From Kiritimatiellia bacterium (lineage in GTDB: Bacteria; Verrucomicrobiota; Kiritimatiellia; RFP12; UBA1067), in the NCBI GenBank assembly GCA_017631385.1, contig JAGBTH010000024.1, forward strand, positions 1 through 35,059: 35,059 nt of DNA, given 5' to 3'. The notes beneath the pieces were generated by a model. It was not told the DNA's origin. It saw nothing but the letters and a program-made list of their open reading frames with translations, and did no database searches. Position 1 is the first letter of the stretch. Each line of letters begins with the position of its first letter. The position numbers were made by a program, and so were the translations under genes. Shown here one piece after another: positions 1 through 35,059 of the stretch.

Positions 1-623
1 CGGAGTATCTCTCTCAGTTTGGCTACGATCCTGGCAATCAGCTTTGTACGGACGACTTCGCCGGTCACTTAGCTCATAATGCAAATTTATCGATTAAGTC
101 GATTGTCGCTCTCGGATGTTACGCTAAACTCGCGGAGATGCGCGGCGAAAAGGATGTAGCTAAGCGCTATCGTACTTTAGCTGAATCCATGGTTCCTAAA
201 TGGATTGAGGCGGCTAAAGGTGGCGCTCATGGTGGAACGCGCATTGCGTTCGACCAGCCTAATACTTGGAGCTTAAAGTATAATCTCGTATGGGATCGCG
301 TTCTTAAGCTTAACCTCTTCCCAGAAGAAGTCGCTAAGGGCGAAATGGTTACCTATCGTGCAGAAGCGTTTCCGTATGGTGTCCCGCTTGATTCTCGTAA
401 AACTTACACCAAAGCTGACTGGATCGTTTGGGCTGGATGTCTTACGGGCGAGCGAGCGGATTTAGAGTTTATGTGTTCTGGGCTTTATAACTTCTTGAAT
501 ACGACGCCTGATCGCGTTCCTTTCTGCGATTTTTATATTGCCGATAGCGCGCTTAGACGTGCGTTTACAGCGCGTAGTGTAGTTGGTGGTGTATTTATGC
601 CGCTTCTTCTTGAACTTCGCTAA
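1..623 (+). CDS. Glutaminase-like protein (DUF4965/DUF1793, GtaA type), 3' part
   Basis: The reading frame is open from position 3 to the stop at 621-623, so the 5' end lies outside the window and only about 206 C-terminal residues are visible. They contain TDDFAGHLAHNANLSIK, AFDQPNTWSLKYNLVWD, PLDSRKTYTKADWIVWAG and ARSVVGGVFMPLL, which match the C-terminal helical glutaminase domain of the GtaA/DUF4965 family as I know it. Family members are secreted, usually 650-850 residues, and in fungi hydrolyse L-glutamine to glutamate and ammonia; bacterial members are mostly untested. Secretion cannot be checked because the N-terminus is missing. The next gene follows after 38 bases and is an exported lipoprotein. 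The family call is firm, the enzymatic activity is inferred. Confidence 0.85.
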   Translation, partial: EYLSQFGYDPGNQLCTDDFAGHLAHNANLSIKSIVALGCYAKLAEMRGEKDVAKRYRTLAESMVPKWIEAAKGGAHGGTRIAFDQPNTWSLKYNLVWDRVLKLNLFPEEVAKGEMVTYRAEAFPYGVPLDSRKTYTKADWIVWAGCLTGERADLEFMCSGLYNFLNTTPDRVPFCDFYIADSALRRAFTARSVVGGVFMPLLLELR

Positions 624-661
624 TACTACAATAAAAACTATTTTAAAAATAGGAGATGAGA

Positions 662-1594
662 ATGAAAAAAATATTATTTGGATTTTTAGCTCTTGCTCTA
701 CTTGCTGGATGTACATCTTATAAGTACGATAAAAAGACTGCTGAATCGTTTAATATAGCTTCATATAATATTAGAGGTCCGTTTGATAAGGGCGACAATC
801 ATTGGAAAGTCCGTATTCCTAGAATGGTTGGTGTCATCGAGAAGTATGATCTTGATATTTTTGGAGTTCAGGAGGCTGTTAAGCATGTAACCGATAAGCT
901 CCAATCAGAGCTTAAAGGCTATCGTCGTATAGGTTGTGGGCGTGAGTTAGCGTGTGATGGCGAGAGTAATTATATATTTTATAAGGAAAATCGTTTTGAG
1001 TGCTTAGATTATGGTACGTTCTGGCTTTCTAATACGCCTCTTATTTCGGGTAGTCGTTATAAGGGGGCTGGTTGCCCTAGAACTTGTACTTGGGGTCGCT
1101 TTAAAGATTTGAAGACAGGTAAGGTATTTACTTACTATAATACCCACCTTGATCACATTTCATCTCAAGCTCGTCTTGATGGTGCTAAAGTATTGTACAA
1201 TAATGGTCTTAAGGCTGCTCTTGAAAATAAAGAAACTGTATTTCTTACTGGTGATATGAATGAGACTTTAGCTAAAGTTACCGATGCTAAAAGCATTGCG
1301 GCAGTTAACGGACCTCATTTAGCAAAGTCTTCTAAGAAGGGTAATACGCCTGATGTTAATCCGATTGCGTTTTTCGAATCTATTTTAAAGGATTCATACG
1401 CGACAACTGAGACTCCTCATAAAGGTACGAGCGAAACATTTCATGGGTTTAAGCCTGTTAATAAATGCCGCTTAGATTATGTTTACACTTCTGATAATGT
1501 AAGAGTTTTATCGCATGTAACAGCGAATGATAGACCAGACGGTAAGTATCCTAGCGATCATGACGCTGTAATTGCGGTAGTTGAAATTCGCTAA
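662..1594 (+). CDS. EEP-family lipoprotein (endonuclease/exonuclease/phosphatase)
   Basis: A 310-residue protein with a lipoprotein signal: KK at residues 2-3, a hydrophobic stretch, then LLAGC with the lipidated cysteine at 17. The mature part has the EEP signature order: Asn36 in ASYNIRG, Glu71 in GVQEA, GDMNE in the middle, LDYVY, and Asp299-His300 in the final SDHD motif. These residues bind the metal and the scissile phosphate in DNase I-like enzymes and in sphingomyelinase/inositol phosphatase relatives. The substrate cannot be told from sequence; an extracytoplasmic phosphodiesterase or phosphatase is the safe reading. An ATG exists at 656, but AGGAG at 651-655 touches it, while it sits six bases before the ATG at 662, so 662 is preferred. 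Confidence 0.85.
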   Translation: MKKILFGFLALALLAGCTSYKYDKKTAESFNIASYNIRGPFDKGDNHWKVRIPRMVGVIEKYDLDIFGVQEAVKHVTDKLQSELKGYRRIGCGRELACDGESNYIFYKENRFECLDYGTFWLSNTPLISGSRYKGAGCPRTCTWGRFKDLKTGKVFTYYNTHLDHISSQARLDGAKVLYNNGLKAALENKETVFLTGDMNETLAKVTDAKSIAAVNGPHLAKSSKKGNTPDVNPIAFFESILKDSYATTETPHKGTSETFHGFKPVNKCRLDYVYTSDNVRVLSHVTANDRPDGKYPSDHDAVIAVVEIR

Positions 1595-1598
1595 GATC

Positions 1599-2945
1599 AT
1601 GCTAGAAGATATAAGGCGAGAATACTTCGAACTTCTTCGTTTTGAATCGGTTGGCGCTGATCCTGCGAAGTTAAAGGAGTGCGTTTCGTGCGCTCTTTGG
1701 CTTAAAAAATGGCTAGAGGCGATAGGTTTTGAAGGTGAACTTTTAATGAACGAAATAAAGAACGGTAAGGCTGAGCCTCCCGTTCTTTATGCTGAGAAGA
1801 TAGGTAGTGAGGGCGCGCCAACTGTTTTAATTTACGGTCATTACGATGTTCAGCCCTCAGACCCGCTTTCTGAGTGGTTAACGCCTCCATTCGAGCCTAC
1901 TGAAAAAGATGGTCGCATTTATTGCCGCGGCTCTCAGGATGATAAAGGTCAGTTTTTTGCTTTTTTAAATGGTATTAAAGATTATTTAGCTACTAATCCC
2001 TCGATTGTGCCAACTATCAAGATTATTCTTGAAGGTCAGGAAGAATCTGGTAGTGAAGCGCTTATCGCTATGGCTGAGTCGATGCGTAAGCGTATTGCAG
2101 CTGATGTTCTTTTAGTTTGTGATACATCCGCGGCATCTGATCTTCGCCCTGCGATTGTCGCCGGGCTTCGCGGCGTAAGTCATTTTACAATTTGTCTTAA
2201 AGGGCCTTCGCGCGATCTTCATTCTGGATCTTACGGTGGCATCGCCCCTAATCCAGCTCAGGCTATCGCTGAATTAGTCGCTTCGCTCCATAATCCTGAC
2301 GGATCAATAGCGGTAGAAGGTTTTTATAATGGTATTGAGCGACCAACGAGCGAAGAAATCGCTGCGGCAGAAGCTGGCGGAGATACTCAAGAAACATACG
2401 AAGCTGATATAGGGTGCGAGGCCGTTGGCGGTGAAGAGGGTAAGAGTATTATTGAGCGAAATTCGTTCGAACCTACGATTGAAGTTAACGGTATTCATTC
2501 TGGATACTCAGGTCCTGGCTCTAAAACTGTTATTCCGAGCGAAGCGTTCGCCAAAATTTCAATGCGTCTTGTGCCAGGTCAGTCAACACGCGCTGTACGT
2601 GACGCTGTTACGAAGCATTTAAAGGCGCATTGTCCGCGCGGCATGACGCTTTTGATTGAGGATTATACTTTAGGTGCGGGTGGCTTTAGGCTACCCTTAG
2701 CTTCGCCTTTATTCCGTCTAGCGAGTGATGTTTTATCTGAGATGGATAATCGAGGCGCTGTATATCAATGGGATGGCGCATCGATTCCCGTTATAAGCGT
2801 CTTGAAAGAGATTTCAGGCGCCGCGCCCCTAATAGTGGGTTGGGGACAGGCTGAAGATAAAATTCATTCGCCTAACGAGAGTTATTCTTTAGCTCAATTC
2901 CAGAAGGCACGCGAATGGGGGCGTAAGATAATCGCGGCGTTTTAG
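1599..2945 (+). CDS. M20 family dipeptidase
   Basis: A 448-residue cytosolic metallopeptidase of the M20 dipeptidase group (carnosinase/PepV-like). Visible metal and catalytic residues are His81 and Asp83 in IYGHYDVQP, Asp114 in RGSQDDKGQ, Glu148-Glu149 in EGQEESG, Asp175 in LVCDTS, and a late His in KIHSPNE. The dimerisation or lid segment starts at GVSHFTICLKGPSRDLHSG. The expected reaction is hydrolysis of di- or short peptides. No signal peptide is seen. The frame is open from a TTG at 1581 inside the previous gene, but the ATG at 1599, four bases after that gene's stop, gives the usual family N-terminus and is chosen; no clear ribosome site precedes either. The stop is TAG, one of only two in the window. 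Confidence 0.87.
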   Translation: MLEDIRREYFELLRFESVGADPAKLKECVSCALWLKKWLEAIGFEGELLMNEIKNGKAEPPVLYAEKIGSEGAPTVLIYGHYDVQPSDPLSEWLTPPFEPTEKDGRIYCRGSQDDKGQFFAFLNGIKDYLATNPSIVPTIKIILEGQEESGSEALIAMAESMRKRIAADVLLVCDTSAASDLRPAIVAGLRGVSHFTICLKGPSRDLHSGSYGGIAPNPAQAIAELVASLHNPDGSIAVEGFYNGIERPTSEEIAAAEAGGDTQETYEADIGCEAVGGEEGKSIIERNSFEPTIEVNGIHSGYSGPGSKTVIPSEAFAKISMRLVPGQSTRAVRDAVTKHLKAHCPRGMTLLIEDYTLGAGGFRLPLASPLFRLASDVLSEMDNRGAVYQWDGASIPVISVLKEISGAAPLIVGWGQAEDKIHSPNESYSLAQFQKAREWGRKIIAAF

Positions 2946-2969
2946 ACTTTTCGTTTAAGGAGATTTTAA

Positions 2970-4595
2970 ATGAAGTTAAATCTTGAAACAATCTTAAAAA
3001 ATCCAGAGTTTTTTACTAATGTTAATGTTGCTTTGCCGCGCTTTGATGTTATTGAGATGCGTAAACTAACTGACGATCAACCAGAATGGGTTCATTTTGG
3101 CGCAGGTAATATCTTTCGTGGATTTATTGGTTCAATAGCTCAAAAGCTTCTTGATGAAGGATATTCGAAAACTGGTATTATCGCATGCGAAACTTTCGAT
3201 TATGATATTATAGATAAGATTTATAATCCTTTTGATAATCTTACGCTTAATGTCTTGATGAATGCCGATGGTACTACTTCGCGTCAGATTTTAGCGAGTA
3301 TAGCTGAGGCGATAAAGGCTGATTTTTCTTGTGAAAAATCTTTTAATCGCCTTAAAGAGATTTTTACTTCACCGACGCTTAAGATGGTTTCATTTACAAT
3401 AACGGAGAAGGGGTATCAATTAAAACGAACTGATGGTACGCTTTTACCTGTTGTTGAATGTGATATGAACGAGGGGCCTCACAAAGCCCGTCATGCGATG
3501 TCTATTGTAGCGTCGCTTTTATTGGAGCGATTTAATTCGGGCGCTTATCCTATCGCAGTAGTTTCAATGGATAATTGCTCTCATAATGGCGAAAAGCTAA
3601 AATCAGCGGTCGTAACAATAGCGAAAGCATGGTTAGAGAAGGGGCTGGTTACTGATGATTTCGTAAATTATATTTCAGATGAAAGCCGCGTCTCCTTCCC
3701 ATGGACGATGATTGATAAGATTACACCTCGCCCTCATCCAGCTGTTCGTGAGTCGCTCGAAAAAGATGGTTTTGAAGATATGGAGGGCGTAGTAACTTCA
3801 AAATCGACTTTTATAGCTCCATTCGTCAATGCCGAGCGACCCGAATATCTTGTAATAGAAGATTCGTTCCCTAATGGCCGACCTAAATTAGAAAAAGCGG
3901 GTGTTTATCTTACTGATCGTGAAACAGTTAATAAGACAGAGCGTATGAAGGTTACGACGTGTCTTAATCCACTTCATACAGCTATGTCGGTTTATGGATG
4001 CTTATTAGGTTATACTCTTATTTGTAAAGAGATGGAAGACGACGATATTGTTCGTCTTGTGCGTCGTTTAGGATATGTAGAAGGATTACCAGTTGTAACA
4101 GATCCTAAAATTCTCTCTCCTAAGGCGTTTATCGACGAAGTTGTCAATGAGCGCTTACCTAATAAGTTCATGCCTGACGATCCGCGTCGAATCGCGACTG
4201 ATACTTCTCAGAAAGTTGGTATTCGCTTTGGCGAGACGATTAAGAGTTATATTTCTTTAGGTAAAGACCTTAATGATCTTGTTTCAATACCTCTCGCGCT
4301 CGCCGGCTGGATGCGTTACTTATTAGCTGTCAATGATATGGGTGAGGCTATTGAAGTAAGCCCCGATCCACTTAAAGAAGAAATGCAGTCTAAGTTGAAG
4401 GGGATTATTTGGAACGATCCTACTAGTTATTCTGGTCAGCTTAAGGGTATATTCTCTAATGCCTCGGTATTTGGTTTAGATATTACATCAACTGTGCTCT
4501 TTGAAAAGATTGAGAAATATTTTCTTGAGCTTTTAAAAGGTCCTGGCGTTGTTCGTAAGCTACTTAAGTCTCAGCTAGAGGATAAAAAAATATAA
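2970..4595 (+). CDS. Mannitol dehydrogenase family oxidoreductase (fructuronate reductase-like)
   Basis: A 541-residue polyol-specific long-chain dehydrogenase. The N-terminal Rossmann part has VHFGAGNIFRGFIG at residues 41-54, the family's NAD(P)-binding loop. The active-site pattern K-x5-N-x2-H is complete: Lys327, Asn333 and His336 in KVTTCLNPLH. SMDNCSHNG and FPWTMIDKITPRP also match. Members interconvert D-mannonate and D-fructuronate (UxuB), tagaturonate and altronate, or mannitol and fructose with NAD(H). The length and motifs resemble fructuronate reductases more than mannitol-1-phosphate dehydrogenase, but the substrate is inferred. AAGGAG lies a few bases before the ATG. No uronate isomerase or mannonate dehydratase lies nearby, so the pathway context is not shown. 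Confidence 0.85.
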   Translation: MKLNLETILKNPEFFTNVNVALPRFDVIEMRKLTDDQPEWVHFGAGNIFRGFIGSIAQKLLDEGYSKTGIIACETFDYDIIDKIYNPFDNLTLNVLMNADGTTSRQILASIAEAIKADFSCEKSFNRLKEIFTSPTLKMVSFTITEKGYQLKRTDGTLLPVVECDMNEGPHKARHAMSIVASLLLERFNSGAYPIAVVSMDNCSHNGEKLKSAVVTIAKAWLEKGLVTDDFVNYISDESRVSFPWTMIDKITPRPHPAVRESLEKDGFEDMEGVVTSKSTFIAPFVNAERPEYLVIEDSFPNGRPKLEKAGVYLTDRETVNKTERMKVTTCLNPLHTAMSVYGCLLGYTLICKEMEDDDIVRLVRRLGYVEGLPVVTDPKILSPKAFIDEVVNERLPNKFMPDDPRRIATDTSQKVGIRFGETIKSYISLGKDLNDLVSIPLALAGWMRYLLAVNDMGEAIEVSPDPLKEEMQSKLKGIIWNDPTSYSGQLKGIFSNASVFGLDITSTVLFEKIEKYFLELLKGPGVVRKLLKSQLEDKKI

Positions 4596-4610
4596 TCTGT
4601 TTTGGTGATT

Positions 4611-5222
4611 ATGACAGAAGGTGAGTTTAAATGGCAACGCCCTAAGCTGATGGGAATGACAGATTTTAAAGAATTTGTCTCAGAAGTTGAATCTCGAGTA
4701 GGTGTAGAGAATACTGAGCTACTTAATGATATCAATATAGCTATTAATACCGACGAATCTTATCCTTATTATTTAGAAATGACTAAGGAAGATGTTGATA
4801 AACTTCTATTATCGTCTAATCTTCCTAAAGATAAATTTTTATCTTATCTATCATTTCTTTATGAAATCGAATATCGTAAGAAAAATGGACCTGCGCTTTG
4901 GGAGCGAAAGAATTCCGTTATTCCTTGCCCTAATTATTTGTTGCCTACTAAGTGGCAAATGCGTTGTAACGATATATCAATTTTCAATAAACTTAATAAG
5001 TTGTGGAATATTTCGCTTGTAATTGTGATAACAGGTGCAATTCCTTTTATGGTTGTTCCACTTTCGAAATTCATATATTTAGGAACTTGTGAAGGTCCAT
5101 TACAAAATAGTGGTAATTCCTTATTTTCAATTATCGTATTTTTTATATGGCTTTCTTCAATAGTTCTTTTTAGTATTGCTTTTTTATGTTCGCGTTACTT
5201 ACGCAATAAACGATATCTATGA
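4611..5222 (+). CDS. Unknown two-helix membrane protein coupled to glnN
   Basis: I do not recognise a family. From the ATG at 4611 it is 203 residues; TTG at 4602 and GTG at 4605 are possible in-frame alternatives and no strong ribosome site decides between them. The first 130 residues are soluble, acidic to mixed, and helical in appearance, with SYPYYLEMTKEDVDKLLL. Two hydrophobic helices follow at about 132-151 and 171-193, with a basic end (RYLRNKRYL), so both the long N-terminal part and the tail are probably cytosolic. The gene is AT-rich compared with its neighbours: 18 of 60 bases at 4741-4800 are G or C. Its TGA stop overlaps the ATG of the glutamine synthetase gene (ATGA), which suggests translational coupling. 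Confidence 0.7.
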   Translation: MTEGEFKWQRPKLMGMTDFKEFVSEVESRVGVENTELLNDINIAINTDESYPYYLEMTKEDVDKLLLSSNLPKDKFLSYLSFLYEIEYRKKNGPALWERKNSVIPCPNYLLPTKWQMRCNDISIFNKLNKLWNISLVIVITGAIPFMVVPLSKFIYLGTCEGPLQNSGNSLFSIIVFFIWLSSIVLFSIAFLCSRYLRNKRYL

Positions 5223-7297
5223 GTAAATTTATGTCAGATACTAGTTTAAAAGATTACGGTGCGGACGTCTTTCACGGTAAGGCGATTCGCAAGCATTTAC
5301 CTAAAGTTGTTGCCGATAAGCTTATCGCGACGATGCGCGAGGGTAAGCCTCTCGATCCTTCGATTGCTGATGCTGTAGCTGAAGGCATGATGATTTGGGC
5401 TTTAGAAAATGGAGCTACCCATTTTACCCATTGGTTTCAGCCTTTAACTGGTGGAACAGCCGAGAAGCATGATGCGTTTTTAGAGCCTACGGGCTTAGCT
5501 CAGGCGGTAAATAAATTTTCAGGTAAGAACCTTATTGGTGGTGAAACTGACGCCAGTAGCTTTCCCTCAGGAGGTTTAAGATCAACTTTCGAAGCGCGTG
5601 GTTATACGGCGTGGGATCCTACTTCGCCTGCGTTTATTAAGCGTCATGGTAATGGCGCGACATTGTGTATTCCGACGGCGTTCTGCGCTTATACTGGCGC
5701 GGCGCTTGATATGAAAACGCCGCTTTTAAGGTCGATTCAAGCGCTTTCGCGCGCGACTGAGCGCTTAATGAAGAAGTTTAATAGGCCCAAGGCTCATGTC
5801 AGCGTAACTCTTGGCGCGGAGCAGGAATATTTTCTTATTGATAAGAGCTTTTATCTTAAACGCCCCGATCTTCTTCAGACCGGAAGAACGGTTTTTGGCG
5901 CGGCACCCGCTAAACATCAGCAGCTAGACGATCATTACTTTGGTGCGATTCGCCCGAGAATTCTCAACTTTATGACTGAAGTTGAGCAAAGGCTCTGGCG
6001 CTTGGGAATTCCCGCTAAGACGCGTCATAACGAGGTCGCGCCCGCTCAGTTTGAGCTTGCGCCGATGTTCGAAGATATGAATCTTGCTGTTGACCATAAT
6101 ATGCTCGTTATGGAGGTTTTACGTCAGACGGCAGATGCGAATAATCTCGTATGCCTTCTTCACGAAAAACCTTTTGAGGGGGTTAATGGCTCTGGTAAGC
6201 ATTGTAACTGGTCGCTTTCGTATGGAGATAGGAACCTTCTTTCTCCTGGCGATAATCCGCGTGATAACGCTATATTCTTAACAGTTCTCGCTGCGGTTAT
6301 TCGCGCTGTTAATTTGCATTCCGATATTTTAAGAATGTCAACGGCTGGAGCGGGTAATGATCATCGTCTTGGAGCGAATGAAGCTCCGCCTGCGATTATT
6401 TCGATATTCCTCGGTGATGAACTAAGCGAAGTAATGCGCGAAATTGAGACCGGTAAGGCTGGTCGTAAGACAGGGCGCACTACGATGAAAATCGGTGTTG
6501 ATACTATGCCGCCTTTGCCGCGCGATACGACTGATCGTAATAGAACTTCACCGTTCGCTTTTACGGGTAATAAGTTTGAATTCCGTGCTCCTGGCTCCTC
6601 TCAAAATTGCGCCGCGAGCTGCATGGTTATCAATACGATTGTTGCTGAGTCAATTGACGCTATCTGCGATAAACTTGATGCGGCGGGAGGCGACTTTAAT
6701 ACCGAGCTTCAAAAGCTTTTGCAGCGCCTTATTAAAAAGCATAAACGCGTTCTCTTCTCGGGTGATGGCTACGGTAAGGATTGGCCTGAAGAAGCTAAGA
6801 AGAGGGGATTACCTAATCTCGTTGATACGAGTGCGGCGGTTGAGCCCTACAATAACCCCGTAAATCGCGTGCTTTTCTCGCGCTATGGTGTTTTAAGCGA
6901 GGGCGAAATGGCTAGTCGCTATGAAATCGCTACCGAGGCGTACGAAAGCCGCGTTTTAATCGAAGGGCGCGTAGCTCTAGATATTGCGCGCGCTATGATT
7001 CGCCCTGTTATTGCCGATGAGTTTACGCGTTTAGCTACTGCGATTGGTCAGGCTAAGAAGGACGGCCTTAAGGTTGGTATTACGGGCCTTAAAGCGCTTT
7101 CACTTAAGTTGGGCGCGGGTCTCGATGACTTGCATGTTAAGTGCGAGCGTCTAGAAAAGGCGTTAATTAAGGAAGTGCCGCGTGAAGTTTTAGCTGAGAT
7201 GGAAGAGGTTCGCCGGACTGTTGACCGTCTTGAAAGACTCGTTGACGATACTAAGTGGCCGCTCCCTAAATATAGAGAGATGCTCTTCATTTATTAA
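5219..7297 (+). CDS. glnN: Type III glutamine synthetase
   Basis: A 692-residue protein of the long GSIII class, which forms glutamine from glutamate, ammonia and ATP in the cytosol; type I enzymes are only about 450-470 residues. The N-terminal GSIII-specific region has THFTHWFQPLTGGTAEKHD (residues 67-85) and GGETDASSFPSGGLR. The catalytic core shows GAEQEYFLID (199-208) with the metal-binding glutamates, RHNEVAPAQFELAP (269-282) and NGSGKHCNWS (323-332), the ATP and glutamate site. A helical C-terminal extension ends in a predicted coiled segment. The ATG overlaps the stop of the upstream membrane protein gene, so translation is probably coupled. The dihydroorotase gene follows after 17 bases, linking glutamine supply to pyrimidine synthesis, which is an inference. 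Confidence 0.95.
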   Translation: MSKFMSDTSLKDYGADVFHGKAIRKHLPKVVADKLIATMREGKPLDPSIADAVAEGMMIWALENGATHFTHWFQPLTGGTAEKHDAFLEPTGLAQAVNKFSGKNLIGGETDASSFPSGGLRSTFEARGYTAWDPTSPAFIKRHGNGATLCIPTAFCAYTGAALDMKTPLLRSIQALSRATERLMKKFNRPKAHVSVTLGAEQEYFLIDKSFYLKRPDLLQTGRTVFGAAPAKHQQLDDHYFGAIRPRILNFMTEVEQRLWRLGIPAKTRHNEVAPAQFELAPMFEDMNLAVDHNMLVMEVLRQTADANNLVCLLHEKPFEGVNGSGKHCNWSLSYGDRNLLSPGDNPRDNAIFLTVLAAVIRAVNLHSDILRMSTAGAGNDHRLGANEAPPAIISIFLGDELSEVMREIETGKAGRKTGRTTMKIGVDTMPPLPRDTTDRNRTSPFAFTGNKFEFRAPGSSQNCAASCMVINTIVAESIDAICDKLDAAGGDFNTELQKLLQRLIKKHKRVLFSGDGYGKDWPEEAKKRGLPNLVDTSAAVEPYNNPVNRVLFSRYGVLSEGEMASRYEIATEAYESRVLIEGRVALDIARAMIRPVIADEFTRLATAIGQAKKDGLKVGITGLKALSLKLGAGLDDLHVKCERLEKALIKEVPREVLAEMEEVRRTVDRLERLVDDTKWPLPKYREMLFIY

Positions 7298-7314
7298 TTT
7301 AGAGGTTTTTAGCT

Positions 7315-8400
7315 ATGAGTGAGAAGCTTTCATTCCCTGGCTTTATAGATGTACACGTTCACTTTCGTGACCCTGGTATTCCTGAAGCCGAGACTACGAT
7401 AAGTGGGCTTAAAGCTGCTGAGCGCGGCGGATTTGGCGCGGTTGTCACGATGCCAAATACATCTCCTGCATGTGATTCAGTAGAGCTTCTTAATTATCAG
7501 CGTTCATTTGAGTCTCCCGTATTGCTTTTCCCGTCAGCTTGCATAACGAAAGGGCGCTTAGGCCGTGAACTTACGGAATTAGAGCGCCTCGCTGAAGCGG
7601 GTGCCGCGCTTTTTACGGATGACGGCAGTTATGTTGAGAGCGATAAGCTTATGGAAGAGGCGATGGCGCGCGCAGCTAAGCTCAACTTTTGTGTCGCAGA
7701 TCATGCGCTCGATCATCGTATCGTCGGGCCTGGCGTAATAAGGGATTGCTCTCTCGCTAAAAAGTGTAATTTACCTATAATTCCCGCTTTAGCTGAAATT
7801 GAAGCGATTAAGCGTGATATTGCGATTTGCCGCGTTACCGGGTGTAAACTTCATATTCAGCATATATCAACGGCAGAAGGTGTAGATTTAGTTCGTGAGG
7901 CCCAAAAAGAGGGTCTGCCCGTTACTGCTGAGGCGACGCCTCATCATTTGCTTTTTGCATGTGATGAGCTTATAGCGGATGACGCTAATTATAAGATGGC
8001 TCCGCCTTTAGGTAATAAAGAAGATCGCTTTGAATTACGTAAAGCGGTTAAAGAAGGCGTGCTTATGTTCGCGACAGACCACGCGCCTCATCCAGCTAGT
8101 AAAAAGACTATTGGTTTCTTAAAGTCGGCTAATGGAATTACCGGTCTTGAAATCGCGATCGCCTCAACTTATACTGTGATGGTTCTTGAAGAGGGTATGG
8201 ATATTGACGCTTGGGCTAAAGCATGGTGGGAAATGCCGCGTAAAGTTCTCTCTCAAGCGTCGCTTGAAAGATTAAATAAAGTAAATCAGACTACGAATAT
8301 AGTTATCGGCGAGCGCCGCGCTTACGATTTAACATTGTCTCAATCGCTTTCGCGAAACTGCCCATACGATAAGATGATATTTGATGGTTGGCCATGTTAA
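7315..8400 (+). CDS. pyrC: Short class I dihydroorotase
   Basis: A 361-residue amidohydrolase that should catalyse reversible cyclisation of carbamoyl-aspartate to dihydroorotate. Motifs run in family order: FIDVHVHFRDPG with His14 and His16, TMPNTSPACDS, LFTDDGSY with the Asp that replaces the carboxylated Lys in class I enzymes, IQHIS (His183), EATPHH, MAPPLGNKEDR, and ATDHAPH with catalytic Asp255. Class I enzymes are normally about 420-430 residues. Here the roughly 45 residues before the HxH strand and the C-terminal strands after the barrel are absent, so the small beta-domain is missing. The start is fixed: an in-frame TAG lies at 7300-7302, and AGAGG at 7301-7305 precedes the ATG. A hydantoinase-like role is less likely. 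Confidence 0.85.
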   Translation: MSEKLSFPGFIDVHVHFRDPGIPEAETTISGLKAAERGGFGAVVTMPNTSPACDSVELLNYQRSFESPVLLFPSACITKGRLGRELTELERLAEAGAALFTDDGSYVESDKLMEEAMARAAKLNFCVADHALDHRIVGPGVIRDCSLAKKCNLPIIPALAEIEAIKRDIAICRVTGCKLHIQHISTAEGVDLVREAQKEGLPVTAEATPHHLLFACDELIADDANYKMAPPLGNKEDRFELRKAVKEGVLMFATDHAPHPASKKTIGFLKSANGITGLEIAIASTYTVMVLEEGMDIDAWAKAWWEMPRKVLSQASLERLNKVNQTTNIVIGERRAYDLTLSQSLSRNCPYDKMIFDGWPC

Positions 8401-8414
8401 AGCTTTTCTAAATA

Positions 8415-8420
8415 TATAAT
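8415..8420 (+). promoter_or_regulatory. Possible -10 element for the radical SAM gene
   Basis: TATAAT at 8415-8420 lies 37 bases before the ATG in the 57-base gap after the dihydroorotase gene. No convincing -35 hexamer sits 16-18 bases upstream and the region is AT-rich, so this may be chance. Read-through from the upstream operon is an alternative. Confidence 0.3.
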
Positions 8421-8457
8421 CATTGCTCTATTGGTTGCAATATCGAAGATTTAAGTT

Positions 8458-9999
8458 ATGTCCAAACGTTTATTACTTTTAACGCCACCTTTATTGCAAC
8501 CAAATTGTCCATATCCAGCTACGCCGCATTTAGTTGGGTTTCTTTCTTCAAAAGGCTTTGATGTACATCAAAGAGATCTCTCCATTAAGGTAGTACTTGA
8601 TTTGCTATCTAAATACGGTGGTGATGAAGCTGAAGAGCTAATTGAATTTCTCCAAGGTCCAGCTCCTTTTATTGAAAAACGCAAGGCCAGTGCAATTATT
8701 GACGAGTTAGCAGTTTGGATCCGAGATAATGTTGATGAAAGTTTTGGATTTTCGCGTTATGCTGAACATCTTTGTACTGCGATTGATGATTTTGGAGAAT
8801 TTGAAAAATTAATTCGTCGTAGAAGCATTATTGACGCGCCTCTAAAAACGCATCTAAAAAGCGTAATGGACGAAATAAAGCCAGATGTAGTAGGCTTTAC
8901 ATGTCCATTCCCAGGAACGCTCCTAGCAGCGTTTAAGGCTGCGCGTTATATAAAGCAGCATTACCCGAAAGTACGTCTCGTTTTAGGCGGAGGCTATGTC
9001 TCTAGTGAACTTCGTTCAATGAATGACACTCGACCTAAAAAATACTTTGATGATTTTATATTAGACGAGGGTTATATTCCATTAGCGAAAATCCTTTCTC
9101 CTCGTACACGACTTACCGAAAAGGATGTTCCAGTTTTTGTAAAGCCCTCATATCGCGGTTTGGATATGAGTGAATATTTTGATGTTGTTGAGACAGATAA
9201 TTTTGTAACAACGCTCTGGAGCGCTGGTAAGTGGCGAAAGCTTATCATGGCTCGCGGTTGTTATTGGCATAAATGTGCATTTTGCGATGTAAAGTTACCG
9301 TACATTGGATGTTTTAAAATGCCTAAAGCTACTGACATAGTTGATGCTATGCAAGAGCTAGGAACTCAATTTCATTTTGTTGACGAGGCTATGCCTCCAG
9401 CGCTCATTAAAGGCGTTTGCGAAGAAATACTTAAGCGTAAATTTAAATGTGAATGGTGGGGTAATATTCGCTTTGATAAAGCTTTTGCTCCATCATTAGT
9501 ACGCCTTATGGCTAAGGCTGGTTGTATAGCTGTTACCGGAGGCTTAGAGTGCGCTAATGATAGGCTTTTAAAGTTAATGAATAAGGGGATAACCTTAGAA
9601 TCGTCAAAGCGTGTTTTAAAGGCGTTTAAAGCATCTGGAATTGCTGTTCATGCGTATTTAATGTATGCATTCCCAACTCAAACTAAAGAAGAAGCTTTAG
9701 GTGCGCTTGATTATGTGCGTAGTCTTTTTGTAGAAGGGCTCATAGATAGCGCATTTTGGCATCGCTTCGCGCTTACAGTTCACTCTCCTGTTGCCGCTAA
9801 CCCAGAGGCGTTTGGTATTACTATAGAAGATTCACAACTCAATAAGCGTAAAATATTCGCTCATAATGAGATTTTTTATACCGAAAAAAGATCCCCCGAT
9901 TGGCTTTCTATTGGCAATGCTCTTACATTAGCTGTCGCCAATTATTGTGAAGGTCGAGGGCTTAAAAAAAATGTAAAATTTTGGTTTATTCGAAAATAA
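8458..9999 (+). CDS. Radical SAM protein with B12-binding-like N-domain
   Basis: A 513-residue protein. Residues 1-220 look like the B12-binding fold of this superfamily (KRLLLLTPPLL at the start, VGFTCPFPGTL, RLVLGGGYVSSELR at 173-186), but the cobalamin DxHxxG motif is not visible, so cofactor binding is doubtful. The radical SAM domain begins at MARGCYWHKCAFCD. Its three cysteines, 268, 273 and 276, are spaced Cx4Cx2C instead of the usual Cx3Cx2C. GGLECANDRLLKLMNKGI matches the radical SAM barrel. The C-terminal HRFALTVHSPVAANP resembles uncharacterised BchE-like proteins. The enzyme should cleave S-adenosylmethionine with a 4Fe-4S cluster; the substrate is unknown. The 3' end overlaps the convergent GH92 gene by 14 bases, with no clear terminator. 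Confidence 0.8.
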   Translation: MSKRLLLLTPPLLQPNCPYPATPHLVGFLSSKGFDVHQRDLSIKVVLDLLSKYGGDEAEELIEFLQGPAPFIEKRKASAIIDELAVWIRDNVDESFGFSRYAEHLCTAIDDFGEFEKLIRRRSIIDAPLKTHLKSVMDEIKPDVVGFTCPFPGTLLAAFKAARYIKQHYPKVRLVLGGGYVSSELRSMNDTRPKKYFDDFILDEGYIPLAKILSPRTRLTEKDVPVFVKPSYRGLDMSEYFDVVETDNFVTTLWSAGKWRKLIMARGCYWHKCAFCDVKLPYIGCFKMPKATDIVDAMQELGTQFHFVDEAMPPALIKGVCEEILKRKFKCEWWGNIRFDKAFAPSLVRLMAKAGCIAVTGGLECANDRLLKLMNKGITLESSKRVLKAFKASGIAVHAYLMYAFPTQTKEEALGALDYVRSLFVEGLIDSAFWHRFALTVHSPVAANPEAFGITIEDSQLNKRKIFAHNEIFYTEKRSPDWLSIGNALTLAVANYCEGRGLKKNVKFWFIRK

Positions 10000-12130
10000 G
10001 TTCACCACCAGCTAGAATATCAGTGTGGCTTATTTTCATCTCTTTTAGTTCCTTGCCGTTTAGATAGACTTTGTCATTTAAACTTACTTTTTCGCCAGGC
10101 TTTTTAGCGATAATGGTGAATATTTTACCGTTAGGTAGTCTAAGCGTAGTTTTAGGTACTTGAGGCGCTCCTAAAATATATTCTCCTCCACAAGGATTAA
10201 CGGGATAAAATCCCATCATTGAGAAAATATACCATGCGCTCATTTGGCCACCGTCTTCATTGCCGCAAATTCCTTCAGGTGTAGCTTTATAAAGAGTTTC
10301 GCAGATTTCTTTAGCGAGCTTAGCGGTTTTGTCGCGGCGGCCTGCAATTGTATAAAGGTAGATTATGTGGTGGCTCGGCTCATTACCGTGAGCATATTGA
10401 CCGATTAAGCCCGTTACGTCGAGAACTTCACCCATTTCTTCGGCTGTTGCCTTAAGAGTAAAGAGTTTATCTAATTTTTCAACGAATTTTTCGCGCCCAC
10501 CAGCCATTTTAATTAGAGCTGGAATATCTTGCATTACATGAAAAGTATACTGCCAAGAATTACCTTCACAAAAATCCCCCGCTAATTTTACAGGGCTAAA
10601 GTTCTGCCGCCATTCGCCTTTTGTATTTTTGCCGCGCGCGAAACCGCAGCTGAAATCTACGACATTACGCCAACGTTCAGCGCGTTTTGAAAAAAGCTCT
10701 GCATCGTCTTTTCGCCCTAGCGCTTTAGCCATTTCTGCTGCGCACCAATCATCATACGCGGCTTCCATAGTTCTTGATACGCTAGAATGCTTGATTTTAT
10801 CGTATGGATAATATCCAAAATTATCGTAAAGATCCCAATTTTCGCGACGACGACCTTTATGCTTAACCGTTAAAGTTTCTTTAATTTGATCAAAAGTCGA
10901 ATTCCAGTAAATAAGGTCCTTGTCTGTAAGTTTATCTTTATTTTTTAAGAACCAGTCTACGATAATCGGTACTGAGTGAGTTCCGATCATACACTGAGTT
11001 TCATATCCCCAAAGTGAAAATTGCGGTAAATACCCAGTAATTCGACCTTGTTCACGCATCGATTCAATAAAGTCATCGAATCTTTCGCCGTCAATAATCG
11101 TCATTAGTGGCGCTGCTGCTCGGAATGTATCCCATGTACCGAAAGTCGTGTAGAACTTTTTAGCATTAACATCCGAAACTAAATGAGGTTGAAGGTGATG
11201 GTGATAAAGAGCTGTATACCAGATTTTCTTTTGCTCTTCAGTTCCTTCAATTTCAGCGCGGCGAAATACATTTTCCCAGGCGTTTTTAGCTTTAGCATAA
11301 ACTCCCTCAAAATCCCAGTTTGGAATCTCGCTTTTAAGATTATTCTCCGCGTCGGCTATAGTATTGCGCGAAAGGGCGAGTTTTATAAGAAGTTCTTTGT
11401 TATTCTCTAAATCGAAAGTAAAGACGAGTCGCTTACCTTTTTCAGACTCGTGGCGCTTAGGGAGCTCCTTTAATGAAGTATAAGCGCGATTGAACATAAC
11501 CGCGAATGCCACGTCGCGCTCAGTCCAGCTTTTAGTGCTTCTAGTAGCCGTAAAGCCTAACTTATCCTTACGCGGCGTGTAATCCATTTTAAGGACATAT
11601 TCCTCAGGTTTATAATATTTAGGGTGAGCTATAACTCCCCATTGCATATCAACTAATAGATTTATTACCCCGCCAGTTGGCGCGGTAATTCTGTAAATCG
11701 CGCTACGTCCTTGAACAGTAGTTTCGACGCGGATTTTAGACTCTGCTAGAGTTGTTGCGTAATATCCAGGTTTAGCGACTTCGACTGATTTATCGACGGC
11801 TACAGGACCATTAGGCGTTTCACCAATAAATGGCAATAAAAGCATATCGCCTAAATCAGTACATCCGCCCCCGCTAAAGTGAGTTTGAGAAAAACCATAA
11901 ACTACCTTATCTTCATAGCGATAGCCACCACAATAATCCCAACTGTAATTACCAGAATCGGGTGAAGCTTGAATCATCCCGAATGGTGTGCAAGCGCCAG
12001 GGTAATTATGCCCATTAGCTGATGTTCCTATAAACGGATTAGCATAATCAGTTAGACATTCGGCATTCGCAGTTAAAAGCGAAAATGACGTAACTATCGC
12101 TATAAGATTAGGTAGAAGGTGATTATTCAT
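9986..12130 (-). CDS. Secreted GH92 alpha-mannosidase
   Basis: A 714-residue glycoside hydrolase of family 92, the Ca2+-dependent inverting exo-alpha-mannosidases that trim N-glycans and yeast mannan. The N-terminal 23 residues are a hydrophobic signal ending SLLTANA, so the protein is exported. YANPFIGTSANGHNYPGA starts the N-terminal beta-sandwich. GNEPSHH near residue 582 carries the catalytic-acid glutamate (about 584), and EDGGQMSAW near 625 carries the aspartate assigned to general base and calcium chemistry in characterised members. GDFCEGNSWQYTFH is also typical. The linkage (alpha-1,2, -1,3, -1,6) cannot be read reliably. The gene starts four bases after the GH2 stop, so the two form an operon. 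Confidence 0.93.
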   Translation of the reverse strand: MNNHLLPNLIAIVTSFSLLTANAECLTDYANPFIGTSANGHNYPGACTPFGMIQASPDSGNYSWDYCGGYRYEDKVVYGFSQTHFSGGGCTDLGDMLLLPFIGETPNGPVAVDKSVEVAKPGYYATTLAESKIRVETTVQGRSAIYRITAPTGGVINLLVDMQWGVIAHPKYYKPEEYVLKMDYTPRKDKLGFTATRSTKSWTERDVAFAVMFNRAYTSLKELPKRHESEKGKRLVFTFDLENNKELLIKLALSRNTIADAENNLKSEIPNWDFEGVYAKAKNAWENVFRRAEIEGTEEQKKIWYTALYHHHLQPHLVSDVNAKKFYTTFGTWDTFRAAAPLMTIIDGERFDDFIESMREQGRITGYLPQFSLWGYETQCMIGTHSVPIIVDWFLKNKDKLTDKDLIYWNSTFDQIKETLTVKHKGRRRENWDLYDNFGYYPYDKIKHSSVSRTMEAAYDDWCAAEMAKALGRKDDAELFSKRAERWRNVVDFSCGFARGKNTKGEWRQNFSPVKLAGDFCEGNSWQYTFHVMQDIPALIKMAGGREKFVEKLDKLFTLKATAEEMGEVLDVTGLIGQYAHGNEPSHHIIYLYTIAGRRDKTAKLAKEICETLYKATPEGICGNEDGGQMSAWYIFSMMGFYPVNPCGGEYILGAPQVPKTTLRLPNGKIFTIIAKKPGEKVSLNDKVYLNGKELKEMKISHTDILAGGELIFE

Positions 12131-12134
12131 ATTC

Positions 12135-14390
12135 TTATTTTACTGACGCAGAAAGATCACGTACGCTAAGGCGCTTTTCGATAGGTTCATCCGTTGTTAA
12201 TTTAGGCGTATAAATAAATACCTTTTCGCCTTTTTCCATATCAACGAGATTATCATCGAATCTAGCGTTCGGATCAATCGCATCCTCAAGCCATACGAAA
12301 TACGCCTTGTCATCAGCCTTGACCGTTACCGAATACGAGCCATTGTCATTTTTCTTTATCGAAGTTATACGTACATTCGCCTTAGGAAGTGGAGCGGACT
12401 TATAATCAATATTACGCAATTCCTCAGCGCGCTTCTTAGAATCATAGTTAGGCGCGAAGAAGCGCTTCATAGCATAGTGGAGCGGCTTCCAGCGACCATC
12501 ATATTCGATAGAGCTCCAGCTCGCGACTGGCCACCAATCGTTTAACTGCCATACGATTGCTCCGCGGCAACGAGGCCAAAGCGAACGCCAATACGCTACA
12601 GCGGTCTCAATGGCGAGGGCCTGCTGAACCTGCGAAAGATAAAGCCGAGAAGCGAAATCCTTAGGCTCGGGGAAGTAGCGAGCGAGCATTTTATTCATCT
12701 TGTCGTTACCGCCATTATTTTTCTGATGGGCGAGCATTACACGGGAGTTTACATCAAAATCCCCGCGTTTTTCATCAGCGAATGTTTTAACTACAGGTAG
12801 CGACGGGAAGCTTTGGAATCCAAATTCACTGCAAAAACGCGGCTGAAGCTGGTAGTACCCCGAAAGATCTCTCGCGCCATGCCAAACGCCCCAATAATGC
12901 GAGTCGCCACTTTCTCCAGTAAGTTCATTATATGTAAAGTCCCCTGGTCCCGCGCAAGGTGAACTCGGCCACCAAATTGTATTAGGCGCGTTTTCTTTAA
13001 CAGCGTTAGCTAAAACCGCATTCCAAGCGATCCAATCATCGCGGTATTTGCAAGGCTCTCTAACTGCCGCGATACACTCATTATCACCGCACCAAAGGAA
13101 AATAGACGTATACTTTTTAAGTCTTAAGACCTGATGTTTAGCTTCTGCCGCGATTTCGTCGAGAAAATCCTTTCGAGCGGGATAGCGAGCGCATGCGAAC
13201 ATAAAGTCTTGCCAAATAAGAAGCCCGAGCTCATCGCACGCTTCATAAAAAGCATCATTCTCGTATTCGCCGCCTCCCCAAACACGAATCGTATTCATGT
13301 TAGCATCTGCCGCGCTTTTTAGAAGAGAGCGAATTCTTTCAGGCGTGCGACGCGAAGGGAATGCATCACATGGTATCCAATCAGCACCTAAAGAGAAGAT
13401 GTCCTTACCATTTACGCGAAAGCCGAATGATTCGCCCTTACCATCCTTTTCACGAACGAGTTCAAATTTTCTAATGCCAACGCGCCCTGAGATTTTAACT
13501 CCCCCAAAATCAACGCTCCAAGGATAGAGCCTTTGATTACCCATACCATTAGGCCACCAAAGTTCAGGGTTTTCTACCTTAAAGATAGCGGGCTTAGAAG
13601 GTGAAATTTCTTTCTTTTCGCCATTAAATTCGCAAACACCAATATTGTTTTTCGCCTTTTTACCATTAGTAAGCGCATATACGCGAATCTCAGCGGATTT
13701 ATCATCTTTAATCTCGGCTTCAGCCCAAGCGTATTTCAAAAGCGGTGCCCCATTTTCGGGCGCAACAAGGCGGACATTGCCGTAGATGCCAGAGACTGGA
13801 AGTGAAACTCCCCAATCCCAGCCAAAGCAGCATTGAGTCTTTCTAAGAGCATTAATAGCGCGGCAAGTAGTAACAGCCCAGCTACGCACATCATAATCGG
13901 GAGTGCGAAGCCAAAGCTCGCTAGCTATGCGGCGCGGCGCTTTTACGCGAACTTCGATAGCGTTTTTACCTTTATTTAGCTTTTTAGTTACAGGGATAGA
14001 CCACTTACGAAATTGGTTAGTAACAGAAGCGATCTTTACCTTATTTAAGTAAATATCAGCGGCCGTATCGATTGAATCGAATTCGAGGTAAGTCTTTTTA
14101 GAACTAAAGGTTTCGGGTAAATTAAACTCTCGCGAGAAAGTCCAATCTACATCACCGATCCATTGAACAGTATCTTCGATATTGCGATAAAAAGGGTCGG
14201 GTATAAATTTAGCTTCTAAAAGGGCACTCGCATTATCACCAGGGATATTACATGGCCATGTCTTAGAAATCGCCGGCGTAGAAAGCTGCCAAAGGCCAGC
14301 GAGATTAAGTTCGGCTGAGTAGCCGTTAAGAACAGTGAAAAGCGATAACGCGGCAAAAGCCGTCTTAAGAGTTTTAAAGTTATTATTCAT
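12135..14390 (-). CDS. Secreted GH2 beta-mannosidase
   Basis: A 751-residue retaining beta-mannosidase of glycoside hydrolase family 2. A signal peptide ends around GYSA at residues 23-26. The N-terminal jelly roll has the beta-mannosidase pattern (AGLWQLS, VDWTFSREF, YLEFDSIDTAADIYLN), then CCFGWDWG, IRVWGGGEYENDAFYEACDE, the acid/base Glu438 in LWCGDNE, and the nucleophile Glu522 in FCSEFGF. The expected job is to remove beta-1,4-linked mannose, as in the Man-GlcNAc core of N-glycans or in mannan oligosaccharides. It is the first gene of the pair with GH92. A strong extended -10 element lies only seven bases before its ATG, so the message is probably leaderless; no ribosome site is possible there. 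Confidence 0.93.
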   Translation of the reverse strand: MNNNFKTLKTAFAALSLFTVLNGYSAELNLAGLWQLSTPAISKTWPCNIPGDNASALLEAKFIPDPFYRNIEDTVQWIGDVDWTFSREFNLPETFSSKKTYLEFDSIDTAADIYLNKVKIASVTNQFRKWSIPVTKKLNKGKNAIEVRVKAPRRIASELWLRTPDYDVRSWAVTTCRAINALRKTQCCFGWDWGVSLPVSGIYGNVRLVAPENGAPLLKYAWAEAEIKDDKSAEIRVYALTNGKKAKNNIGVCEFNGEKKEISPSKPAIFKVENPELWWPNGMGNQRLYPWSVDFGGVKISGRVGIRKFELVREKDGKGESFGFRVNGKDIFSLGADWIPCDAFPSRRTPERIRSLLKSAADANMNTIRVWGGGEYENDAFYEACDELGLLIWQDFMFACARYPARKDFLDEIAAEAKHQVLRLKKYTSIFLWCGDNECIAAVREPCKYRDDWIAWNAVLANAVKENAPNTIWWPSSPCAGPGDFTYNELTGESGDSHYWGVWHGARDLSGYYQLQPRFCSEFGFQSFPSLPVVKTFADEKRGDFDVNSRVMLAHQKNNGGNDKMNKMLARYFPEPKDFASRLYLSQVQQALAIETAVAYWRSLWPRCRGAIVWQLNDWWPVASWSSIEYDGRWKPLHYAMKRFFAPNYDSKKRAEELRNIDYKSAPLPKANVRITSIKKNDNGSYSVTVKADDKAYFVWLEDAIDPNARFDDNLVDMEKGEKVFIYTPKLTTDEPIEKRLSVRDLSASVK

Positions 14391-14397
14391 GTGGATA

Positions 14398-14406
14398 ATT
14401 ATACCA
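14398..14406 (-). promoter_or_regulatory. Extended -10 promoter of the mannosidase operon
   Basis: On the minus strand the sequence reads TGGTATAAT, a full extended -10 (TGnTATAAT), preceded by AATAATT. Seven bases separate it from the ATG at 14390, so transcription should start at or within a base or two of the start codon. No good -35 is visible, which is normal for extended -10 promoters. Confidence 0.75.
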
Positions 14407-14435
14407 AATTATTTCGTCATAGTATCTAATAATTT

Positions 14436-14444
14436 TGGTATAAT
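14436..14444 (+). promoter_or_regulatory. Extended -10 promoter of the symporter operon
   Basis: TGGTATAAT, an extended -10, with TATAAT at 14439-14444. The ATG of the AGCS gene is at 14455, so a start site about seven bases downstream of the -10 leaves roughly four untranslated bases. The -35 region is weak. It is the mirror image of the mannosidase promoter. Confidence 0.75.
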
Positions 14445-14454
14445 ATTAAGAATT

Positions 14455-15963
14455 ATGCTATTATCATCAATAAATTCAGTAGATTCGAGCAACTGGCTTC
14501 AAGTTGCTACAAAGATTGTCGACAAGGTTGATTCTGAGGTATGGGGATTGCCATTAATAAGTGCAATTCTTTTTACGGGAATTTTATTAACTTGTATTTT
14601 AAGATTTTCTCACATTTTTAATTTAAAGCATGCTTTCGCATGTATGTTTAAATATGAGGAGAATGCCGGTGGAGAGGTAAGTCAATTTGGTGCGCTTTGT
14701 ACAGCGCTTTCGGCTACAATAGGAACTGGTAATATCGTTGGTGTCGCTACAGCTATTGGTATAGGCGGTCCTGGCGCTCTTTTTTGGATGGAGGTCGCGG
14801 CGTTTTTTGGTATGGCGACTAAGTATGCAGAGGGACTTTTAGCTGTTAAGTATCGAGAAGTGGCGCCTGACGGGAGTGTTTTAGGAGGTCCTTTTTATTA
14901 TATTGAAAGGGGACTTTCGGGTAAATTCGGTATTAAAAATTGGAAGTGGCTGGCGGTAATATTCGCTCTTTTTGGTATTTTAGCTGGCATAATGGGTATA
15001 GGTACGATTACTCAAATTCATGGTATAACATCTGCAGTGCAACACTTTTTTAATCCAGCGTTTAATCCCTCAGATGCTGCAAGTGGGGTTACTCTTTTTG
15101 GAACGGTGTATCCTGTAAGTGTAATTGTAGCTGGTGTAATTGTTACATGTTTAGTAGGTTTAGTAATCATTGGTGGTCTTAAGCGCATTGCTTCAGTTTC
15201 GACGGTTGTTGTTCCTTTTATGGCTGTATCGTATGTTTTAATTATTTTCTTGTTGCTCGTATGCAATATAACTAAAATACCTAATGCTATAGAAATTATT
15301 GTTCGCGCGGCGTTTGATCCTTCGGCGATTACTGGAGGTGCAGTAGGGTCAATGTTTGTTGCGATGCAAATGGGTGTCGCGAGAGGTATTTTTTCGAATG
15401 AGGCAGGCCTCGGCTCAGCTCCAATTGCTGCAGCGGCGGCTAAAACTAACGAGCCGGCTAGACAGGGCTTAGTGTGTATGACGGGAACGTTTATTGATAC
15501 TATTGTTATCTGTACAATGACCGGTTTAGCGATAGTAGTAACAGGCGCGTGGGAGCCGTCGTTAAATCTTAAGGGAGTTAATATTACCATTGAGGCTTTT
15601 AACCGTGGTTTTTCATTTATGGGGTCATTTTCAAAAGATTTCTCGGGTCTATTTTTAATGACAGCGCTTTCGTTTTTTGCATTTACAACGATTCTCGGGT
15701 GGAATTATTATTCAGAAAAGTGCTTAGAGTATCTAGTTGGATCTAAAAGGCCTATTATATTTAAGATATACCGTATTATTTATGTAGCCATCGTCTTTGT
15801 TGGACCATATCTCACTGTTTCAATGGTCTGGGGGTTAGCTGATGTGTTTAACGGGCTGATGGCATTCCCTAACTTAATAGCCCTAGTCCTTCTTTCGCCA
15901 GTAGTCTGGTGCGTTACGAAAGATTATTATAAAAAGAAATCTGTCGATAGGCCCGAGATGTAA
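14455..15963 (+). CDS. Alanine/glycine:cation symporter (AGCS family)
   Basis: A 502-residue inner-membrane transporter with about ten or eleven hydrophobic helices. AGCS signatures are present: FGALCTALSATIGTGNIVG (residues 78-96), GPGALFWMEVAAFFGMATKYAE, GVARGIFSNEAGLGSAPIAA, and a late WNYYSEKCLEYL. Members carry alanine, glycine or D-alanine inward with Na+ or H+. The frame is open further upstream to 14335, but that part runs antisense through the GH2 start and across two promoters. ATG 14455, just after the TATAAT at 14439-14444, is the better start. The message is probably leaderless. Glycerate kinase follows after 20 bases. A Na+ partner would fit the predicted sodium-type V-ATPase at 29362-32104. 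Confidence 0.92.
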   Translation: MLLSSINSVDSSNWLQVATKIVDKVDSEVWGLPLISAILFTGILLTCILRFSHIFNLKHAFACMFKYEENAGGEVSQFGALCTALSATIGTGNIVGVATAIGIGGPGALFWMEVAAFFGMATKYAEGLLAVKYREVAPDGSVLGGPFYYIERGLSGKFGIKNWKWLAVIFALFGILAGIMGIGTITQIHGITSAVQHFFNPAFNPSDAASGVTLFGTVYPVSVIVAGVIVTCLVGLVIIGGLKRIASVSTVVVPFMAVSYVLIIFLLLVCNITKIPNAIEIIVRAAFDPSAITGGAVGSMFVAMQMGVARGIFSNEAGLGSAPIAAAAAKTNEPARQGLVCMTGTFIDTIVICTMTGLAIVVTGAWEPSLNLKGVNITIEAFNRGFSFMGSFSKDFSGLFLMTALSFFAFTTILGWNYYSEKCLEYLVGSKRPIIFKIYRIIYVAIVFVGPYLTVSMVWGLADVFNGLMAFPNLIALVLLSPVVWCVTKDYYKKKSVDRPEM

Positions 15964-15983
15964 GTCTCAAAAGAGAAGTAAAA

Positions 15984-17105
15984 ATGAAAGTTTTAATAGC
16001 GATAGATTCTATGAAAGGTAGCCTTAGCTCTATAGAGGGCGGTAGGGCTATTGCTGATGGTATTCATCGCGTTTTTACCAATGCAGATTGCGAAGTTAGG
16101 CCTTTAGCTGATGGAGGAGAGGGTACTTTAGAAGCTTTAGTTTCGGGTCTTGGAGGCGAGATAAAAGAAATTACTGTATCAGGACCTAACAGTAAGCCTA
16201 TCAAAGCGGTTTATGGGCTTATTGGCAATACTGCCGTTATTGAAATGGCGCGTGCTGCTGGAATTACGCTCGTTACAGGAGAAGAAAAGAATCCTTTAGT
16301 AACGACTACTTATGGCGTAGGAGAGATGATAGCTGATGCCATTAAAAAGGGGGCTCGTAATTTTATTGTCGGCATTGGTGGTAGCGCTACGAACGACGGT
16401 GGAGTAGGTATGCTCCAAGCGCTTGGCTTTAGCTTTTTAGATGGTAATGGCTGTGAGCTAGTTCGCGGTGGCGCAGCTATTAAGAATCTTAAAACTATAG
16501 ATCGTTCTAAGGCGTTAACAGAATTAAATGAATGTGTTTTTAAGATTGCCTGTGATGTAACGAATCCGCTTTTAGGTCAGAATGGTGCGAGCGCTATATA
16601 TGGTCCTCAAAAGGGTGCGACGCTTGAGATGGTTAAAGAATTAGACTTAGCTCTCGGAGTTTTAGCGGATGTTTCAAAAGGAGAGGCGGATTATCCAGGC
16701 GCTGGCGCAGCTGGCGGTTTAGGGTTCGCTTTCAGAACGTTTTTAAATGGCGAGCTTAAAAGCGGCGTTCAATTAGTGCTAGAAGAAACTCATTTTGAAG
16801 AGCGTGTCAAAAACGCTGATATTGTTGTTACAGGCGAAGGGCGACTCGATGATCAGACAATTATGGGTAAGGCTCCAATTGGTGTAGCTCGATTAGCTAA
16901 AAAGTATGGTAAAAAGGTTATCGCATTTTCAGGGTGTGTAACAGATGGTGCTAAGAAGGTTAATGAGCATGGGATTGATGCGTTTTTCCCGATTTTACGT
17001 TCAGTAGTAACTCTTGAGGAGGCGTTAGATAAAAATAACGCGGCTAAAAACTTAACTGATACAACGGAGCAGGTATTTAGATGTTTACAACTTATGGCGC
17101 ATTAA
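15984..17105 (+). CDS. Glycerate kinase (GarK/GlxK type)
   Basis: A 373-residue cytosolic kinase of the garK family that phosphorylates D-glycerate with ATP, usually to 2-phosphoglycerate. Matching features are IDSMKGSLSS at residues 8-16, RPLADGGEGTLEAL at 39-52, the glycine-rich VGIGGSATNDGG at 129-140, ACDVTNPLLG, and TGEGRLDDQT in the C-terminal half. The length is normal for the family. AGAGAAG upstream serves as ribosome site. The 3' end overlaps the start of the GntP-type permease gene by 25 bases, so the two are probably translated together. The pairing suggests that the permease brings in glycerate or a sugar acid that feeds this kinase. Confidence 0.93.
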   Translation: MKVLIAIDSMKGSLSSIEGGRAIADGIHRVFTNADCEVRPLADGGEGTLEALVSGLGGEIKEITVSGPNSKPIKAVYGLIGNTAVIEMARAAGITLVTGEEKNPLVTTTYGVGEMIADAIKKGARNFIVGIGGSATNDGGVGMLQALGFSFLDGNGCELVRGGAAIKNLKTIDRSKALTELNECVFKIACDVTNPLLGQNGASAIYGPQKGATLEMVKELDLALGVLADVSKGEADYPGAGAAGGLGFAFRTFLNGELKSGVQLVLEETHFEERVKNADIVVTGEGRLDDQTIMGKAPIGVARLAKKYGKKVIAFSGCVTDGAKKVNEHGIDAFFPILRSVVTLEEALDKNNAAKNLTDTTEQVFRCLQLMAH

Positions 17106-18337
17106 TCGCTCTAGTAATCGCGATTGTTTTAATTATACGAAAAGTAGTCCCTGCTTACGCGTTAATAATAGGTGCTTTAATTGGTGGGATTATTGGAGGC
17201 GGTGGACTTTCTGGGACTGTGAGCGCGATGATATCAGGCACTCAGTCAATGATGCCTAGCGTTCTTCGTATTCTCGCCTCTGGCGTATTGGTGGGAGCTC
17301 TCGTTAAGACTGGTAGCGCGGCGAAAATTGCTGATGCGATAGTTTCTGCCCTAGGCGTTCGCTTTGCGCTTATAGCAGTAGCTTTTGCTACAACAGTAGT
17401 TTGTTCTGTTGGTGTTTTTATTGATATTGCGGTAATTACTGTAGCTCCTATTGCGCTTGCTATTGGCGCTAAGGCTAAATTACCTGTTCCTGCGTTATTG
17501 CTCGCTATGATAGGCGGTGGTAAGGCAGGTAATATTATTTCTCCTAATCCTAATACAATCGCCGCGGCAGATGCTTTTAAGATTGAACTCACAGATTTAA
17601 TGACGGCTAATATTATCCCTGCGATATTCGCTTTTGGCGTTGCAGTTTTACTCTCGTTTTTTTTAGCCTCTCGTATGCGCAAATTGGGTGAAGTAGAATC
17701 TGCCGCGACTTTAGATAATAATGATATGGGTGAAAATGTTTCGCTTTTCAGAGCGCTTTTAGGTCCAATAACTGTTGTTGTGCTTTTATCCTTAAGACCT
17801 TTATTAGGAGTTGCTATTGATCCTCTTATTGCGCTACCAGCTGGTGGTATAGTATCAATGATATCATGTGGTAAATGGCGCGAAATGATTGAGTTTTCGC
17901 AATTTGGATTAGGTAAGGTAAGTGGAGTTGCTATTTTACTTATCGGTACTGGTACTATAGCTGGTATTATTAAGGCCTCTAACCTTAATTCTGATATGAT
18001 AGCCCTATTAGAGGTCCTTAAGTTACCTATGGTCGCATTAGCACCGATTTCTGGTATTTTAATGGCTGGCGCTACTGCATCAACAACAGCAGGTGCGACA
18101 ATTGCTTCTCAGACATTTTCATCAGCTCTCGTTCAATCGGGGGTTGCGCCAGTATCAGCAGCTGCGATGATACATGCTGGCGCAACTGTAGTTGATTCGC
18201 TTCCTCATGGTAGCTTTTTCCATGCAACTGGCGGGAGCGTGTTTATGGGTGTTAAGGAGCGTCTAAAACTCATTCCTTATGAAGCGGCCGTCGGTCTTAC
18301 AGCTACGATAATCTCTTGTATTTGTACAATAGGATAA
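17081..18337 (+). CDS. GntP family permease (gluconate/glycerate type)
   Basis: A 418-residue polytopic membrane protein with about 12 hydrophobic segments. Family features include SGTQSMMPSVLRILASGVLVG, SVGVFIDIAVITVAPIA, AMIGGGKAGNIISPNPNT and a C-terminal ATASTTAGATIASQTF with GATVVDSLPHGSFFHATGG. GntP proteins are H+ symporters for gluconate and related hydroxy acids. It is slightly shorter than the 440-450 residues of the Escherichia coli members. The ATG at 17081 lies inside the end of the glycerate kinase gene, and AGG at 17071-17073 may help initiation. Given the overlap, D-glycerate is the best substrate guess, but this is inference from context. Confidence 0.9.
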   Translation: MFTTYGALIALVIAIVLIIRKVVPAYALIIGALIGGIIGGGGLSGTVSAMISGTQSMMPSVLRILASGVLVGALVKTGSAAKIADAIVSALGVRFALIAVAFATTVVCSVGVFIDIAVITVAPIALAIGAKAKLPVPALLLAMIGGGKAGNIISPNPNTIAAADAFKIELTDLMTANIIPAIFAFGVAVLLSFFLASRMRKLGEVESAATLDNNDMGENVSLFRALLGPITVVVLLSLRPLLGVAIDPLIALPAGGIVSMISCGKWREMIEFSQFGLGKVSGVAILLIGTGTIAGIIKASNLNSDMIALLEVLKLPMVALAPISGILMAGATASTTAGATIASQTFSSALVQSGVAPVSAAAMIHAGATVVDSLPHGSFFHATGGSVFMGVKERLKLIPYEAAVGLTATIISCICTIG

Positions 18338-18340
18338 ATT

Positions 18341-20311
18341 ATGAAAAAGATAATAATATTTGCATTTAAAATTACTAGTGTAATATCGTCTTTAATCGCG
18401 GCGCCTGTGGCGTGCGGACCATTGGAGCTTTCATGGGATTATCCGGGCGGTAATCTTAAGTTTCGCGGGTTTAAGGATGGCGTAGCTCAAATTGCGCCTG
18501 ATTTGCGCGACACGAACTTCGCGTGGTTTTATTGGAATTTCGAGGCTGTTGCTACTAAGGCGGGTAAGGTTAAGTTCGCTTTTCCTGTGGGCGCTTCGCG
18601 TCTTTCGGCGCAAGGTCCCGCTGTAAGTACGGACGGCGGAAAGTCGTGGAAATGGCTCGGCAAGGCTAAGACTCATTTTAGAAAGGGCGCGAAAGATTGC
18701 GATTCGTTCGAGTGGGAGTTTAAGAAGGTGGGCGAGAAGGTTCGCTTTGCTCAGGGCTTTCCGTATCAGCGCTCTAACTTCGAGGCGTTTTATTCTGAGT
18801 ACGCGTCGTCGCCATACATGAAGCGCGGCGTTTTAACGAAGACGCGCAAAGGCGTTGATGTTCCGATGGTTGTTATCGGTAAGGGCTCTAAGAATGTTCT
18901 TATTACGGCGCGTCACCACAGCTGCGAGGCGAGCGCGAGTTATGTGGTTGAGGGCTTTATGCGCGAGGCTTTAAGCGATTCTCCCGCAGGTAAGGAGTTT
19001 CGCGATAAATATACTCTTTATGTAATTCCGTTCGTGGATCTTGACGGTGTTGAGGCGGGCGACCAGGGCAAGAACCGCGCTCCTCACGATCATAACCGCG
19101 ATTACGGCCTCGGCGAAAAGGCTCTATATCCTGAGGTGAAAGCGATAATCAATCTCGATAAGGAGAAAAAGTTCTTTGTCGTTATGGATATGCATGCGCC
19201 TGCGGTCCGCGGCGATATTCATGAGGCGATTTATTTCGCAGGCCATAAGAGCCCGAGTAATGCCGCTAATTCTCATGAGTTTAAGGCGTGGTTGGATGAA
19301 GAACGTCCTAACGCCACTGGGCGTATCAAGGTGCTCGGTAAGCCTAAGGCCGCAAAAGTTTCGGGCGATACCGGGATTCCTTGCGGTCATTATTTCTCGG
19401 TTCACGGTACTCAAGTAGCGTATAGCGCGACATTTGAATTTGCGTATGCAAACAGCAATTACAATTATGACGATAAGGCGCTTTTGAAATATGGCGAGGG
19501 GATGTGCCGCGCATTCGTAAGGCTTGATATCTCTAAGAGCGCCGAGCCGCGCAAGGGATATGCGGAATTCGCGGCGTTTACGAAGAAGCTTTCTGCGGGT
19601 TTGTCTAAAGATATTGTTAAAAAGACTACAGACGCGATTACTAAAGGCGGCATCGCCGGGCATTACCTTATGGCGGCACATTTAGCGAGAGCAGGCGCGT
19701 ATTATAAGATGAAGAACTTTAATGAAGCGCTAGCTGATAATGAGGTGGTTATTAATTCGCCTTACGCTACTCAGACTCAGCGCAACAAGGCGGCTTTTGG
19801 GATTATGCAGTCTCTTATCAATAATCCTAAAACAAAAGGTGAGACGGTTGATAAATGGCGCGAAAAGCTTTTAGGAGAGGGATATCATCTTTATGAAGTC
19901 TATGAGTGTTTGTATGCGTATTATTCTTCCGCTAAGCGTGATGACGATGCGGTCGCTATGGCCAAGATGCAGTTGCCGCTCGCTACGCAATTTAATACAG
20001 GTAGGGTAAGAAACCGCATAATGCGCTATGAGCTTAAACACGGCGATAAGGCTAAGGCGATAGAATATGCGCGAGAGACTGTAGCGGTTTTGAAGCCTAA
20101 AATCTATCCTGTTGTTCCGCCAGGAGTGTTCGGGCCTGATATGGTGATTGACTGTGTTACCGCGATGGCGCTTCTACCTGAAACGACGGTTGAGGAGATT
20201 GAGAAAATCGCCAAGCTCGGCCTTAATCACAAAATCTGTTATGATTATAAGCGTAAAAAGCTTGAAAAGCTCGTCGACGATTTTAAGACTAAATGTGCTC
20301 AACAGAAATAA
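18341..20311 (+). CDS. Exported M14 carboxypeptidase, CCP-like, with TPR-like tail
   Basis: A 656-residue exported protein with a signal segment of about 20 residues. Residues 28-150 form a beta-rich domain (SWDYPGGNLKF, NFAWFYWNFEA) resembling the N-domain of cytosolic carboxypeptidases. The M14 catalytic set is complete: zinc ligands His193 and Glu196 in RHHSCE, substrate-binding Asn252-Arg253 in DHNRDYG, third ligand His285 in VMDMHAP, and general base Glu366 in TFEFAYA. From about residue 430 the chain is helical and TPR-like (AGAYYKMKNFNEALADNEVV). The expected role is removal of C-terminal amino acids outside the cytoplasm. It starts three bases after the GntP gene. Its first half is richer in G+C than its neighbours (36 of 60 at 18601-18660). 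Confidence 0.85.
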   Translation: MKKIIIFAFKITSVISSLIAAPVACGPLELSWDYPGGNLKFRGFKDGVAQIAPDLRDTNFAWFYWNFEAVATKAGKVKFAFPVGASRLSAQGPAVSTDGGKSWKWLGKAKTHFRKGAKDCDSFEWEFKKVGEKVRFAQGFPYQRSNFEAFYSEYASSPYMKRGVLTKTRKGVDVPMVVIGKGSKNVLITARHHSCEASASYVVEGFMREALSDSPAGKEFRDKYTLYVIPFVDLDGVEAGDQGKNRAPHDHNRDYGLGEKALYPEVKAIINLDKEKKFFVVMDMHAPAVRGDIHEAIYFAGHKSPSNAANSHEFKAWLDEERPNATGRIKVLGKPKAAKVSGDTGIPCGHYFSVHGTQVAYSATFEFAYANSNYNYDDKALLKYGEGMCRAFVRLDISKSAEPRKGYAEFAAFTKKLSAGLSKDIVKKTTDAITKGGIAGHYLMAAHLARAGAYYKMKNFNEALADNEVVINSPYATQTQRNKAAFGIMQSLINNPKTKGETVDKWREKLLGEGYHLYEVYECLYAYYSSAKRDDDAVAMAKMQLPLATQFNTGRVRNRIMRYELKHGDKAKAIEYARETVAVLKPKIYPVVPPGVFGPDMVIDCVTAMALLPETTVEEIEKIAKLGLNHKICYDYKRKKLEKLVDDFKTKCAQQK

Positions 20312-20367
20312 CGTCTCTCTAACAATATCATAGATCAGCTTGAAATATTAGCTTTGTATGTAGAACT

Positions 20368-20396
20368 TTGCGATTTTTGCAATAATTTGGTATAAT
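20368..20396 (+). promoter_or_regulatory. Promoter of the aminotransferase operon
   Basis: TTGCGA at 20368-20373 and TATAAT at 20391-20396 are separated by the ideal 17 bases, and TGG before the -10 makes it extended as well. Bases 20381-20396 are identical over 16 positions to the mannosidase promoter. A start near 20403 leaves a leader of about 24 bases without a ribosome site. Confidence 0.78.
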
Positions 20397-20426
20397 AATT
20401 GAAATTCTAGTTAAATATATAATTTT

Positions 20427-21635
20427 ATGCAGACAGTAACTAATTATTTTGTAGAAGCCGCACAAAAGGGTGGCTTTATTCGTAAAATGTTCGAAAAGGG
20501 TCTTGAACTTAAAGCCCTTTATGGTGAAGACGCCGTATGTGATTTTTCGTTGGGTAATCCTGATGTGCCGCCACCAGAAGTAGCTCGGGATATTTTACAT
20601 AAAATCGCTGATGATGCGATTCGTCCGCTAGGTTTAGGTTATTGCCCTAATGCTGGTATTCCAGCTGTTAGAGAGTCTATCGCTCAATATCTTTCTAAAC
20701 AGCAAGAACTTGAGCTTAAAGCTAAAGATGTTGTTATGACTGTTGGTGCAGCGAGTGCACTCGTCGACTTTTTTAGGGCAACTGTAGAGCCTGGTGATGA
20801 GATTATTGTTCCTAGTCCATATTTTGTTGAGTATGGTAATTACTGTGGACATTTTGGCGGAGTACTAAAACCCGTTGAAACCAACGAGGATTTTTCGCTT
20901 AATATTAAAGCTATCGAAGAAGCCATCACATCTAAAACACGGGCAATTATTGTTAATTCTCCTAATAATCCTACTGGAGCTATTTATTCCGAAAATGAGC
21001 TTCGAGCTCTAGCTGCACTAATCGATAAGATTAATTTGGAGCGTGAGAAAGTTACTGGCGCTAGAGCGCTATTTCTCCTTTCTGATGAGCCTTATCGTGT
21101 CTTTGCATACGATGGCGTTGAAGTTCCACCTGTTCTCCCGATGACGAAGTACGCTATTGTATTAGGTAGCTTCTCAAAGACTTTATCAATGGCTGGTGAG
21201 CGCGTCGGATATCTCGCGATTAATCCTAAGCTTTCTGAAGAGGATGGCGGGACGCTTTTGACTACATTAATTCTCGTTAACAGAACTCTCGGCTATGTTA
21301 ATGCTCCTGTAATAGGCCAAAAACTCGCCGCGGCGATTTGTAATGAGACAGTAGATCTCGAAATTTATGCTCGCCGTAGAGCTCTTATGGCTAAGGTTTT
21401 AACTGACGCGGGAGTTGAGTTTACAATGCCTAAGGGTGCATTCTACTTCTTCCCGAAGGCTCCAGGCGGTGATGATACTAAATTTGTTGATGCGCTTTTA
21501 AAAGAGCGTATTCTCGCTGTTCCAGGTAGGGGATTCGGCAGGGCCGGGTACATTCGTCTTAGTTGCTCAGTTGACGAAAAGATTATCGCTCGAAGCGCTG
21601 AAGGCTTTAAGAGAGCCGTGGAGGCGTGTAAGTGA
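20427..21635 (+). CDS. PLP-dependent class I/II aminotransferase
   Basis: A 402-residue fold-type I aminotransferase of the AspC-like group. Cofactor residues are visible: VGAASALVDFF at 106-116 for phosphate binding, Asn181 in NNPTG, Asp220-Glu221 in LLSDEPY, and the Schiff-base Lys251 in GSFSKTLSMAGERVGY. The C-terminal Arg in GYIRLSC should bind the substrate carboxylate. It moves an amino group between an amino acid and a 2-oxo acid in the cytosol; the particular pair cannot be read. Its TGA stop overlaps the GTG start of the next gene. Neighbouring alanine/glycine uptake genes make alanine, aspartate or glutamate sensible substrates, but that is inference. Confidence 0.93.
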   Translation: MQTVTNYFVEAAQKGGFIRKMFEKGLELKALYGEDAVCDFSLGNPDVPPPEVARDILHKIADDAIRPLGLGYCPNAGIPAVRESIAQYLSKQQELELKAKDVVMTVGAASALVDFFRATVEPGDEIIVPSPYFVEYGNYCGHFGGVLKPVETNEDFSLNIKAIEEAITSKTRAIIVNSPNNPTGAIYSENELRALAALIDKINLEREKVTGARALFLLSDEPYRVFAYDGVEVPPVLPMTKYAIVLGSFSKTLSMAGERVGYLAINPKLSEEDGGTLLTTLILVNRTLGYVNAPVIGQKLAAAICNETVDLEIYARRRALMAKVLTDAGVEFTMPKGAFYFFPKAPGGDDTKFVDALLKERILAVPGRGFGRAGYIRLSCSVDEKIIARSAEGFKRAVEACK

Positions 21636-22762
21636 GATATATAGGAGTAGGACTCAGCGCATTACTTTTGGTGACATCTTTAGCTGTTGCCAAAAGTAAT
21701 GACGTATCTTACGATCAAGAAAATCATACAGTTAGTTTTACAGCTGTTTCTACAGACTGTGGTGTTGATACAGATTTAGAATTTCTTTTTGTAGGTCCTA
21801 ACTCTGATCATGACTACGAGTCTATGTTTACAACATTAGCTCCGATAAGTGAAATTGTAAATGCTTTTACTAAAGCTGGATTTCCTCTTGGTGAGCCAAT
21901 GTCACTTAGCGATTGTAAATTCTGGGCGACAGGGGACGAGATCGTCATGATGCCACCGGTTACCAATTTCGTTAAGGATCTTCGCTCTAATATACAACCA
22001 AGATTGATTTATACCGGTGGAACGCGAAATAAGAAGGGTGAAGCTGATGCCGCGGTAACTATGCCAGCAGCGCTTTTTGCTCTTTATAATAGCCCTCAGT
22101 CTTTAATTCTTTATGATGACTTTTTAGATCAATCATCAACTTACGGACGTTTTAAACCAGCTGTAAAAATCCCGAAGGGTGAAAAGCGTCGTATAACTTT
22201 TAAATTAAAGAAGAGGACTTCTCACTTAAAAGAGACTGTTAAAATCAATGAGACTAATCTACAAGAGGTTGTTAAATTTTTAAAAACAAAATCTGAGAAG
22301 TCGTATCTAGATATCTTATGCGATTTTTCGCCTATGATGACGCTTAAAAAGGCTCGCGACGCAGCAGAGCTTTTACAGATTATTGACTCTAATAAAATTA
22401 AAATAAATGGTGTAAAAGAGGGTCAACTTTATTACAAGGCTTATCTACCTCTTGAGAAGTGGCGCGATCGAAAGGAGCGTTTAGCTCAACCGCCAGAAGT
22501 TCGTTTTAGGTTAGATGGCTCAGTTAGCGTAACAGAGGTTAAAGAAGATTGGAGCGATGAGAAGACTCTTGATCCTAAACTAACTCCTGTTGAAACAATT
22601 TATACTGATTTAAACAAAGCCGCTGACGCAGTTGATACAATAGCGAATAAGGTTTTAACGGTTTTCCTTTATGCGAATGAAAGCACTCAGTTAAATACTC
22701 TTTTTGAATTTAGAAAAAAATTAAAAACGTCTAATTTAAATATTTACGTATTTATAGAATGA
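21632..22762 (+). CDS. Secreted protein of unknown function, YdjY-like N-part
   Basis: A 376-residue protein with a signal segment of about 20 residues ending LAVAKS. It starts with GTG overlapping the aminotransferase stop (GTGA). The first 190 residues, with DTDLEFLFVGPNSDHDYESMF and GFPLGEPMSLSDCKFW, resemble the YdjY domain seen in some planctomycete and verrucomicrobial proteins. I am not certain of that family, and its biochemical role is not established. The C-terminal half is lysine-rich, without clear motifs or membrane segments. It ends in ATGA shared with the rarA start, so three functionally unrelated genes are read as one coupled unit. The location is probably periplasmic. Confidence 0.7.
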   Translation: MRYIGVGLSALLLVTSLAVAKSNDVSYDQENHTVSFTAVSTDCGVDTDLEFLFVGPNSDHDYESMFTTLAPISEIVNAFTKAGFPLGEPMSLSDCKFWATGDEIVMMPPVTNFVKDLRSNIQPRLIYTGGTRNKKGEADAAVTMPAALFALYNSPQSLILYDDFLDQSSTYGRFKPAVKIPKGEKRRITFKLKKRTSHLKETVKINETNLQEVVKFLKTKSEKSYLDILCDFSPMMTLKKARDAAELLQIIDSNKIKINGVKEGQLYYKAYLPLEKWRDRKERLAQPPEVRFRLDGSVSVTEVKEDWSDEKTLDPKLTPVETIYTDLNKAADAVDTIANKVLTVFLYANESTQLNTLFEFRKKLKTSNLNIYVFIE

Positions 22763-24030
22763 GCGAATTCTCTTCTGAACCATTAGCTGCGCGTATGCGT
22801 CCAACGACAATTAATGAAGTTGTCGGGCAACAGCATATCCTCGGCGAAGGTAAATTATTAAGAAGGGTAATCGAAGCTGATAGACTTACGAATGTTATTT
22901 TTTACGGTCCTCCAGGCTGCGGTAAAACTACTTTAGCTGAGGTAATAGCTAAAACGACTAGGCGTAATTTCGTAAGACTTTCTGGGGTTTTATCTGGCGT
23001 AGCTGATATTCGTTCCATTTGCGATAGAGCGCGCAATGAGCTAGGAGGAAAGGGGACTATACTTTTTATTGACGAAATTCATCGCTTTAATAAATCCCAA
23101 CAGGACGTACTTTTACCTTTTGTGGAGGATGGTACAGTAGTTCTTATTGGAGCGACGACGCATAATCCTAACTTTTTTATCAATACACCGTTAACATCGC
23201 GGTCGCTAGTCTTTGAACTTAAACCGCTAACATCTGATGAAATATCGTTAGTTTTAAAAAGGGCACTTAGCGATAAAGAGAAGGGGTGCGGGATTATCCC
23301 TTCTAAGATAGATGATGATGCCCTTTCATTTTTATCGACAATTTCTGAAGGGGATGCGCGCCATGCGCTTACGGCGCTTGAAATTGCGATGCGCTCTACA
23401 CCGCCTGATAATGATGATGTTGTGCATCTTACGCTTGAGGTAATCCAAGAGTGCGTTCAGCGCCGTCAGGTTAAGTACGATAAAAAAGAAGACGGTCATT
23501 ATGATACGATTTCAGCATTCATTAAATCGATTCGTGGTAGCGATCCTGACGCGGCGGTTTATTGGTTAGGTAAAATGTTAGTGGCTGGTGAAGATCCTCG
23601 GTTTATCGCACGGCGCTTAGTAATTAGCGCTAGCGAAGATATCGGTAACGCCGATCCTCGCGGATTATCTATTGCAGTTGCAGCAATGCAGGCGTGCGAG
23701 TTCGTGGGAATGCCAGAGTGCGCGATTAATCTTTCTCAGGCGACTACATACCTAGCGACAGCCCCTAAATCTAACGCTAGCTGTATGGCAATATCTGAAG
23801 CGATGGCTGATATTGAATCTGGAGCTGTACAGCCAGTTCCTGAACATTTAAAAAATAAACATGTTAAAGCCATTGGTAGCGAAAAAGTAACTGAATATAA
23901 ATATCCACATAATTTCGCTAATCATTACGTAAAGCAAGAATATTTAGGAGTGCCTAAAAGTTATTACAGACCAACTCAAGAAGGTTATGAGGCAACAATA
24001 GCTAAAAGGCAAAGCGCACTCAAAGCGTAG
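22759..24030 (+). CDS. rarA: Replication-associated recombination protein A
   Basis: A 423-residue AAA+ ATPase of the RarA/MgsA/WRNIP1 family, which acts on stalled replication forks and interacts with single-strand binding protein. Walker A is GPPGCGKTT at residues 50-58, Walker B is FIDEIH at 103-108, sensor 1 lies in GATTHNP at 131-137, and the following TSRS has the arginine finger region. The C-terminal helical tetramerisation part is present, with YWLGKMLVAGEDPRFIARR, ASEDIGNADP and the family ending KYPHNFANHYVKQEYLG. The length is typical. Its ATG overlaps the stop of the secreted protein before it. The stop is TAG. Confidence 0.96.
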   Translation: MSEFSSEPLAARMRPTTINEVVGQQHILGEGKLLRRVIEADRLTNVIFYGPPGCGKTTLAEVIAKTTRRNFVRLSGVLSGVADIRSICDRARNELGGKGTILFIDEIHRFNKSQQDVLLPFVEDGTVVLIGATTHNPNFFINTPLTSRSLVFELKPLTSDEISLVLKRALSDKEKGCGIIPSKIDDDALSFLSTISEGDARHALTALEIAMRSTPPDNDDVVHLTLEVIQECVQRRQVKYDKKEDGHYDTISAFIKSIRGSDPDAAVYWLGKMLVAGEDPRFIARRLVISASEDIGNADPRGLSIAVAAMQACEFVGMPECAINLSQATTYLATAPKSNASCMAISEAMADIESGAVQPVPEHLKNKHVKAIGSEKVTEYKYPHNFANHYVKQEYLGVPKSYYRPTQEGYEATIAKRQSALKA

Positions 24031-24074
24031 TTTACATAACACATATTATAAGGAAAAATTAAGGAGAACGGAAA

Positions 24075-25067
24075 ATGATTGAAAATGAAGAAATTCCAGA
24101 AGCTAAGGCTATTCCGATCACCCCCAATCCAGCTGCTGTAACTCTTTACGGCAATCAAGATGCGATGGATGATTTTCCTGTTCTTAAAGCTTTTCAACAA
24201 TATGTTGATTCTGAACAGGCTAAAGCTCATAAGCGCTTGATGTCGGTTTGCTTTTTCTTTACAATGCTAATTGTAGTTATTATTGGCGTATTTTTATTCG
24301 TTGTAATGAATATGCGCAATAACGCTATGACAGATGGCTCAGCTGAAATCCAAAAGCACATCTTGGAGCAAACGGCCAAAATGAATGATAGGCTTATACA
24401 GCAGCTTTTAGCTAATAATAATACACCTACGTCTACACCGGCTTCGGTCGTTGTAGTTGGCGATAACAATGAAAAACCGATAAGTAAGAGCTTAGAAGCT
24501 AAAGAGCGCGAATTAGCTCAAAGAGAAGCTGAACTTAAGAAACGTGAGTTAGAAGAAGCTCAAAAAGAACTTTTAGCTCGCGAAAAAGCTTTAAAAGATC
24601 GCGAATCTAAGATGGCTGCCGAATTAGCCGAAAAAGAAAAGAAAAATTCTGAATTTAAGGCTAATGAGCAAAGACAGAAAGAAATTCTTGAACATCGTCG
24701 TAGGCTTTATCCTGAATATTTCGACGAAAATGGTAATGAATTGAAAAATCCTATTAAAAAGAATAACAATACTAATACTTTTGAATCGCGCGAAGCTGAA
24801 ATTCAACGATTAAGGCAAGAAGCTGAAATTGCTAAATTACGCGCTGAAATGGAACTCTTAAAAGAGGCTTCTAAAAAACCATCAAGACAAACTATCTCAA
24901 AAACAGATGATGATGATTTACTTGAATTAGAAGCTATTCTTAATGATTCTGGCGTATATGGATCTAAGAAAACATCAAAATCCGAAAAAAAAGAGGACAC
25001 CCTTTCTGATGTCCTCAATATAGATATTAGTGGTGATGGTTCTAATTGGACTATTCCAATGGAATAA
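24075..25067 (+). CDS. Single-pass membrane protein with long coiled coil
   Basis: A 330-residue protein of no family known to me. Residues 1-54 are soluble and presumably cytosolic, 55-78 form one transmembrane helix (MLIVVIIGVFLFVV), and the rest would lie outside the inner membrane. Two heptad-rich stretches, about 136-212 and 237-268, consist of Lys/Glu/Arg/Ala repeats such as KERELAQREAELKKRELEEA and should form coiled coils. RRRLYPEYFDENGNELKNP lies between them. The acidic tail has TDDDDLLELEAIL. AAGGAG lies 10 bases before the ATG, spaced AAGGAGAACGGAAA. The last 30 codons overlap a terminator of the opposite strand. A structural or envelope-spanning role is a guess. Confidence 0.75.
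   Translation: MIENEEIPEAKAIPITPNPAAVTLYGNQDAMDDFPVLKAFQQYVDSEQAKAHKRLMSVCFFFTMLIVVIIGVFLFVVMNMRNNAMTDGSAEIQKHILEQTAKMNDRLIQQLLANNNTPTSTPASVVVVGDNNEKPISKSLEAKERELAQREAELKKRELEEAQKELLAREKALKDRESKMAAELAEKEKKNSEFKANEQRQKEILEHRRRLYPEYFDENGNELKNPIKKNNNTNTFESREAEIQRLRQEAEIAKLRAEMELLKEASKKPSRQTISKTDDDDLLELEAILNDSGVYGSKKTSKSEKKEDTLSDVLNIDISGDGSNWTIPME
24985..25016 (-). terminator. Intrinsic terminator of the minus-strand operon
   Basis: On the minus strand, GAGGACA and TGTCCTC (25016-25010 and 24999-24993) form a perfect 7-base stem with a 10-base loop, followed at once by eight T (24992-24985). It lies about 75 bases after the Gfo/Idh/MocA stop, and inside the 3' coding end of the convergent coiled-coil gene. 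On the plus strand there is no T-run after the hairpin. Confidence 0.85.
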
Positions 25068-25089
25068 ATTAGTACCCTCCCCTTTTTTA

Positions 25090-26484
25090 TTATACATCTG
25101 ATCTTTGTTTATAGCCGGTGAAAACCTTGCCACCGGCTAAGACTTCGCGCTTTGATTCATCAAAGGTAGCTTTACAGCCAGTACGAGCGGCAGCGTTCGA
25201 CATAACGAGAGCGACCGTATGGCTATATCCAGCTTCAATTGGCGCGTTAGGATCTTTACGCGCACGTACGCATTCCATCCAGTTGCGCATGTGCGCAGAT
25301 GTAAGCGGATCCCCTCCTGTATTAGCGCTTGTAACAACAGTTTCTTTAGGAGCTGGTAATGCTCTAGAAGTAAGCTTTTTACCTTCGACACCTTCGTTAG
25401 TTACAACGCCTGAGCCCATATCAACACATCCGTTAGGACCAAAATACTTTTCAACAGGAGACTCGCGATTAGAGGATGAACCACCACCGCAATTGTGTTG
25501 ATGAGCTTGGAACATTACCTGAAAGCCCTTCCCTTTTACTCCCGATTCACCGTATTCCATAATCGTAGTAAAGGTATCGAAACTTTGACGCCCATCTATC
25601 CACTGATAAAGACCACCTGACGAAACGGCGCTCTTAGGATAAGGCATTCCTGTAAACCACGCAACTGTATCAATTTGATGGCACATCCATTGACCTGTCA
25701 CACCCGAAGAGAATGGCCAGAAAAGACGAAACTCGAGATACTTACGAGGATCGAATTTGTATTCGGCACTATCGCGATCTAGGAGCCAAAGATTCCAATC
25801 AACATCAGATTCCTTTAGGCTCTTAATCAGCGATTCGGGACGGCGCCAACGACGCGGTTGATTAACATTCCACGTTAGATGCACATAAGAGATATCGCCA
25901 AATTCGCCAGTAGCCAAATAGTCTTTAGCCGCCATATATTTACGCCCGCTGCGACGCTGAGAGCCAATCTGAAGAACAGCACCAGGCGCGAATCCAGCTT
26001 TACGCTTAGCGTTAACAGCATCTAAAAGCATATTAGCCGAATACATATCTTCGGCTAGAGGCTTTTCGCAATACGAATCCATACCGGCTCGTACAGCGTT
26101 GGTAGCGTGCTGAGCATGTTGGAAGTCGGCCGTAGAAATGATTACCGCGTCAATATCTTTAGCTTTTTCGTAAAGCTCAACATCAGATATGTAAGTATCG
26201 ACCTTATGACCTATCTTCTTCTCTATTTCAGGCTTAGCATTCTCATAAAGACGCTTCTTCCAAAGATCTGCTACAGCTACAAGATCGAAATTAAGCTCTT
26301 TATTATGATGCATAAAGCATGGTAACAGCGACTGACGAAAACGATCCGAATAGCCTACACAAGCTATGCGAATTCGTTCATTTGCGCCGGCGGCATAAAG
26401 TGACGGAGCTACTCCAGCAGCAAGAATTCCTGTGATTCCAGCTGCTGTAGTTTTACAGAAATCTCTACGCGAAATATCATTCAT
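25090..26484 (-). CDS. Gfo/Idh/MocA family oxidoreductase with Tat signal
   Basis: A 464-residue oxidoreductase. A twin-arginine signal SRRDFCK (Arg6, Arg7) and a hydrophobic stretch ending SLYAAGA show folded export, typical of this subfamily in planctomycetes and relatives. The NAD(P)-binding part has IRIACVG, VAVADLW, AVIISTADFQHAQHA and CEKPLAED (Glu140, Lys141, Pro142), the family's hallmark. The first loop reads GYSDRF, so the usual GxGxxG pattern is degenerate. The catalytic domain has GVTGQWMCHQIDTVAWFTG with the expected histidine. The substrate is probably a sugar, inositol or glycoside. AAGGAG precedes the ATG. It is the last gene before the terminator at 24985-25016. Confidence 0.9.
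   Translation of the reverse strand: MNDISRRDFCKTTAAGITGILAAGVAPSLYAAGANERIRIACVGYSDRFRQSLLPCFMHHNKELNFDLVAVADLWKKRLYENAKPEIEKKIGHKVDTYISDVELYEKAKDIDAVIISTADFQHAQHATNAVRAGMDSYCEKPLAEDMYSANMLLDAVNAKRKAGFAPGAVLQIGSQRRSGRKYMAAKDYLATGEFGDISYVHLTWNVNQPRRWRRPESLIKSLKESDVDWNLWLLDRDSAEYKFDPRKYLEFRLFWPFSSGVTGQWMCHQIDTVAWFTGMPYPKSAVSSGGLYQWIDGRQSFDTFTTIMEYGESGVKGKGFQVMFQAHQHNCGGGSSSNRESPVEKYFGPNGCVDMGSGVVTNEGVEGKKLTSRALPAPKETVVTSANTGGDPLTSAHMRNWMECVRARKDPNAPIEAGYSHTVALVMSNAAARTGCKATFDESKREVLAGGKVFTGYKQRSDV
25112..25139. repeat. Perfect 9-base inverted repeat in coding sequence
   Basis: TAGCCGGTG (25112-25120) and CACCGGCTA (25131-25139) pair perfectly around a 10-base loop. It lies inside the 3' end of the oxidoreductase gene, about 45 bases past the stop of the convergent coiled-coil gene. 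No T-run follows on either strand, so it is not a standard terminator. Confidence 0.6.
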
Positions 26485-26495
26485 TATATTTCTCC

Positions 26496-27638
26496 TTATT
26501 TTGAATTAGATTCAATAAATTTAAGTAAATAGCGCTCCATCTCCTCAAGACTTGAAATAGACTTGTATTCATATACAGCATGCGCTCCACCGCCTGCCGC
26601 GCCTATTAAAGCGATTGGGATTTTGCGACTGACGAACCAGCGAGCGTCAGTCGCCGCGACCATACGGCTAAATGATATGGGAGTTTTAGCCTCGTCTTCA
26701 ATCGCTTTACGTAATGATTCCATCAATGGGTGATTAGGATCGGTATTAACTGGCGGCGAATAGCGCATAAGTTCGACATCACATCCTACGGCTACTTCTT
26801 TAGCTAATTTTACGAGTTCATCCGTTGCCCCAGGGTTTACGCTACGTAAATTAAGAATAAGTTCCATCGTACTAGGAATAAGATTTAAAGCTCCACTGTC
26901 AGCCTTTATAAAGGTAGGAACCATAACATCAGACCACTTATCTTCAGGTAGCGGATGACGCTGATCCCAGATTTCGCGGATTTTAGCATAAGCTAAAGTA
27001 ACCTTCGTTATCGAATCATCACATGTCCAAGGACGCGATGAGTGACCGCTACGCCCTTTCGCGCTTATCTTAACATAAGTCTGGCCCTTATGAGCGTAGC
27101 CTACGGATCTAGCGCGAGCGTCAACTACAATTGCCATTTTATTAGGTTTATAGCCCATCTCGTCTACCATCCATTTAGTTCCAGCGCCTCCAATTTCTTC
27201 GTCTGGTCCAAATATGCAGCCAACCGAATAGTTTTTACCAGCGAGTTTACATAAAATTTCTACAACTGACGCGGCATTACCCTTACAATCGCTAGTACCG
27301 CGCCCTTCTACGCGATCACCATTGCGAATAAGCTTAAAATGATCCGGCTTACCCGCAGGAACTACATCGAGGTGTACGGAAAAAACAAAGTCATGACATT
27401 TACCAGGCGTTGTCGCGGCATAAAGAATTTCACGACCATCCGGAGCTGTTTCGATAGTGCAATAAACCCCACGTTTAGCGAGATAATCGCGAGTAAACTG
27501 CATTGAACGATTCACTTCCTTTGTATCGGCAGAAACGCTCGGTATAGCAATGAGATCAGATAAATAATCGAGATCTAAAGCATTAACCATTAATGAAAGT
27601 GATGCTATGGCTGACAATAATAGCGTTTTTGTATTCAT
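26496..27638 (-). CDS. Secreted M20 family metallopeptidase (ArgE/DapE-like)
   Basis: A 380-residue M20 peptidase with a signal segment (residues 1-20, ending LMVNA), unlike the cytosolic M20 enzyme near the left edge. Metal and catalytic residues are His89 and Asp91 in SVHLDVVP, Asp117 in GRGTSDCKG, Glu147-Glu148 in GPDEEIGG, Asp173 in VVDA and His353 in GAHAVYEY. The lid domain has SAKGRSGHSSRPW. ArgE, DapE and CPG2-like enzymes hydrolyse acylated amino acids or peptides. Export argues for scavenging rather than arginine or lysine synthesis. A Cys replaces the usual Met in the DMKG motif, which should be tolerated. It sits 11 bases before the oxidoreductase gene and 21 after the GT-C-like gene. 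Confidence 0.87.
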   Translation of the reverse strand: MNTKTLLLSAIASLSLMVNALDLDYLSDLIAIPSVSADTKEVNRSMQFTRDYLAKRGVYCTIETAPDGREILYAATTPGKCHDFVFSVHLDVVPAGKPDHFKLIRNGDRVEGRGTSDCKGNAASVVEILCKLAGKNYSVGCIFGPDEEIGGAGTKWMVDEMGYKPNKMAIVVDARARSVGYAHKGQTYVKISAKGRSGHSSRPWTCDDSITKVTLAYAKIREIWDQRHPLPEDKWSDVMVPTFIKADSGALNLIPSTMELILNLRSVNPGATDELVKLAKEVAVGCDVELMRYSPPVNTDPNHPLMESLRKAIEDEAKTPISFSRMVAATDARWFVSRKIPIALIGAAGGGAHAVYEYKSISSLEEMERYLLKFIESNSK

Positions 27639-27659
27639 AGTATTTTTTTGTTTTAGTAA

Positions 27660-29351
27660 TTAAATCTTTATGCGTCTAATTCGATTAAAAAACAACGTGC
27701 TTGTTAGATAAATTAGAGTTGTGATTGTGAGCATTAACGAGAGAATGGCCGAATAAAAAGATAGTCCAGTTATCTCATTTACAGTATCTCGTTTAGATGG
27801 ACGAGGACGAGTAGATTTTTGCTCAATAATAAGAACATCCAAATTCTTTATAGAACCATCGCGCATACGAAACGGCGAGCTCATTGTAGCAATTGGCTTA
27901 AGACCATATTTACGAACTTCTTTTAGGAACGCTTCGCGCTCAGATTTAGAAACTGGCATAGGCTGAGGTAACGGCGCTACATTAGTATTAGCTGTATGTG
28001 GGGCACAATACTTTTTCGCGTCACTGGCTAGATCATAAGCCCCATAAATAACCAACATTATGAGCGCCATGCGCGCATAAACACCATAACGAGAAACGAA
28101 TGACCATATAAAATTAAGTCCAAACGCAGCTAAAATAACAATCGAAAACTCTGTTAAATGATGCCATTTTACCGGCGCTCTAAGATAATCGCCAAATGGG
28201 AGGGCAAAAACAATTCTATAGACCCCTTCTACATAACGTCCCATCGAGAAAATCCAAAATATGATAGCCGCACTTAAAAAGAAAATGATAGTAGCTCTTT
28301 TAGCGAAAATCTTCTTATCATCGTTGTTATTCTTAAAAAATGCTGATACTATACCTAAAAGCGCGAAAAGGCATGTTACCCAACCAACATATAAAGAATG
28401 CTGACGATAATTACCGCTAGGCGCTTCTTCGCCGTTAGGCATTAATGGTCTACCTAGTCGCCCTTCATAAGATTTTACATTAAGTCCGCGCGCGTTTCCT
28501 ATAGCTAAAGTCATAGGACAACTCGTATCTCCATGAATTCCAGAGATAAAAAACTCTTTAGTATCTTCTATTGGCATTGACCAATTAGTCACAAATCGCC
28601 AACGTTTTTCACCGTCACTAAGAGAATTATCTGTTAATGTTTGCCCTTCACTAATTTGCTTATCGCGTCCTGCTAAATCCGAAAATAGAGCGACACGAAA
28701 ACTAGGTAATCCTATGCCAATAAAAACGACTAAGGCTATAAGTGAGCGAACTAACCACACCTTCCAACCTGGTCTAACTAAAATAGATTGAAATATAAAA
28801 TAAACAGCTGTAAATGCTGTAAAAATCAGCCAAAGATCAGCCTGATAAAAGCTCCCCCATGCTACAACTGCGCCTAACATTATTGAATGACGAAGCTTAC
28901 CCTTTTTAAGCATTCGATCTATAAGGCCAAATGCAAATACTCCGTATGTCATCCACTGAAACCAGCCTAAGTGCCCCGCCGAAAATAATGTGCACCAATA
29001 ACCGCAAAACGCGAGAAATAATCCAGCCGAATAAGCCGCGAAACGACTAAACCCTCGCCCGATAAGAAAGTACGAAAGCGCAAATGCCGCGAAATAAAGC
29101 GCGATAACATAACGCAGCTCAACCCAAAAATAAGGTTCTCCGATAAAAGCGATTATATCACCAGGGATGAACTTACCGTCTAATAGCCATTTGCGACAAA
29201 AGTCACCAGCATAATCAACAGAAAACGATGTTGGGCAATCGGGCATGATTGGCACAACACTCAATCCCCATGTTCCCCAAAAAACGAAACTCGCCAACAC
29301 CGCGAAAATAGCAGTGAAGGCGAGTAACGAGACGAGTTTCTCGCGACGCAT
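27660..29351 (-). CDS. Polytopic membrane protein, GT-C/YfhO-like
   Basis: A 563-residue integral membrane protein with about 11-13 hydrophobic helices and one large extracytoplasmic loop (residues about 225-320). GDYLRAPVKWHHL, near residue 400, resembles the RxPxK region of YfhO-like GT-C proteins, and the N-terminal loop contains PDCPTSFSVDYAGDF. GT-C proteins transfer sugars from lipid carriers to acceptors outside the membrane, but the acidic catalytic motif cannot be assigned with confidence. The C-terminus has a soluble segment and a final helix ending in RIRRIKI. Its position ten bases after the V-ATPase K gene looks like co-transcription without obvious functional tie. The family is tentative. 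Confidence 0.65.
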   Translation of the reverse strand: MRREKLVSLLAFTAIFAVLASFVFWGTWGLSVVPIMPDCPTSFSVDYAGDFCRKWLLDGKFIPGDIIAFIGEPYFWVELRYVIALYFAAFALSYFLIGRGFSRFAAYSAGLFLAFCGYWCTLFSAGHLGWFQWMTYGVFAFGLIDRMLKKGKLRHSIMLGAVVAWGSFYQADLWLIFTAFTAVYFIFQSILVRPGWKVWLVRSLIALVVFIGIGLPSFRVALFSDLAGRDKQISEGQTLTDNSLSDGEKRWRFVTNWSMPIEDTKEFFISGIHGDTSCPMTLAIGNARGLNVKSYEGRLGRPLMPNGEEAPSGNYRQHSLYVGWVTCLFALLGIVSAFFKNNNDDKKIFAKRATIIFFLSAAIIFWIFSMGRYVEGVYRIVFALPFGDYLRAPVKWHHLTEFSIVILAAFGLNFIWSFVSRYGVYARMALIMLVIYGAYDLASDAKKYCAPHTANTNVAPLPQPMPVSKSEREAFLKEVRKYGLKPIATMSSPFRMRDGSIKNLDVLIIEQKSTRPRPSKRDTVNEITGLSFYSAILSLMLTITTLIYLTSTLFFNRIRRIKI

Positions 29352-29361
29352 TACCTAAATC

Positions 29362-29820
29362 TTACTTAATAGCGCCAAGAGCGATAAGCGCGAAGACCAT
29401 CGCGAAAATAGCGACCGTCTCTACGATACCGAGAGCTGCGAGGTAGTTAGTAAAGCCCTGATTAGTCTCAGCCTGAGCATCACAAGCTGCCGCGCCAGCA
29501 CGACCCTGGAAGAGCGCCGAAAGACCAATCGCGAGACCTGCGAAGATACCTGCTACAAGAACAGGAACACCAGCGCCGGGAGCTACACTATCGACCTTAC
29601 CAAGCATAATGAACATAAGAATCATTCCGTAAAGCGTCTGAGTAATGGGAGCACCTACGAACGAGAGAAGAAGAAACGGAGCTGGCTTATTAGCCGCATA
29701 ACACTTCTTCCACGCGCCTACAGCCGCGGCCGCGGCATAACCAGTACCTAGCGCACTGCCAGCGCCCGAGAGACCTAAACAGGCAATCGCGCCTGCTACA
29801 ATCATTGCTGCATCACTCAT
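29362..29820 (-). CDS. V-type ATP synthase/ATPase subunit K (rotor ring)
   Basis: A 152-residue proteolipid with two fused hairpins, four transmembrane helices, the duplicated form of the V-type rotor subunit. The ion-carrying Glu134 is in GIVETVAIF of the last helix. The first repeat has APITQTLYG with Thr60, Gln61 and Tyr64, and the second has Gln105 in ALFQGRAG. These positions line up with the Na+ ligands known from Enterococcus hirae NtpK (Thr64, Gln65, Tyr68, Gln110, Glu139), so sodium is the predicted coupling ion. AAGGAG lies seven bases before the ATG. It follows the I gene by 32 bases. High GCG/GCC codon use is explained by alanine richness. Confidence 0.95.
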   Translation of the reverse strand: MSDAAMIVAGAIACLGLSGAGSALGTGYAAAAAVGAWKKCYAANKPAPFLLLSFVGAPITQTLYGMILMFIMLGKVDSVAPGAGVPVLVAGIFAGLAIGLSALFQGRAGAAACDAQAETNQGFTNYLAALGIVETVAIFAMVFALIALGAIK

Positions 29821-29852
29821 TTCTTATCTCCTTCTTTTTTTTGTAGAGTTAA

Positions 29853-31490
29853 TTAAACTTTTTTACGCTTAAATGGATTATAGGCGACTCCAGACCATGA
29901 TACGCCCTTATGATTCGAAAATTCTAACGTATTAAGACGCACCGCGTGCACTAGAATCGACAGCCCCGCCATCGCGAGATTAAGCGCATGACCGACAACA
30001 AGAATAGCGACCATCGCTATAGCCATTAAAGCCTTTATCCAAATTTCATCAGCTCCAGCGACTAATCCTGTAGCCATAGAGTTAAAATTCTCTGCTACCT
30101 TAACCGAGGCTAAGCCAACAGCGAAAAGACGCACATACGAAATAATATCTCCGAGCGCGCTCATAATATTTAGCGGCAACATTCCTAATTCCGCACCACG
30201 CGTTTTAAGCTCAGAAGGTTTTACGGAGAATAAAAATACACTAGCGAGCGAAGCGTAGAACACATAAAATCCCCATTGAGGAATAGCGGAGAAGATACCG
30301 ACAATGGAGTTCGTTACTAAATACATGAAAAGTAAAATACCCGCCCAACCAAACTCAGCAACAGCTGTCGAATCAGGTAAACGGCATACACCGTTCCAAA
30401 GTCTCGCGAGCATTAGATGCGATACGCCTATAGTAAAGCATAAAAGCATCATATTATGATAACTGGGATCTGCGAGCCACGTAACTGTCGGGAGCGAAGC
30501 GAGCGCTGGAATCTGGGCCCCGAACCATGTATTCGAAAGAACGCCCCAAACTACAGTCGACGCTGAAAATACAGTTAAAAGAATAAACCAGCTGCGCGGC
30601 AACTTCTTACGCATCGCGAGCGTACCGAGTAAGAATATCGATCCATACGCACCATCTCCTACGAGCATCGCGAAGAAAAGCGAAAAGTAACACATAAACG
30701 GCACCGATACATCACTCTCAGTATACGCAGGAGCAATACCAAGACCATCAAAAAGCGCTTTCATTGGCTTAAAGAATTTAGGCGGCTCAACCAAAGTCGG
30801 AGGAGTTTCACCTTCAATAGCCTCACGAGTTAAAAGCCCCCAGCCTTCGTTAGAAGCAGTATTTTTAAGCTCATTTAAATTGCGCTCAGGAATCCAACCA
30901 GAAATTACTGAAATCGCGCCGTTTTGAAGCATAAGCTCCTTAGCAGCCGCGAATGCAATGCGCTCAGACAACTCTGGAAAGAGCGATATAATAGCCTTCT
31001 CATCGCTTTCGGCAAGTTTAGCGATATCATTATCAATCGCTAACTTAAGATTAAGAGCATCACTCTTCATCTCGCTAAGTCGCTTAGGCGGTAATACTTC
31101 CGGAAGTTCAGCGACTGACGCTAAATCAATACCGCGCTCTATAAGCTTTTTAGCGAGCTTAGGGTCAAAATCGCCATAAGGCTCATACTTCGCAATCTCT
31201 CGATTTAAATCTTCTAACGAATCATTCTTTTCTTCGAGAGACTTCTGAATAGCGAGAACATCGGCTACTGAGCGCTGGATAGCGCCATTTTCGCCCTTCG
31301 CTCGCGCTTTTAAAATAAATCTAACGGCTTTCTCGGCGTCAGCAGCATCACCCTTAGCTAAAGAGACTTCAGAACCCTGGGCTGATGATAAATCCAAATG
31401 AACAGCTCCGAGCGAACGCAAAGCTTCTAGCGTTGAATTAGATTCACTCGCTACGCAAAGAAGATCGAGGTGAAGCATTTTAACTATCAT
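29853..31490 (-). CDS. V-type ATP synthase/ATPase subunit I
   Basis: A 545-residue stator subunit (a-subunit homologue) that forms the ion half-channels against the K ring. The N-terminal half is soluble and partly coiled coil (EKNDSLEDLNREIAKYE). About seven hydrophobic segments follow from residue 250, opening with FMCYFSLFFAMLVGDGAYG. SYVRLFAVGLAS and the near-C-terminal HAVRLNTLEF are conserved; Arg518 in the latter corresponds to the essential arginine of a-subunits. Family members are often 600-660 residues; the soluble arm is shorter here. Its ATG overlaps the stop of the D gene (ATGA), so translation is coupled. Confidence 0.94.
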   Translation of the reverse strand: MIVKMLHLDLLCVASESNSTLEALRSLGAVHLDLSSAQGSEVSLAKGDAADAEKAVRFILKARAKGENGAIQRSVADVLAIQKSLEEKNDSLEDLNREIAKYEPYGDFDPKLAKKLIERGIDLASVAELPEVLPPKRLSEMKSDALNLKLAIDNDIAKLAESDEKAIISLFPELSERIAFAAAKELMLQNGAISVISGWIPERNLNELKNTASNEGWGLLTREAIEGETPPTLVEPPKFFKPMKALFDGLGIAPAYTESDVSVPFMCYFSLFFAMLVGDGAYGSIFLLGTLAMRKKLPRSWFILLTVFSASTVVWGVLSNTWFGAQIPALASLPTVTWLADPSYHNMMLLCFTIGVSHLMLARLWNGVCRLPDSTAVAEFGWAGILLFMYLVTNSIVGIFSAIPQWGFYVFYASLASVFLFSVKPSELKTRGAELGMLPLNIMSALGDIISYVRLFAVGLASVKVAENFNSMATGLVAGADEIWIKALMAIAMVAILVVGHALNLAMAGLSILVHAVRLNTLEFSNHKGVSWSGVAYNPFKRKKV

Positions 31491-32104
31491 TCTGCCGCCT
31501 CCCCTGAATTAGCTGCGGGCGTCCTAGATTTAGCGATTTTACCGCGCGTAACGGCGGCAGTCTGTTCATCGCCAAGAGCGATTTTAATAACTCGAATAGC
31601 TTCCTTACAATCTGGAATCTTAACCTTCTCGAATAAATTGACGCGCTGAGAAGTCTGATGAAGCTCAATCGTAACGAGGCGACGCTGTTCTTCAAAAATA
31701 GCGCGCTCGCATTGCAACGTTAAAATCTTAGTCGTCGCGTCAACCGCGTCGTCAATCCAAGCTGGAGTATCCCAAAGGTCAACTTCTTTAACATCTGTCT
31801 CAATAGAGTCAAAAGTAGGAATAGCTACGCCCGCGATATTAGCTTCGCCCGTATTGACGGACTTAACTTTAACGAGCCCAGATAACAACTCTTCATCAGT
31901 TGCGAAAAGCCCAACCCACTTATCCAGCTCTGCACGTGTCGCGCGCTCCTTAGCGCTAACCTCATCAGCCTTAGCCGAAATCATCGCGATTTCACCCTGA
32001 AGCTGCTGCTTTTTAAGTTGCAACATAGGAAGAAAGCGCTGAAAACGCTTGAGAGCGTCAGTCTGCGCTTTTAATTCCGTTTTTGTCAACTTTACACGTG
32101 CCAT
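31487..32104 (-). CDS. V-type ATP synthase/ATPase subunit D (central shaft)
   Basis: A 205-residue central-stalk subunit. LTKTELKAQTDALKRFQRFLPMLQLKKQQLQ at the N-terminus (shown here in part: KRFQRFLPMLQLKKQQLQ) is the family signature, and the chain is two long helices with a short middle insert. It turns inside the A3B3 head and connects to the K ring. It is the first visible ATPase gene of the cluster, and a divergent gene lies upstream, so subunits A, B, E and the rest are not adjacent. No ribosome site is visible; a promoter lies ten bases upstream of the ATG, so the message is probably almost leaderless. The stop is TGA within the overlap with the I gene. Confidence 0.95.
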   Translation of the reverse strand: MARVKLTKTELKAQTDALKRFQRFLPMLQLKKQQLQGEIAMISAKADEVSAKERATRAELDKWVGLFATDEELLSGLVKVKSVNTGEANIAGVAIPTFDSIETDVKEVDLWDTPAWIDDAVDATTKILTLQCERAIFEEQRRLVTIELHQTSQRVNLFEKVKIPDCKEAIRVIKIALGDEQTAAVTRGKIAKSRTPAANSGEAAE

Positions 32105-32114
32105 ATTAAGTAAT

Positions 32115-32143
32115 AGTTTACCTTATTAGACCGAAATTTTCAA
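32115..32143 (-). promoter_or_regulatory. Promoter of the V-ATPase D-I-K operon
   Basis: On the minus strand TTGAAA (32143-32138) and TAAACT (32120-32115) are 17 bases apart, a good sigma-70 match. Ten bases lie between the -10 and the ATG at 32104, giving an untranslated leader of about three bases. Confidence 0.6.
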
Positions 32144-32210
32144 TCATAATTTTATTCATTATTTTGAAGCTAAAATATCTTGCATGATAGGTGCTTTAGC
32201 AACTTGTTTT

Positions 32211-32219
32211 TGATATAAT
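32211..32219 (+). promoter_or_regulatory. Extended -10 promoter of the paaK operon
   Basis: TGATATAAT fits the extended -10 (TGnTATAAT), after a T-run. The -35 region is weak. A start near 32226 gives a leader of about 30 bases, which holds GAGG at 32243-32246 before the ATG at 32256. The 151-base gap thus holds two divergent promoters and nothing else I can identify. Confidence 0.65.
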
Positions 32220-32255
32220 ATATAGAAATTAATTTCTTATTTGAGGTTTCATAAA

Positions 32256-33596
32256 ATGTCTTATCCTAAATTGCCGCACGACGTCAATTCACCGGTCCAT
32301 CCAGTTTCTGCGATGGATTATATGCCTGTTGAGCAGCTTCGCGCTCTTCAGTTGCATCGTCTTCAATGGACTACTAAATACGCTTACGAAAGAGTTCCGC
32401 TTTTCCGCAAACGCTGTGACGAAAAAGGCGTTCGCCCTGAACACATTAAGACTCTCGCCGATATCAAGCTACTTCCCTTTTCTAAGAAAACCGATCTTCG
32501 CGATGAATATCCTATGGGTCTTCGCGGCGCTGATATGGATGAGATCGTTCGTTTTCACTGCTCTAGCGGCACGACCGGTAAACCGATTTGCATTCCTAAT
32601 ACGCTCGACGACATTCATGTTTGGCAAAATGGTGCGATGCGCTGTTTAGCGATGTATGGTATTCGCGCGAGCGATGTTCTTCAAGTAAGTTACGGCTACG
32701 GACTTTTTACGGGCGGCTTAGGTCTTCACTATGGCGGCGAGGGTATGGGCTGCGCGGTTCTACCTACTTCTGGCGGTAATACCGAGCGTCAAGTTATGCT
32801 TATGCGCGACTTAGGCGTAACTGCAATTGCTTGTACGCCTAGCTACTTCTTACGCATTATCGATGAGGCTAAACGCCAAGGCGTTGACTTCCGCCGCGAT
32901 ACTAAGCTTAAGCATGGTATCTTCGGCGCGGAGCCTTGGACTAAAGAGATGCGCGATGCTATTGAGCGCGAAACTGGTATTATCGCTCATGATATTTACG
33001 GCCTAACCGAAATCGCGGGTCCCGGCGTAGCTGGCGACTGCGATGAACATAATGGCCTTCATATTTGGGAAGATCACTTCTATCCCGAAATTATCGATCC
33101 TGATACCCTCGAGCCACTACCTGACGGCGAAGTCGGCGAACTCGTTTTCACTACGATTTCACGTTGCGGTACTCCCATGATGCGCTACCGCACACGCGAC
33201 TTAACGCGTCTTCGCACGGAGAAGTGTCCTTGCGGCCGCACAATGCGCGTAATGGAGAGAATTTCAGCGCGCTCTGACGATATGCTTATCATTCACGGCG
33301 TTAACGTATTCCCGGGCCAGATTGAAGCGGGCCTCCTGCGCATACCTGAGGTCGCTCCTCACTACCAGATCGTTCTCAGCTCTTCTGATACGCTCGATAT
33401 TTTTGAAATTAAAGTAGAAGTTTCCCAAGAAGCTTTTTCTGATAATATCGCTCATCTTGAGAATCTTAAGCGCCGCGTTCTTGAAGCTGTTAAGTCCATT
33501 ATAGGTCTTACGCCCAAGATTATTCTCGTAGGCCCTGGTACGCTCCCTCGTAGCGAAGGTAAAATTAGACGTGTAATCGACAACAGGAGGAAATAA
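32256..33596 (+). CDS. paaK: Phenylacetate-CoA ligase family protein
   Basis: A 446-residue AMP-forming acyl-CoA ligase of the PaaK group. The AMP-binding P-loop is SSGTTGKP (residues 103-110), then SYGYGLFTGGLGLHYG, IACTPSYFLRI, IFGAEPW, and YGLTEIAGPG from 248, followed by MRYRTRDLTRL and the C-terminal RSDDMLIIHGVNVFP. Members activate phenylacetate or other aryl acids with ATP and CoA. In anaerobes that have this gene next to an ACT-domain gene, it is thought to work with indolepyruvate or 2-oxoacid ferredoxin oxidoreductase in aromatic amino acid metabolism; that partner is not in the window. The frame is open to a TTG at 32241, but GAGG at 32243-32246 supports ATG 32256. Confidence 0.93.
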   Translation: MSYPKLPHDVNSPVHPVSAMDYMPVEQLRALQLHRLQWTTKYAYERVPLFRKRCDEKGVRPEHIKTLADIKLLPFSKKTDLRDEYPMGLRGADMDEIVRFHCSSGTTGKPICIPNTLDDIHVWQNGAMRCLAMYGIRASDVLQVSYGYGLFTGGLGLHYGGEGMGCAVLPTSGGNTERQVMLMRDLGVTAIACTPSYFLRIIDEAKRQGVDFRRDTKLKHGIFGAEPWTKEMRDAIERETGIIAHDIYGLTEIAGPGVAGDCDEHNGLHIWEDHFYPEIIDPDTLEPLPDGEVGELVFTTISRCGTPMMRYRTRDLTRLRTEKCPCGRTMRVMERISARSDDMLIIHGVNVFPGQIEAGLLRIPEVAPHYQIVLSSSDTLDIFEIKVEVSQEAFSDNIAHLENLKRRVLEAVKSIIGLTPKIILVGPGTLPRSEGKIRRVIDNRRK

Positions 33597-33597
33597 T

Positions 33598-33990
33598 ATG
33601 ACGGTTAAACAGATTAGTATTTTTCTCGAAAATAAGCCCGGTCAGCTCGCGCAAATTTGCAAAACTCTCGCCGAGGCTGATATCAACATCGCTACTCTCT
33701 CGCTCGCCGACACAACTGATTTCGGTATCGTTCGTATGATCGTCGACGATCACGTTCGCGGTTGCGAAATTCTTCGTAACGCGGGCTTCGCCGTCAGCGA
33801 AACTGATGTCGTAATGGTAACAGTTCCCGATAGCCCAGGCGGAATGGCCGCGCTAACCGAGAAGCTCGATCGCGCTGGAGCTGATATTGAATACTCTTAC
33901 GCGTATGCTCTTGGCCAAGGCGAAAAAGCCATACTCGTATTCCGCTTTAAGGATAATGATAAGGCTATCGCCGCTTTAAAACAAGATTAA
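33598..33990 (+). CDS. Tandem ACT domain protein
   Basis: A 130-residue protein made of two ACT modules: residues 1-67 with QISIFLENKPGQLAQICKTL, and about 68-130 with VMVTVPDSPGGMAALTEKL. ACT modules bind amino acids or similar small molecules and usually regulate a partner enzyme. AGGAGG at 33585-33590, inside the end of paaK, is the best ribosome site in the window, and the ATG comes one base after the paaK stop. The pairing of PaaK and a double ACT protein is a known arrangement in many anaerobes; feedback sensing of an aromatic amino acid or derived acid is a reasonable inference. Confidence 0.92.
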   Translation: MTVKQISIFLENKPGQLAQICKTLAEADINIATLSLADTTDFGIVRMIVDDHVRGCEILRNAGFAVSETDVVMVTVPDSPGGMAALTEKLDRAGADIEYSYAYALGQGEKAILVFRFKDNDKAIAALKQD

Positions 33991-33997
33991 GGTAAAA

Positions 33998-35056
33998 ATG
34001 AAAGACTTTTTCAACGGCGTTAGGCGTCATATCGGTAAGCTCGATGCTAAACTCTTGCGCGAGCAGTACGAACGTCTTTCCGACGAGCTCGTGGCGCTTG
34101 ATACGCTGTTCGAAACGATCTCCATTGGCATAATCTTTCTAAATGAGCAAGGCGGGATTGTAAAAAGTAATCCCGCCGCGCGCGAACTCCTAGGCATTGA
34201 CATTAAAGATGCGATGGAGTCATTGGCTATACCGTTAGGTAAGTCTACAAAACGAGATATTGATATATCTTATCCGATTGAGCGCACTTTAGAAATAAAG
34301 AGCGTTCCCGTTGATTCCGGAACGATAGTATATATTGACGATGTTACCGCCGAGCGCGCTCGAACCGAAGAAGAACTGCGCGTCGGCGCGACACGCGCCG
34401 TAAGAGATTTAGCGGCAGGCGTGGCGCACGAAATCGGCAATCCCCTTAACGCGCTTTCTCTTAATTTACAACTCCTTAAGCGCTCAACTAAAGATAGCTC
34501 CGAAATTGACGAATGTCTTAATCAGGTAGAGCGTCTTTCCGGGATTATTCAGGGATTTTTACAAGCCTTACGCCCTTCTAAACCTAATCTATCGCGCGGC
34601 ACAATTGCAGACCCCATTAAAAGCTGCTTAGCTACGATGAAGAACCTATTCGAAGAGCGCGGCATTTTAGTCTCTCTCGATTTAGTAGGCGCGATTCCAT
34701 CAGTCGCGTTAGATAAGTCCCAGATGGAGCAGGTCTTTTTTAATTTACTAAAAAATGCTCTCGAAGCTGTTAAAGATGGCGGCTCAATTGATATTGATAT
34801 TTCGAGCGATGATAATGATGTAATTACGACTATTCGTGATAATGGCTTAGGAATGAACGCAGAACAGGTAACTCACCTTTTTGAGCCATATAAAACATCT
34901 AAAGAACACGGCACTGGCCTCGGGCTTATGATTACAGCGCGTATAATACGCGATCATGGCGGCTCAATCGCAGTCGAATCCCAACTAGGCGAGGGAACTA
35001 CCTTTACAGTTCGCCTACCGCGAATCGAGCGCAGAATTAGAGCACTCAAAGGCTAA
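33998..35056 (+). CDS. Sensor histidine kinase, NtrB-like, soluble
   Basis: A 352-residue two-component kinase with no membrane segment. Residues 25-115 form a PAS-like sensor (SIGIIFLNEQGGIVKSNPAARELLGID). The phosphorylated residue is His144 in the H box VAHEIGNPLNALSLNLQLL. The ATP-binding domain has Asn253 in NLLKNALEAV, DNGLGM at 281-286 (G1) and GTGLGL at 305-310 (G2). Overall it resembles NtrB/AtoS-type kinases that phosphorylate sigma-54 activators. It starts seven bases after the ACT gene, so it is in the same operon. The gene is complete, its stop being three bases from the window edge; a response regulator probably follows outside. Confidence 0.93.
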   Translation: MKDFFNGVRRHIGKLDAKLLREQYERLSDELVALDTLFETISIGIIFLNEQGGIVKSNPAARELLGIDIKDAMESLAIPLGKSTKRDIDISYPIERTLEIKSVPVDSGTIVYIDDVTAERARTEEELRVGATRAVRDLAAGVAHEIGNPLNALSLNLQLLKRSTKDSSEIDECLNQVERLSGIIQGFLQALRPSKPNLSRGTIADPIKSCLATMKNLFEERGILVSLDLVGAIPSVALDKSQMEQVFFNLLKNALEAVKDGGSIDIDISSDDNDVITTIRDNGLGMNAEQVTHLFEPYKTSKEHGTGLGLMITARIIRDHGGSIAVESQLGEGTTFTVRLPRIERRIRALKG

Positions 35057-35059
35057 GTA

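Follow-up and report, generated by a model that had tools for sequence, protein, structure and literature searches.

A predicted exported zinc carboxypeptidase of a CCP-related M14 clade, apparently a recent arrival behind transport genes in a Kiritimatiellia genome

The window analysed here is the whole stretch of 35,059 nucleotides that makes up one entire contig (C21) of a Kiritimatiellia genome bin (2.02 Mb, 74% complete), which is a metagenome bin and may mix strains. The genes considered in it are:

9986-12130, minus strand: divergent GH92 glycosidase gene (Pfam match)
12135-14390, minus strand: divergent GH2 glycosidase gene (Pfam match)
14335..15963, plus strand: agcS, alanine/glycine:cation symporter (PF01235, 8.9e-136)
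15984..17105, plus strand: glycerate kinase, glyK (PF02595, 4.2e-141)
17081..18337, plus strand: GntP-type permease (PF02447, 5.7e-13)
18341..20311, plus strand: M14 (CCP-related) carboxypeptidase-like gene with a C-terminal helical region (ATG start, 656 aa)

The agcS, glycerate kinase, GntP permease and M14 genes follow one another on the same strand within 6 kb, and 3 bases separate the stop codon of gntP from the start codon of the M14 gene. The first-pass annotation had placed agcS in the same operon stretch as the M14 gene and their positions bear this out, with the glycerate kinase and the GntP permease, which it did not mention, lying between them. As listed, the agcS open reading frame shares 56 bases (14335-14390) with the divergent GH2 gene and its first ~70 residues fall outside the family profiles; for both reasons its true start is probably downstream of the listed one. 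The glycerate kinase and GntP-type permease genes recur jointly in the genus (loci L087, L090, L091 and L092, and 15984-18337 of the window) and are probably a glycerate uptake module. They are adjacent in three of four relatives and are separated by a 432-aa open reading frame in L092.

The protein encoded by the M14 gene has the following predicted features, all on the plus strand:

18341..18412: N-terminus resembling a signal peptide, residues 1 to about 24 (by eye and hydropathy window)
18419..18760: CCP-type N-domain, residues about 27-140 (profile alignment to 4a37/4b6z/3k2k/3l2n)
18761..19525: M14 catalytic domain, residues about 141-395 (Pfam and profile alignment)
18917..18928: H193-S-C-E196, first and second zinc ligands (67 of 67 rows that have a letter here)
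19058..19105: signature G240-D-Q-G243-K244-N-R246-A-P-H-D-H-N252-R253-D-Y255 (ungapped profile alignment)
19193..19195: H285, zinc ligand 3 (65 of 66 rows)
19436..19438: E366, catalytic Glu, equivalent to E344 of BcCCP and E270 of CPA (65 of 65 rows that have a letter here)
19529..20308: TPR-like C-terminal region, residues 397-656, helical throughout, with its clearest unit at about residues 445-474

Pfam's Peptidase_M14 model matches the window protein with an E of 1.7e-9, scoring 38.1 bits where the cut-off is 21.6. We aligned a 37-member clade profile with cytosolic carboxypeptidase (CCP) structures and obtained matches to the four bacterial ones, 4a37 (8.3e-31), 4b6z (1.1e-24), 3k2k (9.9e-24) and 3l2n (1.3e-23), that start in the N-domain (profile position 17-22) and in three of the four cases reach the catalytic Glu. 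Animal CCP5 was matched with an E of 2.6e-10, mainly across the catalytic core. Pfam's CCP N-domain model (PF18027) has no match in the window protein and matches three relatives, all below cut-off. The three N-domain motifs given for CCPs in PMC3940198, F(D,E)xGx(L,I), W(F,Y)(Y,N)(F,Y) and P(F,Y)(S,T), are degenerate in the window protein, which reads YPGGNL, WFYW and PYQ at these places and is thus two, one and one letters off. Likewise, the HPGE and NPDG motifs of CCPs read HSCE and DLDG, with the key H, E, D and G retained. An AF2 model of the whole protein (3 sequences) reached a pLDDT of 40.6, and its Foldseek matches to CCPs (best E 1.8e-7, TM 0.24-0.39) are too poor to count as evidence. 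The motifs that the first-pass annotation had reported are present as H193-S-C-E196, N252-R253-D-Y, D283-M-H285 and F365-E366-F367, and its CCP-like N-domain is borne out by the profile alignment through the N-domain of the four CCP structures. It had named a fold lacking this domain or a cytosolic location as outcomes counting against its reading; judged by sequence, neither came true. The predicted fold class of the window protein is thus CCP-like with an N-domain.

The tail that follows the catalytic domain is ~260 residues long and is rare, being matched in five of 387 genomes across the phylum plus a fragment in the same-genus genome G025. An AF2 model of it (3 sequences) has 14 helices at a mean pLDDT of 60.6, and Foldseek relates this model to the TPR proteins KLC1, RapH and Pex5 and also to 14-3-3, all at E above 0.001. 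The TPR_2 model matches residues 397-656 of the window protein at E 0.027, which is under the cut-off, TPR_12 matches three of the seven two-domain proteins of alignment A1 (best 5.9e-6) and the A1 profile matches a designed TPR protein at E 0.003. The C-terminal half that the first-pass annotation called TPR-like is helical and TPR-like, but its TPR character is weak in the window protein, where no repeat model reaches its cut-off.

Residue roles (zinc ligands, carboxylate pair and catalytic Glu) were assigned after the account of bacterial CCPs in PMC3940198. For comparison, 118 matches to the window protein at E 1e-12 were reduced to 68 clade rows by dropping near-duplicates, among them the copies on contig C99 of the same genome and in the same-genus genome G009, and one short match; these rows were picked by similarity to the window protein and do not draw the outer border of the clade. 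H193, E196, R253, D283, H285 and E366 are invariant among 37 family members (alignment A7). Across the clade rows, R253, the carboxylate-binding Arg (R145 of CPA), is likewise invariant (66 of 66), and the Asn of the carboxylate pair (N252; N144 of CPA) is N in 49, A in 15 and G in two of 66. BcCCP has a basic residue, K330, at S1', which is matched by R or H in just 21 of 37 clade members. Gly243 aligns ungapped with the oxyanion Arg of CCPs (R226 of BcCCP, R127 of CPA), and G243, K244 and R246 are the same in all 67 rows with letters. This Gly at the oxyanion-Arg position, together with the invariant Lys244 and Arg246, indicates a CCP-related clade with a predicted shift of the oxyanion element. 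Because the oxyanion Arg is absent from its usual position and the predicted location is not cytosolic, we do not file the window protein as a plain M14D/CCP member, although it should still act like a zinc carboxypeptidase.

The gene is under purifying selection. Between the window and C99 copies, 510 of 618 codons are identical, with 78 synonymous and 30 replacement differences, and the changes fall 25/10/89 by codon position. A partial near copy on another contig of the same genome (L034; G000:C29, 2-922, minus strand) has Gln at the third zinc-ligand His (DMQAP), which may be an assembly or strain effect since the position lies close to the contig edge.

The N-terminus of the window protein consists of MKK, a hydrophobic stretch and then small residues, as judged by eye and with a hydropathy window, and a similar signal-like N-terminus is found in all seven two-domain proteins of A1, the window protein included. 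An eighth two-domain protein with a divergent tail, the second copy in G071 (L049 6061-7959), lacks a clear one. The signal peptide and export claimed in the first-pass annotation thus hold as a prediction. Among rows of the clade tree, labelled by hydropathy window with correction by hand, 29 have an export-like signal, 28 do not and nine are unclear or fused. The quick tree requires nine changes between export states, five to six of which are forced by well-supported branches alone, so that export has been gained or lost repeatedly within the clade. The "new extracytoplasmic use" that had been suggested is only partly new: extracellular M14D peptidases are already listed for marine Group II archaea in PMC6336850, and 29 of the 57 labelled clade members carry an export-like signal.

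Besides the window gene, its own genome (G000) holds near copies on contigs C99 (93%) and C29 (92%, partial) and a 37% single-domain M14 relative; Pfam and clade-profile searches found no further M14 genes in the bin. DNA similarity between the window gene and the C99, C29 and G009 copies begins a single base ahead of the start codon and ends at the stop codon or contig edge. At four-fold sites the window and C99 copies differ from that of G009 by 26.1% and 20.8%, respectively, while four other genes shared with G009 differ by 69.1, 69.7, 64.9 and 73.5% and the single-domain M14 by 65.6%. The GC3 of the M14 gene (0.502) is the highest of the 27 open reading frames in the window, with close runners-up (0.481 and 0.462), and in a quick tree the window M14 groups with genes from other families (f48 and f60; SH-aLRT 99 in an 8-row set). 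Given the low four-fold-site difference, the similarity that ends at the ends of the open reading frame, the high GC3 and the position in the tree, the M14 gene looks like a recent arrival that came alone. No M14 gene lies upstream of the orthologue of the downstream neighbour in the three relatives inspected, and no repeat or cassette signature was seen at the gene junctions. Relatives were found neither on viral contigs (A1 search) nor on plasmids (no tblastn match). Contigs break inside near copies at L033 (base 3), L034 (base 2) and L036 (base 3), two of these being in G000 and one in G025. There may be additional copies beyond those assembled, since contigs end inside the gene as assemblies do at repeats, and how many copies each cell has is uncertain because a metagenome bin can mix strains.

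The first-pass annotation proposed an extracytoplasmic enzyme that releases Ala, Gly or Glu from peptides or peptidoglycan, with AgcS, encoded in the same operon, importing them. Co-transcription is plausible given the single-strand order of the four genes and the short gap after gntP, and an SDF-family (dicarboxylate/amino-acid) symporter gene lies a few genes downstream of M14 in both G009 and G025, the only sign elsewhere of a connection to transport. However, agcS, glyK and gntP were found in none of 52 loci of M14 relatives (about 3.5-20 kb each, some cut by contig ends), in a tblastn search that had a positive control and was repeated at E 10. Conversely, gntP is present in eight of 58 related genomes, the window's own included, and an M14 gene lies behind it at none of the five readable loci of relatives (two of them also with glyK); two more contigs end just past gntP. 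Because the transport genes are missing from all 52 M14 loci and M14 does not follow gntP in relatives, the AGCS link of M14 is not supported. The placement beside an amino-acid importer is probably accidental, since the gene apparently arrived singly, and we consider the proposed coupling very unlikely. The case shows that a guess from gene neighbours, here the symporter, can mislead when a gene is newly arrived.

At E 1e-10 the window protein has matches in 55 of 288 genomes across the phylum, with the signature checked in part of them. Its two-domain relatives lie mostly among polysaccharide-degrading genes. The locus in G071 holds two GH10 genes, an SDR, a beta-helix protein and another M14, and that in G097 a 59% identical beta-helix protein and a GntR regulator. 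In G281 a GntR regulator is accompanied by an oligogalacturonate lyase, pilin-like genes, a tandem pair of M14s and a protein of 728 aa with 46% identity to one in G097, and in G009 there are an esterase, the SDF symporter and an alpha-rhamnosidase, with a beta-helix protein on the opposite strand. The G025 locus has GH39, an esterase, the SDF symporter and a rhamnosidase, and a neighbour of the C99 copy has a NAGLU match under the cut-off. A protein of ~715-730 aa, almost without Pfam match, was seen near M14 in three genomes, with 46% identity between L050 and L051:

L050 11594-13768; L051 10839-13025 and 16716-18902; L114 449-2590: ~715-730 aa recurrent protein

No neighbour recurs strongly across the wider clade. 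The survey covered 44 test loci, four of which (L110, L111, L113 and L115) have no called M14 and contribute no neighbours; the other 40 gave 148 neighbours, scanned with Pfam as 2 x 74, and the top family among the matches listed (the best 25 of 96 and of 76 families) occurred in three of 74 and four of 74. Clustering of these neighbours yielded small groups only. Thirteen long clade proteins, a subset of those existing, were scanned for fusions, and the partners were GH42 and GH20 (two each, from two genomes), GH2, AXE1 and GH115 (one each) and PGA_cap (two). The carbohydrate-enzyme fusions are at L015, L014, L017, L038, L112, L041 and L039. No partner domain at E 0.001 was found in the proteins at L027, L028, L129 and L025, two of which are cut by a locus or contig end.

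The explanation that we favour, with about even confidence, is that the window protein, a member of a bacterial clade related to CCPs, is exported and acts as a zinc carboxypeptidase on peptides or glycopeptides. We infer the activity, the localisation in vivo, the substrate and the function of the tail as follows. The signal peptide would be removed upon export, after which H193, E196 and H285 would hold zinc and E366 would activate water. R253, with N252, would hold the substrate carboxylate, and K244 or R246 has probably taken over the role of the oxyanion Arg. The enzyme would trim C-terminal residues from peptides or glycopeptides that are released as partner enzymes remove plant or host glycans, with the helical tail holding substrate or partner. 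The gene would have entered the genome recently and singly, standing behind gntP by chance and perhaps using the promoter of that operon.

The fold class, the intact catalytic residues and the purifying selection, all computed directly, are consistent with this explanation, as are the signal-like N-termini of the seven A1 proteins, the glycan setting of the two-domain group and the fusions to GH2, AXE1, GH42, GH20 and GH115; the signs of recent arrival and the lack of a conserved AGCS link were also computed directly. Several points weigh against it. Two bacterial CCPs that were assayed gave no or little activity on the substrates tried (PMC3940198), the usual position of the oxyanion Arg lacks it and any residue named as its substitute is conjectural, and the neighbours in the wider clade include no strongly recurrent family. 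In addition, the SDF symporter beside M14 in G009 and G025 leaves room for an uptake role, the whole-protein model is poor and the bin can mix strains. The same missing Arg, with the Gln that replaces H285 in the partial C29 copy near its contig edge, would fit a catalytically dead binding protein. Such a protein is highly improbable, given that the zinc ligands and the catalytic Glu are invariant in every other row with letters and that purifying selection is evident. Alternatively, the M14 fold might not serve as a peptidase at all and might be re-used to cut amide or ester bonds by which amino acids or acyl groups are attached to polysaccharide. The seven carbohydrate-enzyme fusions, the polysaccharide neighbours of the two-domain group, the lost oxyanion Arg and the variable equivalent of Asn144 would suit this, but the invariant carboxylate clamp R253 fits a substrate with a free carboxylate, and we regard this alternative as improbable.

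The CapA fusions point to a different substrate again. CapA/PGA_cap is fused to a clade M14 in opposite orders at L022 (34-2613, E 7.8e-53) and L126 (3714-6167, E 1.2e-67), and in a pair of sister genomes (L097 and L101) an M14 gene comes immediately before CapA. No CapA was found in 40 control stretches (473 kb) from the same genomes. In 36 genomes selected for M14 matches, with the four known ties included, four of 34 CapA places are tied to M14, against about 0.1 expected by rough post hoc arithmetic. These ties suggest a gamma-glutamyl hydrolase, which would trim poly-gamma-glutamate or molecules tagged with gamma-glutamyl groups and would be the bacterial equivalent of the deglutamylases of animals, and PghL offers a precedent in which the residues at the places of Arg127, Asn144 and Arg145 of CPA are replaced (PMC6506827). 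A search of the window's own genome for a TTL-family tubulin-glutamylation partner gave no match but carries no weight, since its control gave none either. However, no CapA was found in the window's own genome at E 0.001 (bin 74% complete) or in any of 12 other same-genus genomes searched at E 1e-10, none lies near a two-domain member, and the four CapA-tied members lack a clear signal peptide, the one at L101 having one only from an upstream start. Moreover, the modest conservation of the K330 equivalent as R or H does not favour such a substrate, and for the window protein we consider this reading unlikely. A broader proposal, which we offer as unlikely, is that the GDQGKxR clade is a separate class of M14 enzymes whose oxyanion hole has been rebuilt from Gly and the invariant Lys/Arg, whose export has been gained or lost several times and whose members, joined to carbohydrate enzymes or CapA, would cleave gamma-glutamyl or glycan-linked amide bonds instead of ordinary peptide C-termini. 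If this were true, its exported forms would be an extracytoplasmic bacterial counterpart of the tubulin deglutamylases.

Literature searches returned no match on Kiritimatiellae with peptidase M14, none joining zinc carboxypeptidase with polysaccharide utilization and M14 and none joining zinc carboxypeptidase with Verrucomicrobia and signal peptide. In 2014, the function and substrates of bacterial CCP relatives were described as unknown in PMC3940198. The clade offers handles on this substrate question: an active-site change shared by all 67 rows compared, partner activities indicated by nine fusions (to glycan enzymes in seven cases and to CapA in two) and forms with predicted export, for which assays outside cells would be feasible.

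Among known systems, the animal tubulin deglutamylase CCP5/AGBL5 (8v3m, 8v3q) resembles the clade through the profile match noted above (E 2.6e-10). CCP5/AGBL5 is cytosolic, is larger and acts on tubulin tails. CCPs in general are described as cytosolic enzymes acting on tubulin tails in PMC3940198. The bacterial CCPs (M14D; BcCCP 4b6z, BmCCP 3k2k, SdCCP 3l2n and PaCCP 4a37) share with the window protein the N-domain followed by M14, the zinc ligands, the catalytic Glu and the Asn/Arg pair (PMC3940198). In contrast to them, the window protein is predicted to be exported, has Gly at the oxyanion-Arg position with a new invariant K and R, has degenerate CCP motifs and carries the extra 260-residue helical tail. 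Three further likenesses are by description only. The marine Group II archaeal peptidases (PMC6336850) share the M14D label and predicted export. The Helicobacter D,L-carboxypeptidase Csd4 shares a bacterial M14 fold with extra C-terminal domain(s), but differs in that one of its zinc ligands is Gln, that Arg86 and Arg94 are retained and that its C-terminal domain is Ig-like (PMC4220969). Finally, the gamma-PGA hydrolases PghP and PghL share a carboxypeptidase-like zinc fold in which the Arg127, Asn144 and Arg145 places are altered, and PghL has His, Thr and Ser at these places where the window protein has G243, N252 and R253 (PMC6506827).
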